This document shows, in pieces, positions 1 through 64,000 of a stretch of 64,000 bases of DNA. The position numbers were made by a program, and so were the translations under genes. The notes under the pieces are model-generated. The model ran no database searches, had not been told where the DNA came from, and was given only the letters and a program-made list of their open reading frames with translations. Positions within the stretch are counted from its first letter, which is position 1, and the number at the start of each line of letters is the position of its first letter. Source of the DNA: a virus. The stretch is taken from positions 62,001 to 126,000 of IMG/VR virus record IMGVR_UViG_3300044213_000107. One strand, 5' to 3'.

Positions 1-2377
1 TACTTTCCAATCTAGTCTGCATATTCGGAAAACTATTTGGATAAAATGCATTGTAAGAATTAAGGCCATACAGGTACGGGTTATTCTTCATAAAGATTTC
101 TAATCCCGGTCCCATGTCGTTTATGCTTTGATCGTCTATAACATTAACATAAACAACTTCGTATTTTACATTAAAGTTAGCATCAACAGCTCGTGCTACA
201 TTTATATCTCCAAAGTTGATTCGTTTGTTATAATGATTTTTTTGTATAGCATCGATAAATGTTGCAGCAGTACTAGGATGCAATCCTGCTAAAAATAAAA
301 ACTTAATTTCTTTTGCAATACCAAACCAAGGATCATCTGGACGATATATTAACTCTCTAGGGAAAATATCATTGTCTGTAACAATATTTTGAAATTGTTG
401 ACGTTGGTCAGCAGTAGTTAGTGCTTTTAAATAAACATTTTCGTAAGGACCCAGATTGTAATTTTGTACTGTTAAGGTAAAATTATTTGTAGTAGATATT
501 GCACCATCTGCGGTAACCGCCTGCACGCCAAATCGATATGTGTTATCAAATGTAGTCGCACCACCATCTATTGTGGTACTTTGAGAATTGGAAACAACTG
601 TTACTGTATACTGATTGCCGTTGGTGTTGCTTATTACTAATTCTGTACCTTGAGCCACAAAAATACTTGGACTAACAACAATAATGTCATTGACTTGATC
701 AATAGCAATAATAGTACATCCAGATGCAACACCAGGGCCAGTGACCGACATGCCATTAGATAAATTTAAAACAGAACTTACTGTAATTTTTGCCGAAGTA
801 CTGTCTAAACTGAAGTATTCAAAACTAGCACGACCAACAAGTCTTCCCGAAGGTAATAGTTTTATGCCATTAGGTAATCTTGCGTAAGGTTCATCAATTA
901 ATGAATAAACTAAATTAGTTTCGCCATTACTGCGTACTGCACTCACTGATAATTCACTAACTGCACCATTTTGTATAGTTCCAATGTTGGCAGGAGAAGT
1001 CCATGTAACTATATCGTTGGCATTCTTGAAAACCGTGATTGAAAAATTCTTTGGCAAACTGCTATAATTTTTATTATATGTAATAGGTTGGTTAGGAGTT
1101 ATATGTACAGGACTGTTTACTTCGATTACTTCGTATTGACTGGTATTTAAAATGTCATTTTTATAAAATGCAATAGCATTAACTGGGGGAGTAATACCAG
1201 TTAGTAAATCGCCCACTGACAAATTACTAGGAATTCTAGAAACTAAAATGTTTGCATTTGAAGTAGTAATATTTGCGGTAATAAAACTATATTCTACAGT
1301 TTTGCTAGCAACTACACTAAAGTCATAAGATTTTTGTGTTTCAGTTTGACTTGGTAGTATCCCAGTTAACCAACCTGTGTTAGGATTGATGCTTACATTG
1401 GCAGGTAAACTCTGGAGTCCTTGGTCAAATTTATAAACTACACCATTTGTATCTGTATAGTCAAATGGTATTTGGTCAAACCCGTAGACATCCTGCACCA
1501 ATAATTCCCATGTTAGTGGATAACCTTCGATGTCATATCCTTGGAACTTATATGCAAAATTGCTATTCTGTACTAGATTTGGTATTGCGGCAGGATTACT
1601 TGTAATAATCGGTACATAAACATTGTCGGTATCAACTGGTATGTAGGTGTTATTGACATTTGTTAGATTATTATCAGCACTAAATCTTGCCTTGCTAATA
1701 ATCCATATTTTTACATCTTTGGTTGTGTAGTTGTTGCCATCAAATAACTGTACAGTAAAATTAAAATATTTGTCTACGCTCAATTGAACTGGGTCGTACT
1801 GTGTTATATCGCTAAGATTTGTGTCAAACCCATCACTGTTAATTGTGCTTGCTATTGGATCTGCATACCCAGATAATACCCCATCTGAACTAAGACTTAG
1901 CCCCGGCGGTAGTTCTCCTGCGGCCACAGACCAAACTAATACAGCGTTTGAGTTTGTCTGACTGCTGTTAAATTTATATTCAATATAAGTGCCGTCAAAA
2001 TATGCACCAACAAAGTCATTTGGCACAATTATTTCAACCGCGTTAATATTTGATACACTTAGTGTAAATGATCTGTCAGCAACTGCACCGTTGGTATCTG
2101 TAGCACGTATTGTAAACACATACTTAACTGTTGTTTCTGTACTACGATTAATAACAGGGACACCTTGTAGTGTACCAGCCGGTATTATTACTGTTCCTGT
2201 GCCGTTAACAACATCACGTTGTATTATTTCAATACCTGGTGGCAAGCTACCACTTAAAAATGAATATACTACTGGCGAACCACTGTTGCTGACCGCATAC
2301 AGTTGAAACCTATAAAATTGTGTTTCTGGTATAGTTCCTAAACTTCCAGAATTGGTATACCAGGTAATATAACTCAT
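1..2377 (-). CDS. Phage structural protein with Ig/cadherin-like repeats (C-terminus cut by window edge)
   Basis: An open frame starts at ATG 2377 (protein begins MSYITWYTNSGSLGTIPE) and runs without a stop off the left edge, so at least about 790 residues are visible. It is rich in Thr, Ser, Asn and Val and contains repeated segments of the type SGSLPPGI and AAGELPPGLSLSSDGVLSG, the signature of bacterial putative-Ig (He_PIG-like) domains found in adhesins and phage fibres. No signal peptide is seen. The start overlaps the stop of the upstream fibre gene by one base (TAATG), so the two are probably co-translated. Likely a tail or baseplate-associated virion protein; the exact position in the particle cannot be told. 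Confidence 0.8.
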   Translation of the reverse strand, partial: MSYITWYTNSGSLGTIPETQFYRFQLYAVSNSGSPVVYSFLSGSLPPGIEIIQRDVVNGTGTVIIPAGTLQGVPVINRSTETTVKYVFTIRATDTNGAVADRSFTLSVSNINAVEIIVPNDFVGAYFDGTYIEYKFNSSQTNSNAVLVWSVAAGELPPGLSLSSDGVLSGYADPIASTINSDGFDTNLSDITQYDPVQLSVDKYFNFTVQLFDGNNYTTKDVKIWIISKARFSADNNLTNVNNTYIPVDTDNVYVPIITSNPAAIPNLVQNSNFAYKFQGYDIEGYPLTWELLVQDVYGFDQIPFDYTDTNGVVYKFDQGLQSLPANVSINPNTGWLTGILPSQTETQKSYDFSVVASKTVEYSFITANITTSNANILVSRIPSNLSVGDLLTGITPPVNAIAFYKNDILNTSQYEVIEVNSPVHITPNQPITYNKNYSSLPKNFSITVFKNANDIVTWTSPANIGTIQNGAVSELSVSAVRSNGETNLVYSLIDEPYARLPNGIKLLPSGRLVGRASFEYFSLDSTSAKITVSSVLNLSNGMSVTGPGVASGCTIIAIDQVNDIIVVSPSIFVAQGTELVISNTNGNQYTVTVVSNSQSTTIDGGATTFDNTYRFGVQAVTADGAISTTNNFTLTVQNYNLGPYENVYLKALTTADQRQQFQNIVTDNDIFPRELIYRPDDPWFGIAKEIKFLFLAGLHPSTAATFIDAIQKNHYNKRINFGDINVARAVDANFNVKYEVVYVNVIDDQSINDMGPGLEIFMKNNPYLYGLNSYNAFYPNSFPNMQTRLES

Positions 2378-4482
2378 TATATAATTACAGCTTCTATTAA
2401 TTTTTCACCAAAGTCGTCACTGGCCTGTATGGCCTTGGCAAATACAGCCGCACCAACTGCAGTTCTTCCACCACTTTGTGCACATCCAGGATGTCTACTT
2501 GTTATAAGTAAATCACCTTTGGCTACAGGTCCCATTACACGAACAGGAACACGGCCTCGTAATGCAACTGCAACACTGGTTCCTTCGATCATACTATTCA
2601 TTAGATATGCAGGTTCCGTTGATACTGCTCCTGCGACCCTAGTGTCGCCTACGATATCAGTTACAGTGACTTCGGCATCGCCACCAAATATAAGAACAGT
2701 ACCCGGAGGATATTCTGCATCGCTGGTATACATTTCTGCTAAGTCGGCGTACTGTGCGTGTACTGCAGTTCCGTAGATGTTATTCCACCATGCTGTAGTA
2801 GAACCAAGATTAACACTTGTGTTAGAACTTGGAATGATTGTTCCAGTACCATTAGCCAAATAAGCTGCAACATTAACATTAGAGTATGTGTTTACATTTG
2901 CCTGTAGATTACCTAACCAGGTTGTATGAGTTGTTACATTAGATTGTAAATTGCCCAGCCAGGTTGTATGAGTTGCAATAACTGCATTAGCAGCAGTAAC
3001 GTTTGCATTAATAGTATTAATCGTTGGCGTAATATTTGCCAACATCTGTGCGTTACCATAATTACTAGTACCAAAATTTATGTTGGCCCATGTATAAAAT
3101 GAGCCTATGTTGGCATTAATTGTGTTTACATTAGACTGCAAAACTGCAATCGTTGCATTTGCTGCAGTGATATTATTCTGTAGTGTTGTTATCTGTCCAG
3201 CCTGTATTGTGTTAGCAGACAACCAAGAACTGTTGATACTACTTACAACAGAAACACCGTTTGCAAAATAATAGCCATCTGTTACAATGCCGGCACCTGC
3301 GGCAATGTTTCCAGCAACAGACAATGCACTAAGAGTACCCACACTTGTAATATATGGTTGCGTGGCCGTTGCCACCGTACCATTTAGATTAGTTGCCCAT
3401 ATGTTAACGTATGGTTGACCACTTTGCCCAATACTCCATGATCCAGCATTAGGAATAAGGTTATGAGTAGTGGTATCACCATTTATTGCTAAACTTAGTA
3501 ATGTTCCCAGCGTAGTAATATTAGGTTGCGCCGCAGTAGCAAGAGTTCCAGTAATAGATCCGTCTACAGTTATACTACTAAGAAAATGTGTAGAACCTGT
3601 GATATTTCCACCGCCGCCACCAATACCAGTTAATACACCAACGCCATTGATATAAACACCGTCGTTGCCTGAAAAATTCAAATTACCTTTAATATTTACA
3701 TTATTTGTTGTACTAACAATATATCCATTGCCGTCCAACATTAAATTACCATAAAATCCTGCACCCGTGTATACATTACCTGCAGCACCAATGCCGCCAC
3801 TGGCAACTAAAGATCCGGTAGTATAACTTGTACTTGGGGTAGTGTTGACTGCATGCACATCACCAATTTTTAATGTACCGTAGGTAGCAGGTTGTGTGTA
3901 GGTGTTACCAACAAAAACATTTCCACCAGAAACAGGATTTGTTAAAACTTGTCCATTTGCATAAAATTCCCAGGCCTGACTATCGTTTGCCCATCCAAAG
4001 AAAGCGTTTTTACTTGTACCTTTATAGTAATTAACAACAACTCCAATATCACTGTAATCATCACTGACTAACGGGGATCCGTCGCTGGTAACATGCAAAT
4101 AAATTTTACTGGCTTGAATACTTTGTGTGCTTAATGCCGTTCCTGTACCGCCTTGAAAAATATTTCCAGTAACGTATAAATCGCCGCCGACTGTGGTACG
4201 TCCATACACAGACATATACCCGTCAACTATGGCATTTCCTGTTACTGTAGCATTAGCAACAGTTAAACTAGAGCCAGTGAATGTTTGTGCAGTTACGCTG
4301 GTATTACAAGTAATACTCTGCGATGTAATACCAAGTTGGTTTACAATTGTGGGGAAAATACCCTGGTAAATGTAATTATTAAGTGTGGAAAAGTTAGAGT
4401 TTACGATGTCAAATGCTGATCGTATTGGATCACCTGTACCATCGTTAGGGTTATTTCCTATGTAAACGTTTGCGACTGCCAT
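2377..4482 (-). CDS. Tail fibre / adhesin-like structural protein
   Basis: A 701-residue protein. The N-terminus has the motif IGNNPNDGTGDPIRSAFDIVN that recurs at the start of phage fibre proteins and also in the next gene. The middle is a long low-complexity repeat of NITAANA/NVNTINANI and LATAAQPNITTLGT type segments, expected for a trimeric beta/coiled fibre shaft. The last ~120 residues (from QYADLAEMYTSD, through PPGTVLIFGGD and RVAGAVSTEPAYLMN) form a compact domain common at the tip of phage fibres. Function: receptor binding or fibre shaft. A TAAATA late element lies 25 bases upstream, with a weak GGGAT ribosome site. Confidence 0.85.
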   Translation of the reverse strand: MAVANVYIGNNPNDGTGDPIRSAFDIVNSNFSTLNNYIYQGIFPTIVNQLGITSQSITCNTSVTAQTFTGSSLTVANATVTGNAIVDGYMSVYGRTTVGGDLYVTGNIFQGGTGTALSTQSIQASKIYLHVTSDGSPLVSDDYSDIGVVVNYYKGTSKNAFFGWANDSQAWEFYANGQVLTNPVSGGNVFVGNTYTQPATYGTLKIGDVHAVNTTPSTSYTTGSLVASGGIGAAGNVYTGAGFYGNLMLDGNGYIVSTTNNVNIKGNLNFSGNDGVYINGVGVLTGIGGGGGNITGSTHFLSSITVDGSITGTLATAAQPNITTLGTLLSLAINGDTTTHNLIPNAGSWSIGQSGQPYVNIWATNLNGTVATATQPYITSVGTLSALSVAGNIAAGAGIVTDGYYFANGVSVVSSINSSWLSANTIQAGQITTLQNNITAANATIAVLQSNVNTINANIGSFYTWANINFGTSNYGNAQMLANITPTINTINANVTAANAVIATHTTWLGNLQSNVTTHTTWLGNLQANVNTYSNVNVAAYLANGTGTIIPSSNTSVNLGSTTAWWNNIYGTAVHAQYADLAEMYTSDAEYPPGTVLIFGGDAEVTVTDIVGDTRVAGAVSTEPAYLMNSMIEGTSVAVALRGRVPVRVMGPVAKGDLLITSRHPGCAQSGGRTAVGAAVFAKAIQASDDFGEKLIEAVII

Positions 4483-4506
4483 GTTCTATCCCAATATGCT
4501 TTATGT

Positions 4507-4512
4507 TATTTA
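4507..4512 (-). promoter_or_regulatory. T4-late-type promoter element for fibre gene
   Basis: TAAATA on the minus strand, 24 bases before the ATG of the fibre gene; no matching -35 box. Here the transcript would carry a normal leader. Confidence 0.5.
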
Positions 4513-4525
4513 GCAGTATTGAGAT

Positions 4526-4849
4526 TTAGATATTAGCGGCAAAAAGTCGTGCTGCAAGTTGATTTAGTGCATCACTGACGGTATAAACATTGCTGGTCCA
4601 ATGTGTATAGTCGGCCATAACAAATTGTGTTGCAGCGGTGATACTGGCTGCACCGTAGATGTCATTGACTGTTAAGGTTACATTTCCTGAGCGACCTGCA
4701 ACAGTTGTGACTCCAATGTTGGCGTTAATAGAAACATTTCCGTTGTAGATTTCTGTAAAATTATCATTTATTTTACCAAATGCAGTTCGCAACGGATCAC
4801 CAGTGTGATCACTGGGAAAAGTTCCTATATTAATGATTTCTTGCGCCAT
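4526..4849 (-). CDS. Small fibre-associated structural protein
   Basis: 107 residues from ATG 4849, chosen because AAGGA sits about 10 bases upstream and a perfect TATAAATA element precedes it; an upstream in-frame ATG at 4879 lies before that promoter element. The N-terminal IGTFPSDHTGDPLRTAFGKIN is paralogous to the start of the neighbouring large fibre protein, and the rest (AGRSGNVTLTVNDIYGAA) resembles fibre-tip beta segments. Probably a short fibre or fibre-attachment subunit. Only about 40 bases separate it from the large fibre gene. Confidence 0.7.
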   Translation of the reverse strand: MAQEIINIGTFPSDHTGDPLRTAFGKINDNFTEIYNGNVSINANIGVTTVAGRSGNVTLTVNDIYGAASITAATQFVMADYTHWTSNVYTVSDALNQLAARLFAANI

Positions 4850-4868
4850 TTCAAGTCCTTGTATTTCG

Positions 4869-4876
4869 TATTTATA
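4869..4876 (-). promoter_or_regulatory. Perfect T4 late promoter element TATAAATA
   Basis: TATAAATA on the minus strand, 19 bases before the ATG at 4849, followed by an AAGGA ribosome site. It matches the T4 gp55-dependent late consensus exactly. Confidence 0.65.
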
Positions 4877-4892
4877 CAAGAACTGCTAGGGA

Positions 4893-5219
4893 TTAGCCTG
4901 GACTAAAACTGCTGCCACATCCGCAGGTGGTTTGTGCATTAGGGTTATCAATGCTGAAACTAGCACCCATAATGTCTTCTTTATAGTTGATTTTTGCTCC
5001 AGTAAGATACTGACTGCTCATAGCATCCACTAATACTTCAACACCATCAAACTCTAGTGCAAAATCGTCTTCGTTGGCTGCATCGTCAAATGTAAATCCA
5101 TACTGCATGCCCGAGCATCCGCCGCCTTGCACAAATATACGTAGTTTAAGTGTGGGATTATTTTCTTCTTTGATTATTTCTTTTAATCGTATGGTTGCTG
5201 ATTCTGTTAGTTCTAGCAT
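4893..5219 (-). CDS. erpA: Iron-sulfur cluster carrier, ErpA/IscA (A-type) family
   Basis: 108 residues, full length for the family. The sequence follows E. coli ErpA closely ([41 protein letters not shown]). The three cluster-binding cysteines are at about 35, 99 and 101. A-type carriers accept Fe-S clusters from IscU/SufB and hand them to apo-proteins in the cytoplasm. I start at ATG 5219 because GGAG lies six bases before it; an ATG at 5231 would place that GGAG inside the coding region. It sits with sod and infA. The two radical SAM proteins in this window need 4Fe-4S clusters and are plausible clients (inference). Confidence 0.93.
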
Positions 5220-5243
5220 TGTATTCTCCATTAAGTAAGTAGT

Positions 5244-5789
5244 TTATTGGCCTGAATATATGCGACGGTTAACCATTTCCCAGTTAACAATTCGCCATTG
5301 TGCAGACAAGTATTTTTTCTTGTTTGCAGCATAATCCAGTATCCAAGCGTGTTCCCACCAATCAACTAGTAGTGCTATATCAGTTTTGATAGTATGATTG
5401 CGGATAGTTTTAATAGCGCCATCGCGTGCCAAGTAAATCCATCCAGCACCCTGAAACGCCATTGCTGTACTTTCAAATTCTCGTTTAAATGTAAGGAAAT
5501 TAGTATAGTGTTTGTTTATTAACGCTAGACTAGCACCAAATGGTGTGTTGGCGTTTTTTGGCGGTCTTAGTTGTTTAAACCAAATATTGTGCAGGTAAGC
5601 ACCGGCTCGATTAAAAGCTGCATCGCCTTCACCTTGATTAAAACGATCTACATAACCTTTGTAGAGTTTATCATAGTGATTTTCGATATTAGGTTTACTA
5701 AGTACAGGTGCAAAAGAACCACAACCGTATGCAAGTTCGTATCTTTCAAGTTGTTCTTTTTCTTCTAATAAATCAATTATTTCACGCAT
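5244..5789 (-). CDS. sod: Iron/manganese superoxide dismutase-like protein
   Basis: 181 residues, close to the usual ~195 for SodA/SodB. The metal-ligand pattern is complete: His38 (ENHYDKLYKGYV), His67 (AYLHNIWFKQL), Asp143 and His147 (LLVDWWEHAWILDY). The usual first-helix HH..H pattern is reduced (Leu replaces one His), and the middle is divergent, so activity is likely but not certain. Role: dismutation of superoxide in the cytoplasm. It follows infA by three bases and precedes erpA, giving a small stress/translation operon. Metal preference cannot be read reliably. Confidence 0.85.
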   Translation of the reverse strand: MREIIDLLEEKEQLERYELAYGCGSFAPVLSKPNIENHYDKLYKGYVDRFNQGEGDAAFNRAGAYLHNIWFKQLRPPKNANTPFGASLALINKHYTNFLTFKREFESTAMAFQGAGWIYLARDGAIKTIRNHTIKTDIALLVDWWEHAWILDYAANKKKYLSAQWRIVNWEMVNRRIYSGQ

Positions 5790-5792
5790 ATA

Positions 5793-6011
5793 TTATTTAT
5801 TGCGATATATGATGCGTCCACGGTTTATATCGTAAGGGCTCATTTCTATTTCTACGCTATCGCCCAATAATATACGTATATTATTTTGTCTAAGTTTACC
5901 ACCTAGTGTGGCTAGTACTACATGCCCAGTTTCTAATTGAACTCTAAACATCGCACTGGGCAGTACTTCGTCTATAGTGCCAGACATTTTAATTAAATCT
6001 TGTTTCGCCAT
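5793..6011 (-). CDS. infA: Translation initiation factor IF-1
   Basis: 72 residues, the same length as E. coli IF-1 and alignable end to end ([54 protein letters not shown]). It is a single OB fold that binds the ribosomal A site in the 30S subunit and helps IF-2 and IF-3. Its first 23 bases overlap the preceding small gene, indicating coupling. A phage-borne infA is uncommon and, with bS21 and tmRNA here, points to control of initiation in the infected cell. Confidence 0.95.
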
Positions 6012-6174
6012 CGTTTACTTTCGTAAGGAACCACGTGCCATCACCTTTGTCTGTCCACTTCAACGTATCTCCTTCTTTCCATCCTTTTAAATCAAGTAAT
6101 TCTTGCGGTAGTGGTAAAATCAAATCATCACTGCCGTCATCTGCTTCTTCAATTGCAACCGTCCATTGTGTCAT
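5989..6174 (-). CDS. Small AbrB/SpoVT-like swapped-hairpin protein
   Basis: 61 residues. The core [23 protein letters not shown] has the pattern of an AbrB/MazE-type domain (beta strand, P-x-E-L-L-x-x-x-G-W-x-x-G-D). Such domains act as DNA-binding regulators or antitoxins, but no toxin partner is adjacent. Stop overlaps infA. The start ATG lies four bases after a TAAATA late element, with no ribosome-binding site, suggesting a leaderless or nearly leaderless message. Confidence 0.65.
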
Positions 6175-6178
6175 ATAG

Positions 6179-6184
6179 TATTTA
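6179..6184 (-). promoter_or_regulatory. Late promoter element phased to a leaderless start
   Basis: TAAATA, then four bases, then ATG 6174. By T4 geometry the transcript starts within a base of the start codon. Confidence 0.6.
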
Positions 6185-6187
6185 CAC

Positions 6188-6580
6188 TTATCCGCGACGC
6201 ATACGGCTAATTTCTACTGCTTCTTCTTCGGCAAAAACAGGTACAGCATTGCTCTTGTGCATGGTAGCAATACCCAATACCTTAGTGCCAGTATAAACTT
6301 TATGAACTGGAGCAGTAGAATGTCCGGGTGTTGACACGCTAGGTAAATGATTGAGATTGCCACGACCTGCGGGTGCGGATAATTTATATGATAACGGCTC
6401 TGCGGTCATTGCTCGGCGTTGGCGACGTGCATCTGCTTCAGCACCTTGGCGTTTAAGAAGTTCTTGCCATTCGCGATCTAACTGCTCGTGACGACGTTTG
6501 TCTTCGGCTGATTTGAATTTAACTTTACCTCGGCGCTTGCCTGTTAAACTTAGTGCAGGGTGTGCTAGATGCATGGTCAT
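6188..6580 (-). CDS. Hypothetical phage protein, basic coiled N-half
   Basis: 130 residues. The first half is strongly basic and helical (KRRGKVKFKSAEDKRRHEQLD). The C-terminus reads HKSNAVPVFAEEEAVEISRMRR, a conserved ending I have the impression is shared by proteins of other aquatic phages. No catalytic motif. Expressed from a near-consensus sigma-70 promoter just upstream and a GGAG ribosome site. Confidence 0.7.
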   Translation of the reverse strand: MTMHLAHPALSLTGKRRGKVKFKSAEDKRRHEQLDREWQELLKRQGAEADARRQRRAMTAEPLSYKLSAPAGRGNLNHLPSVSTPGHSTAPVHKVYTGTKVLGIATMHKSNAVPVFAEEEAVEISRMRRG

Positions 6581-6607
6581 AGAAGTATCTCCGCTTAATA
6601 TAATTGT

Positions 6608-6636
6608 ATTATAACATTAGACGCAGAAACCGTCAA
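6608..6636 (-). promoter_or_regulatory. Sigma-70 promoter TTGACG-N17-TATAAT
   Basis: -35 TTGACG at 6631-6636 and -10 TATAAT at 6608-6613 with 17-base spacing, reading into the gene starting at 6580. It overlaps the 3' end of the upstream gene. Confidence 0.75.
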
Positions 6637-6992
6637 GACTGTTGTTGTTTTTTAGCAACATCTTCATTTAGTGGTTGAGGAACAAAATCTGGGCTAACCA
6701 GTGCATAGTTAGCAGTAATAAACACATGATCAACAAATCTTGATTTCAATACTGAGACAATTTCATCTGTGTTTTTGCCTTGTGCAATAAATTGATTGGT
6801 GTCTTTATCAAACCAATAGTAGATATCACCAATTTTTTCTTGGTTTACCATATGTATTCGACGGTTTACTTCTTCGGCTACTTTATTATAAAATTTACCG
6901 CGACGATCAAAATAATTGTCCACTAGTGCCAATAAAAAAGAAAGCACAAAATACCAAAGTACACATTGTAAGACAAAGTCGATAAATTCCAT
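6633..6992 (-). CDS. Single-span membrane protein of unknown function
   Basis: 119 residues from ATG 6992 (MEFIDFVLQC). The N-terminus is a hydrophobic helix (about residues 3-24, CVLWYFVLSFLLALV), followed by a soluble domain with the segment IGDIYYWFDKDTNQFIAQG. I prefer this start over ATG 7010 because a TAAATA late element lies exactly five bases upstream, the spacing seen at other genes here. Function unknown. Confidence 0.65.
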   Translation of the reverse strand: MEFIDFVLQCVLWYFVLSFLLALVDNYFDRRGKFYNKVAEEVNRRIHMVNQEKIGDIYYWFDKDTNQFIAQGKNTDEIVSVLKSRFVDHVFITANYALVSPDFVPQPLNEDVAKKQQQS

Positions 6993-6997
6993 AGTTG

Positions 6998-7003
6998 TAT
7001 TTA
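6998..7003 (-). promoter_or_regulatory. Late promoter element phased to a leaderless start
   Basis: TAAATA plus five bases, then ATG 6992; T4 late geometry puts +1 on the A of the start codon. Confidence 0.6.
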
Positions 7004-7831
7004 TGTCCATAATGATTTACGTATTTTAATGAGACGCATTAGCATATCATTGTCTTCTTGCTCGGCGTTGTTTTCTAACTCGGAGATACAATCATATAAC
7101 TTGCGTTTACGATCTTTTTCTTTTTGTGTTAGATTAACACGATTTTCAAATTCCCAATCCGAACCATACTTTTCAGTTATTTCTTTGCTAAATTCTCTAT
7201 AACCAGATTCTATCCAGGCAAAATCTTCATCACGATCTCGCCGCACCTGTGTCCACCATGTGTATAACAACAATACTTCCCTTGCGTAATCGGCTTGGCC
7301 CGGATTCCTTTCTTGCGGATCTTTGTCGGCACTGTCTAGGTCAATTTGCCATTTTAATTGTGCTATACCCGCACCCGGAGATCTCCATAGACTCCAACGT
7401 AATAGGCCATAATGTCTCCACCACGGGACTCGATATCGTCGGGCATTTTCATCATTCCATATACAAAACATCCACGCACATTCTACTTCAACAAAGTTTG
7501 TTAATTCAGTAAATGCACCCCGGAGTATTTTTTCATCAAATTCATGATGGCGTCCGGGCTCAAGATTTGTGTGAACATAATGGCTACGATACACAAATCG
7601 CATACGTAAATAGTAGGCTAGATCATTTATAGGATCAACTATCCAATCTCTGGGTTTTTCCAACAAGTCTGGCAAGGTTTCTGTTAGCCAAAAAGCAACA
7701 GGTCGTGCGGATTTAAGATCCTGCTCCCATACTTCCCACTGTCCAAAAGGTAGTGCAGCTGGTTTGTTGATTCCAAGTAGTGATCTAAACCAAATGAAAA
7801 ATTTTGAATTGCTGTAGCATCTACTCATCAC
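7001..7831 (-). CDS. Hypothetical phage protein rich in Trp/Arg
   Basis: 276 residues, soluble, with many aromatic and charged residues (WRHYGLLRWSLWRSPGAG; YAREVLLLYTWWTQVRRDRD). The internal LLRWSLWRS is not at the C-terminus and is unrelated to the tail motif of the 14-19 kb array. No recognisable enzyme motif. Its start overlaps the stop of the upstream gene by 11 bases. Confidence 0.6.
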   Translation of the reverse strand: MMSRCYSNSKFFIWFRSLLGINKPAALPFGQWEVWEQDLKSARPVAFWLTETLPDLLEKPRDWIVDPINDLAYYLRMRFVYRSHYVHTNLEPGRHHEFDEKILRGAFTELTNFVEVECAWMFCIWNDENARRYRVPWWRHYGLLRWSLWRSPGAGIAQLKWQIDLDSADKDPQERNPGQADYAREVLLLYTWWTQVRRDRDEDFAWIESGYREFSKEITEKYGSDWEFENRVNLTQKEKDRKRKLYDCISELENNAEQEDNDMLMRLIKIRKSLWT

Positions 7832-8102
7832 TGCCGGCCTCTTTTAAGATATCAAATACACTACCAATTTCAAACTCAACGGTGTTATCGTCGATTACTT
7901 GAATTTTTTTGTGTGTAAAAAAACTTCTCATATACATTTCTAAAAATTCCGCAACAGTCATTTCTGCAGTTTGAAAAAATTCAGAATTGAGTTTTTTATT
8001 TGTTGCAACCAAATAGTAGTAATTATCTCTGTGGTCCAAAGAAAATTCTATGGCCAAAGGCCGAAACTTTTGGTTTAATTGATCAACAAACTCAAAATCC
8101 AT
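7821..8102 (-). CDS. Hypothetical acidic protein
   Basis: 93 residues, acidic, mixed alpha/beta by eye, no motif recognised. Overlaps both neighbours by about 11 bases, so it belongs to the uvsE transcript. Confidence 0.6.
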   Translation of the reverse strand: MDFEFVDQLNQKFRPLAIEFSLDHRDNYYYLVATNKKLNSEFFQTAEMTVAEFLEMYMRSFFTHKKIQVIDDNTVEFEIGSVFDILKEAGSDE

Positions 8103-9120
8103 TTTTTATTCCGTATTCATATAATTCAAAACTGGCCAGGTTCTTGGCCTTGCTTTCGCACATGATATCAAACTGATCCCAAAAACTCAATGCCCACTGA
8201 TTCACTGGGCGATTCCAATAAAAGTTACTGTGTGCTCGTAGTTTTGCCTTTTTATAGCCTTCTGTGAGCAATTGTGCATGATCGGGCATTGTATCCGCAC
8301 AGTGATCAACTAAGACATCTTCTCGACTAACACTATAATGCATAGTAGGGCGTACGCCACGCCAACTATCAACCACTCGCTTAACGCTATCGCTATTTGG
8401 ATCAATGTAAACCCCTTCACGTATCCAATGATGATGTACATCAAGCACAATAGGAACAATATCGCTAATGGATAAGCAATCGTCGAGTCCATGTGTCATC
8501 TCCTCGTTTTCGATGGTGATTGTATTGCGGGCTTCAGGCGACAGTTTTGGATATGCCAACCTAATGCCGTTGGGGCCTTGACGGCCTGCGATGTGTACAT
8601 TGATTTTGAAGTCTTGGAACCGTTGTCCAAAACCCATCCAACGGGCCATGTCAACATGATATTCAAACTCCTCTATACTTCTGCGGACAATATCTGGGTT
8701 GTCACTAGCCAAGACAGTAAACTGCCCAGGGTGCATACTACAGCGAACACTCCGCAAGCGAGCCAGATCGCCGATGGTCGCAAAGTGTTTTGCACAGTAT
8801 TCACGAACGTCAGGCCGACGCCAAAAATACTGATATTCAGCATGAGTATACATAGGGAGTACGTCACTACTAAGCCGTACCATACGAAGGGATTCATCTA
8901 AGTTACCTACTCTTTCTACAAGTTTACGAACAGATTCGATATTGCCAGTCATCAAGTCCCAGAGTTTTTGCTCAGCGACTTCTCGAGTTTGGCGATTAAG
9001 CCAAGCCACAGTTGTAGTACCAGTGTTAAATTCTTTGGCGGTATCTGTTTGACGAATACCGTTGATTTGACTGGGACCGTCAATCCATTTACAGCAAAAC
9101 CCCATACGTTTAATGGTCAT
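8092..9120 (-). CDS. uvsE: UV DNA damage endonuclease, UvsE/UvdE family
   Basis: 342 residues, full length. It has the TIM-barrel family landmarks: N-terminal MGFCCKW, RLSSDVLPMYTH, SMHPGQFTVL, NVHIAGRQG, TIENEE and VLDVHHHW, carrying the His/Glu/Asp metal ligands. UvdE nicks DNA 5' of UV dimers and other lesions, starting alternative excision repair; DNA ligase in this window could seal the product. The ATG is placed six bases after a TATAAT box, so the mRNA is predicted to be leaderless. First of a three-gene overlapping operon. Confidence 0.92.
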   Translation of the reverse strand: MTIKRMGFCCKWIDGPSQINGIRQTDTAKEFNTGTTTVAWLNRQTREVAEQKLWDLMTGNIESVRKLVERVGNLDESLRMVRLSSDVLPMYTHAEYQYFWRRPDVREYCAKHFATIGDLARLRSVRCSMHPGQFTVLASDNPDIVRRSIEEFEYHVDMARWMGFGQRFQDFKINVHIAGRQGPNGIRLAYPKLSPEARNTITIENEEMTHGLDDCLSISDIVPIVLDVHHHWIREGVYIDPNSDSVKRVVDSWRGVRPTMHYSVSREDVLVDHCADTMPDHAQLLTEGYKKAKLRAHSNFYWNRPVNQWALSFWDQFDIMCESKAKNLASFELYEYGIKNGF

Positions 9121-9126
9121 AGTGTT

Positions 9127-9132
9127 ATTATA
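9127..9132 (-). promoter_or_regulatory. Sigma-70 -10 box phased to a leaderless start (uvsE)
   Basis: TATAAT then six bases then ATG 9120, which puts +1 on the A. The -35 region is poor. Confidence 0.55.
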
Positions 9133-9157
9133 CTACAAAAACTTGAATTTTTTACAC

Positions 9158-10330
9158 TTATGTAAAAAGCATCCCACATAAATTTTCCATAATATTACCA
9201 GAATTTTTTTGCTTAGAAACCATTTTTGATAATCCTGGTTTGTTTCTTTCGATCAATTTCATTGAAATACTACTATCAAGAATTTGTTTAATTAAAATAT
9301 CTGGCGGTAATCTCAATAATGTTTTAAAAATTTCGATATCTCTCAACGGAGTCCATGTTAGTGTATTCCCAAGATGCCAATGCTGAAAATCATTTATATT
9401 AATATTACACAATTCCAACATCATTCTTCTATTAGACCAATTTGGATTTATTTTTCGTGTTTCGAATATTTTATAGTTTTCTGGTTTGTTAAAATATGTA
9501 TGTTGCATATAAGATATATTTTTAGGATCATTTAATAAATCAACCATAGAAATTTTATAATGTTTAAGAAACAAATCTACAGTCAAAGGACTACGCATCA
9601 TAAATTCGTCCCCGGGTGTGCCCGAAGTTATAATACATGGAGTAGTCCAATGATGAATTTGTTTATAGCCCCAATTATTTTTTAAAATTTCATATGAGTT
9701 TAACATCCAAAATTTATCATATTCAAAATGGCTATAGTTGCATAATTCATAATTATCTGTAAATCTTTGAAGATAACTATAAACTAACATACTATCAACA
9801 CCGCCACTTAAAAACACTCGAATTGGTAATTTATTATGTTGTATAAAAGAACGTGTTCGATCAATTAAAATTTTTTCTATAATTTTTATAGCATCTTCTT
9901 CGCTTAGACTAGTTTCGTTAAACACTCCGATAATATTAAATGTAGATATGTATGTTTTTATATCAGAATCTATACTTATTAAATTATTGGCCCAGCACAC
10001 TTTATCGTATTTTTGCAAATTAGTAACTTCAACAAATTCATTTACATAAACAGGAAAACTTCTATATCTATCAGTTTTTAAATGTATTAACTTATTATAT
10101 GGATCATATACAATGGCGCAAAAATTACCTGTAAAACTAGGTCGATCTTGATTTATTATCATATCTAATACTTGATCTATATCATAAGAATCAAGATATC
10201 CTTTATAGATAACTATTTTGTTATCAATATTTTTTTTGTTCCATCCAGAGTCGACATTAATATATAAATTGCCAACATTGTATGATTGGATGAAATTATT
10301 TTTTGGGTCGTGTGAAATTGAAAAAAACAT
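9158..10330 (-). CDS. Asparagine-synthase-like PP-loop protein
   Basis: 390 residues. Residues 175-180 (SGGVDS, in VFLSGGVDSMLVYSYL) form the PP-loop that binds and hydrolyses ATP to AMP in N-type amidating ligases. The first ~130 residues resemble a degenerate glutaminase-like domain (FTGNFCAIVYDPYNKLIHLKTDRY) but lack an N-terminal Cys, so free ammonia or another amine donor would be needed. The start immediately follows the stop of the radical SAM gene (TAA ATG), indicating a two-gene unit. Likely an AMP-forming amide or amine ligase acting on an unknown substrate; not a housekeeping AsnB. Confidence 0.75.
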   Translation of the reverse strand: MFFSISHDPKNNFIQSYNVGNLYINVDSGWNKKNIDNKIVIYKGYLDSYDIDQVLDMIINQDRPSFTGNFCAIVYDPYNKLIHLKTDRYRSFPVYVNEFVEVTNLQKYDKVCWANNLISIDSDIKTYISTFNIIGVFNETSLSEEDAIKIIEKILIDRTRSFIQHNKLPIRVFLSGGVDSMLVYSYLQRFTDNYELCNYSHFEYDKFWMLNSYEILKNNWGYKQIHHWTTPCIITSGTPGDEFMMRSPLTVDLFLKHYKISMVDLLNDPKNISYMQHTYFNKPENYKIFETRKINPNWSNRRMMLELCNININDFQHWHLGNTLTWTPLRDIEIFKTLLRLPPDILIKQILDSSISMKLIERNKPGLSKMVSKQKNSGNIMENLCGMLFT

Positions 10331-11434
10331 TTAGGTAATATTTAAAACTTGTGCCAAATAAGGATCGTAGTCAAGGAGAGATTTTCTAATAGGACTAAAT
10401 TGTACAATGTATTCTCTTAACTTTTCTATAGATGATGGATCTTGATTTTTGCCAATAAGTTGATAATAGTGGTCAAACTTTGAGTTAGAATTTGCTATAT
10501 CAATTAAAGAACTATTTTGAGGCCATTGAATTAAAGACATAAAACTTGGATTATTTAATGTATAAATTTTTAAATTTAAATTTAAAGAATTACAATATGT
10601 ATCAAGTTTGTGCAAATCATTTATATTTAACACACTTAAGGTACAATGTACCTGTAGATAATCTACTGTAGATTTGTAAAATTTTATATTACGATCTATA
10701 TCGTTCCATACACTTCCGTATCGTAACCACTCCGATTTCCGCCCAACTGCATCTAGACTTATAAACACGCAAACATAATTCCATATATTTTTTTCAAATA
10801 ATGTAGAATTAATTTTAGTTCCGTTAGTATGAAATTCAATCCTTGTTCTTTTAGATAAATTTAATTTTACTAACATTGATAAAAAATCTAATACAGATGG
10901 ATTATAAATAGGTTCTCCGCCGATTAGTGTCAGTGTAACAATATCGTGATAATCATAACTTTTAAGTATATTCTTTTTAAGATCAGGCCAATTCTTATTG
11001 AATTCTTTATTCGGATCAGTAAATGACACTGGTAGTATACCGATTAATCGTTTATGTTGAGCAATAACAGAACTCGAAGATTCGCCGCAAGTCCAGCAGG
11101 CTAGATTGCATATATTTCCAAATTTTAAATTCCACCTACTAGGCCATAATCCAAAATTTTTGTTTATAATAACCTGATCGTCAACTGCAGTTCTAAAACT
11201 ACTACCACTAAAAGATTCTTGTATCTTACAGCTGGCACATTCGTTTAACCAAGTCTGATTGTATAAACTATTTTTAAATGCTAATAGTCGATCATCCGCC
11301 CACCATTCTTCAAATGATTGATCTTCTAAACTATTGATTGTTGGAGATGCACTACAACAATTTCTAAATTGTGTATTTAATCCTGAAAATGCTTCAACGA
11401 ATGGAACCACACAAAATGGTTTATTAAAACTCAT
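10331..11434 (-). CDS. Radical SAM protein (twitch-type)
   Basis: 367 residues. Cluster cysteines C109-x3-C113-x2-C116 (GNICNLACWTCGE) and the GGEP motif at 171-174 mark a radical SAM enzyme that reductively cleaves S-adenosylmethionine. Extra Cys pairs lie near 26-27 and at 66/69 (NECASCK), suggesting an additional N-terminal metal site. The barrel is followed by a short C-terminal part, as in phage proteins annotated twitch domain-containing. Paired with the PP-loop protein downstream. Substrate unknown: peptide, nucleotide or sugar modification are all possible. A second, similarly organised enzyme lies at 25.5-26.6 kb. Confidence 0.88.
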   Translation of the reverse strand: MSFNKPFCVVPFVEAFSGLNTQFRNCCSASPTINSLEDQSFEEWWADDRLLAFKNSLYNQTWLNECASCKIQESFSGSSFRTAVDDQVIINKNFGLWPSRWNLKFGNICNLACWTCGESSSSVIAQHKRLIGILPVSFTDPNKEFNKNWPDLKKNILKSYDYHDIVTLTLIGGEPIYNPSVLDFLSMLVKLNLSKRTRIEFHTNGTKINSTLFEKNIWNYVCVFISLDAVGRKSEWLRYGSVWNDIDRNIKFYKSTVDYLQVHCTLSVLNINDLHKLDTYCNSLNLNLKIYTLNNPSFMSLIQWPQNSSLIDIANSNSKFDHYYQLIGKNQDPSSIEKLREYIVQFSPIRKSLLDYDPYLAQVLNIT

Positions 11435-11481
11435 ACTATATACTTATATACATTTTTAAGCAAGTTCTCAAGAGTGTTCGT

Positions 11482-11667
11482 TCATTCTTCCACCCCAAGA
11501 TCAAAATCCTGCTGTACCATATCAACCATGCTACTATAACAAAAAGGACAAAATGCCACAGGCAACATTCCAAAGTATCCTAACACTCCGCCTTCGTCGT
11601 CGGTAAAATCAGTGCCGCAAACATTACACTGGTGTTCTTCGCCTTCGTGTGCAAAACCTTTGATCAT
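11482..11667 (-). CDS. Small zinc-ribbon protein
   Basis: 61 residues with two CxxC knuckles (HQCNVCGTDF and AFCPFCYSSM) spaced as in a zinc ribbon. Probably a nucleic-acid or protein-binding module. Overlaps the upstream gene by four bases. Confidence 0.7.
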   Translation of the reverse strand: MIKGFAHEGEEHQCNVCGTDFTDDEGGVLGYFGMLPVAFCPFCYSSMVDMVQQDFDLGVEE

Positions 11668-11873
11668 TTTTCAACTCCAAAATGTTCTTCAATCAAACTA
11701 GCACCATAGTAGTAAGGTTCTTGACCAGTTTCGGCACCTTTAATCTCTAAAACTTTAGCACATTCCCGAACAATCAACTCGGCGAGCTTGTTAGCACGAC
11801 CTGCAAGTTCAGGTGCCGCATACCCAGCTTCAAGCATTAACTGTTTTAATCGTTCGTTCATCACATACTCCAA
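11664..11873 (-). CDS. Hypothetical small helical protein
   Basis: 69 residues, helical, with segment ERLKQLMLEAGY followed by ELIVRECAKVLE, a pattern often seen in small phage proteins. ATG 11873 overlaps the upstream gene; an internal ATG (MNERLKQ, 11861) is an alternative start. Function unknown. Confidence 0.6.
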   Translation of the reverse strand: MEYVMNERLKQLMLEAGYAAPELAGRANKLAELIVRECAKVLEIKGAETGQEPYYYGASLIEEHFGVEK

Positions 11874-12124
11874 TATGATTCAGAACTGGCTGAGCAAAAA
11901 TTAGGAGTATCATAGCGTTCTTGATACTCTAGGCCCGACATTAGATTGGTACGGGTTACATATGTTTTGTGAATCTCAAAACGATAGCCTTTGGCTACAG
12001 GATAATGTGTAGCGTAGTATTCACGTATAGCCGACTCCATTGCACTTGAGTGATCGGTACTACGTACAAATCTTTCTCCAGATTTTGATCTACGGTCTGT
12101 TTTATATAATTCTACTGTATACAT
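11861..12124 (-). CDS. Hypothetical basic protein
   Basis: 87 residues, basic, aromatic-rich (REYYATHYPVAKGYRFEIHK). No motif recognised. First gene after a perfect consensus promoter and a GGAG ribosome site, so it is likely expressed early and strongly. Confidence 0.6.
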   Translation of the reverse strand: MYTVELYKTDRRSKSGERFVRSTDHSSAMESAIREYYATHYPVAKGYRFEIHKTYVTRTNLMSGLEYQERYDTPNFCSASSESYWSM

Positions 12125-12155
12125 TGTCTGCTCCTTTTTTGTTTACTATGTGTAT

Positions 12156-12184
12156 ATTATACAACCAAAATCTTTTGTTGTCAA
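12156..12184 (-). promoter_or_regulatory. Perfect consensus sigma-70 promoter
   Basis: TTGACA at 12179-12184 and TATAAT at 12156-12161, spacing 17. Followed by the conserved block ATACACATAGTAAAC and GGAGCAG, a layout repeated before four genes at 12.1-13.8 kb. Confidence 0.85.
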
Positions 12185-12190
12185 CAACGG

Positions 12191-12721
12191 TTAATCTTCT
12201 TCATTTTCCTCGTCTTCATAGTTGGCAATTGATTCCGAAATACCCATGAGTTCATCAAGGTCTTCGGGGATTGTCTCACGAACTTCTGAGCTGGACATAT
12301 CTTCGAGATTATAGTAATCATCGTCACCGTCTTCGTATTTGCCACAGTAGTTCATGCCACCTTCGTAATAGTAAGCAGAAACTGTGTAGCCTTGTTCCTC
12401 AAGTGCTCGATAAACACCCAAAGGTGGTGCCCAGGCACTGTCAAAGCCAAATGTAATTGAGCAACCATCACGCTGGTCGTCGTAGTCTATGGCATCGTAG
12501 GGCTCGATGTCCCACTTAGTGCCCCACTCATTGGTGCAGAAGTCATACCAGTTCTTGTAGCCGTGCTCTGCTAAGTTCCGGTTCTCTGACTCTACCAAAG
12601 CCTTCTGCTCCGGAGTATCATCACCGCCGACAACTCCTGCTACAATCTGTAGGCTCTCAGGCACTGGAATAGCAAAATTACAGAACTTGCCTGCGTTGAT
12701 AGCCTCTACCAATTTATACAT
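12191..12721 (-). CDS. DUF1281/YubB ferredoxin-like-fold protein (Api92-type)
   Basis: 176 residues. The segment NEWGTKWDIEPYD, then GFDSAWAPPLGVYRALEEQG and YYYEGGMNYCGKYEDG is the pattern of the DUF1281/YubB family found on plasmids and in phages. Biochemical role unknown. The last 40 residues are very acidic (ANYEDEENEED). A perfect inverted repeat lies directly before the start codon and no normal ribosome site is seen, hinting at control of initiation. Confidence 0.7.
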   Translation of the reverse strand: MYKLVEAINAGKFCNFAIPVPESLQIVAGVVGGDDTPEQKALVESENRNLAEHGYKNWYDFCTNEWGTKWDIEPYDAIDYDDQRDGCSITFGFDSAWAPPLGVYRALEEQGYTVSAYYYEGGMNYCGKYEDGDDDYYNLEDMSSSEVRETIPEDLDELMGISESIANYEDEENEED

Positions 12722-12722
12722 T

Positions 12723-12738
12723 GCCCTAGGACTAGGGC
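12723..12738. repeat. Inverted repeat abutting a start codon
   Basis: GCCCTAG-GA-CTAGGGC: seven-base perfect arms around two bases, ending two bases before the ATG at 12721. Could be an operator or a structure hiding the start. Confidence 0.5.
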
Positions 12739-12812
12739 CTTGAATTTTTACTGTGTTATCGCACCAGTTTGGAATTTTGGGTTCCTCGCTTTCTTTAAGG
12801 TTAAAAAATCAA

Positions 12813-13082
12813 TTAAGAAAATTCGTAAAAGGTTACAGTGGAATCAATGCTCATCAACTCTTGAGCACAACGAGTCAAACGATTATAGCGTTGACGAACC
12901 ATATTAGCGGGCAGTTCGCCATCACAGGTCAAATTCTCTGGACTGAGTTCACCGTCAATACTGTTAGCAATAGTTTGACGATCTTTGGCACTCTGCAGAC
13001 TCAGTGCGGGCTTCTTCCAAACGGCACGCCATGTGTTCATTTGTGCTACATAAGCCTCTAGTGTTTGTATATTTGTAAACAT
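12813..13082 (-). CDS. Hypothetical protein
   Basis: 89 residues, helical, no motif. Behind its own promoter (13111-13139) and a GGAG ribosome site. Part of the early short-gene region. Confidence 0.6.
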   Translation of the reverse strand: MFTNIQTLEAYVAQMNTWRAVWKKPALSLQSAKDRQTIANSIDGELSPENLTCDGELPANMVRQRYNRLTRCAQELMSIDSTVTFYEFS

Positions 13083-13110
13083 GTTGCTCCTTTTTGTTTA
13101 ATATGTGTAT

Positions 13111-13139
13111 ATTATAACCGAAATTGTCTTTATGGACAA
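13111..13139 (-). promoter_or_regulatory. Sigma-70 promoter TTGTCC-N17-TATAAT
   Basis: -10 at 13111-13116, -35 at 13134-13139, then the shared ATACACATATTAAAC block and GGAGC before ATG 13082. Confidence 0.75.
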
Positions 13140-13158
13140 CCAAAATTTGTAGTACTTT

Positions 13159-13386
13159 TTAAGTAAGTTCTACACGAAACATCTTCAAAGAACCGTTGTC
13201 TGCTGGAATTTGGACTTTATTTTCAAACTTAACACCAGTTTGCACAGGGATAAGCAAAGTGATCCAAGTGTTTAGGAATCCTGGCTTTGCAGTAGGGCCA
13301 ACTTTGATTGCATCAATGATCGCAGTGCGAGTACCTGCGGCGCTAGTGTAACGAATTTTGGTTCCGACTGTAAGTTCCATTTCCAA
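13159..13386 (-). CDS. Hypothetical beta-rich protein
   Basis: 75 residues, mostly predicted beta strands (GTKIRYTSAAGTRTAIIDAI), resembling a small barrel. No known family recognised. Own promoter upstream. Confidence 0.55.
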   Translation of the reverse strand: MEMELTVGTKIRYTSAAGTRTAIIDAIKVGPTAKPGFLNTWITLLIPVQTGVKFENKVQIPADNGSLKMFRVELT

Positions 13387-13410
13387 CTCCGTTTTGTTTA
13401 ATATGTGTAT

Positions 13411-13439
13411 ATTATAACCGAAAACCTATAACCCGTCAA
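13411..13439 (-). promoter_or_regulatory. Sigma-70 promoter TTGACG-N17-TATAAT
   Basis: -10 at 13411-13416, -35 at 13434-13439; sequence from -14 to +15 nearly identical to the promoter at 13111. Confidence 0.8.
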
Positions 13440-13465
13440 ACTCTAGGATCGACGGTGTTGTATTT

Positions 13466-13777
13466 TTACAACACTAACTCTCGTGGGCTGTATGTAATAC
13501 GACCTTCGTAGTCCAACTGATCCTGCTCAAACTCTGTAAGGTAGTCGTCTACAACAACACGCCAGTCAATGATAGTTTCTTTGAAGAACTCGTTGTTTTG
13601 CTCAATTTGACTGCTGAAGGCCATTACAGCCTCAGTGGCTGATTCTGCGATGCTAGAACGAGCGTTAGACTTGAAGTTCTTAACCACATAATCCTCAGAG
13701 CCTTTGGCTTTCCAGTAGGTATTGTCTGCCGTACCGTAATTTTCGTACACTTGGGTGGTGATTAGTAGTTTAGCCAT
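13466..13777 (-). CDS. Hypothetical conserved phage/plasmid protein
   Basis: 103 residues starting MAKLLITTQVYENYGTAD, a start I associate with small proteins of phages and plasmids. Acidic, no catalytic motif. Own promoter and GGAG-like ribosome site. Confidence 0.6.
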   Translation of the reverse strand: MAKLLITTQVYENYGTADNTYWKAKGSEDYVVKNFKSNARSSIAESATEAVMAFSSQIEQNNEFFKETIIDWRVVVDDYLTEFEQDQLDYEGRITYSPRELVL

Positions 13778-13809
13778 TTTGTGCTCCTTTTTTGCTTTAC
13801 TATGTGTAT

Positions 13810-13838
13810 ATTATAGCATTTTGAACAATTTGGATCAA
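13810..13838 (-). promoter_or_regulatory. Sigma-70 promoter TTGATC-N17-TATAAT
   Basis: -10 at 13810-13815, -35 at 13833-13838; followed by ATACACATAGTAAAG and GGAGC. Confidence 0.75.
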
Positions 13839-13896
13839 GAAAAATAGCCAAAAAACAACACTTTTTCTGTTGTTTTTATGCAACAAAACCACAATT

Positions 13897-14193
13897 TTAG
13901 GACCAACGTAGCAAAAATGCCGTAATATCTTCAGGTCTTTTGAACTTCCACATATCAAAACTAACCCTAACCCCACACTCGTTTTTTTCCGACCACTGTT
14001 GTATTTCCACCATATCTTCTTCGCTAATTGCTACTTCAAACCCACGTGGTCCGGGGTTCCATGTTGCTTTAAGTTTAAAGCCTGGAAGTTGGTTCCATAG
14101 TATTTTTGGTTTTCTATTTTTCATACTCTTGATCCATTTTATAAAGTCTTGGTTCCAGTGTCTTATCACAGGATTGTATGTGCCGTGGTTCAT
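13897..14193 (-). CDS. LRWS-tail family protein, last of the array
   Basis: 98 residues ending AFLLRWS. It is the final gene of the coupled array and encodes the tail with CTA CGT TGG TCC TAA, which contains no ribosome site, so the tail is kept at protein level. The middle (GFEVAISEEDMVEIQQWSEK) has the strand-helix-W pattern of the family. ATG overlaps the preceding stop (ATGA). Function unknown. Confidence 0.7.
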   Translation of the reverse strand: MNHGTYNPVIRHWNQDFIKWIKSMKNRKPKILWNQLPGFKLKATWNPGPRGFEVAISEEDMVEIQQWSEKNECGVRVSFDMWKFKRPEDITAFLLRWS

Positions 14194-14453
14194 TGTCGTT
14201 GCCAGTGTTGTATAAATTGATCTAATTCCGCTCGAGTCCTAAAATAAAACTCATTATATCGTGTTCTACAATGACGCCGAAACTGGTACTCGCACCATCC
14301 AGCAATATCCTGATACACCTGCGGATCGTAGTTTTGGTGGAACAACTCGTCAGTTGTGGGATGTCTACGCCACAAGCCGGTATCTACCCTACAAAACCAA
14401 TACACTGGGTAAGGTGGGTGATCGATCTTTTCCTGACGAACAGTGAATCTCAT
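14190..14453 (-). CDS. Array protein with diverged tail
   Basis: 87 residues from ATG 14453, which overlaps the preceding stop as ATGA. Ends FIQHWQRQ instead of LRWS, but has the same layout: central WCEYQFRRH helix and final F-x-F-R-T-R-A-E-L strand-turn-helix. Probably a diverged member. Confidence 0.6.
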   Translation of the reverse strand: MRFTVRQEKIDHPPYPVYWFCRVDTGLWRRHPTTDELFHQNYDPQVYQDIAGWCEYQFRRHCRTRYNEFYFRTRAELDQFIQHWQRQ

Positions 14454-14689
14454 GACCACTTCAACGATACAAATGCCGCATCTCGTTCATTCTTAAGTTT
14501 TACTCCGACAAAGAAGTGTTGACTGATGCCGTCTTCTGCTATAGGATATGACTTCCAATCTAGATAAGGTTCGCCTATGTTGACCCACAACCAATGAAAG
14601 AATTCTTCCTTCTCGGGACGGTGCCATGCTACACTGGTAGCAACTGCATAAGGCCAATTTATTTTTTCTGGGTCTTTAAGGTATTTCAT
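14450..14689 (-). CDS. LRWS-tail family protein
   Basis: 79 residues from ATG 14689 (ATGA overlap with the previous gene). Ends RDAAFVSLKWS, encoded TTG AAG TGG TCA TGA. Upstream half is Trp-rich (AWHRPEKEEFFHWLW). Confidence 0.7.
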   Translation of the reverse strand: MKYLKDPEKINWPYAVATSVAWHRPEKEEFFHWLWVNIGEPYLDWKSYPIAEDGISQHFFVGVKLKNERDAAFVSLKWS

Positions 14690-14940
14690 TGTGATTTTAA
14701 TGCTAACCAAGTTACAAAGTCATGATCCAAACAATCTCGGCGAATCCAAACACCATCTGCGTCGGTGAACCATTTGCGCAGGTGCAGTAGTTCGTATAAC
14801 CCTGTGCGACCCAACCGCTGTTCGCATAGTTGGCCCAGAGCATTGCCCCACACTCCAGGATTGGTAGGATCGTCGATCTTAACCTTAAAATGTTGGTGGG
14901 TTTGTTTGTATAGTTGCATATAATACTCGGTTAACTCCAC
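14686..14940 (-). CDS. Array protein with degenerate tail
   Basis: 84 residues from GTG 14940, or 77 from an internal ATG. Ends FVTWLALKSQ, in which LALKS may be a decayed LRWS tail. No other motif. Confidence 0.55.
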   Translation of the reverse strand: MELTEYYMQLYKQTHQHFKVKIDDPTNPGVWGNALGQLCEQRLGRTGLYELLHLRKWFTDADGVWIRRDCLDHDFVTWLALKSQ

Positions 14941-15176
14941 TTTAATGTAAACAATACAGCATCTTCTTCGTGAGTAAAATGGAATCTGTAATATTTAGTA
15001 CGGTCTCCATCTGCACGAAAACCGTTCCATAAGCATTGCCAGCGGCCTCCACGATGATCAACAATGCTCCACCGCGGGCCAAATGTTGCCCGGCACCATT
15101 GCTCGGCCCGTCTACTCTTTTCTTTTGACACGTAAACAGTATACTCGAATAAAGGTGTACGCTTATAATTGCCCAT
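14931..15176 (-). CDS. LRWS-tail family protein
   Basis: 81 residues ending DAVLFTLKWS. A clear example of the family plan: RRAEQWCRATFGPRW (helix with W-C), a W-rich strand, then YYRFHFTHEEDAVLF before the tail. Begins directly after the stop of the 126-residue gene. Confidence 0.7.
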   Translation of the reverse strand: MGNYKRTPLFEYTVYVSKEKSRRAEQWCRATFGPRWSIVDHRGGRWQCLWNGFRADGDRTKYYRFHFTHEEDAVLFTLKWS

Positions 15177-15557
15177 TTAACGGTGTCTTAATAAATTTAA
15201 CAATGTTTGGTAAGCATGATATGCGTCAGCAACGACAGGATTAGCACTCACTATTCGTTCATCTTCTCTGAGTCGTGCTACAATTTCTCTTTCTTGGGCA
15301 TACGTAGTTTCCAGGTTTTCGTAATGCTTATACATACGAATCATATGATTAAATGTATCTACGGGAACGGTAACATTTACACATTCAACTTCTTCGATTT
15401 TAGTTGATTGGTAGAACGCCGCATCCGAAATTTCTCCCTGCCAGGGGTTATAATTTAGTTGGTATGATCGGGGGATTCGCCTATATCGCTGGCTAGTAGG
15501 ACGAACCTGCATTTCAAATTCATTTAAGAATCTTTGATCTTCTATGGGATTATTCAT
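15177..15557 (-). CDS. Hypothetical protein inside the array, no LRWS tail
   Basis: 126 residues, ending LLNLLRHR. Central helical stretch (YKHYENLETTYAQEREIVAR) suggests a short coiled coil. It interrupts the array and is not a family member by sequence. Confidence 0.6.
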   Translation of the reverse strand: MNNPIEDQRFLNEFEMQVRPTSQRYRRIPRSYQLNYNPWQGEISDAAFYQSTKIEEVECVNVTVPVDTFNHMIRMYKHYENLETTYAQEREIVARLREDERIVSANPVVADAYHAYQTLLNLLRHR

Positions 15558-15566
15558 TGTTTTAAT

Positions 15567-15824
15567 TTAACTCCAACGTAACACAAACCACATAAACTTT
15601 TGTTCATCTGTGATTGTGTACTCTTTGATATTAAGACGGGATGCACCAGGTGCAAATTTTAACTGAACTCCGCAATCAGTGGTCAAATAATACAAGTACG
15701 CATCTTTGTGTTGATCTCCGGTGACAATGGGCGTTCCTGGTGGGCAAACAAACGGTTGCTTTTCCCATTCAGTCTCCCACTGTCGCTGGCACATTTGATA
15801 CATTTCTTTTAGACCAATCGTCAT
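15567..15824 (-). CDS. LRWS-tail family protein
   Basis: 85 residues ending FMWFVLRWS. The tail is encoded TTA CGT TGG AGT TAA without a ribosome site; the next gene starts seven bases later. Starts ATGA-overlapped with the gene before. Confidence 0.7.
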   Translation of the reverse strand: MTIGLKEMYQMCQRQWETEWEKQPFVCPPGTPIVTGDQHKDAYLYYLTTDCGVQLKFAPGASRLNIKEYTITDEQKFMWFVLRWS

Positions 15825-16021
15825 GAATACCTCAATACAAATAGTGTGTACAGTTTTTCATCGTGCCACTTGACATTCAACTTATGATTCTTATTCTTGC
15901 TTTTACCGATTGTGGCTTTATAAGGCTCAAGACCTTCTTCAATAATGCCTTCGGGATCATTGCTGTCAATGAAATTCTTAAAATACCCAGGGGTTATTCT
16001 ATAGTATTGTTTCTTTATCAT
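15821..16021 (-). CDS. LRWS-tail family protein (LRYS variant)
   Basis: 66 residues from ATG 16021, ending LFVLRYS, codons TTG AGG TAT TCA TGA. Basic and short (KSKNKNHKLNVKW). Confidence 0.65.
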   Translation of the reverse strand: MIKKQYYRITPGYFKNFIDSNDPEGIIEEGLEPYKATIGKSKNKNHKLNVKWHDEKLYTLFVLRYS

Positions 16022-16398
16022 GACCACCTCAACGACATTATTGTAGCATATCTGGCGTATTTTTGTCTAACTCGTATAGTTAAACAATTGTCCGCCGCAT
16101 CGTTGCCGACAAATCCCCAATTCCAATCCCAACCCTGACGACCCACATTTTCTTCAAGCCACGGGCGGTAAAAATCGTTGGGGTCGGCACTTTCTAACTC
16201 TACACATACAGCACCTCCGAGATCGACCCATCTAGGATCCGTATGGTCTACTACTATTTTTCCTTTGGGCCAACGAACCTTGACAACAACTCCGGGCACA
16301 AAACTCCACCAGAGTTTTTCCCAAAACCTAAATCCCGTTGGGTAGTAATGTGTAAACTTACCCTTTATTCTAAATAGTTTTTTAATTTCCCACTTCAT
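16018..16398 (-). CDS. LRWS-tail family protein, longest member
   Basis: 126 residues from ATG 16398, ending TIMSLRWS. Has an added N-terminal barrel-like segment (GVVVKVRWPKGKIVVDHTD). Tail codons TTG AGG TGG TCA TGA provide the AGGTGG ribosome site for the next gene. Confidence 0.7.
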   Translation of the reverse strand: MKWEIKKLFRIKGKFTHYYPTGFRFWEKLWWSFVPGVVVKVRWPKGKIVVDHTDPRWVDLGGAVCVELESADPNDFYRPWLEENVGRQGWDWNWGFVGNDAADNCLTIRVRQKYARYATIMSLRWS

Positions 16399-16646
16399 GA
16401 CCACCTCAACAAAAATAAAGTTTTGTATTTCTCATCCTCAAATACCAGCGACACTGCGGGATCATCCCAGTAAGCACGGTAAGGCTCTAATACTTTATTA
16501 ATGTATTCAATGGTGATATCACCAACCCTATCTCGCGGTATATAATCCTCACTGGCGATTATATCCAATAAAAAATTCTGCCAGGCAATGGGGCATTGAC
16601 TGAGATTGTCACCTAGTTTAAGAGTTACTAACATTTTTATGTCCAT
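16395..16646 (-). CDS. LRWS-tail family protein
   Basis: 83 residues ending LFLLRWS (AGG TGG TCA TGA). Start could be ATG 16646, overlapping the previous gene, or ATG 16634 three bases after its stop. Confidence 0.65.
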   Translation of the reverse strand: MDIKMLVTLKLGDNLSQCPIAWQNFLLDIIASEDYIPRDRVGDITIEYINKVLEPYRAYWDDPAVSLVFEDEKYKTLFLLRWS

Positions 16647-16888
16647 TTTAATACAAACATGGTGTAGTCAGCATCATTATTGAATGTAACTCGGAATTTG
16701 TAACCATTATCTGTGTAAGTGTAAGACGCATTGATCTTAGCAAGTTCTTGCGTCATAAAACGTTCCACTATACCAGGTGGAGCATTTGGGGCATTAATGA
16801 ATTTACGCCACATATCCGCATACCAACGCTCAAAATAATTTCTGGGTTGGTAAGTGTTAATGTTTTGGTAATATTCTCTTACTATCAT
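16637..16888 (-). CDS. LRWS-tail family protein
   Basis: 83 residues from ATG 16888 (ATGA overlap; AGGTGG ribosome site inside the previous gene's tail). Ends DYTMFVLKWT. The segment YTYTDNGYKFRVTFNNDADY shows the typical strand-turn-strand before the tail. Confidence 0.7.
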   Translation of the reverse strand: MIVREYYQNINTYQPRNYFERWYADMWRKFINAPNAPPGIVERFMTQELAKINASYTYTDNGYKFRVTFNNDADYTMFVLKWT

Positions 16889-17136
16889 GTCCACCTCAAT
16901 ACAAACATAGTATGATTTGCCTCGCTGTCCCACCGCAAATACCAACCACCAGTTTTAGTCTGGATCAATCGGCCACCCTGCGGTTTTAATTCGTAGTTGG
17001 CCACTGTAACGGGATTCCAGTCATTGGCCTGGGCTTTGTCTCTACAATGAGTCCAGAATCGCTGAAAATATGCAGAGTACCAACCCAGTCCAGGATTTAT
17101 AATTTCTACTCTAAACTTGCCGTCTGTGTTCTTCAT
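16885..17136 (-). CDS. LRWS-tail family protein
   Basis: 83 residues from ATG 17136 (ATGA overlap). Ends EANHTMFVLRWT, tail codons TTG AGG TGG ACA TGA. Contains RFWTHCRDKAQAN, equivalent to the W-C helix of other members. Confidence 0.7.
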   Translation of the reverse strand: MKNTDGKFRVEIINPGLGWYSAYFQRFWTHCRDKAQANDWNPVTVANYELKPQGGRLIQTKTGGWYLRWDSEANHTMFVLRWT

Positions 17137-17378
17137 GACCATTTCAACTTACAAAGCATGGCATCTTTTTCATACAAGAACCAAACACTGCGGAGAAATA
17201 CAGCATAAGTGTGAGCGTCATAAGTTTGCTTGCACCATTTGCTGATTTTATCGTGTAGAGAATTATCATGAAGAGGACTACTATAGTCCACGCCCTTGTG
17301 CCAGCCAAACTCTTCGGCCTCGTAAGGCATCATAGGGAAACGATGCCGCTGACCTTCTACAAACATATATGCTTCCAT
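17133..17378 (-). CDS. LRWS-tail family protein
   Basis: 81 residues from ATG 17378 (TAATG junction). Ends DAMLCKLKWS; central DKISKWCKQTYD helix. Confidence 0.7.
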   Translation of the reverse strand: MEAYMFVEGQRHRFPMMPYEAEEFGWHKGVDYSSPLHDNSLHDKISKWCKQTYDAHTYAVFLRSVWFLYEKDAMLCKLKWS

Positions 17379-17527
17379 TATGCCCACCTCAATAAAAACA
17401 ATGTGTAATCTTGCTCGTCGTCGAAAATGATTGTTTCATACGTCCATCTCCAAGGGCCCTTGAGATTATCACAGCACCATAAGTAAATATCTTCGGTAGG
17501 AGCAAAACCATTGTATTGCCAACTCAT
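17378..17527 (-). CDS. LRWS-tail family protein, shortest member
   Basis: 49 residues, ending DYTLFLLRWA (TTG AGG TGG GCA TAA TG). Starts MSWQYNGFAPTEDIYLWCCD and keeps only the W-C helix, one strand pair and the tail, so it may show the minimal fold. GAGGTT ribosome site before ATG 17527. Confidence 0.7.
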   Translation of the reverse strand: MSWQYNGFAPTEDIYLWCCDNLKGPWRWTYETIIFDDEQDYTLFLLRWA

Positions 17528-17534
17528 GACAACC

Positions 17535-17783
17535 TCAAAAATCACCGCTCAAAAGATACATTGTCAAATCGGGACCCTCTACTCGAACACATTGGCTACT
17601 ATGCCGAATAGTGTCCCGACTATGAACTTGTCCCTTCCATTTGTAAGTCCATTCCACGCGGATTTGTTGCGGAGTAAATTTAACAACCTTGCCAAGTTTC
17701 ATGCCGCTGGCATAAGGTCCCGGAAAAACAACATAGTCCCCGACTGCTAACTCGCGATTTAGAAAATCTCTGAAAACTGTCAT
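17535..17783 (-). CDS. Hypothetical KOW/SH3-like small protein
   Basis: 82 residues. VGDYVVFPGPYASGMKLGKVVKFTPQQ looks like a small barrel of the KOW/SH3 kind. Not an LRWS protein. Its stop lies in front of a GAGGTT ribosome site used by the next gene. Confidence 0.55.
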   Translation of the reverse strand: MTVFRDFLNRELAVGDYVVFPGPYASGMKLGKVVKFTPQQIRVEWTYKWKGQVHSRDTIRHSSQCVRVEGPDLTMYLLSGDF

Positions 17784-17794
17784 TATAACACCTT

Positions 17795-18085
17795 TTATTT
17801 TGCGTTTTTAAACATGCTGAGCAAATAGCCTGCACGATTTAAGTCAAAATTCTCTTGACGATAATGCCAATTCTTTTTACGCTCTGCAATTTCAAGTGCG
17901 GCTACTAATTTATACTTTTCGTTAGATGTAGCGGTGCGAAGCATATTTGTCATTGTAATTATGTCTGCGGCATACTCTACCCATTTTAACGTGCTGTTTA
18001 TTTTGTCTCGTTTTATTATTGCACGTTCTGAGTTGGGGCTAAAATTTGAACTAGAATACTTGCGTGTAATTTGTGCAAAATTCAT
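17795..18085 (-). CDS. Hypothetical basic helical protein
   Basis: 96 residues, basic, helical; no family recognised. Own sigma-70 promoter at 18111-18139. Confidence 0.6.
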   Translation of the reverse strand: MNFAQITRKYSSSNFSPNSERAIIKRDKINSTLKWVEYAADIITMTNMLRTATSNEKYKLVAALEIAERKKNWHYRQENFDLNRAGYLLSMFKNAK

Positions 18086-18110
18086 GCTTTTACTCCTTTT
18101 CTATATGTAT

Positions 18111-18139
18111 ATTATAACAGAAAAGTCGTTATTCAGCAA
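18111..18139 (-). promoter_or_regulatory. Sigma-70 promoter TTGCTG-N17-TATAAT
   Basis: -10 at 18111-18116, -35 at 18134-18139, upstream of the gene at 18085. It starts the second transcript of the array region. Confidence 0.7.
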
Positions 18140-18169
18140 GTCAAAAAAGTAGTACTAAAGTATTACTTT

Positions 18170-18397
18170 TTAACTCCAACGCAAAGCAAATAATGTCAGG
18201 GTAGCATCATTGGGAATTTCTACGGTCATACCCTTGACCGTACACAAATGATCACTACACCATTGGTCTAATTCTTCAAGATGTTCGGCCCAAAATGATA
18301 TATCAGTCAGTAGAATCAAGATGCAGTCGGCGTGATCAACAAACTCCGATCCAATGACAAACCTGTTGCGTTTCCAATGCGCAAATATATCAGTCAT
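18170..18397 (-). CDS. LRWS-tail family protein
   Basis: 75 residues ending LTLFALRWS (TTG CGT TGG AGT TAA). It ends a sub-operon and, like the last array gene, uses CGT rather than AGG for Arg. Includes LEELDQWCSDHL. Confidence 0.7.
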   Translation of the reverse strand: MTDIFAHWKRNRFVIGSEFVDHADCILILLTDISFWAEHLEELDQWCSDHLCTVKGMTVEIPNDATLTLFALRWS

Positions 18398-18621
18398 AGA
18401 TATTTTAGCACAAAAAACGATTCTGCTTCGGCATTGTAAAAATCAAGATGCACTGTTTCGGTGGTTCCGGATTCTTCGGTATATGTTGTGTGTAATCTAG
18501 GAGTAAATCCCAACTCACGACGCATGACTTCGCGGATCAAGAACACACTAGGTTTCCACTGATATTCTTCTTGTAATTGGTTACGAATACGAGTCCAATC
18601 TTTAACGCTTAAAACTAACAT
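18394..18621 (-). CDS. LRWS-tail family protein (LKYL variant)
   Basis: 75 residues ending AESFFVLKYL. ATG 18621 lies inside the previous gene. Confidence 0.65.
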   Translation of the reverse strand: MLVLSVKDWTRIRNQLQEEYQWKPSVFLIREVMRRELGFTPRLHTTYTEESGTTETVHLDFYNAEAESFFVLKYL

Positions 18622-18865
18622 GACCTTGCCACTTTAGTTGATGAAATGTATAATCTTGTTCTTCTAAGTCGCCATAAACTGTACACCGATAACCATATGT
18701 TGTCATGTCTGGAGATATTTGATAACTAGGCTGTCCAGTAGTATGAGCCATACACCACTTACCGTAGTCAGTCTGTTGCCAATCCCAAATCGGTGAGGCG
18801 CAGTAAATTTCCGGGTCTTCAACATCACCCATGTTGAACTGATAGAAAATAGTTCTTATCGCCAT
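18602..18865 (-). CDS. LRWS-tail family protein with C-terminal extension
   Basis: 87 residues; the tail motif LKW is followed by seven to eight extra residues (QGHVSFKR) that overlap the next gene. Body: YGKWCMAHTTGQPSYQ then YTFHQLKW. Confidence 0.65.
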   Translation of the reverse strand: MAIRTIFYQFNMGDVEDPEIYCASPIWDWQQTDYGKWCMAHTTGQPSYQISPDMTTYGYRCTVYGDLEEQDYTFHQLKWQGHVSFKR

Positions 18866-19026
18866 TTTAATGCAAAGTAAGTGGCCTGCAGTGGATCTTG
18901 AAACTCAAAAGTCCAGTACCAGCTAGGGAATTGATTTTTCACTGAAAAAGCATTGTGTCCAAACTCAGATTGGCACCATAATATGGCATCGTGTACATTA
19001 TTATTAGCAAAAGTCACAGAGTTCAT
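18856..19026 (-). CDS. LRWS-tail family protein, first of the array
   Basis: 56 residues from ATG 19026 (MNSVTFANNN), ending TYFALKWR. An in-frame TTG farther upstream would place the -10 box in the coding region. The ATG is exactly six bases after TATAAT of a perfect promoter, so the array transcript is predicted leaderless. Confidence 0.7.
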   Translation of the reverse strand: MNSVTFANNNVHDAILWCQSEFGHNAFSVKNQFPSWYWTFEFQDPLQATYFALKWR

Positions 19027-19032
19027 ATCTAT

Positions 19033-19061
19033 ATTATAACACAAAAGTGTTTAGTTGTCAA
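19033..19061 (-). promoter_or_regulatory. Perfect consensus promoter, leaderless-phased, heading the array
   Basis: TTGACA 19056-19061, 17 bases, TATAAT 19033-19038, six bases, ATG 19026. Confidence 0.85.
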
Positions 19062-19470
19062 AATCTTTAGCCAGTGTGTCCCAGACCTGTTGTTTTTCTT
19101 TGTATTCTTTAAGCAACATTTCATAGTGTTTTCTTGCGGCCTGTAACTCCTCCCAATCATGTTCAAGTTCTGGATTGCTGGCCAGTTTACTTGGTATGCG
19201 TAGTAATTCTTTGATTTCTTTTAAAGTTTCCGTTAAGCTTTCGCCGTTTATAACAATATCTGCATCTTTGCCAGTTAAGTCAAGTTTTCCGCTTTGACTG
19301 ATTAGTGCCGGTGTAGCAGAACCCCAGTTGGTGGAAGTAGAGTAATAAGGTGAATTAGGTGTAATGGCTAACCCTGCACCACCGCCAGTACCACTGCCAG
19401 TAATAACATAAGGAATGTTTGACAATGATATATTGCCCGATGTGCCAAATGTTACATTTGCGTAAGTCAT
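19051..19470 (-). CDS. Structural-type protein with coiled-coil tail
   Basis: 139 residues. The Gly/Thr-rich N-half resembles fibre segments (ITGSGTGGGAGLAI), then LDLTGKDADIVINGESLTETLKEI and a charged helix (ELQAARKHYEMLLKEYKEKQ) likely forming a coiled coil. The DADIVINGESL motif recurs in aquatic T4-like phages. Virion role suspected, unproven. Confidence 0.6.
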   Translation of the reverse strand: MTYANVTFGTSGNISLSNIPYVITGSGTGGGAGLAITPNSPYYSTSTNWGSATPALISQSGKLDLTGKDADIVINGESLTETLKEIKELLRIPSKLASNPELEHDWEELQAARKHYEMLLKEYKEKQQVWDTLAKDFDN

Positions 19471-20306
19471 AGAACTATTTCGTATAATTTGGAGTCAAAC
19501 TCCTCAGCACGTTTTTCATAGCCTTTGTATCCACGTGGGTTACAGACAACGCGAGTTTGGCCAATCATATAATCAAAGGTGTCATGAGTGTGCCCGTGAG
19601 TCCACACTTGGATTTCTGGGTGATCCAAAATAAACTCGCTCAAATCACTACTGTATGCTCCGTTCATGAGAGTATCACTGGCATAACGTGGATGTGTGCT
19701 TAGTTTGCTGGGACTATGGTGTGTGACAACCACAACTGGCCGTGCACCGGCGTTGTTTGCTAATGCTTGACTAAAATACGCTAGGGTCTTTTCATGCTGA
19801 GCCACGGTATATTCCGGAGTCATTCGGTGATACATGTTTGTACTTTCGTTGAACATGGTAATCTGACGATAGTCATTCATAGCACTGGCCACGTGATACA
19901 TAGTCAACGCATCACGCCGATTCATGTCTGTCCACAATGTTGCCCCAAGGAATAACACACCATCAATTTCTAGACTTTCGTTTTCCAACAGGTGTACATT
20001 TTCGGGCAGTTGTTCCCGAATGTGATCGTAGGTTTTTTGAACTTGGAAACGATAGTGTTCGTGATTTCCCATAACTAAAATAGTTTTACGATATTTTTGA
20101 CTGCATTCTTCGAGTAAAAATCTGTAAAACCGATCGGGTCTTTGGTCAGCACGCTCGTGCTCCAACAATACCATGTCGGGGTTATACCAGTTTTTCTTGA
20201 TGCTTTTGGCTTCGCATAAATCGCCGGAGATGATCAAAACGTCACCACCTGGTAACGTTAGGTCAGCAAAGTCGATGTGTAGGTCTGAGATTACATTTAT
20301 ACGCAT
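19467..20306 (-). CDS. Calcineurin-like metallophosphoesterase
   Basis: 279 residues with all blocks of the family: SDLHIDF (7-13), ISGDLCE, MGNHEHY, VVTHHSP and THGHTHD. These bind two metal ions and hydrolyse phosphoesters. Substrate unknown (cyclic nucleotide, RNA end or protein phosphate are all possible). Stop-start overlap with the next structural gene. Confidence 0.85.
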   Translation of the reverse strand: MRINVISDLHIDFADLTLPGGDVLIISGDLCEAKSIKKNWYNPDMVLLEHERADQRPDRFYRFLLEECSQKYRKTILVMGNHEHYRFQVQKTYDHIREQLPENVHLLENESLEIDGVLFLGATLWTDMNRRDALTMYHVASAMNDYRQITMFNESTNMYHRMTPEYTVAQHEKTLAYFSQALANNAGARPVVVVTHHSPSKLSTHPRYASDTLMNGAYSSDLSEFILDHPEIQVWTHGHTHDTFDYMIGQTRVVCNPRGYKGYEKRAEEFDSKLYEIVL

Positions 20307-20316
20307 AAGTTTATAT

Positions 20317-20340
20317 AAAAAAAGGCTCCGAAGAGCCTTT
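20317..20340 (-). terminator. Rho-independent terminator
   Basis: Hairpin AAAGGCTC-TTCG-GAGCCTTT followed by a T run on the minus strand, after the winged-helix gene. Confidence 0.75.
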
Positions 20341-20357
20341 GTATTTAACTCTTTGGA

Positions 20358-20630
20358 TTAGAGAGAAATTCCCATTGATTTGGCTTTGTATCCAAGTGCA
20401 ACGATTTCACGGCTTGGACGTCCAATTTCGTACTCTGTGGTCATAACGCCATTGCCTGCACGGCGTGTGTTAGCATAAACTGCATAACCCAATTGACGCA
20501 AACGAGTTGCTTCGGCTGCAAGATTGCCAACGCCAAAACGCTTTCTGGCTTCTGCTTTAGTTAGTTTTTGACCAGCTTGTAATGCAGAAAATACTTTACC
20601 AGTTTTTGTTTTTGGATTAACACGTTTCAT
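20358..20630 (-). CDS. Small winged-helix DNA-binding protein
   Basis: 90 residues. TGKVFSALQAGQKLTKAEARKRFGV..AAEATRLRQLGYAVYAN has the helix-turn-helix plus wing pattern common in phages. Probably a transcriptional regulator. Own promoter, AAGGAAA ribosome site and terminator: a single-gene unit. Confidence 0.75.
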   Translation of the reverse strand: MKRVNPKTKTGKVFSALQAGQKLTKAEARKRFGVGNLAAEATRLRQLGYAVYANTRRAGNGVMTTEYEIGRPSREIVALGYKAKSMGISL

Positions 20631-20678
20631 TTTTGATTTCCTTTATAAAAATTTGCAGTATTCTTAACTGCTGAGTGT

Positions 20679-20707
20679 ATTATAATCTATTTGTAACAGA
20701 AAAGCAA
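20679..20707 (-). promoter_or_regulatory. Sigma-70 promoter TTGCTT-N17-TATAAT
   Basis: -10 at 20679-20684, -35 at 20702-20707, reading into the winged-helix gene with a ~48-base leader. Confidence 0.7.
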
Positions 20708-20724
20708 CAACTAATTTAGCCATT

Positions 20725-21261
20725 TTAATCTTTTTCTGGCCATTCGCTCCAGTGCCAGCCCAACAGCTCAAAATCTGCCGACACTTCTTTGGTCACAACA
20801 CCTTCAGGTACAAAGCCTGTGAGTTTAGCCCACTCCTCGGGGTCGGTATCGTAGTCGGCTACTCCGCCCGATCCAGAACAGTACCAATCCATGTAATCAC
20901 CCTGGCCAAGCATGTCTGCCACAATGCCACCTGCACTACGCCAACTACAGGTCCACCATTGATCTTTAAGAATCGGCATTACATCAATTCGTTGCCAACG
21001 AATGTTACAGAGAGCCGCATAGATATTCTGGGCATAGGCTTCACTGGTACGTGCTTTGTGCAGGATCCAGTCTGCGGATCTTAGATCGTATTCAAGATTA
21101 TCATTTTGCCATTCTGGATCGTTTTCATGCAGTCTCGCAGCCGCCATTTTTAAAAATTCAACATAAGCCTCAGAAGGATTTTGATTTTGATCTTGACAGC
21201 GTTGTAGATATCGGTTGAGACCGTTTACATCCTTGTCTGGACTATGGCTTATATCGGTCAT
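20725..21261 (-). CDS. Hypothetical acidic Trp-rich protein
   Basis: 178 residues, acidic, rich in Trp (WTCSWRSAGGIVADMLGQGD; LLGWHWSEWPEKD). The GG-VA-ML-G-GDYMDWYCSGSGG stretch may be a conserved core. Family not recognised. Confidence 0.6.
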   Translation of the reverse strand: MTDISHSPDKDVNGLNRYLQRCQDQNQNPSEAYVEFLKMAAARLHENDPEWQNDNLEYDLRSADWILHKARTSEAYAQNIYAALCNIRWQRIDVMPILKDQWWTCSWRSAGGIVADMLGQGDYMDWYCSGSGGVADYDTDPEEWAKLTGFVPEGVVTKEVSADFELLGWHWSEWPEKD

Positions 21262-21509
21262 TACACCAATTCCTCTAAGATTCCTAGGCCTTCTGCTAGG
21301 ATTATTAACGATCCCGCTACATAAAAGTTTCCATCAATTAAGAAAACTCCTGCTATAATTCGTAGCCCACTTTTAACGAGGCTCACGTAAAAATGGCCAC
21401 GACTTGTATCTTTTGGTTGTATATTTAACATAGGTTTATGATGTGGACATCGTCCTTGGTTATAGTTGCATTCCGGAGTGTACTCTTGGCGACAAACTTC
21501 ACATTTCAT
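21261..21509 (-). CDS. Zinc-finger plus membrane-hairpin protein
   Basis: 82 residues. N-terminal CEVCRQEYTPECNYNQGRCPHH is a likely metal site; the C-half (IIAGVFLIDGNFYVAGSLII) looks membrane-inserted. Overlaps neighbours by 1 and 4 bases. Confidence 0.6.
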   Translation of the reverse strand: MKCEVCRQEYTPECNYNQGRCPHHKPMLNIQPKDTSRGHFYVSLVKSGLRIIAGVFLIDGNFYVAGSLIILAEGLGILEELV

Positions 21510-21742
21510 GATCGCAGTACCTTTATAATTTTTTCTTGCTCTTGTTCTTTAAGCCATTCATCTTCGCCGGCATAGGTGCTCGCCTGCGCAAGCGTTTCAT
21601 CAACCAGCCATTTAAGTCGATACAGATCTTGTTTAATAGCCCAGGTGGTGAAACCATCGTTATAGCCACTGTTCATTTCGGCTCGCATCATCCAGATTTG
21701 ATGCCGCATGGCATTTAAGTCCCAATCTTTTTGAAAGCCCAT
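21506..21742 (-). CDS. Hypothetical helical protein
   Basis: 78 residues, helical (MRHQIWMMRAEMNSGYNDGF). No motif. Coupled by a one-base overlap to the gene before. Confidence 0.55.
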   Translation of the reverse strand: MGFQKDWDLNAMRHQIWMMRAEMNSGYNDGFTTWAIKQDLYRLKWLVDETLAQASTYAGEDEWLKEQEQEKIIKVLRS

Positions 21743-21972
21743 TATGAAGTTAAACCTTTCATAACTAAATCTTTGGCCCGAGCATCTAATTCTCGTTGTT
21801 CGGTTTCTTGTATCATAGGAGCAAACATATGCAACAGTTCTTTTGCTGCCTGCTCACCGTCTTCGGTAAAATGACTATAGCCTTTGATAGCACTAGTGTA
21901 AAAATACTGTTTATTTTTAATTAATTCTAATAAACTACCATACATAACATCTTTGATTGCTCGACTATCCAT
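21742..21972 (-). CDS. Hypothetical helical protein
   Basis: 76 residues from ATG 21972 (MDSRAIKDVMYGSL), placed just after the ligase stop with AAGAAAG as ribosome site. A longer frame extends into the ligase gene but would be antonymous to its better-supported sequence. Confidence 0.55.
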   Translation of the reverse strand: MDSRAIKDVMYGSLLELIKNKQYFYTSAIKGYSHFTEDGEQAAKELLHMFAPMIQETEQRELDARAKDLVMKGLTS

Positions 21973-21988
21973 AATATACTTTCTTATG

Positions 21989-23308
21989 TTAGAGTTTTTC
22001 TCCAGGAACGAAGCCACGGAAATGTAAGAACCTCGGAAAGCGAAGACTATAAGTGCCATCTTGATTTTGTGTAACGGCATCGGCACGGACTTCAACAACA
22101 TTACCCACCATTGCCGCACGACTGGCCCAGTAATTGTCGCGGTCGGCATCACTAAACCCACTGCCGACATTAACCCGAATAGTTCTACCATCGTCTTCTC
22201 CTTCGCAGATTATAGCACCTAGTCGTCCCGCATTGCGACCTGTCCCTTCTTCTACTGCCACCACACTTAAACTAACTTCAATAAATGGTTTGAGTTTAAG
22301 CCATGCTACACTACGCTTGCATTCATAAACTGCCTCGGGATCCTTGATCATAATGCCTTCGTAGCCGCCAGCAACTGCCTGCGTATTAATCATTTTAAAT
22401 CTTTCTTGACCTTTGGCAGTATCAAGATCGACTAGTTCTTGGCCCACAACCGCAACATTTGGCATGTGTTCACGCAATGGGTTATACCATGCTATTAATC
22501 CACGACTGCGTTCTAATTGTGTTCGTGTGCTGCGACCTTGTTGAAATTCCTTGAGTGTCAGTGCATCAAATACATGTAACACCGCATCATTGGCCGCAAC
22601 ATCTGTTTTACGATGCACCTGTTTCATTAGGTCTTGGAAACTTGAACTCATAACTTCGCCATCAAGCACCACAGGTTCTGCAGCAAATAATACCGCATGT
22701 TTGGCTATTTGTTTTTTGATATGCTCAAAGTTTACCAACTCTTTACCATTGCGACTATACTGATCAACTTGTCCATTGGGATATACAACGGTGATAACAC
22801 GCACACCATCAAGTTTAACTTCAATTAATTTTTCGCCTGTGATCTTACTTTCGTGATTTGCACTATCGTACGCAAGTTGGCAAGCAAAAACCGGAATCAC
22901 ATATTCGGTGTTAATTTTTTCTACAGCTTTGTTAATTGTTTTTTCGCTTACACCGCATCGTAGATCTTTAATTAAAATACGACGATACCAACCATTCCAT
23001 TGTAGTTGGGTGGCTCGAGACATCATCATGTTAACTGCGGTAATAGCCGCATTGCCAGTCAATTTTCGTTCTGCTAGTTGTTGAGCAGTTTTCCAAAATG
23101 ATTCTGCAGGTAATCCTGCAGTTTTGGTTTCTTTTGTTTTTTCTGGTACTTGTTTAATGCCGTAGGTGATCAAAGAATCTAATGCGGCACGGGCACCACG
23201 GAAAAATTCTGCGTTACCTGCGGCTGCTTCACGAGCAACTACAGATTCTTTAAATAAACGACTATTGTCAGACTCTAATTCTGAAACAACTTCCCAAGGG
23301 TTAAGCAT
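21989..23308 (-). CDS. ATP-dependent DNA ligase
   Basis: 439 residues. The nucleotidyl-lysine motif is EVKLDGVRV (KxDG, Lys near residue 164). Further ligase blocks: VVLDGEV (motif III), YEGIMIKDP (motif IV) and AWLKLKP (motif V), then an OB-fold end (GAIICEGEDDGRTIRVNVGSGFS). It seals nicks in duplex DNA using ATP; the helical N-terminal domain resembles that of bacterial LigB/LigC-like and phage ligases of this size. Perfect promoter upstream and GGAG ribosome site, so likely early. Confidence 0.9.
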   Translation of the reverse strand: MLNPWEVVSELESDNSRLFKESVVAREAAAGNAEFFRGARAALDSLITYGIKQVPEKTKETKTAGLPAESFWKTAQQLAERKLTGNAAITAVNMMMSRATQLQWNGWYRRILIKDLRCGVSEKTINKAVEKINTEYVIPVFACQLAYDSANHESKITGEKLIEVKLDGVRVITVVYPNGQVDQYSRNGKELVNFEHIKKQIAKHAVLFAAEPVVLDGEVMSSSFQDLMKQVHRKTDVAANDAVLHVFDALTLKEFQQGRSTRTQLERSRGLIAWYNPLREHMPNVAVVGQELVDLDTAKGQERFKMINTQAVAGGYEGIMIKDPEAVYECKRSVAWLKLKPFIEVSLSVVAVEEGTGRNAGRLGAIICEGEDDGRTIRVNVGSGFSDADRDNYWASRAAMVGNVVEVRADAVTQNQDGTYSLRFPRFLHFRGFVPGEKL

Positions 23309-23326
23309 ATTGGCGCTCCTTAATAT

Positions 23327-23355
23327 ATTATACTATTAATCAATTTGTATGTCAA
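23327..23355 (-). promoter_or_regulatory. Perfect consensus sigma-70 promoter for the ligase
   Basis: TTGACA 23350-23355, N17, TATAAT 23327-23332; overlaps the 3' end of the upstream gene. Confidence 0.85.
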
Positions 23356-23524
23356 CTAAACGACCTTTATCAAAAATCCAATAGGTTTCAAGTTGGTTAT
23401 AACTAACCCAAACACAACGGTTTCCGGGACGTATAGTGGCAAATTTTACATTCAGTTTTCTTAGTTCATCTAAGACAACAAGTGCTTCAAACTCATTTAC
23501 CGCAGGATCGATTACTATACTCAT
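23336..23524 (-). CDS. Hypothetical small protein
   Basis: 62 residues, alpha/beta, no motif. Its last codons overlap the ligase promoter. Confidence 0.55.
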   Translation of the reverse strand: MSIVIDPAVNEFEALVVLDELRKLNVKFATIRPGNRCVWVSYNQLETYWIFDKGRLVDIQID

Positions 23525-23526
23525 GT

Positions 23527-23883
23527 TTATCCTTGAGATTTTTTAACTGCATGCTTACATGCGCCACGAAAACGAAATCCTGCACAACTGCAGGTCAATT
23601 GACCATCTTCTTCGGTTACTGTATAAGTGTCACCTTTGGAACCGGTGACGGTCCATGATTGACTGACCATTTTTAGCTCTTCTCGGGGAAAAAATCCCCA
23701 GGTGTTTGTAACCTCTTTAAATTTTCGTCCACGCACATCTAATTTCAACGGTGCTTTAAATTCAAATATATTTTTTTTACCTACTGGTAGATAAGCATAG
23801 GCCTTGCTCTTGCCGTCGTCCATGAAGTAGATGTGATTGGGAGTGGTGTCTTCCCATGCAGTGATTTCTTGAAACACTTTCAT
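23527..23883 (-). CDS. SWIM-type zinc finger protein
   Basis: 118 residues. The C-terminal CSCAGFRFRGACKH is a CxCx8CxH SWIM finger, a DNA- or protein-binding site. N-terminal ~75 residues beta-rich. Overlaps the upstream membrane gene (ATGA). Confidence 0.75.
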   Translation of the reverse strand: MKVFQEITAWEDTTPNHIYFMDDGKSKAYAYLPVGKKNIFEFKAPLKLDVRGRKFKEVTNTWGFFPREELKMVSQSWTVTGSKGDTYTVTEEDGQLTCSCAGFRFRGACKHAVKKSQG

Positions 23884-24092
23884 TTAACAAAGATTCCTAC
23901 AATGTAGATGGCCAACAAAATACCGTTTACAATTATCAAGTTGGTTTCACGAATTCTAACAGCCCAGATTAAGTATAACACAGCACCAAGGTTAAGTAAA
24001 TAGATGTTTACAGGATCTATACGAAAACTGGTGCAGACTGCACCAAAAACAACACAGGCACAGCCCAACCATTTTAACGCAAAATTCAACAT
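23880..24092 (-). CDS. Small membrane protein
   Basis: 70 residues, almost entirely hydrophobic with two or three spans (WLGCACVVFGAVC; IYLLNLGAVLYLIWAV; LIIVNGILLAIYIVG). Resembles SemiSWEET/PnuC-like fragments only vaguely. First gene after a promoter at 24122. Confidence 0.6.
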   Translation of the reverse strand: MLNFALKWLGCACVVFGAVCTSFRIDPVNIYLLNLGAVLYLIWAVRIRETNLIIVNGILLAIYIVGIFVK

Positions 24093-24121
24093 TTCTAACC
24101 TTTTTTCCTTACTATGTGTAT

Positions 24122-24145
24122 ATTATAACACATTTTGGGTATTTT
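24122..24145 (-). promoter_or_regulatory. Sigma-70 promoter with weak -35
   Basis: TATAAT 24122-24127 with TTGCCC about 18 bases upstream, followed by the shared ATACACATAGTAA block. Confidence 0.6.
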
Positions 24146-24167
24146 GGGCAAAGTTTGGGTGTTGCGT

Positions 24168-24749
24168 TTATGCAACAAACTTTTTTGAAAATTTTTGTTT
24201 TGATAACCAATCACTATATATTTTTACGCCATCATCTGACAAATTATAGTTTAAATTTATTAAATCTGTCAATATATCACCGTTGAGTATATTTTCTAAT
24301 TTAATTATGTGTTGAGTATGAGTTTCAATCATACTAGAATACTCAATTAGTTTTTGTGTGTACTCTTTAATATTGTTTGCTCCGCATTGTTTTTGCATTT
24401 CTTCCCAAACATGAGCACGATGGCATTTTTTAAAGCGTTCAGCTGCCCAGATTGCATAGTCAAAATCTTTAACTATTATTGATAAAAAGTCATGCTTTTG
24501 TGCTATATGATAGGTCGCGTCATGACTTGATATACTTTTATATTTTCCAGTAACTGAGTCAATATATAGTTGTTTTTTGCTGTCCGAATCAAATAAATGT
24601 GGTTTTTTCAATCTCGTACGTTCAGGGTTATGTATTATTGTACCAAAATTTGCAGATATTGCACAGTCCGTTGGGTCTATGATTGCAGATATTAAATCCC
24701 CACAAGTTCCGCCGGTATAACAAACAATAGTTAAATTATCAATGTCCAA
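24168..24749 (-). CDS. Hypothetical protein, GG-loop N-terminus
   Basis: 193 residues starting at TTG 24749 behind AAGGAG. N-terminus TIVCYTGGTCGDLISAIID has a strand-loop-helix that recalls P-loop sulfotransferase-like phage proteins, and HNPERTRLKKPHLF follows. The same layout (PGSHGIFLDYL) is seen in the gene at 61369. Function unknown. Confidence 0.55.
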   Translation of the reverse strand: MDIDNLTIVCYTGGTCGDLISAIIDPTDCAISANFGTIIHNPERTRLKKPHLFDSDSKKQLYIDSVTGKYKSISSHDATYHIAQKHDFLSIIVKDFDYAIWAAERFKKCHRAHVWEEMQKQCGANNIKEYTQKLIEYSSMIETHTQHIIKLENILNGDILTDLINLNYNLSDDGVKIYSDWLSKQKFSKKFVA

Positions 24750-24777
24750 GGATCTCCTTTATATACAAACCAAAATT

Positions 24778-24912
24778 TTAAATTACTACATAATCTTCTT
24801 TACCGCAACCGCACTCTGGACAAGTAAAATCTTCGGACAATTCATCCCATGCTCCTTCAGCAGCTTCATCGTGTTCGTGTCCGCAGACTACGCATACATG
24901 TGTTTCACTCAT
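24778..24912 (-). CDS. Rubredoxin
   Basis: 44 residues with two knuckles CVVCG and CPECG around a short acidic core (HDEAAEGAWDELSEDF), the FeS4 site of rubredoxin. It passes single electrons in the cytoplasm. The ATG overlaps the rubrerythrin stop (ATGA), so the two are translated together and presumably form a peroxide-reducing pair. Confidence 0.85.
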   Translation of the reverse strand: MSETHVCVVCGHEHDEAAEGAWDELSEDFTCPECGCGKEDYVVI

Positions 24913-25362
24913 TTCAATTCTCCTAGTTTAGTTTGATATGCTGCCGCATGACGCTTCTCTACTTTTGCTAGAGCCGCAAAACGCTTTTCTGCTTTGGCCA
25001 AAACTTCGGCAAACTGTTCGGCGTGTTCTTTAGATTCGTCAATTTGTTCCTGTGCTACTTGTGCCGCTTCTAAAGCACCTTCTGCAACTGCTTTTGCATG
25101 AAACTCTGGGTACATAGTAGTAAACTCGTATGTTTCACCTTCGATTGCTTTTTCAAGACATTCTTTGGTTGTTGGTTTGCCAATCAGCAATTCCAAATGA
25201 CCCCAAGCATGTAGCAGTTCTTGGTCTGCTGTATGCCAAAAGTGTTTAGCAATATCTTCATATCCTTCTTCACGAGCAATCTTAGCAAAGTAACGATACT
25301 TTATATGTGCTTGTGATTCTCCGGCCAATGCGGCTTCTAAATTTTTAATAGTAATTGACATA
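24909..25362 (-). CDS. Rubrerythrin, diiron domain only
   Basis: 150 residues from ATG 25362 (AAAGGAGGA ribosome site). A four-helix diiron protein: AGESQAHIKYRYFA, HTADQELLHAWGHLELL, EGETYEFTTMYPEF and DESKEHAEQF carry the ExxH-type ligands. Most rubrerythrins have a C-terminal rubredoxin domain; here that domain is a separate overlapping gene. Role: reduces hydrogen peroxide. Perfect promoter with an 18-base palindrome at the start site suggests repressor control. Confidence 0.88.
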
Positions 25363-25374
25363 AGTCCTCCTTTG

Positions 25375-25392
25375 ATTAGTATTAATACTAAT
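25375..25392. promoter_or_regulatory. 18-base perfect palindrome, candidate operator
   Basis: ATTAGTATTAATACTAAT is its own reverse complement and lies directly downstream of the rubrerythrin -10 box, covering the predicted start site. Confidence 0.6.
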
Positions 25393-25422
25393 ATTATATA
25401 TGACAAAAATACCTATTGTCAA
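25393..25422 (-). promoter_or_regulatory. Consensus sigma-70 promoter for rubrerythrin
   Basis: TTGACA 25417-25422, N18, TATAAT 25393-25398. Confidence 0.8.
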
Positions 25423-25476
25423 CTTGGTTTCAATAGTTTTTTACTGAATATTTTTTTATGGGCCTAATAGAAGAAA

Positions 25477-26595
25477 TCAATTATCGCCCATTAATTCGTA
25501 TAGTTCTGGCAAGTACTCTCGCCAATCCATACCGTGATAATTTCGTGTATGTTCCATGTATCTGTAAAATTTTTTTCTACATTGTAGATCAAATGCACTA
25601 TTATCTATATATGCTTTTAAAAAATGTAAATCATTGTCATTTAAATAGCTAGATATTTTATCTTTTTCTTGTTCTGTTAAAATTGAATATGTTAAATATG
25701 GTGGATAACTCACAAAACCTATTTCATTAGTTAAAGAGATGCCAAGATTTTTCATATATTCGATATATTCTACTACACCAAATAAATTTAATATACTGTG
25801 TGTTGGATGAGATGCTAGATTAAATCCTTGAGATTTAAAATCAATTAAATTTAGATTGAATTTATTCCAGTCAGCACCTGTTCGTATAAATTCAAATTTT
25901 TTCTCAATTGCTTCAAAACTAACAACTAAATTAATTTTATTAAATTTTTTTAATATCGGAATATCTTTATAACTTACTGTTCCGTTTGTGTTAATATTTA
26001 AACAAGTATCGGGCCCTGCTGAATCTAATACCTTTTCTAAAAAAATACTTAACTTATTCATATTATACAACGGCTCTCCACCTATTATATTAACAAATTT
26101 TAAATTTTTAAAATCATCATCAGTGTAATCATAAACTGCAGATGGCCAAACATCTAAATTTTCAATTGACACACTAATGTCGTAATTATAAATTGTATTC
26201 GGTAATTTTAAAGCTTCGGGTATCCAACTACTGCTAGATGACGGGCGGCAATATCTACATTGGATATTACAATATCTTCCTGTATCAACAGTTAATTGCA
26301 TAAAATCTTGTACATTTGATTCTGTAGAATATAAATCTATGTAATTGGCTAAACTTAATCGTTTGCTGAAATTTTTCCCAGGGTGTAGAATTTCAGCATT
26401 ACGACATGTAGTACAATATTTTTCTGGCCATTCACCTTGGTCAAACGACTGTTTTATTTCATTGTAAACAGGACTTTGCAGCATTTTAGTGCGACTTGTT
26501 ATATTGGGTATGGGTTGAAAGCAGCACGGACCTTGGAATTGAGCATCGTATGCGTGTTCGAAATACCAGCAACGTATAGGTTCTTTTTGATTCAT
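25477..26595 (-). CDS. Second radical SAM protein (twitch-type)
   Basis: 372 residues. C109-x3-C113-x2-C116 (GRYCNIQCRYCRP) at the same positions as in the first radical SAM protein of this window, then NIIGGEPLYN. Two extra Cys pairs (GPCCFQ at 24-25 and CTTC at 61-64) suggest an N-terminal auxiliary metal site. Clearly paralogous to the gene at 10331, but without a PP-loop partner; it is followed downstream by the rubrerythrin unit. The late element five bases upstream predicts a leaderless mRNA. Substrate unknown. Confidence 0.88.
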   Translation of the reverse strand: MNQKEPIRCWYFEHAYDAQFQGPCCFQPIPNITSRTKMLQSPVYNEIKQSFDQGEWPEKYCTTCRNAEILHPGKNFSKRLSLANYIDLYSTESNVQDFMQLTVDTGRYCNIQCRYCRPSSSSSWIPEALKLPNTIYNYDISVSIENLDVWPSAVYDYTDDDFKNLKFVNIIGGEPLYNMNKLSIFLEKVLDSAGPDTCLNINTNGTVSYKDIPILKKFNKINLVVSFEAIEKKFEFIRTGADWNKFNLNLIDFKSQGFNLASHPTHSILNLFGVVEYIEYMKNLGISLTNEIGFVSYPPYLTYSILTEQEKDKISSYLNDNDLHFLKAYIDNSAFDLQCRKKFYRYMEHTRNYHGMDWREYLPELYELMGDN

Positions 26596-26600
26596 ACAAA

Positions 26601-26606
26601 TATTTA
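26601..26606 (-). promoter_or_regulatory. Late promoter element phased to a leaderless start
   Basis: TAAATA plus five bases then ATG 26595 of the radical SAM gene; no ribosome site between. Confidence 0.65.
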
Positions 26607-26616
26607 GTATATAAGA

Positions 26617-26634
26617 AACCCGCCGAAGCGGGTT
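26617..26634 (-). terminator. Terminator of the tmRNA transcript
   Basis: AACCCGC-TTCG-GCGGGTT followed by TCTT; the stem closes the 3' end of the coding piece. Confidence 0.7.
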
Positions 26635-26951
26635 CTGGTTGTTTCTGTTACGAGGTATTTCCTACCCTAAGCAGTGTTTAGGCTGCTAAGGCAAATAGTG
26701 AGTCATTTGCATTTACTTGTTTTGCTTCTTTTACGGAGATCGCCTACCGAGCGCCATTATTCCTACTCCTGACCCTGTCGAACCTATTTCCGGCCCATCA
26801 AAAACATACTATCCTACACTCACTTACGATCGGCGTAACCAGCGGTAGTTAAAAACCTGCTCATGCGTTCCTATAGTATGCTTTTGGTGGACCGGGCGGG
26901 GAACCGCCCCCCGCGTCCAGAATCCATTTCCTAATAACAGTTTACGCTGTT
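26617..26951 (-). ncRNA. ssrA: Permuted (two-piece) tmRNA
   Basis: Order on the minus strand: acceptor piece, spacer, coding piece, the reverse of a normal ssrA. The acceptor piece (about 26951-26885) carries GGACGCGGG and ends CCGGTCCACCA. The coding piece starts GGGCCGG at 26796, which can pair 7 bp with CCGGTCC, and continues with GGTTCGACAGGG, a hallmark of the tmRNA 5' end. The tag frame (26710-26678) reads GCA AAT GAC ... GCA GCC TAA, giving ANDSLFALAA. The T-loop is unusual, G/C-rich, without a clean TTCRA. A spacer arm (26799-26812 with 26873-26886) can form a 14-bp stem, probably a processing substrate. Role: rescue of stalled ribosomes and tagging for ClpXP. Confidence 0.9.
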
Positions 26952-26957
26952 CTTTGT

Positions 26958-26986
26958 AGTATATATTTATTTCTAATAGGAGTCAA
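26958..26986 (-). promoter_or_regulatory. Sigma-70 promoter of the tmRNA
   Basis: TTGACT 26981-26986, N17, TATACT 26958-26963; predicted start near 26951. A TAAATA late element (26964-26969) overlaps, so both classes could fire. Confidence 0.7.
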
Positions 26987-27004
26987 GTCTATAGGCAATA
27001 AATG

Positions 27005-27592
27005 TTAAATAGCTCGATTAATTCTTTCAATAATAATATCTACTGTTTTGTTTGACAATACAACTTCATAGTGATTTAATGGCATTTCAATCGTTTCAAA
27101 ATCGGTTCTACTACGTTGACTTTTTAATGTGACTACTCCATCATTTTCTTCGTGTATCCATGGACTTTGTCCTTTTGTAGTCACAACCTGTGTCCAATTT
27201 TTAGGTGCTGAAATATATCGCGCTTCACGCATCGGAGTACTCATTGTGCCTATATCTCGCATCAATCTATTAAACGGTAAAAAATATTGAGCAAAATCTG
27301 CTTGTGCACTACCACCATAAGGAGTACTAAGACTTATGCCACCGCAGGTTATGTCTTTATAGTAATCTGCTAGATACAGTGAATATATGCCACCCAAACT
27401 ATGACTTATGAAATACAATCGTTCAGTGTCTTCTAAACTTTTTTTCATTGTCGCAAGATTATTATGAAATCCATCGCCACTGCTGTATTCTAGCATAATA
27501 TCAGGAAACTCAAAATGATCTCTAATATACTGCCTGATGTGTGTGAAGCTTTCTGCAGTCGCACTGGCTCCATGAATATACACAATATGCAT
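27005..27592 (-). CDS. Alpha/beta-hydrolase, lipase-like
   Basis: 195 residues. HIVYIHGASATAESF (oxyanion-loop strand), YFISHSLGGIYSLYLA (GxSxG-type nucleophile elbow, Ser near 64) and a C-terminal LNHYEVV supplying a likely His. Could be an esterase, lipase or peptidase acting in the cytoplasm; no signal peptide. Shortish for the fold, but with the catalytic residues in order. Confidence 0.8.
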   Translation of the reverse strand: MHIVYIHGASATAESFTHIRQYIRDHFEFPDIMLEYSSGDGFHNNLATMKKSLEDTERLYFISHSLGGIYSLYLADYYKDITCGGISLSTPYGGSAQADFAQYFLPFNRLMRDIGTMSTPMREARYISAPKNWTQVVTTKGQSPWIHEENDGVVTLKSQRSRTDFETIEMPLNHYEVVLSNKTVDIIIERINRAI

Positions 27593-27593
27593 T

Positions 27594-28034
27594 TTAATTA
27601 TAACCGAGAACTACATTATCAGGCCAAGGTGCAGGGTCTGGTATTGCACATGGACCTTCTGCTGGCTCAGTTCCATAATCTGCCGGCAGAACAATTTCAA
27701 GATACTCCATATCTGGACTATAATCAAAAAGATAGTGTACTATCCCGGGTCGTTGATGTACACAGTCTCCGGCTTCTACCAAATGTATTTTATCTTCATA
27801 CATGAATTTAGCCCAACCTTTGAGCATGTATACAATCTGGAATTCTGCTATGTGTATGTGCCAGCCGGTGCCTCCTGAACTTTCTGGAGGTAAATTAGCT
27901 CGTGTAACATGAGCTAATACAGCTCCGTTGGTAGCATCTTTTACACCTAGGTCTTTGTAGACAAAAAAATCTCTCAAACCACCACCAACAAATGGTAGTT
28001 GATTTCCTTTTACATGACTAAATTTTGTTTGCAT
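27594..28034 (-). CDS. Cupin-domain protein
   Basis: 146 residues. GTGWHIHIAEFQIVYMLKGWAK and GDCVHQRPGIVHYLFDYSPD are the two cupin motifs, with His ligands for a metal. Single-domain cupins include sugar isomerases, dioxygenases and sensors; the exact role is unknown. One base separates it from the hydrolase. Confidence 0.8.
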   Translation of the reverse strand: MQTKFSHVKGNQLPFVGGGLRDFFVYKDLGVKDATNGAVLAHVTRANLPPESSGGTGWHIHIAEFQIVYMLKGWAKFMYEDKIHLVEAGDCVHQRPGIVHYLFDYSPDMEYLEIVLPADYGTEPAEGPCAIPDPAPWPDNVVLGYN

Positions 28035-28037
28035 GGT

Positions 28038-28928
28038 TTATCCTTTGTTTATGGCCTGCCATTTTTCAGCGATATGATCAACAAAGTCTTTTATGGTATT
28101 AAGGCCATGTTGTCGCATGTAGGTAATAATCTTAACTGCAGTTTCGCGTTCTTGACCAGCATCGGGTTTACGAGCATTTGACATGTCGTTGTTTAATGAT
28201 TCTATAGCCGATTGTCGATCATAGGTATAATTTAAATTATAACGCATTTGATCGGCTTCTCGGCTTAAACGCTCAGGATCGTTCAGCACCATTAACTCAA
28301 CCCAGGACTGCATGTATCCGCGTTTTCTTTTTGGTCTGTGCCATGCTTTGTCCCGAGCGCCAGTTAGCGTACCAACATCGCCAGGATGTCTAGTATCCAT
28401 GTTTTGCCAAGCGGCTTTGTTAGTGTAAAAATAAGTTTTAATTCCTTGGGTCTTTGCTGAAATCAACAATTCTCGGGTCATAGCATTAACGTGATTATCT
28501 ATTAGAGACTTTTTTGTGTCCGGCACTAATAATACATGCACAGACTTTACACCACCAATTGGTATAGCGGGTTCACTGCTAAAAACACGGTCTTCGGCTT
28601 CGTGACTTCTGTGATGTGATTGTGCAGGATCTCTGTTGCCCCAATAGTCCAAAGGTTGACTACGATATCTTTGATTAAACCAGGTGCCATCGAGTTCAAA
28701 TAACACTCCTTGAGTCCTGCCGGCATTTTCATGATAGCCACCTCTGCGTGTTCGTGTAGTACTTAAAAAGTAAGGTTTACCTTGTGGCATGTATTGTTGC
28801 TCAACACTGCCTAACGCACTACTTAATTCAAACTGTCCTGATTGTAGAATCTTTAATGCCGTGGGAATATTGGTATAATGAAATACAATAGGACTTAGAC
28901 TTTCTAATAGAAATTCCGTGGCTCGCAT
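28038..28928 (-). CDS. ADP-ribosyltransferase-like protein (candidate) with MRATEFLLES start
   Basis: 296 residues. After the start MRATEFLLES comes IVFHYTNIPTALKILQSGQF and PYFLSTTRT, the H-Y-T...IL..G and S-T-S-like strands typical of ADP-ribosyltransferase and RNA 2'-phosphotransferase folds; GVLFELDG and EAEDRVFS follow. The catalytic Glu cannot be fixed by eye. The FLLE-S start resembles T4 prohead-protease sites ([LI]xE), so it might be packed in the head and injected, as T4 Alt is. Both ideas are inference. Confidence 0.5.
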   Translation of the reverse strand: MRATEFLLESLSPIVFHYTNIPTALKILQSGQFELSSALGSVEQQYMPQGKPYFLSTTRTRRGGYHENAGRTQGVLFELDGTWFNQRYRSQPLDYWGNRDPAQSHHRSHEAEDRVFSSEPAIPIGGVKSVHVLLVPDTKKSLIDNHVNAMTRELLISAKTQGIKTYFYTNKAAWQNMDTRHPGDVGTLTGARDKAWHRPKRKRGYMQSWVELMVLNDPERLSREADQMRYNLNYTYDRQSAIESLNNDMSNARKPDAGQERETAVKIITYMRQHGLNTIKDFVDHIAEKWQAINKG

Positions 28929-30562
28929 TATTTTTTACGACCTGCTTTCATGTTAGCACACCAATGATACATTCGGCCACGTTCGCCACCTGCACGTTTG
29001 GCTCGGGCTCGCAAATCTGTAACAGAACCTTGACAACTGGCGCCAGCACGAGCTACACGACCTGGACGACTTTTTCCTTTGCGTTTACCATCAGCAAAGT
29101 TTTCCGCCACAGCTTGCTTTAGAAACTGTTCACCAGAGCCAGTCACATACCAGCGGTCATCGTCATTTACAATATAACCAGCATCTGCTAAACTATCCAA
29201 GGTACGGTCAAACATTTCAGTTCTAGACTCATCTTCTACATAGTCCATGCCCAACATTGCTGCAGTATAGATACCTTTTAGTATAAGTCTTTGTCCTAAT
29301 CCTTGACCTCTAAACTCAGGATCAAGCTCAGTAATAGTCCTTCCGGTATCGGCATCATATTGAAATACGCCTGCTGATTTACCATTCACTAACATTTCAA
29401 CAGAAAATTTATTTTTACCTTTTTGTTGTTGATATGTAATGTTGTTAGAGCCTTCCGCCACACCTCGACCTAAATCACCCAATCCAAAATCTGTTGGTGG
29501 CACATACTTACCATCGTGTTGTTTAATATGGTCTGCTAAGTCTGCTAAATCTCTAAACCCACGATCTTGTAATTCTTGATCCACATCAACTAATTCTTTA
29601 CCACCCCACTTGTATAGATCGAGTTCCATACGACCTATATCCTGATGCTTTTTTAAACCACTGATAACATATCCTACAATACTATCAAAGTTTACATCTT
29701 GACGGTCTTGATCCAAGTCGCTCACGACGCCTTCCGCCACACCTTGCTTAACAAACTGAACATTTAATTTAGCATTTTTCCACAATGGATTTTTAGGATC
29801 CATTCGTTGTTGTAGCAACCATATAGCGGATACTCTATGTGCTCCATCTTCAAACTTACTATTCAGTACCAATATAGGAGGTAACTTTGATAAACTTTCT
29901 GGATGATCCTTTAAGTAAGCGGCATACTCTATAACCTTTTTAGTGACGCCCCAGCTGTAATCTTTAGCGTCCCAATCATCTACCACATTGTTATAATAAG
30001 GTAATCCTGGTACTGAATCTATAAGTTGTTTTGCAGTCATCTGCCTGGTTTGTATTTTAGCGTCAGAGCCAAACTGTTTTGGTGCACCTGAACTTGGACC
30101 AGGTTGTGGAATATCTTCCGCCACATCTTGATTACGATACAAATCAAACTCTACTTGATCGCCTTGATCATGTGCTCTTACACCATATCCCAAATTGGTT
30201 GCGTAACGGTCAACTAATTTCTTATAAAGTTTAGCACGACTCTCGGGATTTTGCCCGGGTTCAACTTCTTTTGTGGCTGAAAAATTTATGTTATACGGTT
30301 GTTCTTTTTTTACAAACTGTTGAATAGCAAACAACACCGTGGCAAACACTCGTTGTGCATCACCAGCACCAGTGACATCTATACTGTGATCTCTGGTAAA
30401 ACTTACAAGTACTTCGTAAGGGGTTGAATATTCAAATGATATACTCAATGGTGAACCATCTGGCAAGCGAGCAAACGCATCATTGTCCCCGTGATCACCT
30501 CGGCTCCACGTTAATGGGTAAGGTTGGTCAAAAGATTCTAAAATAATTTCTTTAATACGCAT
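28928..30562 (-). CDS. Modular protein with VAE linkers, ParB-like and GNAT-like domains
   Basis: 544 residues starting MRIKEIILES. Visible modules: N-terminal domain (1-160); ParB/sulfiredoxin-like segment PPILVLNSKFEDGAHRVSAI; a middle domain ending PPTDFGLGDL; a GNAT-like acetyltransferase (ELDPEFRGQGLGQRLILKG); a basic tail (GKRKGKSRPGRV.. to the end, with MYHWCANMKAGRKK). Modules are separated by DVAED, GVAEG, GVAEG and AVAEN. Overlaps the next gene by one base. Leaderless-phased late promoter. Possibly an internal head protein cleaved into pieces. Confidence 0.6.
   Translation of the reverse strand: MRIKEIILESFDQPYPLTWSRGDHGDNDAFARLPDGSPLSISFEYSTPYEVLVSFTRDHSIDVTGAGDAQRVFATVLFAIQQFVKKEQPYNINFSATKEVEPGQNPESRAKLYKKLVDRYATNLGYGVRAHDQGDQVEFDLYRNQDVAEDIPQPGPSSGAPKQFGSDAKIQTRQMTAKQLIDSVPGLPYYNNVVDDWDAKDYSWGVTKKVIEYAAYLKDHPESLSKLPPILVLNSKFEDGAHRVSAIWLLQQRMDPKNPLWKNAKLNVQFVKQGVAEGVVSDLDQDRQDVNFDSIVGYVISGLKKHQDIGRMELDLYKWGGKELVDVDQELQDRGFRDLADLADHIKQHDGKYVPPTDFGLGDLGRGVAEGSNNITYQQQKGKNKFSVEMLVNGKSAGVFQYDADTGRTITELDPEFRGQGLGQRLILKGIYTAAMLGMDYVEDESRTEMFDRTLDSLADAGYIVNDDDRWYVTGSGEQFLKQAVAENFADGKRKGKSRPGRVARAGASCQGSVTDLRARAKRAGGERGRMYHWCANMKAGRKK
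29102..29111 (-). repeat. VAE linker repeat, copy 4
   Basis: TGTGGCGGAA encodes V-A-E before the basic C-terminal module. Same ten bases at 29453, 29732 and 30116. Confidence 0.7.
29453..29462 (-). repeat. VAE linker repeat, copy 3
   Basis: TGTGGCGGAA, junction before the GNAT-like module. Confidence 0.7.
29732..29741 (-). repeat. VAE linker repeat, copy 2
   Basis: TGTGGCGGAA, junction after the ParB-like module. Confidence 0.7.
30116..30125 (-). repeat. VAE linker repeat, copy 1
   Basis: TGTGGCGGAA, junction after the N-terminal domain. Confidence 0.7.
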
Positions 30563-30567
30563 CTAAA

Positions 30568-30573
30568 TATTTA
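30568..30573 (-). promoter_or_regulatory. Late promoter element phased to a leaderless start
   Basis: TAAATA plus five bases then ATG 30562. Confidence 0.65.
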
Positions 30574-30605
30574 TCGGACTTTTGGCTAAAAAGAAGTAAA
30601 GTAAA

Positions 30606-31319
30606 TTAGCGATTGCGACGGGGTTTAGCCAGACCTAATATTTCGAGTATTCTTATGTACATCCAGCCAATATCAAACTCCCACCATTTACGACTAAATT
30701 TTGGATTTGATCCATCGCCATGATGCGAATTATGGAGCTCTTCGCCGCCAATCCATATACCGATAGGAATCAAATTTCTCGATGTGTCGTTTGTATCATA
30801 ATTTCTATAACCCCACCAGTGTGCCAGTCCGTTAATAACACCCGCTGCCCAAAAGGGTATCCAAATCATTTGTATTCCCCATACTACGAATCCCGCGGAA
30901 CCAAAAAACAACAAGTCCATGACCAGCATCAAAAGAATTCCATAAAGATTATATGGAGTATATAAATGTCGTTCGATCCAGTCGTTAGGAGTACCAATGC
31001 CTAACTTTAATACTTCTGGATCTCGTTTAGCCTTTACATAATAAAATGCACCGCCAAATAATATATGCCAAATTCCATAGATTTTAGGACTATGTGGATC
31101 TGCCGGTGTATCGCTGGCCTGATGATGTCGGCGATGTACTGCTACCCATTCCCGTGTGGTCATACCAGTTGTAAGCCACAGCCAAAATCTCATCACATGT
31201 GATATTACTGGATGAAATGTAACTGCACGATGTGCTTGGCTACGATGTAGGTATAGAGTTACACACATGATTGTGATGTGTGTCATTATTAGTGTGGCTA
31301 TGATTTCTTGTACCGGCAT
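30606..31319 (-). CDS. Acyl-lipid/acyl-CoA delta-9-type fatty-acid desaturase
   Basis: 237 residues, an integral membrane enzyme. The three His boxes are intact: HRSQAH (25-30), HRRHH (62-66) and HNSHH (196-200), binding a diiron centre. Hydrophobic spans lie between boxes 2 and 3. It would put a double bond into host fatty acyl chains and so raise membrane fluidity. Shorter than the usual ~300 residues but covers the whole catalytic core. TAAATA four bases before ATG: near-leaderless late message. Confidence 0.9.
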   Translation of the reverse strand: MPVQEIIATLIMTHITIMCVTLYLHRSQAHRAVTFHPVISHVMRFWLWLTTGMTTREWVAVHRRHHQASDTPADPHSPKIYGIWHILFGGAFYYVKAKRDPEVLKLGIGTPNDWIERHLYTPYNLYGILLMLVMDLLFFGSAGFVVWGIQMIWIPFWAAGVINGLAHWWGYRNYDTNDTSRNLIPIGIWIGGEELHNSHHGDGSNPKFSRKWWEFDIGWMYIRILEILGLAKPRRNR

Positions 31320-31323
31320 CTAA

Positions 31324-31329
31324 TATTTA
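31324..31329 (-). promoter_or_regulatory. Late promoter element phased to a (near-)leaderless start
   Basis: TAAATA plus four bases then ATG 31319 of the desaturase. Confidence 0.6.
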
Positions 31330-31343
31330 GCGGTAACTGCGGT

Positions 31344-31439
31344 TTATTTTCTGTGGTTTTGGTACCAGTCCCATGCCCAACACACTGCTAAAATTACAAC
31401 AAAGCCTAATACAATTGGGGTTACGTCATCGTTTAACAT
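31344..31439 (-). CDS. Tiny single-span membrane peptide
   Basis: 31 residues (MLNDDVTPIVLGFVVILAVC...), one hydrophobic helix and a short basic end. AAGGAG ribosome site six bases before the ATG. Function unknown. Confidence 0.55.
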   Translation of the reverse strand: MLNDDVTPIVLGFVVILAVCWAWDWYQNHRK

Positions 31440-31450
31440 ATCAACTCCTT

Positions 31451-31762
31451 TTAATCATCTATAAATTTTATTACACAAGTTTGTTCAGTTTCTTGCAAAA
31501 ATTGTTGAAAATATGATTCCCATACTGGATCATTTGGCGGTCTAAACCCTTCGGGAATAGTATTGCTCCATACATAATCACGACGCGAACTTGTTTGATC
31601 TATAACCATATATCCTTGATCAATCATTGATTGCCGTATACCTTTTTTGCGGCGATTGGCTGCATGCCAATCTTCTTGAGTCGCAGAGTCTTTGGTTGCT
31701 ATCCAATCTTCGATGTTGATTCGAGCGCCATCTGCACGTTCTATTACATGTTGTTCTCTCAT
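31451..31762 (-). CDS. Hypothetical protein
   Basis: 103 residues, charged, no motif (KDSATQEDWHAANRRKKGIR). Leaderless-phased late element upstream. Confidence 0.6.
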   Translation of the reverse strand: MREQHVIERADGARINIEDWIATKDSATQEDWHAANRRKKGIRQSMIDQGYMVIDQTSSRRDYVWSNTIPEGFRPPNDPVWESYFQQFLQETEQTCVIKFIDD

Positions 31763-31767
31763 AGAAA

Positions 31768-31773
31768 TATTTA
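31768..31773 (-). promoter_or_regulatory. Late promoter element phased to a leaderless start
   Basis: TAAATA plus five bases then ATG 31762. Confidence 0.6.
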
Positions 31774-31780
31774 GCCGTAG

Positions 31781-31801
31781 AAAAAGGGCCGAAGCCCTTT
31801 T
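31781..31801 (-). terminator. Rho-independent terminator
   Basis: AAAAGGGC-TTCG-GCCCTTTTT on the minus strand, after the 110-residue gene. Confidence 0.7.
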
Positions 31802-31822
31802 CGCACACTTGCAAAAAACCGT

Positions 31823-32155
31823 TTATGCTGCGTCTTTGCTTTCTGCACGCTCCTTGAGAGCGGTAAGGCTAGGTTTAGCTTTGGCAGTTGCCTTAACTGT
31901 GGCTACTGCGTTATATTTTGCATCTGCAGCATCAATAGCCTCGCGATACTCTGTGTTGTTATACAACTCAGTTGTTTTAAGATGTGCAACCAATGCAGCC
32001 TTGGTCATTGCAGACGGCAACTCAATTAAGTTGATATCTGTATCAGTTTTAGCAAGAATTTTGACACGGGTCATGTCGTTGGCAAAACGAACTTTGTACT
32101 GGCCTTTAGTTTTACTAACGCCACCAACGGAAAAAAGTTTATTGTCTGTAGACAT
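31823..32155 (-). CDS. Hypothetical phage protein
   Basis: 110 residues; N-terminal beta part (QYKVRFANDMTRVKILAKTD), Ala/Lys-rich C-terminus. Own promoter with an inverted repeat at the start site, and own terminator: an independently controlled single gene. Confidence 0.6.
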   Translation of the reverse strand: MSTDNKLFSVGGVSKTKGQYKVRFANDMTRVKILAKTDTDINLIELPSAMTKAALVAHLKTTELYNNTEYREAIDAADAKYNAVATVKATAKAKPSLTALKERAESKDAA

Positions 32156-32191
32156 TGAAATACTCCTAGAAGTTAAATTGAAAAAACATAT

Positions 32192-32213
32192 GTATACTAT
32201 TCATTTAGTATAC
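32192..32213. promoter_or_regulatory. Inverted repeat at a promoter start site, candidate operator
   Basis: GTATACTA-N6-TAGTATAC, perfect eight-base arms, immediately downstream of the -10 box at 32218. Confidence 0.55.
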
Positions 32214-32217
32214 CATA

Positions 32218-32246
32218 ATTATATTGCCTTTTGATAGTGGCGTCAA
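32218..32246 (-). promoter_or_regulatory. Sigma-70 promoter TTGACG-N17-TATAAT
   Basis: -10 at 32218-32223, -35 at 32241-32246, reading into the gene at 32155. Confidence 0.75.
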
Positions 32247-32278
32247 CCACATTTTGGCGGCAATAATACCAAAATTCT

Positions 32279-32404
32279 TCATTCTGCGGCTGCTTGAGCA
32301 GCGTGTTGTACTTGCGCAACACCTTTTTCGGCGATGTTAACAACGCCATGAACACCAATGGTGGCAATAGCAATACCCACAATGATACCTATGACGAAAT
32401 TCAT
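32279..32404 (-). CDS. Small single-span membrane peptide next to entericidin
   Basis: 41 residues: MNFVIGIIVGIAIATIGVHG then an Ala/Gln-rich amphipathic helix. ATG overlaps the lipoprotein stop (ATGA), so the two are co-made; it could be its partner or antidote, but that is a guess. Confidence 0.6.
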   Translation of the reverse strand: MNFVIGIIVGIAIATIGVHGVVNIAEKGVAQVQHAAQAAAE

Positions 32405-32568
32405 TTGTGCTTCTCCTGTGATTGTTCTGGATACAAAGGAACTTCGGATTTTGGTTCAATCCATTTACCTGCGGCACTAATATCTTTTCCTGCGCCTTGT
32501 AAGGTGCCCGAAACGGTATTACATGCCACGAGATTTAATAACAATAAAATACCAAATAATGCTTTCAT
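32401..32568 (-). CDS. Entericidin-like lipoprotein
   Basis: 55 residues. Signal peptide MKALFGILLLLNLVAC with a lipobox (NLVAC, Cys16), then NTVSGTLQGAGKDISAAGKW, which matches the entericidin A/B core (CNT..G.GKDI..AG..I). Entericidins are small outer-membrane lipoproteins linked to programmed lysis and stress in bacteria. Overlaps the upstream gene by four bases. Confidence 0.75.
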   Translation of the reverse strand: MKALFGILLLLNLVACNTVSGTLQGAGKDISAAGKWIEPKSEVPLYPEQSQEKHK

Positions 32569-32801
32569 ACATCTGCTCCTGGGTTGAAAAATCTAAACAT
32601 GTCTTCCATTTCCGCATCTGTGATTTCATCATCTAAAGGACGATCATGTTGTGCCTCAATGGCTTCGGCTTCGTCATAGGCCATCTCAAAGTTTCGAGCC
32701 TTGAGCGGAATACGTTCTAAATTAATATAGTGATTGCCTTCCAAGGTAACACGAACCTGCATGGAAAAGTTATCACCATCTTTTATGATAGAATACTCCA
32801 T
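32565..32801 (-). CDS. Hypothetical acidic protein
   Basis: 78 residues, acidic C-half (DEITDAEMEDMFRFF). No motif. Overlaps the gene before by 19 bases. Confidence 0.6.
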   Translation of the reverse strand: MEYSIIKDGDNFSMQVRVTLEGNHYINLERIPLKARNFEMAYDEAEAIEAQHDRPLDDEITDAEMEDMFRFFNPGADV

Positions 32802-32965
32802 GATATTACTCCTTCTCTGTTGTCTAACTCAACTGCACAAAATTCTTGCATAATCTCATCTCTAACACTTTTGCTCGGTGATTCTACAAGAGACTGATAC
32901 AACTGCTCAAGTTCTGAGGTTGTTAAACTTGAGATTTCAGCGTGTATTTCTTTAAGTTTACCCAT
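32783..32965 (-). CDS. Hypothetical small helical protein
   Basis: 60 residues, helical (ISSLTTSELEQLYQSLVES). First gene of a four-gene overlapping unit behind the promoter at 32997. Confidence 0.55.
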   Translation of the reverse strand: MGKLKEIHAEISSLTTSELEQLYQSLVESPSKSVRDEIMQEFCAVELDNREGVISWSILS

Positions 32966-32996
32966 TTTTAACTCTGTTTTGCGTTAACATGTGTTT

Positions 32997-33025
32997 ATTA
33001 TACTAGATTTTGAATAACCCGTCAA
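32997..33025 (-). promoter_or_regulatory. Sigma-70 promoter TTGACG-N17-TATAAT
   Basis: -10 at 32997-33002, -35 at 33020-33025, with the ACACAT block after the -10 box seen at other early promoters. Confidence 0.75.
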
Positions 33026-33183
33026 TCCAAAGGGTTGTTTTTTGTGTGTTTTTTGTGGCGTCGATACAACTTTTTGCTATTTTCCACACGGTTTTTGAAC
33101 GGCAGATTTGCGTCAAAAAGTGCACGATGTGCACGAATTTTCTGTGGTATTTTTACAACAACGGTGATTTTGGTGCGTTTCAT
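33022..33183 (-). CDS. Very basic small protein
   Basis: 53 residues (MKRTKITVVVKIPQ...), high Lys/Arg content through the C-half. Possibly nucleic-acid binding. ATG 33183 is only nine bases after the -10 box of a perfect promoter, leaving at most a few leader bases; an upstream in-frame ATG at 33252 would overlap the amidoligase gene and put the promoter in the frame. Confidence 0.6.
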   Translation of the reverse strand: MKRTKITVVVKIPQKIRAHRALFDANLPFKNRVENSKKLYRRHKKHTKNNPLD

Positions 33184-33192
33184 AATAGTTGT

Positions 33193-33221
33193 ATTATAAC
33201 ACCAAACGAATTCCCTGTCAA
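33193..33221 (-). promoter_or_regulatory. Perfect consensus sigma-70 promoter
   Basis: TTGACA 33216-33221, N17, TATAAT 33193-33198. Confidence 0.85.
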
Positions 33222-33232
33222 GAGCCAGGGTT

Positions 33233-35449
33233 TTATGCCATAACTGGTACAACTTCTGCTAGACCCGAATACTGAGTTCTCCGCATCCATTCTGCGGCAA
33301 CTCTGTTAGCATCGTGCTGACTATTGCCTATTCCACCAAATCTATATAACTCTTGGCCATTACCATTAAGTATCTTCCACGAACCAGTAAATGCACCTGA
33401 TGCTTGTTGTTGTCGAACATCTTGTGTTGATCCAGGTACACTCAACTCTCGACCAGTTTCAGAATCGCGAATACCAAACTGTGCACCGCTCAAATTGTTT
33501 GCTTGATAGCGTCTTAGTTGATCTAATGCCGCAGCATCATTTGATGAAAGGATCGATGCTACTCCTGGATTATTCTCCGACCTACGGAATATCTCATACC
33601 TTCTGGGAGCGGTTGCAGGAAGCTCTGGGAATAGATCAATGGTACCAGGGTCTGCATGTTGTCCTACGGCCTGCGGCTCACCTGCCGTGGCACGCCAAGG
33701 TGCTGGTGCAGTATCTCCGTTTTTGATATCGCCTGGTTGTCCACGGTGCTTTGTGGGATCGTGGCTGACCAATACTTGGAAATCAGGCCGGTATTCTCTG
33801 ACATATTGATCTTGTACTATTCCTGCATCTTTGCCATTGGCGGCATTAAAACGATATAGAACTTCAACATCGTATGGCTGATTAACATCACCAATTCGGC
33901 GATGTTGTCTAAACAAAATCCATTCACCTTCGGGATTACTACGACGACCGCCCACTACAATGCCTTCGCCGGGCTTGCGTAACTGGCGTTCCAGTTGTGC
34001 TTGTTTGATAAAACTACGCAATGCAGCCTTGGGCATTTCGCCGGCTACATATCGTGCAAAATACAGTATAGTATCTTTATTTTCTCCTTTGGGTGCTAGG
34101 AGTTTATACAGTTTCTTTAGATATTCTTCACGATGTAGTTCAGGTTTGACTGCAGCATCCAGGGCCACAACAAATCGCAACATGGTGTTTTCAATTTGAT
34201 CAAAGTTAACGTCCAACCAATCGCCACCAGCACTACGAAACTCAATGTAATTGCTTTTAACATTGATACTGGTGTATTTGTCCGTGGATGGAGCATGTAT
34301 GGCCCGGCTGGCAAATTCATCTAAGTGATTACGCATTTTGTCTAACAAACCTTGAGCTTCGTCGGGGTTTCCTTGCACACGGTTCTTTACTTTTTCTATG
34401 GCAGATTTACAATAATGATTGCTAGTACGACCGAACTTTTCTAGCACATATTGGTCGCCTAGCAATACTGCAAGTTTAACATAATCCAATTTGTAGCGTT
34501 CAAAGTCTGGAACACTGACATTGATGTGTAGACCGGTACTGTCGTTGGTGTAGCATCCATAACTTTTTGCCCAGGCTTTGACCTTTTTAAGTTGGTCAAT
34601 CATTTCATCAACTGGCATTGGGGGACTAACAAACTCCAGGCCCGATTCTGAAGATTCATCATCGGGACTTAGACTGCCATCAGGTTCAACCACATAGTGC
34701 CCGGGTTCGCGACGTCCACCGTGATAATTACGGCTGGCATTCACCGGCATGCCTATTGCTTTGCTAAAACTATTGGCTACTGCATCAATGTCTGCTTCGG
34801 CGTCATCATCGTTGTAACTGTTGGCCCAATAAGGCCACATCAAACCAAAATGGTTTTCAATGTCGGTCATGTAAGGATAGTTTTGCTGAAGCCAATTGCC
34901 CGAATCGTCAAAGAGATCTTGTTGTTGTTCTTCACGAAATTCATCATAAGCGTCATGTTTGGTACTGTCATTGTCTTCCCAGAGATGATTGGCATAGTCT
35001 AAGATATCGTTTTTACCTGGTGTGTAATCTTCGTCGTCGGCCTTGCCTAACCAGTCTTTGATTTGAGTTTCATCAATATTGTTGGCTACCCATTCCACAA
35101 AATAGTCAAACCCATCACGGTCCCACCGATTGTCGATTTGTTCATCGCAGTCTTCATAAAATTTTTGTTCCAATTCTTCTATCGCCCGCTGAACAGTTCG
35201 GGTACTATTGTAATCACCGTCATTGAAAAATTCGTATATGTCACTAAAACTGCGAGTTCTTGTGTCTTGGTCGTAGTCGGGTTCCTGTTCATTATCACCG
35301 TTGCTGCTTTTGTCAACTGGAACAATCATTTCAAACTCCATGCCAGCCCGGGCATCGATTTTCTTTGCCTGACTACGAAGGCTGGTGGGGCTCATGGCAA
35401 TTTCTGATAACTGCTGTTCTGATAATGGTTTAATGTCTGTGTAACGCAT
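33233..35449 (-). CDS. Large amidoligase-like protein (glutamine-synthetase fold, candidate)
   Basis: 738 residues. Middle part (about 230-470) carries GLEFVSPPMPVDEMIDQLKK, STGLHINVSVPD and SNYIEFRSAGGDWL, which match the putative amidoligase family (ATP-dependent peptide-bond formation). The N-terminus (MRYTDIKPLSEQQLSEIA) and acidic stretch resemble the other possibly head-packed proteins nearby. The C-terminal part has DVRQQ/PQAVGQ low-complexity linkers and a repeat-like domain (RRYEIFRRSENNPGVASI). Substrate unknown; could modify the cell wall or a protein. Late element 22 bases upstream with a small hairpin between. Confidence 0.65.
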   Translation of the reverse strand: MRYTDIKPLSEQQLSEIAMSPTSLRSQAKKIDARAGMEFEMIVPVDKSSNGDNEQEPDYDQDTRTRSFSDIYEFFNDGDYNSTRTVQRAIEELEQKFYEDCDEQIDNRWDRDGFDYFVEWVANNIDETQIKDWLGKADDEDYTPGKNDILDYANHLWEDNDSTKHDAYDEFREEQQQDLFDDSGNWLQQNYPYMTDIENHFGLMWPYWANSYNDDDAEADIDAVANSFSKAIGMPVNASRNYHGGRREPGHYVVEPDGSLSPDDESSESGLEFVSPPMPVDEMIDQLKKVKAWAKSYGCYTNDSTGLHINVSVPDFERYKLDYVKLAVLLGDQYVLEKFGRTSNHYCKSAIEKVKNRVQGNPDEAQGLLDKMRNHLDEFASRAIHAPSTDKYTSINVKSNYIEFRSAGGDWLDVNFDQIENTMLRFVVALDAAVKPELHREEYLKKLYKLLAPKGENKDTILYFARYVAGEMPKAALRSFIKQAQLERQLRKPGEGIVVGGRRSNPEGEWILFRQHRRIGDVNQPYDVEVLYRFNAANGKDAGIVQDQYVREYRPDFQVLVSHDPTKHRGQPGDIKNGDTAPAPWRATAGEPQAVGQHADPGTIDLFPELPATAPRRYEIFRRSENNPGVASILSSNDAAALDQLRRYQANNLSGAQFGIRDSETGRELSVPGSTQDVRQQQASGAFTGSWKILNGNGQELYRFGGIGNSQHDANRVAAEWMRRTQYSGLAEVVPVMA

Positions 35450-35471
35450 TTACAATATTCTGATAATATTG

Positions 35472-35477
35472 TATTTA
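35472..35477 (-). promoter_or_regulatory. Late promoter element
   Basis: TAAATA 22 bases before ATG 35449; the leader holds CAATATT-N5-AATATTG, a seven-base hairpin. Confidence 0.5.
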
Positions 35478-35484
35478 GCGTCAG

Positions 35485-36048
35485 TTATTGATAAAGGCTA
35501 GCGAAGATTTCTTCTTGGCTTTGCAGGATTAAACGATACAAATTACGGTTTTTATGAGCAATTTCTTGTCCTAAACTTACCAATGTGGGTGGTGGCAGTT
35601 TGATGCGACTTTCAACTTCCTGCCCGTCAGTGAAGTTTTTGACCGCAAGTCCGTGCTTTTCAGCCAAGTGACGTATGGGACGATTCCAGGTCAAACAGTG
35701 CATGTAGAGATTTGAGTAGCCGCGATTGCGTGCCCAAACAATGGCTTCTTGCATAAGTTGATCAGCAATGCCTTGGTTACGGTGCTCATGTGCAACAATA
35801 ACCCCAAATTCAATATCAGTTTCGTTAACTACTGCAATGTGTACGGTGCCTACCCATAAACCCCTACTTTCAGCAACTAAAAAATAGTTATTGTCGGGGT
35901 GGTTGACAAAACTTTCAGTTAGATGTTCTAGATAAAAATCAGTAACAGGCACACCAAAAAACAATCTTAGTGTTTCTTCGTCTTGCCCTTTGAGCCAATC
36001 GGCATACCAACCGTACTCTTTTTCGCTTAAAAATCTTGTGGTTATCAT
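35485..36048 (-). CDS. GNAT-family acetyltransferase
   Basis: 187 residues. IEFGVIVAHEHRNQGIADQLMQEAIVWA is the acetyl-CoA-binding motif A (R/Q-x-x-G-x-A). N-terminus MITTRFLSEKEYGWYADWL. Acetylates an amine on an unknown target. Leaderless-phased late element upstream. Confidence 0.8.
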   Translation of the reverse strand: MITTRFLSEKEYGWYADWLKGQDEETLRLFFGVPVTDFYLEHLTESFVNHPDNNYFLVAESRGLWVGTVHIAVVNETDIEFGVIVAHEHRNQGIADQLMQEAIVWARNRGYSNLYMHCLTWNRPIRHLAEKHGLAVKNFTDGQEVESRIKLPPPTLVSLGQEIAHKNRNLYRLILQSQEEIFASLYQ

Positions 36049-36053
36049 ACGAA

Positions 36054-36059
36054 TATTTA
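36054..36059 (-). promoter_or_regulatory. Late promoter element phased to a leaderless start
   Basis: TAAATA plus five bases then ATG 36048. Confidence 0.65.
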
Positions 36060-36344
36060 TTGTGGTTTTACTACTAATTGATTGTCGCTGGCAAAATTTA
36101 ACACAAAGTTTAGTGCCAGTGGTTCTACTTCACCTAACTCATCGTCTAAGACTACACTACGAACACCATCTATGACCATAGGCATAAGATATTTAGAATA
36201 AGTTAATGCATGTTGTCTAACATCATGTTGCGACGTAAATGTAGCAGATTTGTAGTGTGCAAAAACTGAACATAAACGATCTGCCCAGTCGCTGGGACGA
36301 AACACCATACCAGACTGTGTTCGTCCGTAAATTATGTACTTCAT
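36057..36344 (-). CDS. DUF3579-like protein
   Basis: 95 residues. GMVFRPSDWADRLCSVFAHY, then YSKYLMPMVIDGVRSVVLDD and EPLALNFVLNFASDNQLVV follow the DUF3579 pattern, a family I know mainly from Betaproteobacteria. Function unknown. It suggests gene exchange with such a host. TAATG junction with the gene before. Confidence 0.75.
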   Translation of the reverse strand: MKYIIYGRTQSGMVFRPSDWADRLCSVFAHYKSATFTSQHDVRQHALTYSKYLMPMVIDGVRSVVLDDELGEVEPLALNFVLNFASDNQLVVKPQ

Positions 36345-36454
36345 TATCTTGTGATAAACAAATAGATTATGGTTAATATTATGCCAGCAAAAGCCAGTAG
36401 TTGACCTTTTGCATTTGCGGTATTGACAGCAGATCGCATAAAATCAGTGTCCAT
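36344..36454 (-). CDS. Tiny membrane peptide
   Basis: 36 residues with one C-terminal hydrophobic span (LLAFAGIILTIIYLFI). Overlaps both neighbours. Confidence 0.55.
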   Translation of the reverse strand: MDTDFMRSAVNTANAKGQLLAFAGIILTIIYLFITR

Positions 36455-36533
36455 GATTTCTTAATCTTGCTTCTGCGGCTGCACCACGTATTTCTTTAAT
36501 GGCGTTCCATAGGTTAATAAAAAATTGTTTCAT
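36444..36533 (-). CDS. Tiny amphipathic peptide
   Basis: 29 residues (MKQFFINLWNAIKEIRGAAA...), basic amphipathic helix. Directly follows the stop of the 51-residue gene. Confidence 0.5.
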   Translation of the reverse strand: MKQFFINLWNAIKEIRGAAAEARLRNHGH

Positions 36534-36534
36534 A

Positions 36535-36690
36535 TTATAGTTCTCTCGCGGCTTGGCGTCTATTGTATTGGTTTAACCAAAAATCTACTTCTGCGGCATT
36601 TGTTGGACGTTTGCTGATAATAAATTGCTCTAATGCACTGGCTTGGTTTATTTTAAAAAACTCGGTAAGTTTTTTTACAAGTTTTGTCAT
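36535..36690 (-). CDS. Small hypothetical protein
   Basis: 51 residues, basic N-terminal helix (MTKLVKKLTEFFKINQ) and VDFWLNQYNRRQAARE at the end. AGGAG ribosome site. First gene of the run to 36057. Confidence 0.6.
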   Translation of the reverse strand: MTKLVKKLTEFFKINQASALEQFIISKRPTNAAEVDFWLNQYNRRQAAREL

Positions 36691-36758
36691 TGTGTGACTC
36701 CTATTATATAAGTGTTTGTACTAAGATATTTATCTCAGTGTTTCTACTAATATATAAT

Positions 36759-36786
36759 ATTATATTGCGTTGCCGCAAAAAGTCAA
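36759..36786 (-). promoter_or_regulatory. Sigma-70 promoter TTGACT-N16-TATAAT
   Basis: -10 at 36759-36764, -35 at 36781-36786. A TAAATA late element lies in the leader (36728-36733), so this unit may be expressed both early and late. Confidence 0.65.
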
Positions 36787-36787
36787 A

Positions 36788-37396
36788 CTATTTGGCAATT
36801 ACTGATTCAGTATAATCGTAGTTGGCCATAAACCCCCAGGACTGTTGCAGTCTTCGTGGGCTTGCATCTGCATTCGGGATGATACGATGTACACGAGCTC
36901 CGTTGTTTGTATGGAATCGTGCCACTGGATCTTGACGATTTTCCAAGTATCCGCGGATTTGCTCGGGATCTGTTGGTGCAACTGTAAAATCTGTGCTTAA
37001 CGCAGGAATTGGACTCATAGTCACAAAATTACGTATAGCCGGCATGTTTTCTCGTATCCATGCGCTGGACATACGAATAATTTTTGCTCCGGGATTTGCG
37101 ATTATAGTAGTTGCATCAGTTTTAAACACACTATAAAAGATAGCGTATCTTGGCTCGGTATTGATGTTGCTGCCAGCATTTAGAATTTCATCAATAACAT
37201 CGGGTAGTGTGTTGGTATAAGCTACACACAAAACTGCTGCCGGGATCGAATTCTCAACAAGCATGAATATTTCGCGATCTTCGCTCATTCTGCGACTTAA
37301 CGGACGTTCATCAGTAATACTATGCACAGGATCTTGGTGCATGTATTCTAGCCAGTTGTTATTAAAATCATCAGAATGTAGTCGTTGAAGTGTCAT
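36788..37396 (-). CDS. Malonyl-CoA decarboxylase C-terminal-domain-like protein
   Basis: 202 residues. Blocks match the catalytic GNAT-like domain of malonyl-CoA decarboxylase: AIFYSVFKTDA, FVTMSPIPAL, DPVARFHTNNGARVHRI and ADASPRRLQQSWGFMANY. The Ser of SPIP and the His of ARFH, the catalytic pair in the family, are both present. The helical N-terminal domain of host enzymes is missing, so the protein is about half length. Expected reaction: malonyl-CoA to acetyl-CoA and CO2, which would lower fatty-acid synthesis or recycle malonate; activity of the short form is unproven. Confidence 0.7.
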   Translation of the reverse strand: MTLQRLHSDDFNNNWLEYMHQDPVHSITDERPLSRRMSEDREIFMLVENSIPAAVLCVAYTNTLPDVIDEILNAGSNINTEPRYAIFYSVFKTDATTIIANPGAKIIRMSSAWIRENMPAIRNFVTMSPIPALSTDFTVAPTDPEQIRGYLENRQDPVARFHTNNGARVHRIIPNADASPRRLQQSWGFMANYDYTESVIAK

Positions 37397-37412
37397 AATC
37401 GTGCCTTATTTT

Positions 37413-37418
37413 TAGATA
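37413..37418 (-). promoter_or_regulatory. Late promoter element
   Basis: TAAATA about 16-20 bases before ATG 37396, with an AAGG ribosome site between. Confidence 0.5.
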
Positions 37419-37445
37419 TTTATAAAAATTTACAAATACCATAAA

Positions 37446-37467
37446 AAAACGCCCTTGCGGGCGTTTT
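37446..37467 (-). terminator. Rho-independent terminator
   Basis: AAAACGCCC-N4-GGGCGTTTT plus T run on the minus strand, 20 bases after the secreted nuclease gene. Confidence 0.8.
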
Positions 37468-37486
37468 AGTGAGAACGATTAACTTA

Positions 37487-38308
37487 TTAATCGTCCGATG
37501 CATTAGCGCCGCACTTGGCACGTTTAGCATTGGTCAATGCACCAAAGTCAACTTTCCATTCTTGTCCTGGAGCAAGTTCTTTAACACCGGCCGGTAGTTG
37601 ATAACCAACACCTGCTTGTTGTTCAATTTGTGCAATTGGCATACGGAACTTGGTCAAATCATTGCCTAAGTTAGGATATGGAGCTGTGTGTGGGAACATC
37701 CATCCTGCGGCTTCTTTGGTTTGATTGTTAACTACAATTTTGTAGAAAGCGTGCGGAACAACTACACCTTTGCCGATTTGTTTATCTTGTGCATTATAAA
37801 CACCACCCGCTACGATCCAGTAACTCTGATTGCGTTGAACTGCCCATCCGCGCACTGAAGTCTCTAGTAGTTTCCAAATGCCACGATTCAACGAGCCTGC
37901 TTGTGGACTCATGTTGGTCATCAAGAATGATTCATATTCAACTTGTGGATCCCATGACAAATCTCCGTCTGGAGCCATGTGTCCTTTGTCGTAACCAGTT
38001 GCGGCATAATCTTGTGGCGTAGCGCCGTTAGGAACAAACTGATTTGCAGCAAAAGCATTTGTACGAGCAACACAGCCTAATGCGTTTTGTGGTAATAGTT
38101 CGTACATAACAAAACGTGGAAGCTTTGCTGGTGCATCATATCCTACCAAGTATGCTTGTTGGCATAATGGCTGAATCTGACCTTGAACTTGTGGGAATCC
38201 ATAAGGTGCATGTGCTTGACATTGTGCTACAGGGAATGGAGCACGTTGTGTCCATGCAAAAGAAAAAACTGGGATTAGCGCGAACGCTAGAAATAATAAA
38301 CGTTTCAT
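37487..38308 (-). CDS. Secreted DNA/RNA non-specific endonuclease (NUC1 family)
   Basis: 273 residues. Signal peptide MKRLLFLAFALIPVFSFA. Catalytic block YDKGHMAPDGDLS (DxGH, His general base), then TNMSPQAGSLNRGIWKLLE with the metal-binding Asn, and VAGGVY. Serratia-nuclease-type enzymes cut any nucleic acid; export means action in the periplasm or outside, e.g. degrading incoming DNA of rivals or released host DNA. AGGAG ribosome site, late element upstream and terminator: a single-gene unit. Confidence 0.9.
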   Translation of the reverse strand: MKRLLFLAFALIPVFSFAWTQRAPFPVAQCQAHAPYGFPQVQGQIQPLCQQAYLVGYDAPAKLPRFVMYELLPQNALGCVARTNAFAANQFVPNGATPQDYAATGYDKGHMAPDGDLSWDPQVEYESFLMTNMSPQAGSLNRGIWKLLETSVRGWAVQRNQSYWIVAGGVYNAQDKQIGKGVVVPHAFYKIVVNNQTKEAAGWMFPHTAPYPNLGNDLTKFRMPIAQIEQQAGVGYQLPAGVKELAPGQEWKVDFGALTNAKRAKCGANASDD

Positions 38309-38371
38309 TGAAACTCCTTGTTAACGTAAGAGTATTTATGAACTGTTTATGTGGATTACAAAATCTTTACA

Positions 38372-39283
38372 TTACTGGTAAGGAACATATGCAGGAATGG
38401 TTTCTAGGCCAAGTTGGCGTGCACGAGTAATCCTATGATTGCCATCTAATGCCCAACCATTGCCATCTACTACCACTGGCTTTTTGGCAATATCTTCGGG
38501 AGTAATTCGATTTATGTGTTCCCAGTCTAGACTAATATATCTACGATGTGGGTCATCTTGATGGTAGTATTCTGGAGTATTAATATCCGACAATGGTAGT
38601 TCTACAAATTGCCAAAATGGATGTTCTAGCACCGGATCATCTAAATGAAACTCATTGTGAATACCTTTAACAAACTTTAATAGTCGGCGTCCACTAACCA
38701 CATGTGGAAATTTACGATGTTCTATTTCCACGGTATGATCAATCATGTGTGGATGGATACGCCCTACCAGTGCAAGATCTAATTCTTTTAATACACGATC
38801 ACATTCGGCGTCTTTGTATAATATACCAATTCCGCCCCAGCTACGCCATAGTGCAATATTAGTAGGGTAATCGTCTATTAGTATGTTAGGTGTGCTGTCT
38901 GGACGTTTAGCATATTGATATTTTTCGTGTGTAAACAATATTTCTTCAGGCGGCATGTTTTTAAAATAATGATTTAACCATTGAGTTTTTTCATCACTGC
39001 TGCCTTCTACATCACTCATCAGCGGACTGCTTAAAATATTGTATTCGCCGGCACGTTGTAGTATGCCTTTGATTAAATGTGTGGCGTTTGGTAATAATGG
39101 TAAATTACGAAAGAAGCCCGACTTTTTTGCATGTTGACTTATTCCACCACCTTTGTGTACATCACGAAACTTTTTAACATGATGCTGGCGTGCAACTTCC
39201 CCAAAAAAGTCCGCTAACACGCCATCCATGTCTACATAGATAAGTGAATCTGTTTTGGTACTAGATACTTCAAAAGCTTTCAT
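38372..39283 (-). CDS. Fusion of HAD-type 5'-nucleotidase-like domain and ParB-like domain
   Basis: 303 residues. Residues 15-190: IYVDMDGVLADFFGEVA (DxDGV, HAD nucleophile), LSSPLM and NILIDDYPTNI, as in deoxyribonucleotidases. Residues 230-303: PVVVDGNGWALDGNHRITRARQLG, a ParB/sulfiredoxin-like nucleotide-binding motif. The mix is unusual and may couple nucleotide hydrolysis to recognition. Late element eight bases before the ATG. Confidence 0.75.
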   Translation of the reverse strand: MKAFEVSSTKTDSLIYVDMDGVLADFFGEVARQHHVKKFRDVHKGGGISQHAKKSGFFRNLPLLPNATHLIKGILQRAGEYNILSSPLMSDVEGSSDEKTQWLNHYFKNMPPEEILFTHEKYQYAKRPDSTPNILIDDYPTNIALWRSWGGIGILYKDAECDRVLKELDLALVGRIHPHMIDHTVEIEHRKFPHVVSGRRLLKFVKGIHNEFHLDDPVLEHPFWQFVELPLSDINTPEYYHQDDPHRRYISLDWEHINRITPEDIAKKPVVVDGNGWALDGNHRITRARQLGLETIPAYVPYQ

Positions 39284-39291
39284 ATAGTAGA

Positions 39292-39297
39292 TATTTA
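39292..39297 (-). promoter_or_regulatory. Late promoter element close to a start codon
   Basis: TAAATA (within GATAAATATC) eight bases before ATG 39283. Confidence 0.55.
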
Positions 39298-39301
39298 TCT
39301 A

Positions 39302-39892
39302 CTATCTTCGCTCCACAATACGATCCGCAAGTCCATACGCAACTGCTTGCTCTGCACTCATAAAGAAATCACGTTCCATATCTGCAGAAATTTCATCAAA
39401 TGTTTTTCCTGCACTATTGTGGCTAACATAAATCTGTGTAAGATTCTTCTTTAAAGCTAAGATTTCCTCAACTTGGATCAGCATATCTGTGGCTTGTCCA
39501 CGTGCGCCGCCCGATGGCTGATGAATCATGTGACGAGCATTTGGCAAGATCAATCGTTTCCCGGCAGCACCGGCGTTTGCAAGTAAGCTTCCCATACTGC
39601 AGGCCTGGCCCATAACAATGGTAGATACATCAGGCTTAATGAACTGCATAGTATCATAGATTGCCATGCCAGCAGTGACAACTCCACCGGGTGAGTTGAT
39701 GTAAAAGAGGATGTCTGCATCTGGATCTTCGCTTTCTAAAAAAAGTAATTGACTAACAACAAGACTAGCAGAATGTTCGTTAACATCTGTGTCTAGCATT
39801 ACAATGCGGTCTTTGAGTAAACGACTATAGATGTCGTAAGCTCGTTCACCGTTTGAAGTTTTTTCTAGTACGGTTGGTACAAAATTTGGCAT
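39302..39892 (-). CDS. clpP: ATP-dependent Clp protease proteolytic subunit
   Basis: 196 residues, normal length. Serine-protease triad: Ser99 ([11 protein letters not shown]), His124 ([11 protein letters not shown]) and Asp175 ([12 protein letters not shown]). [16 protein letters not shown] is the usual substrate-binding strand. ClpP forms a two-ring barrel fed by ClpX. clpX and clpS lie at the other end of the window and the tmRNA supplies a degradation tag, so a complete phage-encoded tag-and-destroy pathway is possible. Confidence 0.95.
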
Positions 39893-39931
39893 AGGTTACC
39901 TGTTAAGTTGTAACACTATTTTAACAGACAA

Positions 39932-40417
39932 TCAGCACTTTGTAAAGTCTTGATGGCGAAACCAACGTCGTTGTCCGTGGCTTGTTTTAAGATGTAGCCC
40001 ATAATATTCAAATTCTTCTCGCCAGGCAAAAAAACTAGGTCCGTGCCCTCCCGAATACTCATGTATGTGCCCGCCCTGTGCCCAACGATGAATGTCCCAT
40101 TGCCACTGATGCACCATTTCATGAGCGAGTGTGTTTAAACACCATTGAGCGCAAAACCATTTATCGCTCATCCGTATTATGGTATGCGACCCAGACTCTT
40201 GTTCTTGATCTTCCCAACTGCAGTTTGCCCAGCATTTATGAATTATGCCTAATTTAATTTCGGGCTTTTGTAATTGATTTTTAAATAAATGACGATTAAT
40301 TATATTATATGCGTAGTTAATATCAGCGTCAGAAGGGCGGAATAATTTGCGTCTTTGATAGGTTTTTGGTGGCAGTGGTGCCAGCATAATTGAACGTATT
40401 GGATTGGGTCTAGCCAT
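39932..40417 (-). CDS. SprT-like zinc metalloprotease
   Basis: 161 residues. NTLAHEMVHQWQWD is the HExxH zinc motif; a further His (GGHGPSFFAWREEF) gives the third ligand, as in SprT/Spartan proteins, which in eukaryotes act on DNA-protein crosslinks. C-terminal zinc ribbon is absent. GGAGG ribosome site in the stem of an unusual hairpin upstream. Confidence 0.8.
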   Translation of the reverse strand: MARPNPIRSIMLAPLPPKTYQRRKLFRPSDADINYAYNIINRHLFKNQLQKPEIKLGIIHKCWANCSWEDQEQESGSHTIIRMSDKWFCAQWCLNTLAHEMVHQWQWDIHRWAQGGHIHEYSGGHGPSFFAWREEFEYYGLHLKTSHGQRRWFRHQDFTKC

Positions 40418-40420
40418 ATT

Positions 40421-40455
40421 AAAGCCTCCAAGGTATTTAGTACCAAGGAGGCTTT
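40421..40455 (-). promoter_or_regulatory. Hairpin with late promoter in the loop (terminator/promoter hybrid)
   Basis: Arms AAAGCCTCC..GGTA and TACC..GGAGGCTTT, two mismatches inside, loop CTAAA. The loop contains TAAATA and the 3' arm holds the GGAGG ribosome site of the SprT gene. Confidence 0.55.
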
Positions 40456-40478
40456 AATTTTATTACAAGTTTTTTACA

Positions 40479-41222
40479 TTAGCGAACGGTAACCTGTCCA
40501 ATAACTGCCCCGGGTTTTTGGAGTGCTTCGTCCCGTTTTTGTTTGTAATCCGCATTGTCTACATCAAGTAGATTAATTGTGGTTACTGTTGATTGAGCAG
40601 GAGCAGAACTAACTGGCACCGGATCTTTATTTTTATCAATAAACAAGTCCAACTCTTTTAACTGTTCAGTATGGTTGCCTACCGCTTTTTCCTGCATTTT
40701 GTCAGCCTGTTTAGTACGACTTAGTACATTGGCTTCACCTAGTGGTAAAGATACTAAAACAAACGCCTGGAACCTACTACCATCACGCACAAAATGTGTT
40801 CGTTCTACTGTGGCACCTGTAATATCTACATCTGGGCAGAAGTTACGAATAGCAGTTGTGGTTACATTAGTACTAGAATTTTCAGTGTCTGTTCTAGTAA
40901 TATCGGTTTTACCTCTAACTCGGCCACCTGCAGATTGACAAATACTAAAAAACGCTTCGGCTCTGGCATTGGCTAATGCGGCACTGGGACTACCACTTTT
41001 ACCATCACCTACAGCAAAAATCTTGTTAGGTTGGCTAGGTAAGTTGCCAAACCATTCTGGTACTGCAGATTCTGTGCGCACCGCGCTGATCTCTTGACGT
41101 TGTTGGATTGTGGGCATAGCCTGCGGTGCAGTCATCTGCGTTGCCACAGGAGCAGGCGGGGTAGCAGTACTACAAGCAGACACAATACCAGCCAATGCGG
41201 CTACAAATAAAAGTTTTCTCAT
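40479..41222 (-). CDS. LPP20-like lipoprotein
   Basis: 247 residues. Signal peptide with lipobox (AALAGIVSACS, Cys17), then a folded domain (WFGNLPSQPNKIFAVGDGKSG; ALANARAEAFFSICQ) like LPP20/LpoB-related lipoproteins. Likely outer-membrane anchored in the periplasm. First of three lipoproteins in a row; it may alter the envelope or assist lysis. Function uncertain. Confidence 0.75.
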   Translation of the reverse strand: MRKLLFVAALAGIVSACSTATPPAPVATQMTAPQAMPTIQQRQEISAVRTESAVPEWFGNLPSQPNKIFAVGDGKSGSPSAALANARAEAFFSICQSAGGRVRGKTDITRTDTENSSTNVTTTAIRNFCPDVDITGATVERTHFVRDGSRFQAFVLVSLPLGEANVLSRTKQADKMQEKAVGNHTEQLKELDLFIDKNKDPVPVSSAPAQSTVTTINLLDVDNADYKQKRDEALQKPGAVIGQVTVR

Positions 41223-41272
41223 ATCAACACCTTTCGGTAGTAGTTAAACATAAAACAAGTATAACAAACTTT

Positions 41273-41722
41273 TTACCGTTTGTCAACCAAAGCTTCCCAT
41301 CTATTCACAATAGGACGGAGATCCTGGCGAGTATAACAAAGCGCACCTTGACTTTCACCTGCCGGAAACTGTTCCCTGACGTATGTACAATTTTGTGGTT
41401 TTGGTACATCGGCGGGGCAATTTTGCTCAATCATTCGTATCCAATATAACGCATAAGCACTTTGTTTGTCATCAAATACTACACGTTGGTCCTGGAAAGT
41501 ATGGTCAAAATAAGAATTTGCAACTCCAGCAACCGTTGTCATCTGTATAGAATTTGTAATACGGTCACGCTGGCTGGGAATTTGACTGCGTAAAAATGCC
41601 AATTGATTGTATCTGTTTGAACAATCCACATGAAAGTTATTTAAGTCGGCGACTGGCATTGTTACTGGCGTAGTACAACCAACCATGGTACCTAACACAC
41701 AAATGGCTAGAACAGTTTTCAT
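41273..41722 (-). CDS. Small lipoprotein, paralogue of next gene
   Basis: 149 residues from ATG 41722 (ATGA overlap with the previous gene). Lipobox LGTMVGC, Cys16. The segment FHVDCSNRYNQLAFLRSQI matches PDCANRDGQIRYLQKML in the neighbour, so the two are related. Six Cys in all suggest disulfides. Function unknown. Confidence 0.65.
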   Translation of the reverse strand: MKTVLAICVLGTMVGCTTPVTMPVADLNNFHVDCSNRYNQLAFLRSQIPSQRDRITNSIQMTTVAGVANSYFDHTFQDQRVVFDDKQSAYALYWIRMIEQNCPADVPKPQNCTYVREQFPAGESQGALCYTRQDLRPIVNRWEALVDKR

Positions 41723-41955
41723 TGGCAATAATACCCTAATCTTTGAATTTGCAATGCAATTGTTTGATCGTAAACTGACCGGTTGCTATTACCGTCGGTA
41801 TCAAATCTCAACATCTTTTGCAGATAACGAATTTGACCATCACGGTTGGCACAATCAGGAACTAAAACAGTTACCTGTTCATAGTCGGGCCTATGCTGAG
41901 ATGCACAGCCAACCATGAACATGAAACTTACTAACAAACAATTACGAGCTAACAC
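41719..41955 (-). CDS. Small lipoprotein
   Basis: 78 residues from GTG 41955. Hydrophobic signal with lipobox FMVGC (Cys17) and the DCANRDGQIRYLQK segment shared with the downstream lipoprotein. Confidence 0.65.
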   Translation of the reverse strand: MLARNCLLVSFMFMVGCASQHRPDYEQVTVLVPDCANRDGQIRYLQKMLRFDTDGNSNRSVYDQTIALQIQRLGYYCQ

Positions 41956-42109
41956 GATTTTGTTTATGGAATGTGATAGTGTTTTTAAAAACTGTTTCTG
42001 CAGTTTTTTGATCTACCCCGGCGTTGCGTTGGATGTATCTAATAGCATCACGACTATTAAATTGCAATTGAAAAACTGCTTCATTTGCGGCACGTGCAAC
42101 ATCAATCAT
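41942..42109 (-). CDS. Small hypothetical protein
   Basis: 55 residues (MIDVARAANEAVFQLQFNSR...), helical, overlapping the lipoprotein gene by 14 bases. AGGAG ribosome site in the end of the upstream gene. Confidence 0.6.
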   Translation of the reverse strand: MIDVARAANEAVFQLQFNSRDAIRYIQRNAGVDQKTAETVFKNTITFHKQNRVSS

Positions 42110-42374
42110 TTTTAACTCCTAAAGTTGATTTTTTGGATTTTGTGCTAGGCACTCGTTTTTTACCAGTAGCGGTAAATTCTTGACTAACATAGTATGTTAG
42201 CATTTTTTGATTTATATGGGTTACTAAGTCTGTGTTTAGACTTTCGGCCATAAATCTAACTGGACAATTACCCCAAGTACCTTTTGTTAGGAACTCAAAA
42301 TAATATTTTCTGTGCACGGGATTCTTTTCATCAAATGCAAGAGCAGGTCTTGCACGAAGATATAATATTGACAT
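42102..42374 (-). CDS. Hypothetical basic protein
   Basis: 90 residues, basic C-terminus (KKRVPSTKSKKSTLGVKND). Core HRKYYFEFLTKGTWGNCPVR. No family recognised. Confidence 0.6.
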   Translation of the reverse strand: MSILYLRARPALAFDEKNPVHRKYYFEFLTKGTWGNCPVRFMAESLNTDLVTHINQKMLTYYVSQEFTATGKKRVPSTKSKKSTLGVKND

Positions 42375-42421
42375 AATTTAAGCCATTATTAGTTAAACAC
42401 AAAGTCTATTATACGCAAAAG

Positions 42422-42450
42422 AAAAAACCCTGTCAAATGCAGGGTTTTTT
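42422..42450 (-). terminator. Rho-independent terminator of the phasin gene
   Basis: AAAAAACCCTG-N7-CAGGGTTTTTT, symmetric enough to work on both strands; 22 bases past the phasin stop. Confidence 0.75.
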
Positions 42451-42472
42451 GGTGTTGTTTTTTAGCAACAGC

Positions 42473-42724
42473 TTATTTTTTAGCAAAAGTATCAAAAATC
42501 TTTGTGTAATCAAATTTTGAAACTTTTTGTACGGTTTTTGTAGTTTCGTCGGCCAAAACTGTAGCGGTATCAGCAGTGGCTTTAAATGCTTTTTTTGTAT
42601 ATTCAGTTTGTGCATCTACAAACGAATTCATTGCCTTGGCAATAGCTTCATTGGTTACAAATGTGCTAACCCACATTTTCTTACCACTTTGAACGCTGTC
42701 AATAACTGTATCAAATCCAAACAT
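42473..42724 (-). CDS. Phasin-like protein
   Basis: 83 residues from ATG 42724 (AAGGAG). Helical, Ala/Thr/Lys-rich (AMNSFVDAQTEYTKKAFKAT; ADTATVLADETTKTV), the pattern of phasins that coat polyhydroxybutyrate granules, though shorter than usual (~110-190). Would act at storage-granule surfaces in a PHB-making host. Alternatively a generic amphipathic helical protein. Early and late promoters upstream. Confidence 0.6.
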   Translation of the reverse strand: MFGFDTVIDSVQSGKKMWVSTFVTNEAIAKAMNSFVDAQTEYTKKAFKATADTATVLADETTKTVQKVSKFDYTKIFDTFAKK

Positions 42725-42745
42725 AATGTTCTCCTTAAAAATTAT

Positions 42746-42774
42746 ATTATACAATTATTTATATTGCGATGCAA
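42746..42774 (-). promoter_or_regulatory. Overlapping sigma-70 and late promoters of the phasin gene
   Basis: TTGCAT 42769-42774, N17, TATAAT 42746-42751; a perfect TATAAATA (42756-42763) lies between the boxes. Confidence 0.65.
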
Positions 42775-42790
42775 CAAAAATCTAGGATTT

Positions 42791-42812
42791 TTTTAGTGAA
42801 TGGTCACTAAAA
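42791..42812. promoter_or_regulatory. Inverted repeat between divergent promoters
   Basis: TTTTAGTGA-ATGG-TCACTAAAA, perfect nine-base arms, next to the plus-strand late element. Operator or terminator-like. Confidence 0.5.
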
Positions 42813-42815
42813 GTG

Positions 42816-42821
42816 TAAATA
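42816..42821 (+). promoter_or_regulatory. Plus-strand late promoter element
   Basis: TAAATA, then a ~28-base stretch with AAGGAG before ATG 42850. Confidence 0.5.
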
Positions 42822-42849
42822 CAATTATCCATAAAACAAGGAGTTCAAA

Positions 42850-43122
42850 ATGGAATTAATTATTGGTCTAATCGTTGTGGTTGTTATTTTGGCATTATTG
42901 CTTACCCAAAGAAAATTGTCAACAACAGAAACAAACACTAACGAACACAAAGAAGAAATATCTTCAGACAACGGTATCAAATTTGTTGCCCCAGAGCCTG
43001 CACCTGAGCCGGTTGCAGTAAAAGAAGAAGCACCAGCTAAAGCACCGCGTACCAAAAAACCAGCTGCGCCAAAAGCCGCAAAAGCACCACGTAAACCAGC
43101 TAAACCTAAAAAATCAGCCTAA
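42850..43122 (+). CDS. Membrane-anchored Lys/Ala/Pro-rich protein
   Basis: 90 residues. One N-terminal span (LIIGLIVVVVILALLL), an acidic linker, then a histone-H1-like tail (PRTKKPAAPKAAKAPRKPAK). Such a tail could bind DNA or acidic surface at the membrane. First gene of the short plus-strand block; TAATG coupling to the glycosyltransferase-like gene. Confidence 0.65.
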   Translation: MELIIGLIVVVVILALLLTQRKLSTTETNTNEHKEEISSDNGIKFVAPEPAPEPVAVKEEAPAKAPRTKKPAAPKAAKAPRKPAKPKKSA

Positions 43123-44237
43123 TGTTTGATTTAGAAAATGTCAGGGTCTATCACGACTCTGACACTTCTCGTTATCATTTTGATCAACTTCCTAATCTAC
43201 GTTTTAATGATTTAAATTATTATACATTTAGATTAGATGATTTTATAAATTCCACCGGCACTAAAGTTGCCGGTTTTCATGTTCCCTTTCCTGCAGAAAC
43301 AACATGGTTAAATCGTTTACAACAAGTATATGATCAATGCATTGCCATTTATATTTTTTGTAGTGAGCTACACGACTCTACCGTTTCGCAATTAAAGACA
43401 TTAAATTTACCAAAAATAAATTTATTTGTCTGCGGTACATTTAATTTTTCATTTCAATCAGCAAAAGTTTATCATTGGTTAGATTGGTTTTATACCAGCA
43501 GTTATTTTTATACCAAAACTAATCCTGGGTTTTTAGATGATAAAATTTTTCCTTACGCCAAAAAACCTAAATCATTTGATGTACTATTAGGTAATCAACG
43601 AGAACACAGAGATCTAGTGTTTAACTATATAAATGAAAATGCGTTAACAGACAGAGTCATAATGACTTATGTTTACTATGCAAATAAATCACTATTGAAT
43701 AATTCTAACTTTATTTTAGAAACAACAGGTGTTGAGTTTGATACCAATCGCAATTATAATCACAGCATCGAATCTATAAAATACTATGGGCGATACATGA
43801 CTCTAAGTCAATTGATTCCGTTACAAGTTTATAATCAAACTGCATATTCTATTGTTGCAGAAACAAACTTCAATAACACATACAATTTCTACACTGAAAA
43901 AATTGTCAAGCCAATCCTAGCTCGTAGACTGTTTATTGCAATAGCCGGGAAAAATTATTTAAAAAATCTACGTACAATTGGGTTTAAAACTTTTGATTGT
44001 GTAATAGATGAATCTTACGACGAAATAGAAGACAACAACATACGATGGCAAGCTGCAATGTCCCAAGTAAAATTTTTAACCCGGCAACCGCAAGAAATGG
44101 TATTAGAAAAAATAAAAGACATAGTCGAATATAACTATGCCTTATTACGTGACGGTGATTTTTATCGAGAATTCAGCGATCAGTTAGAACAATCGTTAAT
44201 CAATAATACCAAAATTTGCCCAACTTGGCCCACCTAA
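43122..44237 (+). CDS. Glycosyltransferase-like protein (GT10-like end)
   Basis: 371 residues. The C-terminal part YTEKIVKPILARRLFIAIAG followed by NYLKNLRTIGFKTFD has the E-K-I..P...P pattern of fucosyltransferase-type (GT10-like) enzymes and is paralogous to the gene at 48689. N-terminal domain unrecognised. Likely transfers a sugar to a host envelope or virion component. Its last 40 bases overlap, tail to tail, the end of the fibre gene. Confidence 0.6.
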   Translation: MFDLENVRVYHDSDTSRYHFDQLPNLRFNDLNYYTFRLDDFINSTGTKVAGFHVPFPAETTWLNRLQQVYDQCIAIYIFCSELHDSTVSQLKTLNLPKINLFVCGTFNFSFQSAKVYHWLDWFYTSSYFYTKTNPGFLDDKIFPYAKKPKSFDVLLGNQREHRDLVFNYINENALTDRVIMTYVYYANKSLLNNSNFILETTGVEFDTNRNYNHSIESIKYYGRYMTLSQLIPLQVYNQTAYSIVAETNFNNTYNFYTEKIVKPILARRLFIAIAGKNYLKNLRTIGFKTFDCVIDESYDEIEDNNIRWQAAMSQVKFLTRQPQEMVLEKIKDIVEYNYALLRDGDFYREFSDQLEQSLINNTKICPTWPT

Positions 44238-45266
44238 ACAAATCCAACCCAATGGTCCTCCTAGACTAGGATTCGCATTAAATACCACTGTTCCTTTGGT
44301 ACTGGAATAATTAGGTACTGTGTCGCTGCTGGAAAAAGACATTGTGCCAAGATTTAATTGTTTAACGTCAGTGGAACCATCTGTGTTCAATATAATATTG
44401 TCTTTGCTATTACTGCCTAATATTAATGTCTGAGCACGCGGAGTTTGTATAACTGCAATATTCTTTTTATTTTTACCTAGAGTTAATTCAACTTCTTCAT
44501 CCCAGATAGATAACGCTGCACTAGGCTCTAAGGTATTAATTCCAACACGTTTATTTCCAACGTAGAAACTATCGTAAATTAGTGCTTCACCTTGAACTTG
44601 TAGTTCTCTGAGGTACCCAACTTTTTGAAGATTGCTTTCTGTGATTTTAATTCCTAAACTATTCCCACTAACAAATACTTCATTATCAAGCGTGATACGA
44701 TTAAGATCGATACCTGTTTCTTGTATTTGTTTAAAAATAATATCACTATAACTAGAAAACAAGTCTTGATCTAAATTATTTCTAACATTTGTTTCTACAC
44801 CTGCAACTATGCTTTGCAAAAATTCGCCTTCGGCAATTTCGCCGTTGACTACGAAATTGCCATCGATAATCATCGATCCTTTAACTGTAAGGTCTTGTGT
44901 GGTTAGATTGTTTTCTACCACCGTGTCATCATCTAGAATAGTAACAATACATTTAGTAGCACGATCATCTATACCGGTACTACCAAAGTTTGTAATTATG
45001 CCACCAGTTACTTGATCGCCCGATATTTGTAATTCTTGATTGCGAATAGCTGTACCGGCAATACTATTTTCCGGAAACTCAAATTCTTGTAGTTTTTCAG
45101 CAAGTATTGATCTTACAGCTTCTTTGTATGTGGCATTAAAATCAATCCTACCTAGATGAGCTGCAATGTCAGCAGCAAGTTGGCGGTCAGCTTGTTGTTT
45201 AACTTCTAGGGCAACTTCTTCAACTAACTTTTTAACTAATATATCTAAGGTCTGTTTGTCTTTCAT
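44196..45266 (-). CDS. Fibre-type structural protein
   Basis: 356 residues. Helical start (ILVKKLVEEVALEVKQQADR), then beta-repeat shaft segments (NNLTTQDLTVKGSMIIDGNF; VGNKRVGINTLEPSAALSI) and a tip ending GPLGWICLGGPSWANFGIID. Typical trimeric phage fibre organisation. Neighbouring modification enzymes could act on fibres or receptors. Confidence 0.75.
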   Translation of the reverse strand: MKDKQTLDILVKKLVEEVALEVKQQADRQLAADIAAHLGRIDFNATYKEAVRSILAEKLQEFEFPENSIAGTAIRNQELQISGDQVTGGIITNFGSTGIDDRATKCIVTILDDDTVVENNLTTQDLTVKGSMIIDGNFVVNGEIAEGEFLQSIVAGVETNVRNNLDQDLFSSYSDIIFKQIQETGIDLNRITLDNEVFVSGNSLGIKITESNLQKVGYLRELQVQGEALIYDSFYVGNKRVGINTLEPSAALSIWDEEVELTLGKNKKNIAVIQTPRAQTLILGSNSKDNIILNTDGSTDVKQLNLGTMSFSSSDTVPNYSSTKGTVVFNANPSLGGPLGWICLGGPSWANFGIID

Positions 45267-45267
45267 C

Positions 45268-45999
45268 TTAATCGAATCGTATGCTAATTACATGTTCGTA
45301 ATTCTTCTTGATTAAACTCTTGTACATTAAATTTTTATGTACAGTAAATCCAAATGCCCCGGCTGCAGATGTAAAATTTGCTAACTGTTTAAAAAACATA
45401 CTGCGGCGATCAAATGGACCAACTGTGGTTAAATCTGTACCTGATATACCATATACCATAGTTGTCCAACTGTTGCGATCTATAGTGCTGTATTCATGGG
45501 CTTCTAGATAAATGGTTTTTTCTGCGTCGGATCTAATAACACTTGGATAACTAAACTCGCGCTCTTTGTAATCTTGGTTTTTATAATCCTTACAAGTAGT
45601 TATCACTAAATCTGTGGCCAGGCTGCAAATTTCAGTAACGCTATCACGTTGGTTTTGATCTGTTTTTGCAAAAGTAAAATATTCATCAAATGCTACCACA
45701 GTGTTAAAAGATTTTCTATGATCGGCTAAATCGCCAAACTCGATTCTAGTAAACTTTATATCACGACTGGTAATATAATCGGCTACTTCATCACTGATAA
45801 GAGTAACTGATATATTTTTTGCATAGCCAGAAAGTATGGCCGGATTAAAGCCTACATATAATGTATTACCTAACGAAGTATTATGGTAAGCACTAACTTC
45901 CTCTAATATCTGAACTTTTTTATCTATTAATTCTGATTTTTTTGTTTGTTTTGCATATGCGGAAAACAAACAATCATTATAATCTAAAAACGACGCCAT
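45268..45999 (-). CDS. Possible SAM-dependent methyltransferase
   Basis: 243 residues from ATG 45999 (AGGG ribosome site). NTLYVGFNPAILSG and TLISDEVADYI, then FNTVVAFDEYFTF show the strand order of Rossmann methyltransferases with a weak glycine loop. Alternatively a structural protein. Uncertain. Confidence 0.5.
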   Translation of the reverse strand: MASFLDYNDCLFSAYAKQTKKSELIDKKVQILEEVSAYHNTSLGNTLYVGFNPAILSGYAKNISVTLISDEVADYITSRDIKFTRIEFGDLADHRKSFNTVVAFDEYFTFAKTDQNQRDSVTEICSLATDLVITTCKDYKNQDYKEREFSYPSVIRSDAEKTIYLEAHEYSTIDRNSWTTMVYGISGTDLTTVGPFDRRSMFFKQLANFTSAAGAFGFTVHKNLMYKSLIKKNYEHVISIRFD

Positions 46000-46032
46000 C
46001 ACTACCCTTTTATTATTATTTAGATATTTAGT

Positions 46033-46962
46033 TTATTTGCGTACCAAATCTAATGTCACACAATGGAATCCGCCACCTAAGGTGCGACTATGACGTAATT
46101 CGTGTGGGACTGCAGTGATTTTGTGTTGTTCTAAAGTTTTTATTAGTTTTGTTTGACAGCGATCAACTATAACGGTATCGGGATCGATACTTAGCATATT
46201 CATAGCAATCCATTTGCTAGCATAGGGATACTGGTAAAATTCTTGCGCCACAATACCATCATCGTGCACCCAAATTTTTTCCCAGTCTGCAAAGACATCA
46301 GGGCAATTTTCTTCGGTAACACGACTAGCATTTAGCATTACTAGGCCTTCACGGAGTGCAACTATAGTACTGTCGATATGTACCCCACTATAAAAGTTAC
46401 AGACTTCGATGCTGGTGTCGGCAGGCAAGTTTTTAGATAACCAACGCCATGCTGCTAGGTTACCACTGGGGCTTTCTAAGTATAACAGTTTGTTGGGACC
46501 TAATCTTAGTATATTTGCGGCATCTAATACTAGTCCTTGATCCCGGGGCATTGTATATACTTTTCGTGCACTGTCAACCACAAAGTCCAGTGATTCTAAT
46601 TCCATATCCCGGCAAGGATACATCATAGCAGGATCAATAATATCTTCACCAAATACAATTAGTCTATCTCTGGGGCAGTAGTTATACATACCGTCTAAGT
46701 CTTGATAGTTTAATTGATGTGGTCTATAAACTGTTGCGCCTGCGTCTCTAAGTATGTTAACCAGTCCTTCGAGGTCTTCGTTTGTTTCGTCAATGACCCA
46801 TTGTGGCACAGGCCCACTAGGTACCGGAGTTTCTCGCCAGGTTGTTTTTTCACTTTCTAGTGCAAACACAGGATCAGTAGTTGGCCAGTTTGCATATGTA
46901 GCAGATCCTACTACTATTTCTCTTATCTTGTCCCATTCATTAAAGCTACTTATCATACCCAT
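46033..46962 (-). CDS. Amidinotransferase-family protein (glycine amidinotransferase-like)
   Basis: 309 residues of the five-bladed pentein fold. Landmarks: FNEWDKIREIVVG, DAANILRLG (Asp), GVHIDSTIVAL (His) and the catalytic Cys in GGGFHCVTLDL near the C-terminus. Such enzymes move an amidino group from arginine to an amine via a Cys-amidino intermediate. It could decorate a small molecule or amino-sugar. Overlaps the 2OG-oxygenase gene. Confidence 0.85.
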   Translation of the reverse strand: MGMISSFNEWDKIREIVVGSATYANWPTTDPVFALESEKTTWRETPVPSGPVPQWVIDETNEDLEGLVNILRDAGATVYRPHQLNYQDLDGMYNYCPRDRLIVFGEDIIDPAMMYPCRDMELESLDFVVDSARKVYTMPRDQGLVLDAANILRLGPNKLLYLESPSGNLAAWRWLSKNLPADTSIEVCNFYSGVHIDSTIVALREGLVMLNASRVTEENCPDVFADWEKIWVHDDGIVAQEFYQYPYASKWIAMNMLSIDPDTVIVDRCQTKLIKTLEQHKITAVPHELRHSRTLGGGFHCVTLDLVRK

Positions 46963-47471
46963 CCTGTAATCTGTAATGTATATCTATCTTCTATGCCAAT
47001 ATTAGCTGCTGCATGTGGTAAGTCATATGCCCATTCAACAATATCACCTGCCGACCAATTAACTATGCCTTCGCCATTGACTTCACTGTAATGTCCCGGT
47101 TGCCAGTCTTCTAAAAAAACTACAGCACGACGAATGCGATGTTCCTGTCCCTGCAAGTTAAATATTTTAACATACTTAACATATAAATCAGAATGAGTTG
47201 GTAATATTGTACCAGTCTTCATTCGATAGTAACTGGTACCAATATCTTTCCAACTATATTTTGTAAACAAGTCAACAAATCTATAGTTCCACACAGGTTG
47301 TGTGCTACGCATATCGCACATTTCTCCTGTAAACTGTCCAGTATAGCCTTGCTCCCTCCATCGATTAACACTCGCTTGGTCATTAAAAGATTCTCGATTG
47401 TAGTCTAATGTTTTAAAATCATCGGTCCAGAATGGTGTTATTTTAAATTTACTGTAAGCGGGTGTTGCCAT
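46953..47471 (-). CDS. 2-oxoglutarate/Fe(II) oxygenase-like, Asp/Asn beta-hydroxylase type
   Basis: 172 residues from ATG 47471. ILPTHSDLYVKYV gives HxD, and DLPHAAANIGIEDRYTLQITG the distal His and the 2OG-binding Arg. Likely hydroxylates a protein or small molecule. The start overlaps the dehydrogenase end by 23 bases. Confidence 0.78.
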   Translation of the reverse strand: MATPAYSKFKITPFWTDDFKTLDYNRESFNDQASVNRWREQGYTGQFTGEMCDMRSTQPVWNYRFVDLFTKYSWKDIGTSYYRMKTGTILPTHSDLYVKYVKIFNLQGQEHRIRRAVVFLEDWQPGHYSEVNGEGIVNWSAGDIVEWAYDLPHAAANIGIEDRYTLQITGWV

Positions 47472-48690
47472 AATGAATAACCTTAACTCCTTGAATGTTA
47501 GATGAATATGTGCGCCACGGATCAACAATAACGCTGCCTTCTGAGATTTCGCAGTACATACCTTGTTGTTCGACAACTCCAGCATAGCCATAAGTGATTT
47601 GTTTATTATGAGCTAACAAAACAACACCCTTTACTGGCTTGTCTGGCGCCGGATCGCCTGTTAATGGATCAATGTATGTAGGTTTGTAACCAAATTCTTG
47701 ACAATAATATCCAACTAATAAACTATAACTACCTTCTGTGTATGCTACATCGGGTTTGTATGCTTTACCGTGAATATAAATCGGTAGGTCGTATAACTTT
47801 GCTTGTTCTACCAATGACTGTGCCATTAATCGTGCTTGTTTTTCTCTGGCATGCATGATAGCATCAAACAAATCATAACCTAAATCAAGTTCTTGGGCGA
47901 GATATCTTAATGCAATATTATCGCGCGGATGACACGGACCTGCATCTCCAAGTCCTGCAGTCATATACTTAGGCCCCATGATCCGCATATTAGATTTAGC
48001 AAGTGCTGCAGTCACAACATCAACATTAATGTTTCCTTGTCGAATAGCAACGTCTTGAATCATGTTAGCTAGACCAATTTTGGCACTAATGAATGTATTA
48101 TAAAATACCTTGATACATTCAGCTTCGTCCCAGGTTCCAACTTCGTAGCGCGGATCATTTTCCATTATAGTTTGATAAAATTCAATTAGTTCCTGTGCAT
48201 CACCGGTTACGGATCCATCTTCGGTTCCAATAATAACCATTTCGGGATTGACCATATCCCACTCTACTGTGCCCATGGCAATCAAATATGGGTTATATAC
48301 AAATCGTGCGTTGGTGATATGATTTCGCAATTGTTTTCTTGTAGTACCAGGCAACACAGTTGAAATCAAAACAATCAATTGATCTGCAACAGCATATTGA
48401 TTAATATCTTGCAAAACTTGATTAACTAATGTATAATCGAAGTCTTTATTAGGTAAATGTGTAATTGGCTGTTCGCCACCATAAACAGGGTCGTGTGGTG
48501 TTTGGACTGCAATAAAGACTATGTCTTTGCCAACTACTGCTTCTTTTAAGGTATTAGCTATTTTGATTTTGTTGCTGGTGCGTGGATAAATATCATACCC
48601 AGTAACATCGTGTTTGCTAGCCATAACTTCGGCGCAGGCCAAACCTAATTTTCCAATTCCTATAAACCCTACGTTTTTTCTATTACTCAT
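47449..48690 (-). CDS. UDP-glucose/GDP-mannose dehydrogenase-family protein
   Basis: 413 residues. N-terminal Rossmann NAD site (VGFIGIGKLGLACAEVM), the middle EAECIKVFYNTFISAKIGLAN helix and the catalytic-Cys block GDAGPCHPRDNIAL; C-terminal domain with GKAYKPDVAYTEGS. Oxidises a nucleotide sugar to its uronic acid with two NAD. It may supply a sugar acid to the glycosyltransferases here. AAGGAC ribosome site lies inside the divergent plus-strand gene. Confidence 0.85.
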   Translation of the reverse strand: MSNRKNVGFIGIGKLGLACAEVMASKHDVTGYDIYPRTSNKIKIANTLKEAVVGKDIVFIAVQTPHDPVYGGEQPITHLPNKDFDYTLVNQVLQDINQYAVADQLIVLISTVLPGTTRKQLRNHITNARFVYNPYLIAMGTVEWDMVNPEMVIIGTEDGSVTGDAQELIEFYQTIMENDPRYEVGTWDEAECIKVFYNTFISAKIGLANMIQDVAIRQGNINVDVVTAALAKSNMRIMGPKYMTAGLGDAGPCHPRDNIALRYLAQELDLGYDLFDAIMHAREKQARLMAQSLVEQAKLYDLPIYIHGKAYKPDVAYTEGSYSLLVGYYCQEFGYKPTYIDPLTGDPAPDKPVKGVVLLAHNKQITYGYAGVVEQQGMYCEISEGSVIVDPWRTYSSNIQGVKVIHYGNTRLQ

Positions 48691-49816
48691 GAATGTCCTT
48701 GTTAATTGGTATCGTATAATATATCAAAATTTTTTACAAAATTTAGATTGTCTGTCTATATATCCTGCTGAGTTTGATAAAGAGTTTCCTTACTATAAAT
48801 TTAATGGTCTTCCGGAATATTCTAAAACCATGACCAAATATAGAGCTTTGTTTTTTGATCAAGAGCCGATATATATAAACCTGATGACAAAAATGCTAGA
48901 TAATTTTAAATTTCATATAAAGCATAAATCATTATTATTTTTTAGCACAGAAATTAGTAAAGATAAAGACATTGTCGTTGAAAAATATAAAATGAACGAC
49001 GTGTATTATTTTTATCATGCAATTGCTGCGCAAGAAATGTATCTAGATGGATTTTACTTGAATCAAGATTTCAATTTAAATTTTGATAAAGTATTTATAT
49101 CATACAATAATTTAATTAATAATAATAGAGTCTATAGATCAGATTTTGTTGCTAGATTGTATGAAAAGAATCTAATTAACGAAGGATATTTAAGTTATAA
49201 CACCAATGGCAACAATTCTATTTTAGAAGATATTGGTTTTCCGTTATTGCCTACTTCAAGTAAAGAAATTATACTTAAAAATATAGACGACCTAAATAAA
49301 AAACTCATAATTGACCACGAAGTTGTTACAGGTGCTATGAGCAGTTCATCGGGATTAGAAAACAATCTACGTGCATTTGTTCATGTAGTAACAGAAACTA
49401 TTTTTTATGAACAAAAATTACATCTAACAGAAAAGATCTTTAAACCAATAGTTAGTAAGCAACCTTTTCTGCTATTAGCTGCACCGGGTAATCTAGAATA
49501 TCTAAAAGGGTACGGATTTAAAACATTCAGTGATTTTTGGGACGAAGGGTACGATAAAATCATCAATCCTGCAAAAAGGATCGAAGCGGTTGTTGCAATA
49601 CTTGAATCTCTTGCAGGTAAATCGCACTGCGAGTTAGTGGCAATGAAATCAGCGATGAGAGATATACTAGAACACAATCATTATCATTTTTATCATACAC
49701 TGAGGCCTATGGTAGTAACAGAACTTACTGACAATATGGCCAAAGGGTTAGCGTCTGCAGAAATACCATATAACACTAACGATTTACAACACCTTAATCA
49801 AATTCTTTGCTACTAA
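48689..49816 (+). CDS. Glycosyltransferase-like protein, paralogue of 43122 gene
   Basis: 375 residues from ATG 48689. C-terminal HLTEKIFKPIVSKQPFLLLAA then GNLEYLKGYGFKTFSDFWDE aligns with the plus-strand protein at 43122. Start codon shares two bases with the divergent dehydrogenase start (CATG), and no ribosome site is visible; a later start is possible. Probably sugar transfer to an envelope component. Confidence 0.6.
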   Translation: MNVLVNWYRIIYQNFLQNLDCLSIYPAEFDKEFPYYKFNGLPEYSKTMTKYRALFFDQEPIYINLMTKMLDNFKFHIKHKSLLFFSTEISKDKDIVVEKYKMNDVYYFYHAIAAQEMYLDGFYLNQDFNLNFDKVFISYNNLINNNRVYRSDFVARLYEKNLINEGYLSYNTNGNNSILEDIGFPLLPTSSKEIILKNIDDLNKKLIIDHEVVTGAMSSSSGLENNLRAFVHVVTETIFYEQKLHLTEKIFKPIVSKQPFLLLAAPGNLEYLKGYGFKTFSDFWDEGYDKIINPAKRIEAVVAILESLAGKSHCELVAMKSAMRDILEHNHYHFYHTLRPMVVTELTDNMAKGLASAEIPYNTNDLQHLNQILCY

Positions 49817-49819
49817 ATA
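49814..49819 (+). promoter_or_regulatory. Plus-strand late element phased to a leaderless start
   Basis: TAAATA plus four bases then ATG 49824. The same spacing is seen on both strands. Confidence 0.65.
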
Positions 49820-49823
49820 CTAG

Positions 49824-50744
49824 ATGAAAATTAGTGATGTATTGAATGATGATATTTCTCGCCGTGGTTTTTTGCGTGGACTAGCAGGAGCTGCCGCAGT
49901 AGGTGCAACCGGGGCTCATGCTACTGCAAAATCTATTGTGTATCAAGTAGTAGAACCCGGTGACACTGTTTATTCAATTGCACAGCAAAATGGCATGCGG
50001 CCCGAAGATTTATTTCGGTTAAACAATCTAAACAAGAACTCTAAATTGATTCCCGGACAAAAAATACGTGTGCCGGATACATCAAAAATGATTCCTGATC
50101 CTGCGGTACAAATTCCCACTGATGAATTAGGAAACTTTATTTCTAGCATTGATCAACACAAAGTTGATCAAATAATGCATAGATATGTTACAGCCAAAGA
50201 AAAAGAATCGATCATCCCACCTCCCGCAGACTCACACAAAAAATCAACTGCTAAATCTCACGAATACAAGCCAGTGACAAACAGTCCGTTTGAGTTGGTG
50301 TTGCGCAATGTTGCCATGCGTGCAGGAATTATTAAATCAGAATTGGCTGCATTTATGGGGCAATGTGCACACGAATCAGCAAAATTTACCACAGTAAAAG
50401 AACTAGACAGTGGCAGTAAATATGAAGGTCGTCGTGACATAGGAAACATTTATCCCGGGGATGGACAAAAATACAAAGGTCGTGGATTTATACAAATTAC
50501 CGGCAGATATAATTATACAGAAGCGTCCAAGGATCTGGGAATAGATCTAGTCAATCATCCCGAGCTAGCCGAAAGACCTGATGTAGCAGCTCGTGTGAGT
50601 ATTTGGTTCTGGCAAAAATTTGTTCAACCAAAGATTAAAAATTGGGCCGATAATCGTGCAGTTACTCGTGTAATCAATCCAGGATTACGTGGTGAAAAAA
50701 ATCGAGAAAAATATACTCAAAGTTTTAAAACAGCCGGGCTATAA
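49824..50744 (+). CDS. Tat-signal LysM plus GH19-type lysin
   Basis: 306 residues. Twin-arginine signal ISRRGFLRGLAGAAA (RR 13-14) followed by AHATA cleavage region. LysM domain about 38-86 (VVEPGDTVYSIAQQNGM; GQKIRVPD). C-terminal chitinase-class-I/GH19-like lysozyme (165-306): AFMGQCAHESAKF with the catalytic Glu, YKGRGFIQITGRYNY and DVAARVSIWFWQKF. It would cut peptidoglycan for lysis or entry. Export of a folded lysin by the Tat route is unusual; alternatively the signal anchors it until release. Confidence 0.85.
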   Translation: MKISDVLNDDISRRGFLRGLAGAAAVGATGAHATAKSIVYQVVEPGDTVYSIAQQNGMRPEDLFRLNNLNKNSKLIPGQKIRVPDTSKMIPDPAVQIPTDELGNFISSIDQHKVDQIMHRYVTAKEKESIIPPPADSHKKSTAKSHEYKPVTNSPFELVLRNVAMRAGIIKSELAAFMGQCAHESAKFTTVKELDSGSKYEGRRDIGNIYPGDGQKYKGRGFIQITGRYNYTEASKDLGIDLVNHPELAERPDVAARVSIWFWQKFVQPKIKNWADNRAVTRVINPGLRGEKNREKYTQSFKTAGL

Positions 50745-51121
50745 TTAAACAAAGTTTTTAAAACTTTACCTGCCGGTTCAAAATTTTCTTCCATGATATG
50801 TTCAGCAAGTCCATATGCTGTTGTGCCCATATCTTTATAATAAGTTTCGCTAGGCCATTTATTTCGACGCAATGGATAACTATGAATTAGTAAACATTCG
50901 TCGCCGACTGATAATAAATTTTCTTTTCTATTAGAATTAACCGCTAGCAATAGTTGCATAGCAACGGCTTCATTGCCAATATTGATCCGTTCAAAGTTTC
51001 GTGCCATTAGATGCACAACATAAGCCTCAACGTCGTGATCTAAAATAATATTGCTACGACTTTCACTTTCAATAACTAAATCGTAACAACTCTTTACATA
51101 TTCAAACCAGTGTTTGCTCAT
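50717..51121 (-). CDS. Hypothetical protein
   Basis: 134 residues, alpha/beta, no family recognised. Its 3' end overlaps the lysin tail to tail by 28 bases. Leaderless-phased late element. Confidence 0.6.
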   Translation of the reverse strand: MSKHWFEYVKSCYDLVIESESRSNIILDHDVEAYVVHLMARNFERINIGNEAVAMQLLLAVNSNRKENLLSVGDECLLIHSYPLRRNKWPSETYYKDMGTTAYGLAEHIMEENFEPAGKVLKTLFNYSPAVLKL

Positions 51122-51126
51122 GTAAA

Positions 51127-51132
51127 TATTTA
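51127..51132 (-). promoter_or_regulatory. Late promoter element phased to a leaderless start
   Basis: TAAATA plus five bases then ATG 51121. Confidence 0.65.
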
Positions 51133-51342
51133 TTATGCGTACGAATCTAAAGAGTTATGATAACTCATTGGCAAATGATTTGCAACGTGTGCAAGCATAC
51201 CGTTGTCTGCGTACACTTTTACTGTATGTGAACGATTTTTAGCAGCATATTTCAATGCTAAATCTAAGCTGGCAAAAAAATATTCTTCTGTTGTTAATAC
51301 TCCGCCTAACCAACTATGTGTAACTACCTTATGTTTACTCAT
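51133..51342 (-). CDS. Hypothetical small protein
   Basis: 69 residues (KVVTHSWLGGVLTTEEYFFAS). No motif. AGGGGA ribosome site and a late element 15-20 bases upstream. Confidence 0.55.
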   Translation of the reverse strand: MSKHKVVTHSWLGGVLTTEEYFFASLDLALKYAAKNRSHTVKVYADNGMLAHVANHLPMSYHNSLDSYA

Positions 51343-51343
51343 T

Positions 51344-52402
51344 TTATTCCCCTGAAAAATATTTATGCCATACTTTTTTTGTTTTATTTGTATAAGAGTT
51401 TAATGAGTTTCGATTCGTCCAAACATTAAGTCTAGGCCAATTATATGTTGTATGTAATTTTTTAGTGATATCATTACTATCAACTGGGTCAGCAGAAAAT
51501 GTTTCAACACTCCATGGTATTTCGTTACTACCAACAATGGGAACTCCTTGGCTCAACAGATCTGCGGTTACAATATTAAATGTTTCACTAAAACTTACCT
51601 GTAGTCCAATATCCATTTCAGCACACAATTCTAAAAACTGTTCTCTTGGTCGCCATTGATGATTTATTAATTCGTGACCTGTTGTGTATAACTGTTCAAA
51701 CATTCCGCGAAGATTATGTAATACCGGGCCTCCTTGCATTTCTATACGCCCAGTGTTAATGTGAAAACGTAATTTCTTGCCAATTTGTTCAGCAAAATTT
51801 ATGGCCGCATGTGCCTGTAACAGATGATTTTTCAATGGACGTACTGCGCCAAAACATCCAATATCAATAGTGTCTTTATTTTTATCTATTCTTTTTGCAG
51901 ATTGATATTCTTGTGGATAAAAGTTCGGCAAGTAAATTACTCGTTGTTCTGTAGTCAATAAGTCCCACCGATTTTTTATTTGCAAATAACTGCGAGTTTC
52001 TTCTAACATACGAGGTGCATTAACACCAATAATGATATTTTCAAAATTACTGTATTCACCAATCCAATTCATGGCCATGCCTTCGCCGGCCATAAACGGC
52101 ATTTCGCTGTGTAATCGAATGATCCATTTTACCGTTGGGTGTAATTTTTGTAGAATTAAAAACTTTTCTGGTACTACCCATAATGCTTCAATAATAACAT
52201 GAGTTGGTTGATGTTTTGTTACCAATCTATCTATGCAGTTATTATCAATGGCAACTTCAAGAACTGAGTCTATACCTATGTCTCGTAACATTTGATCAAC
52301 GAAACTTGCACTATTATAAAGTCCTGTGCTTAATCCAACATGACTGTGTAATACTGCATGATAATCTTCTCGACGTTTTAATATAAACAATACCTTTGAC
52401 AT
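51344..52402 (-). CDS. Glycosyltransferase, GT4-like
   Basis: 352 residues, two Rossmann-like halves. C-terminal MDIGLQVSFSETFNIVTADLLSQGVPIVGSNEIPW holds the E-F-N-(x)-ADLLSQG-P block equivalent to the EX7E region of GT4 enzymes; IGCFGAVRPLKNHLLQ binds nucleotide. Transfers a sugar from a nucleotide-sugar donor. Confidence 0.75.
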   Translation of the reverse strand: MSKVLFILKRREDYHAVLHSHVGLSTGLYNSASFVDQMLRDIGIDSVLEVAIDNNCIDRLVTKHQPTHVIIEALWVVPEKFLILQKLHPTVKWIIRLHSEMPFMAGEGMAMNWIGEYSNFENIIIGVNAPRMLEETRSYLQIKNRWDLLTTEQRVIYLPNFYPQEYQSAKRIDKNKDTIDIGCFGAVRPLKNHLLQAHAAINFAEQIGKKLRFHINTGRIEMQGGPVLHNLRGMFEQLYTTGHELINHQWRPREQFLELCAEMDIGLQVSFSETFNIVTADLLSQGVPIVGSNEIPWSVETFSADPVDSNDITKKLHTTYNWPRLNVWTNRNSLNSYTNKTKKVWHKYFSGE

Positions 52403-52468
52403 AACTATCCTAATTCAATATGTATTTAAGAGAATATCTGTTACAAATTTATTAATTTATGTAAAGAT

Positions 52469-53194
52469 TTATTGCATATTAGCAATGATAAATTCTGCTT
52501 CGGGAATTCTAGTATGACCGTTTTGACTACCGAGTACCACAACCCGGCGAATACCACGGTCAGTTTTTACAGTTAGTATAATACAACCACCAGCGGCATG
52601 TGTGGTTCCGGTTTTGCTTACAATAAATTCGTAGGTTTTTCCAATTAATGGATTTGTATTTTTGAATATTAAATATTTTTTTCGAAGCTGTATTTCTACT
52701 TTTGTTTGTTTTGCCGCACTAACTATTAACGGATATTGTTCTGCTTGATTTAATAACTTCAGTAAGTCGTTTGCTGTACTTGTATTTTCTGCGTTTAACC
52801 CAGATGCGTCGGCATAGGTAGTATTGTTCATGCCAAATTCACGAGCATACATATTCATGTCTGCAACACACCCTGCATAACTTCGTGTATAGTTTTTACA
52901 TAACATATCAGCGGCATGATTGTCACTGTGCACAAGAGTTAGGTAAATTAACTCCTGCCGTGTTAAACGTAGTTGTCGATTGTATTGAAATGTTTGATCT
53001 AGTGGTTGATTTGCTCGTAATACTGCAATAACTGTCATTACCTTTGTAACACTAGCAATTGACAATACTTCATCTCTGTTTTTACCATCCAATATTACGT
53101 TGTCTTGATCAGCAATCAGCCAAGACTTGGCAGTTAGATCTTTGGCCGACACTGCGCAACTTAGAAAAAATAACAAATATATTAGGTACCGCAT
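52469..53194 (-). CDS. D-alanyl-D-alanine carboxypeptidase/endopeptidase, peptidase S11
   Basis: 241 residues. Signal peptide MRYLIYLLFFLSCAVSA. Motifs in order: SIASVTKVM (SxxK, Ser48/Lys51), VHSDNHAAD (SxN) and VSKTGTTHAAGG (KTG). Periplasmic; trims peptidoglycan crosslinks or stems. Lacks the C-terminal PBP5 domain, like PbpG. Perfectly placed promoter for a leaderless mRNA. Could resist superinfection or help lysis. Confidence 0.88.
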   Translation of the reverse strand: MRYLIYLLFFLSCAVSAKDLTAKSWLIADQDNVILDGKNRDEVLSIASVTKVMTVIAVLRANQPLDQTFQYNRQLRLTRQELIYLTLVHSDNHAADMLCKNYTRSYAGCVADMNMYAREFGMNNTTYADASGLNAENTSTANDLLKLLNQAEQYPLIVSAAKQTKVEIQLRKKYLIFKNTNPLIGKTYEFIVSKTGTTHAAGGCIILTVKTDRGIRRVVVLGSQNGHTRIPEAEFIIANMQ

Positions 53195-53200
53195 GTGCGT

Positions 53201-53229
53201 ATTATAACAGATTACTTTGTACTTATCAA
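53201..53229 (-). promoter_or_regulatory. Sigma-70 promoter phased to a leaderless start
   Basis: TTGATA 53224-53229, N17, TATAAT 53201-53206, six bases, ATG 53194. Confidence 0.75.
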
Positions 53230-54222
53230 GTTATTTTCAAAGATTTCCCAGGCTCTTTGCCAAGTCCAACGTTGACTGCCTGCATGTACCTGTGTTCGGT
53301 CCATTTCTAGACATTTCTCAACTGCCACAGACAAACTCTCACAATCTGGATCTACCATGAATCCGGTTACGCCTTGGTCAACCACATCTGCTGGACCTTG
53401 GCATCGGTAGGCTGCCACCGGAGTACCGCAGGCCATGGCTTCAATCATCACAATACCAAATGTCTCCCATCGACTGGGAAATACAAATACTTCGGCATTG
53501 GCATAGTACTCAGCCAACTCTATGCCGGTTTTGAATCCAGTGAAATGCACTTCAGGATATCGTTTTTTGTAGGTTTCCAACATGGGCCCGTCGCCTACCA
53601 TGATTTTGAGATATCCTGGATAGTCCAACTGAAAAAAATCTTCCAGATTCTTTTCCTTGCTTACTCTGCTAACACACAACAGATATTTTCCTGGAAGATT
53701 TTTTCTAAGCTCAGGATCAAATATAGTTCGATCAACACCGCGAGTCCAGGGTATGATTTCACCATCAAAGCCGTGTGCACGCAGTTCTTTGACCATGCTG
53801 TCTGTGGTGGTCAAGACCTTGCCCGAGTGCTTGTGGAACCAGCGCACAAAACGCCAGGTGATCCATTCAGGAACGCCCAAGATCTTTTTCAACCCTTCAG
53901 GAAACTTAGTATGATAAGCGGTATTGTGCCTAACACCAACCAGTGATAGATATGCTCGAGCCCACAGACCCAAAGGACCTTCTGTTTGGATGTGTATATA
54001 ATCCGGAGCAATCTCCTCGATCTTCTCCCCAATATTGCTAGGCCAGGCCAATTTGACTTCGTTGTAGCCAGGGCAATCAATATAGCTGAAGCACCCGGGG
54101 TGCAGATTATGAACAATATAACCATCCCGTAACGCAAGCGCCTCAATATTTTTGTAAGTAGTAACGACACCATTTATTTGGTCAGGAAGATTATCCCCGA
54201 TCATTAGTATTTTCTTTGACAA
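53212..54222 (-). CDS. Glycosyltransferase, MgtA/Agt-like (GT4)
   Basis: 336 residues. N-terminal MIGDNLPDQINGVVTTYKN and APDYIHIQTEGPLGLWA, then VSRVSKEKNLEDFF and the EX7E motif in RWETFGIVMIEAMACGTP. This is the type that pairs with PlcP-like enzymes to make glycolipids from diacylglycerol. TTG start at 54222 inside the end of the homing endonuclease gene. A short older-looking copy of its first codons survives upstream of that endonuclease. Confidence 0.85.
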   Translation of the reverse strand: MSKKILMIGDNLPDQINGVVTTYKNIEALALRDGYIVHNLHPGCFSYIDCPGYNEVKLAWPSNIGEKIEEIAPDYIHIQTEGPLGLWARAYLSLVGVRHNTAYHTKFPEGLKKILGVPEWITWRFVRWFHKHSGKVLTTTDSMVKELRAHGFDGEIIPWTRGVDRTIFDPELRKNLPGKYLLCVSRVSKEKNLEDFFQLDYPGYLKIMVGDGPMLETYKKRYPEVHFTGFKTGIELAEYYANAEVFVFPSRWETFGIVMIEAMACGTPVAAYRCQGPADVVDQGVTGFMVDPDCESLSVAVEKCLEMDRTQVHAGSQRWTWQRAWEIFENNLISTK

Positions 54223-54832
54223 CTTTCCATCCTTTATGAATCATGACATCTCCTTTAACTAAATGCCGAACTGCTTTTGGTCTCAAATTATATTTTGTAG
54301 CAAATTCTAATTTAGATCCAGAGAATCTATTACCGTCTTTATGTTCAAACACATGAGAGGTTGGGTCATAATTGGGATTATTCATTCCGCTTTGATTTGG
54401 TCGATTATTTCTAAACTCTGAGTCTTGCCATAATTTCAATGAATTTTCTCTTTGTTTCTGTTTGTATTTCAATGAACTATATGTTGTTTTTCTTGCTTCT
54501 CGAATCTTATCCTTATATCCCGGTTGTAACCATAATTCCTTCATCCATTCCGTTGTATTACCATTACCTTCTTCGGGTTTAAGATTAGCCCACTCTCTTG
54601 AATTTACAATATTCCATAAATCACTATAATGTTTACCCCAATAAATCATTTCATCTCTACTTACACATTCTTTAATAACTTCAGTTGTTACATCATATCC
54701 GTGAACTTTGAGATGTTTTTTCCAATATTTGCCAGACCCAGGGTACTTGTTATAATCTTGTCTTGTAGTCTGACAGAGATATTTTAATCCTGTTTTATTG
54801 TGTGTTTTAACCAGCAGATAAATTGTTTTCAT
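54191..54832 (-). CDS. Homing endonuclease (GIY-YIG/NUMOD-like)
   Basis: 213 residues. N-terminus YLLVKTHNKTGLKYLCQTTR then KYPGSGKYWKKHLKVHGYDV is the form seen in phage GIY-YIG-type homing enzymes. C-terminal repeats (SGSKLEFATKYNLRPKAVRHL) are DNA-binding modules of NUMOD type. A mobile element inserted between the small membrane gene and the glycosyltransferase. Late element five bases upstream of the ATG. Confidence 0.75.
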   Translation of the reverse strand: MKTIYLLVKTHNKTGLKYLCQTTRQDYNKYPGSGKYWKKHLKVHGYDVTTEVIKECVSRDEMIYWGKHYSDLWNIVNSREWANLKPEEGNGNTTEWMKELWLQPGYKDKIREARKTTYSSLKYKQKQRENSLKLWQDSEFRNNRPNQSGMNNPNYDPTSHVFEHKDGNRFSGSKLEFATKYNLRPKAVRHLVKGDVMIHKGWKVVKENTNDRG

Positions 54833-54837
54833 ATCTT

Positions 54838-54843
54838 TATTTA
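54838..54843 (-). promoter_or_regulatory. Late promoter element phased to a leaderless start
   Basis: TAAATA plus five bases then ATG 54832 of the homing endonuclease. Confidence 0.6.
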
Positions 54844-54858
54844 TGCTAGACCGGACTC

Positions 54859-54915
54859 TCAGTGGCTAATACATGGCTCCGGCAGATTATCTGTGATGAT
54901 TAGAATTGTTTTCAT
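54859..54915 (-). pseudogene. Remnant of the glycosyltransferase 5' end
   Basis: 18 codons, MKTILIITDNLPEPCISH then stop. MKTILIITDNLPEP matches MSKKILMIGDNLPDQ at the start of the intact glycosyltransferase, and codons also match (GAT AAT CT. CC. GA.). It looks like the original start of that gene, cut off by arrival of the homing endonuclease. Confidence 0.65.
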
Positions 54916-54991
54916 TGATTGTTTCTTTCAGTGTCAATAGTAGAGTTAGTCCCACCCATAGTACGTACATGATAACTATAAAGTATTTCAT
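54887..54991 (-). CDS. Tiny single-span membrane peptide
   Basis: 34 residues (MKYFIVIMYVLWVGLTLLLT...). ATG overlaps the ATP-grasp stop (ATGA); its 3' half overlaps the glycosyltransferase remnant in another frame. Confidence 0.5.
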   Translation of the reverse strand: MKYFIVIMYVLWVGLTLLLTLKETINENNSNHHR

Positions 54992-55875
54992 TCGTTCATC
55001 CTAAATCTTATGTATTCTGTTAATTTGTCAGCTACATCAATTTCGCAATATTTTTCAAATCCACCAAAACCTGGATTACTATTTGCTTCACAAACAACAA
55101 AACCATTTTCTCCAAATAGTAAATCAACTCCAGCAATGTTTAATCCTAGTACTCGTGCAGTTTCAATGGCCAGGTACTCAATTTCTGGTGTGACTTCAAA
55201 ATTAGCACCTGTACCACCTCCGGTAATATTTGCACGAAAATCACCTTCAGGAGCTGTACGCTTCATGGCACCCAATACCCGCCCGCCAATTACAAACACA
55301 CGCAGATCTTCTCCTGGCCTAGCACTCATATACTCCTGTACAATCATTGTTTTTTTAGCGCCAAGCGTATCAATAAATTCCATTAATTTTTTATAATCTC
55401 TTTTACGTTCGCATAGATATACGCCTTCGCCGTAGCTGCCGGTGACCAATTTTACCACACAAGGAAATCCTATGTGTTGTTCAACTAGGCCGTCATCAAT
55501 AGGATAGCGTACCATCATGGTCTTGGGAATCGGTATGTTACTTGCGGCCAACCGTTGTCCTGTTCTTAATTTGTCACGAACTATATTAATGCTTACACTC
55601 GGATTAACGCACGGAACGCCCATTTGCTCAAATTGTCTAATAATTGCTAACTGAAATGGTAAAATACCAGCACCCAATCTTACTAAAACTAGATTTGGTG
55701 TTGGTAAGTCTTGCCCTTTGTATTTTACAGATTCTTGAAGATTTTTGCTGACTACAATGTCAAAGTCGTCAGGATGTGCAACTGTTGTGGTTATTCCTTT
55801 GCTGGAAAAACTATCTACTAGCCTGCTGGTTTCGTATTCATTACGTTCTTGTTTTGATATTATCAATACTGTCAT
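54988..55875 (-). CDS. ATP-grasp ligase, RimK family
   Basis: 295 residues. PIPKTMMVRYP, FPCVVKLVTGSYGEGVYLCE (ATP-binding loop), MIVQEYMS, DLRVFVIGGRVLGAMKR and FVVCEANSNPGFGGFE (Mg site) fit RimK, which adds glutamate to ribosomal protein S6, or related peptide ligases. With bS21 and IF-1 in the phage, ribosome modification is conceivable; with the amidoligase, peptide synthesis is another idea. Overlaps the PlcP-like gene by 35 bases. Confidence 0.85.
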   Translation of the reverse strand: MTVLIISKQERNEYETSRLVDSFSSKGITTTVAHPDDFDIVVSKNLQESVKYKGQDLPTPNLVLVRLGAGILPFQLAIIRQFEQMGVPCVNPSVSINIVRDKLRTGQRLAASNIPIPKTMMVRYPIDDGLVEQHIGFPCVVKLVTGSYGEGVYLCERKRDYKKLMEFIDTLGAKKTMIVQEYMSARPGEDLRVFVIGGRVLGAMKRTAPEGDFRANITGGGTGANFEVTPEIEYLAIETARVLGLNIAGVDLLFGENGFVVCEANSNPGFGGFEKYCEIDVADKLTEYIRFRMNE

Positions 55876-56620
55876 TTGATTGTGTCCATGTTACTATTTC
55901 CCAGGTGCCGTTATGATGTTCAACCAAAGCAGTACACGACTCGACCCAGTCACCATCGTTCATATAAGTTATATCATCTATGTATTTAATCTCAGCATGA
56001 TGTATGTGTCCGCAGATAACACCGTCATATCCACGCTTTTTACAATAATTTGCAATTGTAACTTCAAATTTAAACATAAAGTCTATGGCTTTTTTGACTC
56101 TGTGTTTAAGGTATTTGCTAAGGCTCCAGTAACCGAACCCCAAACGATGGCGGATCCAATTAAATCTGCTATTGACACCAAGAATGAAATCATATGCTTT
56201 ATCTCCAAGAAAACTCAACCACGGTGCCAATCTTGTAATACCATCAAACATATCTCCGTGCACCACAAGATAATGTCGGCGATCCACCCCAATGTGTTCT
56301 GTTTGATTGCATATCTCTACACTGCCAAACGTGGCGGCATAAGGCATCATTGGTCGTAAAAATTCATCGTGATTACCAGCTATGTAAACAACTCGTGTAC
56401 CACGTTTGGCATGACCCAATATACGGCGAATCACATTAGTATGGCTTTGCTTCCATCGAAGTTTGTTTTGTTGTATCTTCCAAGCATCAATTATATCTCC
56501 TACTAGATATAAAGTTTCGCAAGTATTGTGTTTAAGAAAATTGTTTAATTGCTCGGCCTTACAATCTTTTGTGCCAAGATGTACATCACTGACAAAGATA
56601 CTACGATAGGTTTTTTGCAT
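55841..56620 (-). CDS. PlcP-like metallophosphoesterase (LpxH superfamily)
   Basis: 259 residues. Metal motifs: SDVHLG (11-16), GDIIDAW (41), GNHDE (82-86), HGD (121-123) and GHIHH (204-208). YWSLSKYLKHRVKKAI and GDWVESCTALVE are typical of the PlcP group often annotated UDP-2,3-diacylglucosamine hydrolase. PlcP is a phospholipase C that removes head groups from phospholipids under phosphate stress, giving diacylglycerol for the Agt glycosyltransferase. The MgtA/Agt-like gene lies two genes downstream here. LpxH-like activity on lipid A precursors remains an alternative. Confidence 0.78.
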   Translation of the reverse strand: MQKTYRSIFVSDVHLGTKDCKAEQLNNFLKHNTCETLYLVGDIIDAWKIQQNKLRWKQSHTNVIRRILGHAKRGTRVVYIAGNHDEFLRPMMPYAATFGSVEICNQTEHIGVDRRHYLVVHGDMFDGITRLAPWLSFLGDKAYDFILGVNSRFNWIRHRLGFGYWSLSKYLKHRVKKAIDFMFKFEVTIANYCKKRGYDGVICGHIHHAEIKYIDDITYMNDGDWVESCTALVEHHNGTWEIVTWTQSNDSIDNIKTRT

Positions 56621-56625
56621 ACTAG

Positions 56626-56631
56626 TATTTA
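56626..56631 (-). promoter_or_regulatory. Late promoter element phased to a leaderless start
   Basis: TAAATA plus five bases then ATG 56620. Confidence 0.65.
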
Positions 56632-56668
56632 CGCAAAAACTTTTGGAGAAATATTACAAGTATATTAC

Positions 56669-56896
56669 CTATCGTTTGGTAGGATGAAAACTGTTGACTT
56701 CTCGCTGACCGTCTCGAACTTTTTTGGTGCAACTTATTCGTAAATCTAAATTGGTAATACGATCGCAATCACCGACATTTAAGGTCGCTATTGCCATACA
56801 TTGTATTTTTTCATTGCCGCGTAATCTTGCACAATCATTAATATCAATTGCGTGAGAAAATACAGGAATTAGTAAAATTACGAGCATGTAATACAT
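56669..56896 (-). CDS. Small secreted Cys-containing protein
   Basis: 75 residues. Signal peptide MYYMLVILLIPVFSHA, then four Cys (INDCARLRGNEKIQCMAIA; GDCDRI; ISCTKKV) in a helical layout, likely two disulfides in the periplasm. No family recognised. Confidence 0.6.
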   Translation of the reverse strand: MYYMLVILLIPVFSHAIDINDCARLRGNEKIQCMAIATLNVGDCDRITNLDLRISCTKKVRDGQREVNSFHPTKR

Positions 56897-56900
56897 AATG

Positions 56901-56906
56901 TATTTA
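56901..56906 (-). promoter_or_regulatory. Late promoter element phased to a (near-)leaderless start
   Basis: TAAATA plus four bases then ATG 56896. Confidence 0.55.
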
Positions 56907-56917
56907 CTTGAGACGTA

Positions 56918-56942
56918 AAAAAAGGCTCCGCAGAGCCTTTTA
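56918..56942 (-). terminator. Rho-independent terminator
   Basis: AAAGGCTCTGCGGAGCCTTT followed by T run, after the 307-residue gene; nearly the same sequence as the terminator at 20317. Confidence 0.75.
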
Positions 56943-56955
56943 AAATAGTAATTGA

Positions 56956-57879
56956 TTATGCTGGGATAAAATCAATACCAGTTCCGGCCAATACACCAGT
57001 TGTTGCTGGAGCGACGCCAACTAAACCAACAGTTTGTTGGAATGCGGTAATGTGTGCGGCTGCGGCTAACATAGCACCTTCAGTTGTAGCACCTGTTGCT
57101 AGTTGTGTAACATAAGGTAATGCTTGTGCTGGAGTTGGTGCAGTACCAACTACATTAGTATAAACATAGTTTACAAAACTTGCGTAATCACTTCCACCTG
57201 CGGCAGCGGCAAATACACTAGAACTTGCAATTGCTTGTGCTACTTGTGCGCTTGTTGAACCACTGTCTTCCATCTTGATGCCAAGACCTTCGTATGTAGT
57301 GTTAACCGTACCACCAAGACCTGCTTTAAGCAATGCATACACATCACCTGCGTGACCAGTAATGTCAAATGCAGTTGACTTGTCTGTGTAGTTAACACGT
57401 TGGTAGTTGTTTAAATTAAAACTTACCAATGTATCTAATGCACTTGTAACCTTAAGAATGTTATCTGCAGTATCATTTACTAAAGTATAGTCAGCACTTT
57501 TATCATTGAAAGTATATGTGTTTACTGCTGCAGTAGCGTCTGGAGTTACATTAACGATTGTTTGAACGATGCCGTTACCAACTGCACCTGTTCCAGCGGT
57601 GCCAAATCCTTTAATAGATCCACCTGTTCCAACGGCAGTTACAATTACTACATCGTTGTTTGCTGGTGCGGCTCCACCTAGGCTGGTTCCTGCAAGCGTG
57701 ATAGTGTCACCCAAGGCATAACCTGTGCCAAGATTTGCAGCTTCGATTGTGGTTGTATAAGCACCGTTTGTTTTTGTTACATCAAACTTAGCACCTGTGC
57801 CTGAACCTGATGTTGTGCCAGTTACGGCCGTGAAAGTTGAATTAATTGGGACTACCCCGATTGTTACTGTTGTTGTCAT
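56956..57879 (-). CDS. Gly/Thr/Ala-rich structural or secreted protein, DUF4214-like part
   Basis: 307 residues. Beta-rich N-half (GTGYALGDTITLAGTSLGG repeats resembling phage structural modules), then YASFVNYVYTNVVGTAPTPA, which recalls DUF4214-type repeats of bacterial surface or S-layer-like proteins. No signal peptide; C-terminus GVLAGTGIDFIPA. Strong AAGGAAA ribosome site and own terminator suggest abundant expression; a major decoration protein is possible. Confidence 0.55.
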   Translation of the reverse strand: MTTTVTIGVVPINSTFTAVTGTTSGSGTGAKFDVTKTNGAYTTTIEAANLGTGYALGDTITLAGTSLGGAAPANNDVVIVTAVGTGGSIKGFGTAGTGAVGNGIVQTIVNVTPDATAAVNTYTFNDKSADYTLVNDTADNILKVTSALDTLVSFNLNNYQRVNYTDKSTAFDITGHAGDVYALLKAGLGGTVNTTYEGLGIKMEDSGSTSAQVAQAIASSSVFAAAAGGSDYASFVNYVYTNVVGTAPTPAQALPYVTQLATGATTEGAMLAAAAHITAFQQTVGLVGVAPATTGVLAGTGIDFIPA

Positions 57880-57917
57880 TTTTTTCCTTTGTTGAATACA
57901 ATAATCTAATAGTATAT

Positions 57918-57923
57918 AGTATT
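57918..57923 (-). promoter_or_regulatory. Late promoter element
   Basis: TAAATA about 38 bases before ATG 57879, giving a normal leader with ribosome site. Confidence 0.5.
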
Positions 57924-57957
57924 TATACTGATATGAGCAAGTGATTTTTATACCGTT

Positions 57958-58212
57958 TTATTTGTCTAATCTGCGAAAGGTATCTTCGCAGACATAATCT
58001 GTACCTTTGGTTATAATGACATTATGATTACAACGGTATTCGCAGAGTCTATTACCGTGGTCGTCGATCCTTACGGATGTGATGTGGCAAGACTCTACTT
58101 CGGCTATAATTCCCGGAGGATTGATTGTGATATTAACCGATTTGGGTATTAGCGGGGCAACTGTGGTTGCGGTTACCGTTGCTACTAATATTAGTTTACT
58201 CGGCGTTTTCAT
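57958..58212 (-). CDS. Small secreted/membrane protein
   Basis: 84 residues from ATG 58212. MKTPSKLILVATVTATTVAP is a signal-like start; four Cys follow (ESCHIT, LCEYRCN, VCEDTF). Start chosen because a late element lies five bases before it. Confidence 0.55.
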   Translation of the reverse strand: MKTPSKLILVATVTATTVAPLIPKSVNITINPPGIIAEVESCHITSVRIDDHGNRLCEYRCNHNVIITKGTDYVCEDTFRRLDK

Positions 58213-58217
58213 AAATG

Positions 58218-58223
58218 TATTTA
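58218..58223 (-). promoter_or_regulatory. Late promoter element phased to a leaderless start
   Basis: TAAATA plus five bases then ATG 58212. Confidence 0.6.
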
Positions 58224-58267
58224 CAGCACGAATCACACAATGTTATCTGCTAATAAATCGCCATAAA

Positions 58268-58287
58268 AAAGAGCCTTTCGGCTCTTT
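58268..58287 (-). terminator. Rho-independent terminator
   Basis: AAAGAGCC-N4-GGCTCTTT followed by T run, after the outer-membrane-like gene. Confidence 0.7.
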
Positions 58288-58342
58288 AGTTCTGGTTACG
58301 AGTTCCAGTATCCACTCTATCGGTGTGGTCGGTTTTTATCTA

Positions 58343-58888
58343 TTAGAAACTAACAGCAATACCTAGTCCATATGCATTTTCAGTAATTGTTTGATAACTC
58401 TTACTTGCATTTAGATTAATGGCAAGACCTTTAGTAACCGGAATTGAATATGTACCCCAAGCAACTGATTGCTTTGGATTAGCATCATTCCAATTTACAC
58501 GAGTCTTAACACCAACGATAGCAAAACCAGGACCTGCTGGCATACCTGCGTTAACACCAACTACACCATAATCATACTTAGATGCTGGCTTACCTGATGG
58601 GCCGTTGTCATATCCATATCCAACATATGGCGTGAACATGCCAATTTTTTTACCAACTGTGGTTTCTAGGCTAGAAAATGTACCAGCACCATTATGATAA
58701 ATGCCTGTACGTCCTTGCAAACCTAGTTGAAGACCTGCTAGTTCTTTACCAGCACGAATATATTCGGCGGTAGAGATTGCTTTAGTTGTTGTGTCCTTGA
58801 CGTGGTCAACATCATACTCAACAAAGTTAGCAGCCATTGAAACCATTGCGGTCAAAGACATTAGTGTTGCAATTGCAATTTTTTTCAT
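58343..58888 (-). CDS. Outer-membrane beta-barrel-like protein
   Basis: 181 residues. Signal peptide MKKIAIATLMSLTAMVSMAA, alternating beta strands with aromatic ends (FTPYVGYGYDNG; YDYGVVGVNAG) and a C-terminal Phe, as in 8-strand porin-like barrels. May alter the receptor surface to block superinfection. AAGGAAA ribosome site. Confidence 0.7.
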   Translation of the reverse strand: MKKIAIATLMSLTAMVSMAANFVEYDVDHVKDTTTKAISTAEYIRAGKELAGLQLGLQGRTGIYHNGAGTFSSLETTVGKKIGMFTPYVGYGYDNGPSGKPASKYDYGVVGVNAGMPAGPGFAIVGVKTRVNWNDANPKQSVAWGTYSIPVTKGLAINLNASKSYQTITENAYGLGIAVSF

Positions 58889-58962
58889 TTTTGTATTTCC
58901 TTTATTAAATGATTGCTTAGATCATATTATATATTTATGTAAAAGCAAGGTCAAGAATTATA

Positions 58963-59265
58963 TTATATGTTTTTGCCCAATTTGATTAAATGTGCCTCAT
59001 CACCAACTCCAACTACGCAAGCAACACTATCATTATACTCTATCATAGTCCAACTGTGAGTCGTTGGATTTGTAGTTAAAATGTATTTTGAATTATCACC
59101 TGCGCCACGCCAAAATGGTTGTTCTTGAAATTCGCTGGATACGTATTCGATAACCGTTTTCAAACTACTACAAACAACTGGTTTTTCTGCTTTATAAACT
59201 TGGGCGTTGGCTACAAGACTGGTTAAGGCTAATAGGAACGCTACCGAGATTTTCCACATAGCCAC
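58963..59265 (-). CDS. Small secreted protein
   Basis: 100 residues. Signal peptide (ISVAFLLALTSLVANA), two Cys (PVVCSSL; SVACVVG) probably bonded. Similar small periplasmic proteins are frequent in aquatic phages. GGAG ribosome site and late element. Confidence 0.65.
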   Translation of the reverse strand: MAMWKISVAFLLALTSLVANAQVYKAEKPVVCSSLKTVIEYVSSEFQEQPFWRGAGDNSKYILTTNPTTHSWTMIEYNDSVACVVGVGDEAHLIKLGKNI

Positions 59266-59280
59266 TCCTTAAAATAGTAT

Positions 59281-59454
59281 TTAGTGCCCAGGCCAGGAGA
59301 ACCAACTATATTTTTGTAATTGACGTATTACTTCGTCTTCGTTTTCTCTAAATTCTTTTGCAGCCAGCTCAACAAATACTACCCAACTATTAGCATAATC
59401 ATCACAGCCTTGTTGCCATTGTTGGTACATATCACGGACTACGTATTCATTCAT
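59281..59454 (-). CDS. Small hypothetical protein
   Basis: 57 residues (MNEYVVRDMYQQWQQGCDDY...), acidic, ending LQKYSWFSWPGH. ATGA-type overlap with the upstream gene. Confidence 0.6.
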   Translation of the reverse strand: MNEYVVRDMYQQWQQGCDDYANSWVVFVELAAKEFRENEDEVIRQLQKYSWFSWPGH

Positions 59455-59603
59455 TGAGTGGGTGTTTGTTTAGATTGTGCGGGTTCAGTGGGTTTGGTAG
59501 CAGCTTTGGTTTCTTTGAGTAGGCGTGTGGCAGCAGGACTAGAACGATGTACAACAGGTGCAGGTGTGTGTTTCGGGGCGGGATTGCGTTTGAACCAACT
59601 CAT
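59451..59603 (-). CDS. Small Pro/Ala/Lys-rich protein
   Basis: 50 residues (MSWFKRNPAPKHTPAPVVHR...), disordered and basic. AGAGAG ribosome site. Unknown role. Confidence 0.55.
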   Translation of the reverse strand: MSWFKRNPAPKHTPAPVVHRSSPAATRLLKETKAATKPTEPAQSKQTPTQ

Positions 59604-59658
59604 GTTTTCTCTCTATATAAAATATTTACAGAGAAAACAATAAATTTATATGCCCAGT

Positions 59659-59964
59659 TTAACCTCGTTCACATACCACGGTATAAAAACTATCTAGTTC
59701 TCCACCAAATTTTCCCATTAGATGTTCAGCAATATCCCTGCACAATTTGTAATTTTCTTGTGCTGCCGAAGCCAAAAACTCGTCATGAAACCGGCGCCAG
59801 TAATCGAGCATTTCTATTTCTTTTGTGGGTATCCTTGCAGTCTCAACTACACAATAGGGTTCTAAGGATTGTCCATTTTCTGCAACTATTGTTTCTAGTT
59901 TAAAAATAGTAAATTGCCCATCTAACTCAGATGGCAACATAGACTTATCAAATATAATATTCAT
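59659..59964 (-). CDS. Hypothetical protein
   Basis: 101 residues from ATG 59964 (ATGA overlap with the exonuclease). Segment YWRRFHDEFLASAAQENYKL helical. No family recognised. Confidence 0.6.
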   Translation of the reverse strand: MNIIFDKSMLPSELDGQFTIFKLETIVAENGQSLEPYCVVETARIPTKEIEMLDYWRRFHDEFLASAAQENYKLCRDIAEHLMGKFGGELDSFYTVVCERG

Positions 59965-60497
59965 TGTTTTTGTATTCCTAATTTGCGATAAACCTGTTGA
60001 ACTGCAATGGCTTGGCTTACACAATCTTCTAAAGCGTTATGCAGTCCTGCTTTGCCTTTGACCCTAGGATCACCGTGCACACCAAACAAGGTGCGACTAT
60101 CACGTATTTGCCAAAACTGCCAGGGTGTGGGCCAGCCATATTGACGATATAGGTTTTCTAAGATGGCAATATCAAACACCGGACCTTGTGCCCAAATATT
60201 ATTTACACCAACTAAAAATCTGTTCAATTGACGATACATTTCCTCTACAGGAACGCGACCTTCGGTGCCCAGTGCTTCTTCGCGAACGTCATCGGCTTGG
60301 TCCATCCACCAACGAACAGTATCATCTTGTACTTCACGACCACGAGCAATCTGCTCATCCACATCCGGTCTAATGTATAAACCAGGTCCAGGGTCAGTTA
60401 AAGTAAAAGGATTAAATTTAACTGCGCCCAGTGTAAGTATAACACACTCTGGGCGAGTTCCTAAGGTTTCTAAATCAAGCATACAATCTTGTGTCAT
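59961..60497 (-). CDS. DEDD 3'-5' exonuclease (Rv2179c/DexA-like)
   Basis: 178 residues. CMLDLETLGT (DxE), NIWAQGPVFDIAILEN (second Asp), and HNALEDCVSQA (H-x4-D) complete DEDDh. Family members degrade RNA or single-stranded DNA. A perfect promoter is placed so the mRNA is leaderless. Confidence 0.85.
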   Translation of the reverse strand: MTQDCMLDLETLGTRPECVILTLGAVKFNPFTLTDPGPGLYIRPDVDEQIARGREVQDDTVRWWMDQADDVREEALGTEGRVPVEEMYRQLNRFLVGVNNIWAQGPVFDIAILENLYRQYGWPTPWQFWQIRDSRTLFGVHGDPRVKGKAGLHNALEDCVSQAIAVQQVYRKLGIQKQ

Positions 60498-60503
60498 GCT
60501 TGT

Positions 60504-60532
60504 ATTATACTGGGTTTTTATTTAGTTGTCAA
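60504..60532 (-). promoter_or_regulatory. Perfect consensus promoter phased to a leaderless start
   Basis: TTGACA 60527-60532, N17, TATAAT 60504-60509, six bases, ATG 60497. Confidence 0.85.
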
Positions 60533-60994
60533 GACTTTCATAGTCTCAGCTGCAGCCACTCGCTTACGCAAACTGGTTGAACTAAAACTATGATCTCGAC
60601 CATTGAATACAATATCAATATTTCGTTTCCAACAGGCTTCATCGCCTGAGAATTGTTTACCTTCGTACTCAACACCCAAAATTCTAACATCAACAGGAAG
60701 GATCAGCAACAAGTCTATCAAATCCTGTTCGGTTGAATATACCACAACTTCGTCCACATAACGGCAAGCCGACAATTGGATTTGTCGCTCAACAATACTT
60801 TGGATTGGTTTGTTTTTGGTATCGGGACGATCGATTGTTGGATCTGTTTGCAATCCGGCAATCAAGTAATCGCAGTGATTTTTAGCGTCCGACAACATAG
60901 CTACATGCCCAGCATGCAGCATATCAAAAGTGCTAAAAGTTATGCCAATTTTTTTACCATCAGCTTTAAGTTTTTTTACATGATTAAATATCAT
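60518..60994 (-). CDS. Cytidylyltransferase-like nucleotidyltransferase
   Basis: 158 residues. GITFSTFDMLHAGHVAMLSD (HxGH) and SIVERQIQLSACRYVDEVV, then FSSTSLRKRV (an xSSTxLR-type end) define the TagD/RfaE family that activates a phosphate (glycerol-3-P, heptose-1-P or similar) with CTP or ATP. Could feed envelope or lipid synthesis. Confidence 0.85.
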   Translation of the reverse strand: MIFNHVKKLKADGKKIGITFSTFDMLHAGHVAMLSDAKNHCDYLIAGLQTDPTIDRPDTKNKPIQSIVERQIQLSACRYVDEVVVYSTEQDLIDLLLILPVDVRILGVEYEGKQFSGDEACWKRNIDIVFNGRDHSFSSTSLRKRVAAAETMKVLTTK

Positions 60995-61400
60995 AATACT
61001 TCCTATTATCTTTTAATGTATTTTTTGCATAGTATGCAATGTATGCTTGTTCAAATGAATTGGTTGGTATAGTTGTATAGTCTTCATCTGATTCAATTTT
61101 TTTTATAATTTCTTTTACTTTAGACCAAGAATGGTATGCTTTATTTTTACTCATAAATTGATTCCAAAATTCCATCAAACCAACCGTGTCTATGTCTGTA
61201 TCAACATCTAAAAACTTTTTAATTTTTATTAACTCATCTATTAATGATTGAAAATTAAAAAAATTATTCATTTTTACATGTATACATTCCATGCTTGAAT
61301 CCATCCACTCATTAATAAATTTACAATGCGGCGATGCATTTATGAACCAATAGAGCTGAGTTGCCACTTCAAATGTAGTATAATTTTTTTTTATCTCCAC
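60984..61400 (-). CDS. 3' part of a frame-split gene (or separate GTG-started gene)
   Basis: 138 residues from GTG 61400. The start lies on the A9 run where the upstream frame ends. Helical, no motif (DTDIDTVGLMEFWNQFMSKN). Removing one A would fuse it to the preceding frame. Confidence 0.5.
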   Translation of the reverse strand: MEIKKNYTTFEVATQLYWFINASPHCKFINEWMDSSMECIHVKMNNFFNFQSLIDELIKIKKFLDVDTDIDTVGLMEFWNQFMSKNKAYHSWSKVKEIIKKIESDEDYTTIPTNSFEQAYIAYYAKNTLKDNRKYYDI

Positions 61401-61830
61401 AATTTTGAATAAAACTATCTACAAATGATTTGCTAATTTTTATAAATTTTTCTTGAGTGTTTATCTCTAAAGTGTCTAAATCTATATTATTATCATTGAC
61501 AGTATACCATGTATTGTATTCTAACAAGTATTCCGTGTCTACGTCTATTCGTATTAAACCATAGATTGGGAAATCGACAATATTATCCGACTTATAAATT
61601 TTTTTATACTCGTCACTAACAAAATGCGAAGCAGATTTATGATATGCAACAGTGTTCTTTGAACGTTGATAATCTAAATTATTGAAAGCATTATGACTAG
61701 AACCAACTTCTGTTAGTGGATTGAATGCTTTAGCACTTGGTAACTCCAACAAAAATCGATTTATCAGGTAATCTAAAAAAATGCCATGAGATCCAGGATA
61801 GTAATCAATTTGAAGTTGAGAAAACCTCAT
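61369..61830 (-). CDS. 5' part of a frame-split hypothetical gene
   Basis: 153 residues. YPGSHGIFLDYLINRFLL resembles the GG-loop start of the gene at 24168; then NPLTEVGSSHNAF and AYHKSASHFVSDEY. Ends in the A9 run (GAT AAA AAA AAA), then a stop 15 bases later. Start overlaps the ClpS stop. Confidence 0.55.
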   Translation of the reverse strand: MRFSQLQIDYYPGSHGIFLDYLINRFLLELPSAKAFNPLTEVGSSHNAFNNLDYQRSKNTVAYHKSASHFVSDEYKKIYKSDNIVDFPIYGLIRIDVDTEYLLEYNTWYTVNDNNIDLDTLEINTQEKFIKISKSFVDSFIQNCGDKKKLYYI

Positions 61831-62144
61831 TAACTATCCTGTTCCAATTTAATTTGTAAAGGGAACCCGTTATTTCGAGCAAGTAGCGTTGCTTCGACAC
61901 CTTTTTGCTCAGCTAACTCAAAAGGCAAAGTAATAACCACTGCAGAACCTTCTTCGTGTATTTTCATAGTTAACTCAACTGCAGTTTCTTCGGTGTGATC
62001 AAAAATAGTTTTAAGAGATTCAACTACAAATTCCATGGTTGTTTGGTTATCATTTAGATAAATGACATTAAACAATTTTGGAGGTGCAAGATCTAATTTT
62101 GGTTCAATACAAGTACGAGTCAAAGTTTCTGTGTTAGTTGTCAT
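61830..62144 (-). CDS. clpS: Clp protease adaptor ClpS
   Basis: 104 residues. LFNVIYLNDNQTTMEFVVESL is the core of ClpS, with the Asn-Asp and Met of the N-degron pocket; TMKIHEEGSAVVITLPFELAE and ATLLARNNGFPLQIKLE complete the fold. Host ClpS delivers N-degron substrates to ClpA; no clpA is in the window, so it would use host ClpA or redirect it. Confidence 0.9.
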   Translation of the reverse strand: MTTNTETLTRTCIEPKLDLAPPKLFNVIYLNDNQTTMEFVVESLKTIFDHTEETAVELTMKIHEEGSAVVITLPFELAEQKGVEATLLARNNGFPLQIKLEQDS

Positions 62145-62201
62145 AATTTGTCTTTAAGTTAGAAAGGGGAGTTGCCTCCCCTTATTATACTGCAACCTAG
62201 A

Positions 62202-62642
62202 TTATTTTGCAAATGTTATTGCAATTTTTTTAGGTTTGTCTTCTTCTGGAACTACTTGTTCAAGAGCAATAGCCAAAATACCATTTTTAACTGTTGCACC
62301 ACGAACTTCAATGTGTTCGGCTAAAGGGAATGTGCGCACAAAATTGCGAGCCGAAATACCTTTGTGTAGATATTCTACATCATCGCGTTTTGCTTGCTCA
62401 CCTTTAACTGTAAGCACATTTTCTTTGAGTTCTACGTCAATTTCACTTTCGTTAAAACCAGCGACTGCAACTTCGATTACATAATGTGTGTCATCAATTT
62501 TGACTACATTATGTGGTGGATAATTGCCGTCTGTTTTGCTGTTTGCAAAAGTGCGATTTAACTGCTCAAACAAGTTGTCAAAGCCAATGGCATGACGGTG
62601 TAAAGAGGGTAAATCAATCGTGTGAAGTGTAAAATTTGTCAT
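62202..62642 (-). CDS. Small heat-shock protein Hsp20
   Basis: 146 residues from ATG 62642 (GGAG ribosome site). Alpha-crystallin domain: HYVIEVAVAGFNESEIDVELKE, LTVKGEQAKRD, RNFVRTFPLAEHIEVRGATVKNGILAIAL (A-x-x-x-N-G-x-L), and a KKIAITF end (IxI-like). Holds unfolding proteins. Hsp20 genes are common in T4-like cyanophages. Confidence 0.93.
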   Translation of the reverse strand: MTNFTLHTIDLPSLHRHAIGFDNLFEQLNRTFANSKTDGNYPPHNVVKIDDTHYVIEVAVAGFNESEIDVELKENVLTVKGEQAKRDDVEYLHKGISARNFVRTFPLAEHIEVRGATVKNGILAIALEQVVPEEDKPKKIAITFAK

Positions 62643-62733
62643 TTTTGTTTCTCCTTTATAAGCAAGTTTTATGACTAAGTTGTGTAGCCCACTATTGGCA
62701 CTACACATTTATTTATTATACACAGAAAAAATC

Positions 62734-62973
62734 TTAATACAATCTTTTTGGTAAACTATCTGCTTCGATTTTCTTTTGCCAGCGACGCTTGGCTTGACTA
62801 CGTGCTTTTTTACGAGCAGTAGTGGGTTTTTCGTAAAATTCTTTTTCACGAAGTTCTTGTATTAATCCAGTTTCTTGGATTTTCTTTTTAAATTTGCGCA
62901 GGGCTTTTTCTACGTTATCGTAGCTAACGTAAACTGTTAGACCTCGTTTGCGACTTCTATTATCGTATGTCAT
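62734..62973 (-). CDS. rpsU: Ribosomal protein bS21
   Basis: 79 residues. ALRKFKKKIQETGLIQELRE and KEFYEKPTTARKKARSQAKR match bS21; the FYEKPT block is diagnostic. bS21 sits near the anti-Shine-Dalgarno of 16S rRNA and affects initiation. The N-terminus (MTYDNRSRKRGLTVYVS) differs from bacterial forms. One base after clpX. Confidence 0.95.
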   Translation of the reverse strand: MTYDNRSRKRGLTVYVSYDNVEKALRKFKKKIQETGLIQELREKEFYEKPTTARKKARSQAKRRWQKKIEADSLPKRLY

Positions 62974-62974
62974 A

Positions 62975-64000
62975 TTATGTGTAAATTGGTTCAGTTTTAT
63001 ATTTAACTGTTTCAGCAGTTATTTGTATTTTTTTATAGCCGGCTTGTTTAATTTCGGATATTTTATACAAAAATGGTTGTAAAGTTCTCTCTATGATGCT
63101 TTTTAATGCTCTAGCACCTATTTTCATGCTTGCAGCTTCTTCCGCAATGGTTTTTACAGCTTCTGGTGTAAATTCTAATGCAACCGAGTCTGCTTCAAAA
63201 TAAAACTGCATTTGTTTAATTAAATTGTTTTTTGGTTTAATCAGTATACTAACAAAATCATCTAGAGTTAATTTATTTACAGAAACCAAAACAGGAAATC
63301 TACCTACAAATTCAGGAATCATTCCATACTGTATAAAATCTTCCCAGTCAGCGGTGTCAGAAGTTTTTATGTTATTAGTAGTTGATCTAAACCCTATGCC
63401 GGTTCCGCGGCATCGTTGTTCTATAATTCGATCTAGATCACTAAATGCTCCACTGGCTATAAACAGTATGTTTGTTGTATCTATATCAATTTGGTCCAAG
63501 CTAGGATGTTTTTTGTTATTGCCAATTGGTACTCTGCATACTGTACCTTCAACTAGTTTTAATAGTGCCTGTTGTACACCCTCACCACTAACATCTCGAG
63601 TAATACTAGGCCCTTCGCTTTTACGGCCAATTTTATCTATTTCATCTAAAAATACAATTCCGCGTTGGCATGCTTCTACATCGTAATCTGCTTCAGCAAA
63701 TAAACGAGCAATCATGGTATCTACATCATCGCCAACATACCCCGACTCGGTTAATGTTGTTGCATCGGCAATAACAAACGGTACATTCAAGTATCGTGCA
63801 ATAGTTCGTGCTAATAATGTTTTCCCTGATCCAGTTGAACCAAATAACAATATATTACTTTTTTCTAATTCTACACGACTGTTAAAAAATACACGTTTAT
63901 AATGATTTGTGACCCCGACACTCAATGCTATTTTTGCAGCATCTTGGCCAATTACGTATAAATCTAAAAACTGTTTTATCTTAACAGGATCTAATGCTCG
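62975..64000 (-). CDS. clpX: ATP-dependent Clp protease ATPase subunit ClpX (5' end beyond window)
   Basis: At least 341 residues; the frame stays open to the right edge, where it reads DPVKIKQFLDLYVIGQDAAK, a standard ClpX start region. Walker A GSTGSGKTLLAR, Walker B GIVFLDEIDK, EGTVCRVP, QRCRGTGIGF (position of the RKH/IGF region: IGF present) and sensor-2 IGARALKSIIER. The GVGS-type loop and tag-binding parts could engage the LAA end of the tmRNA tag. Whether the N-terminal zinc domain is present cannot be seen. Confidence 0.93.
   Translation of the reverse strand, partial: RALDPVKIKQFLDLYVIGQDAAKIALSVGVTNHYKRVFFNSRVELEKSNILLFGSTGSGKTLLARTIARYLNVPFVIADATTLTESGYVGDDVDTMIARLFAEADYDVEACQRGIVFLDEIDKIGRKSEGPSITRDVSGEGVQQALLKLVEGTVCRVPIGNNKKHPSLDQIDIDTTNILFIASGAFSDLDRIIEQRCRGTGIGFRSTTNNIKTSDTADWEDFIQYGMIPEFVGRFPVLVSVNKLTLDDFVSILIKPKNNLIKQMQFYFEADSVALEFTPEAVKTIAEEAASMKIGARALKSIIERTLQPFLYKISEIKQAGYKKIQITAETVKYKTEPIYT

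Follow-up and report, generated by a model that had tools for sequence, protein, structure and literature searches.

Background

PlcP-type phospholipases C are manganese-dependent enzymes that hydrolyse phosphatidylglycerol and phosphatidylethanolamine to diacylglycerol (DAG). The PlcP of S. meliloti, which we take to be SMc00171, is reportedly associated with the name of Zavaleta-Pastor (2010). The phosphate genes known in phages so far serve, to our knowledge, uptake (pstS, phoA) and regulation. In bacteria, PlcP-Agt pairs are found in S. meliloti, Phaeobacter MED193, Pelagibacter HTCC7211 and P. aeruginosa (PA3219-PA3218). The phage locus analyzed here has in common with them the plcP-then-agt gene order, the PlcP-type residues, an Agt-type GT4 glycosyltransferase with DAG-contact residues and a Pho-box-like promoter, but its genes belong to separate phage clades, its glycosyltransferase carries Glu where known Agt has its catalytic Asp, and across phages a GT2/GT21 enzyme often occupies the glycosyltransferase position, pstS is a recurrent neighbour, and some loci contain an insertion, either an ATP-grasp gene or an open reading frame (ORF) that is probably mobile.

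Three further systems invite comparison. PMC10976474 describes cyanophage phosphate genes under PhoB control (pstS of P-SSM2, genes of S-PM2d) that likewise carry a host-type Pho box; that box is cyanobacterial, whereas the one reported here is Proteobacteria-like, lies at a fixed distance from a TAAATA element and precedes membrane-lipid enzymes. Some bacteria carry a processive GT21 behind plcP (PMC4796936, citing Devers 2011), and a non-Agt glycosyltransferase also follows plcP in many phages, where the GT2 enzymes measure about 240 aa. LpxH shares the fold and the metal-site residues of PlcP, yet it has GNRD where the phage protein has GNHD, forms a separate clade, and its models score the phage protein far under their cut-offs.

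The window under analysis is a 64,000-nucleotide stretch, positions 62001-126000 of a 260,723-bp IMG/VR virus record. We propose that the locus it contains is probably best explained as a phage-borne, phosphate-responsive lipid-remodelling operon. No earlier report was found in the open-access papers searched.

Layout of the locus

A sequence-only reading of the window had described a PlcP/Agt-like pair with an ATP-grasp gene and a small membrane peptide between its members. Both genes of the pair are indeed ORFs on the minus strand, and the intervening ATP-grasp gene belongs to the RimK family. The features of the locus, from high to low coordinates, are:

56653..56670, minus strand: Pho-box-like direct repeat AGGTAATATACTTGTAAT, degenerate, with 2 mismatches to YTGTMAYNNNNYTGTMAY; starts 50 bp before the plcP ATG
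56626..56631, minus strand: TAAATA element, lying 21 bp beyond the box
55841..56620, minus strand: plcP-like gene; its product is predicted to be a metal-dependent phospholipase C belonging to the PlcP family (Pfam, identities, tree, motif)
54988..55875, minus strand: ATP-grasp ligase gene (RimK family) that shares 35 bp with plcP; an accessory present in only some loci
54887..54991, minus strand: hydrophobic ORF of 34 aa that may encode a membrane peptide (the small membrane peptide of the earlier reading)
54191..54832, minus strand: 213-aa ORF, by eye resembling a free-standing homing endonuclease, directly before the glycosyltransferase
53212..54222, minus strand: agt-like GT4 glycosyltransferase, predicted to glycosylate PlcP-made DAG (Pfam, identity, residues, model)
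52469-53194: Peptidase_S11 (profile match)
49824-50744: LysM/GH19 endolysin (profile match)
47449..48690, minus strand: UDP-glucose/GDP-mannose dehydrogenase family protein (profile matches)

The ATP-grasp protein matches the RimK family in Pfam (E 2.8e-47) and passes the NCBIfam rimK_fam subfamily cut-off (226.6 bits against 143.4), falling below the NCBIfam cut-off for the S6-modifying RimK equivalog; an ATP-grasp gene lies within 2.6 kb of plcP in 20 of the 251 viral loci with room for one. For the 213-aa ORF, Pfam gave no match at a threshold as loose as E 10, and the only similar proteins found were hypothetical ones of Vibrio phages; a relative occupies the same plcP-glycosyltransferase junction in locus L016. 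This ORF had gone unmentioned in the earlier reading, as had a 75-aa signal-peptide-like ORF upstream of plcP (56669-56896). The dehydrogenase might supply UDP-glucuronate to the glycosyltransferase, although it may serve other pathways; PF00984 is present in 12 of 33 long records.

Recurrence and linkage in viruses

Relatives of PlcP are encoded in at least 598 viral stretches and relatives of the glycosyltransferase in 302, and the two genes are mostly neighbours, a recurrence beyond what chance would give. In IMG/VR contigs a glycosyltransferase stands immediately behind plcP in 120 of 132 testable loci (78 GT4 and 42 unrelated GT2/GT21), a count taken from two PlcP scans only; a broader partner tally, which includes scans made with the glycosyltransferases, does not enter into it. 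Locus counts derive from best-80 lists and include redundant contigs. The 12 loci with no glycosyltransferase in this position include some from phages closely related to the isolate Mosig; in Mosig itself PlcP adjoins a phosphate-transporter gene. Conversely, PlcP lies in front of the glycosyltransferase in 71/71 GT2 loci and 70/74 GT4 loci. Parsimony indicates that the type of partner (GT4 or GT2/GT21) has switched 17 times, at least 8 of them on starred branches. Among bacterial PlcP loci, 34 of 80 have an Agt-type glycosyltransferase directly behind plcP, in the same order as in viruses, and the genes adjoining S. meliloti plcP encode a LuxR-type regulator and an acyl-homoserine-lactone synthase.

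The gene pstS occurs within 2.6 kb of plcP in 28 of 311 viral loci, as against 0 of 80 bacterial ones. PF12849 was detected in 5 of 33 long records, and in four of these its distance from plcP is no more than about 1.5 kb; the window's own 260,723-bp record has no PF12849 pstS.

A conserved promoter upstream of plcP and pstS

The genes and their families, their linkage, a conserved promoter and the sharing of that promoter with pstS are all directly observed. Viral plcP genes are preceded by a Pho-box-like repeat, followed by TAAATA 11, 21 or 22 bp on. The box is found in 88 of 116 dereplicated viral plcP loci, compared with 33 of 1021 control upstreams, a count that is partly circular because the relaxed box was found by comparing relatives and picked after strict matches had been seen in the same loci. 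Less affected are two other tests: the same box precedes phage pstS in 17 of 21 cases, and in whole-record scans of 20 records 21 of 24 box matches precede plcP or pstS. The window belongs to the 21-bp spacing class (30 of the 88 boxed viral loci), and its copy was recovered by the whole-record scan (G000:118626-118669). Since the promoter is common to pstS and plcP, and pstS often lies beside plcP, a role in phosphate supply is favoured.

The sequence-only reading had suggested looking for a PhoB box upstream of plcP. Near the window's plcP no site fits the strict E. coli consensus (3 sites in the whole window against 6.85 expected; the best upstream site has 5 mismatches), but the relaxed variant is there, with 2 mismatches and TAAATA at the fixed spacing. 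The window contains 6 T4 late promoters (TATAAATA) where 7.85 would be expected, none of them at plcP, and a scan for sigma-70 promoters and terminators gave values near shuffle means. A 147-aa MCD/GNAT-like gene was considered as a third regulon member on account of boxes in L453 and L454, and was rejected since 9 of 11 relatives tested lack the box.

The box may instead be bound by a phage regulator, or be just part of a phage late-type promoter, and so not be a PhoB site at all. This would fit its unusually fixed spacing, its sequence (TGTAAY, against TGTCAT in E. coli) and the abundance of TAAATA in front of other ORFs on the same contigs (found in 174 of 1021 control upstreams). In PMC10976474, the Pho boxes predicted for a cyanophage proved unreliable without binding tests. 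We nevertheless judge a non-PhoB site unlikely, given that the same boxes precede pstS, that the same variant (CTGTAACAAATTTGTAAT) occurs ahead of a Pelagibacteraceae pstS, and that even sites of the strict E. coli consensus are more frequent ahead of viral plcP than in controls (16/116 versus 35/995).

The glycosyltransferase

The product of 53212-54222 matches Glycos_transf_1 (Pfam, E 1.7e-28) and is 38% identical to P. aeruginosa Agt1 over its full length. It is modelled with a GT-B fold and has the GT4 donor residues equivalent to R190, K195, T257, F258, G259 and E264 of the Pelagibacter enzyme GTcp. Nine residues (H104, R161, R186, K191, T254, F255, G256, E261 and W321 in window numbering) are present in 118/118 other phage glycosyltransferases, and their equivalents are essential in GTcp according to PMC8231724. 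The GTcp contacts to DAG (H104, R163, W320; H104, R161 and W321 in the window) are among these invariant positions. At the catalytic position, however, Asp256 of GTcp is replaced by Glu253, as it is by Glu in 111 of the 118 other phage enzymes, most of which have Trp-Glu for Thr-Asp, whereas 33 of 35 bacterial enzymes keep the Asp. PMC8231724 reports that D256E costs GTcp more than 90% of its activity; the sugar or the acceptor of the phage enzyme may therefore be a different one. The Agt/MgtA features claimed for this gene by the earlier reading thus hold for the GT4 family, the donor and DAG-contact residues and the identity to Agt1, but not for the catalytic Asp, and for that reason we call the enzyme Agt-like and do not file it as Agt. 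Bacterial (34) and viral (70) enzymes fall on the two sides of one branch (support 98) in a tree of those sequences only, and the window's enzyme probably belongs to a phage-specific sister clade of Agt. For the glycosyltransferase, dN is 0.16-0.17 against dS of 1.0-1.3.

An acceptor other than DAG (LPS, capsule or a small molecule), with adjacency to plcP serving co-regulation only, would agree with the Trp-Glu substitution and with the presence of BshA, MshA and sucrose-phosphate synthase among the nearest solved folds of the model. We hold this to be rather improbable, as the equivalents of the DAG contacts are invariant in phage enzymes, and as unrelated GT2/GT21 enzymes occupy the same slot, which fits a shared DAG acceptor.

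Proposed function and benefit to the phage

The lipid-remodelling interpretation that the earlier reading gave to the pair is supported at the level of sequence. In the operon we propose, PhoB of a phosphate-starved host would bind the Pho-box-like repeat before plcP and switch the operon on. PlcP, judging from its family, would then convert phosphatidylglycerol and phosphatidylethanolamine of the inner membrane to DAG and a phospho-headgroup, and the phosphate released could become available for phage DNA. The Agt-like GT4, or the GT2/GT21 of other phages, would glycosylate the DAG, so that the bilayer stays intact, and in some of these phages a PstS expressed from the same kind of promoter would bring in phosphate from outside. 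PhoB binding, the enzyme activities and the phage benefit are what we infer. More tentatively, a phage Pho regulon under host PhoB may mine membrane phospholipids and substitute a glycolipid foreign to the host, a possibility raised by the changed catalytic position of the phage clade. A 260,723-bp genome contains some 521,000 phosphorus atoms by our estimate, which would make membrane phospholipid a sizeable local store.

The same enzymes could also serve to remodel the envelope (blocking superinfection, altering adsorption, countering defence or preparing lysis), with phosphate release as a by-product. Peptidase_S11 and LysM/GH19 endolysin genes lie nearby, and in Caulobacter and Ruegeria a changed lipid composition affects how phages adsorb (PMC6445935, PMC9938194). 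A Pho-box-like promoter common to pstS, together with pstS as a recurrent neighbour, is not predicted by an envelope role alone, and we doubt that such a role is the main benefit.

If correct, a phosphate-responsive lipid-remodelling operon would constitute a phage pathway taking phosphorus from the host's own membrane. It would tie viral infection to membrane-lipid composition and phosphorus cycling, and would make it testable how a virus keeps the cell intact while dismantling its phospholipids.

Identity of PlcP and of its carriers

The product of 55841-56620 matches Metallophos (Pfam, E 2.3e-10) and is 53.5% identical to the P. aeruginosa PlcP encoded beside Agt1 and 46.9% to that of S. 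meliloti; with E. coli LpxH the identity is 21.7% across 120 aa. VESCTALVE and the second motif quoted by the earlier reading are both found in it. In a tree of 14 LpxH and 93 PlcP and phage rows it lies on the PlcP side of a split with SH-aLRT 100; grouping with true LpxH, the outcome that the earlier reading had named as refuting it, did not occur. Metal-site residues D12, H14, D42, N83, H84, H121, H205 and H207 are kept in 49/49 phage rows, which all have GNHD/E (GNHD in the window), whereas 14/14 LpxH rows have GNRD. Identities, tree and signature agree with the PlcP features that the sequence-only reading had recognized, and identify the protein, from its sequence, as a PlcP-type phospholipase C and not LpxH. 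That it is an LpxH-type lipid A enzyme paired with an LPS glycosyltransferase is very improbable: LpxH structures are the nearest PDB folds of its predicted structure and the Mosig and S-SRM01 homologues are annotated as LpxH, but tree and signature rule this out, its LpxH equivalog scores of 51.5 and 37.2 are under the cut-offs (134 and 190.35), and LpxH is the expected nearest solved fold, given that PDB searches turned up no PlcP structure. The tree indicates no donor of the phage plcP; one bacterial row, Methylotenera L170, lies near the phage clade, but on a long branch. For plcP, dS was saturated (-1) and gave no dN/dS value.

The carriers are large phages, most known from metagenomes alone. 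Since the window's own record encodes a terminase and the isolated phages Mosig EXVC030M and S-SRM01 have PlcP homologues, plcP qualifies on sequence grounds as a phage auxiliary metabolic gene, a cellular-type gene in a bona fide phage genome. We give next to no credence to the contigs being bacterial sequence misfiled as viral: IMG/VR is computational and Terminase_6N matched only 23 of 42 records tested, but that terminase, those isolates, a T4 portal in 5 of 22 records and the position of the viral glycosyltransferases on one side of their tree (98) all speak against it. The LpxH labels of the Mosig and S-SRM01 proteins, together with the one lpxH in a table of a Lake Baikal viral metatranscriptome (PMC9611531), suggest that plcP may be the true identity of genes that catalogues of viral genes list as lpxH.

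A predicted lipid-remodelling gene set

The 260,723-bp IMG/VR virus record from which the window was taken (record positions 62001-126000) carries a terminase at record positions 218736-219332. Six genes form the set around plcP, here in transcription order:

56669-56896, minus strand, 75-aa ORF, first, before plcP
55841-56620, minus strand, plcP, second
54988-55875, minus strand, RimK-family ATP-grasp gene, overlapping plcP by 35 bp
54887-54991, minus strand, 34-aa hydrophobic ORF, after the RimK-family gene
54191-54832, minus strand, 213-aa ORF, between the 34-aa ORF and the glycosyltransferase
53212-54222, minus strand, GT4 glycosyltransferase gene, last

The ATP-grasp gene that the sequence-only reading placed within the pair is present, as is a candidate for its small membrane peptide, the 34-aa ORF; the 213-aa ORF is one that it had omitted. 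By eye, a hairpin and T run at about 56917-56942 lie between the set and the gene at 56956-57879.

The window phosphoesterase is a predicted PlcP-type enzyme. It shares 53.5% identity over 241 residues with P. aeruginosa PlcP, the neighbour of Agt1 (PA3219/PA3218; PMC8528852), and 46.9% with a S. meliloti PlcP, against 21.7% over 120 residues with E. coli LpxH. The phylogenetic comparison proposed earlier placed it on the PlcP side: in a 107-row tree built by a quick method, a branch with SH-aLRT 100 separates 14 LpxH rows (one from E. coli, 13 from genomes in which PlcP relatives also occur) from the 93 rows of PlcP and phage proteins, and 46 of the latter's phage rows group together with a support of 93. 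Metal-site residues do not vary across 49 phage rows, which read GNHD in 48 and GNHE in one; bacterial PlcP has GNHD (44/44) and LpxH GNRD (14/14). LpxH identity was rejected on this split, on the GNHD motif and on the LpxH equivalog models, which scored 51.5 bits (cut-off 134) and 37.2 bits (cut-off 190.35). Among solved folds, LpxH structures come closest to the AlphaFold2 model (mean pLDDT 78.8), as expected because PDB searches returned no solved PlcP.

The partner enzyme is predicted to be an Agt-like glycosyltransferase, which may use another sugar or acceptor than Agt. The Agt/MgtA features first ascribed to it hold in its 38% identity to P. aeruginosa Agt1, in its model (pLDDT 93.0, a GT-B fold with BshA, MshA and PimA among its close matches) and in most key residues, and fail at the catalytic Asp. 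Against the Pelagibacter enzyme GTcp, whose essential residues were established by mutation (PMC8231724, section 9), the window enzyme and all 118 other phage enzymes retain the His, the Arg and Trp that contact diacylglycerol, and the residues of the donor site. The catalytic Asp, present in 33 of 35 bacterial glycosyltransferases neighbouring plcP, is Glu, preceded by Trp, in the window and in 111 of the 118. We write "Agt-like" because this change costs GTcp more than 90% of its activity (PMC8231724, section 9) and because, in a 104-row tree with no outside outgroup, bacterial (34) and viral (70) sequences lie on two sides of one branch (98); the Asp/Glu position needs three changes on that tree.

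A recurrent viral module

Two IMG/VR scans, queried with the window PlcP and with that of the isolated Pelagibacter phage Mosig, gave 160 loci (best 80 each), of which 132 had the 1500 bp or more behind plcP that made them testable. A glycosyltransferase follows plcP in 120 of the 132, within 300 bp in 110; 78 are GT4 and 42 an unrelated type (Glycos_transf_2 with a Glyco_transf_21 match). Conversely, PlcP lies less than 300 bp in front in 71/71 loci with room in a GT2-query scan (best 80) and in front in 70/74 loci found with the window GT4 (best 80). Several contigs in these scans (best 80 each) are near copies, so that rows are not independent. The plcP-glycosyltransferase pair thus recurs as a module in viruses. 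Along a tree of 81 viral PlcP rows, the type of partner switches 17 times by parsimony, a count inflated by dereplicating the rows separately for each type, and at least eight times on starred branches. One 524,565-bp viral contig has two plcP copies, with GT2 behind one and GT4 behind the other. Gene order is as in bacterial PlcP-Agt loci: plcP precedes an Agt-type gene in 34/80 bacterial loci, and a published survey gives agt as the commonest plcP neighbour, with other glycosyltransferases elsewhere (PMC4796936).

The RimK-family gene is a repeated guest (L005, L028, L034, L048 and L090 among other loci), often overlapping plcP, in 18/133 loci with GT4 behind plcP, 0/107 with GT2 and 2/11 with neither; conceivably, the ligase acts on the glycolipid. 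The 213-aa ORF, without a Pfam match, has a relative at L016:2819-3448, another plcP locus, so that it occupies the plcP-glycosyltransferase junction in two different contexts; by eye, it resembles a homing-endonuclease-like mobile gene.

A Pho-box-like promoter

Searched for on both strands of the 320 bp upstream, with up to 3 mismatches allowed, the strict E. coli Pho box occurs in 16/116 dereplicated upstreams of freshwater-type viral plcP (a label for relatives of the window PlcP, not a sample origin) versus 35/995 upstreams of control ORFs (p 2e-5). For bacterial plcP loci the figures are 16/77 versus 18/444 controls. These matches led us to look for the variant YTGTMAY-N4-YTGTMAY (up to 2 mismatches, within 100 bp), found in 88/116 freshwater-type loci versus 33/1021 controls (46/55, 27/41 and 15/20 by source scan), 9/44 Mosig-type loci versus 4/199, and 17/77 bacterial loci versus 17/464. 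The first TAAATA follows after 11 bp (36 loci), 21 bp (30), 22 bp (18) or 7 bp (2), or is missing (2), and thus mostly lies one or two DNA turns from the box; in the consensus of boxed loci the repeats and TAAATA are prominent and most spacer positions are not. The PhoB box that the sequence-only reading proposed to look for upstream of the window plcP has a candidate counterpart in this variant, not in the strict E. coli form: the copy reads AGGTAATATACTTGTAAT, with TAAATA 21 bp further on.

The same element also precedes pstS genes. Among distinct upstreams of phage pstS, 17/21 have the box, 14 with TAAATA exactly 11 bp behind, and one of three bacterial pstS genes looked at, from a Pelagibacteraceae bacterium, has a variant box with 0 mismatches. 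Across 20 whole records, box plus TAAATA matched 9, 8 and 7 times at spacings of 11, 21 and 22 bp, and the pattern read backwards 1, 0 and 0 times. By coordinates, 21 of the 24 matches (two of which, in G011 and G051, overlap another at the same promoter) precede plcP (16) or pstS (5, one at a contig end known solely by its signal peptide); 14/20 records, the window's included, have it at plcP. Two of the others stand before one and the same 147-aa gene, each in a different phage (G017:8510-8947 and G002:143315-143752; loci L453 and L454). This gene weakly matches the malonyl-CoA decarboxylase C-terminal family; the window has a gene of that family at 36788-37396. The last (window 40434-40478, 22 bp spacing, 1 mismatch), before a SprT-like gene at 39932-40417, could be a chance match.

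No more than 2.6 kb from plcP, a PstS-like gene is found in 28/311 viral loci versus 0/80 bacterial (best 80 per scan). PF12849, the PstS family, occurs in 5/33 long virus records, about 1.5 kb or less from plcP in four of them as calculated from match ranges; none was found in the window's own record. In Mosig (EXVC030M), a 49%-identical plcP, annotated as UDP-2,3-diacylglucosamine hydrolase, adjoins a putative phosphate transporter gene.

Proposed mechanism and associated genes

PhoB-driven lipid remodelling that feeds phage DNA is the most likely function suggested by these sequences. Low phosphate would activate host PhoB, which would bring polymerase to the phage promoter; PlcP would, as its family does, split phospholipid into diacylglycerol and a phospho-headgroup, the glycosyltransferase would convert diacylglycerol to glycolipid, and the freed phosphate could enter phage DNA. 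Host PhoB binding to cyanophage promoters is a precedent, and the same source considers predicted phage Pho boxes unreliable without binding tests (PMC10976474). PlcP-Agt remodelling is already known in bacteria, and cyanophages are known to have Pho boxes at phosphate genes; new here is the predicted lipid-remodelling operon in phages with a Pho-box-like promoter ahead, of which we found no earlier report in the open-access literature searched.

Immediately after the glycosyltransferase, and near some relatives, lies a Peptidase_S11 gene (PBP7-like D-Ala-D-Ala endopeptidase, 52469-53194). An endolysin-like protein (49824-50744) combines LysM and GH19 domains with a twin-arginine-type signal. 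The record has two UDP-sugar dehydrogenase family (PF00984) matches, at window 47449-48690 and record position 1887-2177, one of which could be a source of UDP-glucuronate. The phage also encodes a ClpP-type protease (39302-39892), a ClpX/AAA-type ATPase (62975-63925) and a 738-aa protein with an Amidoligase_2 match (33233-35449).
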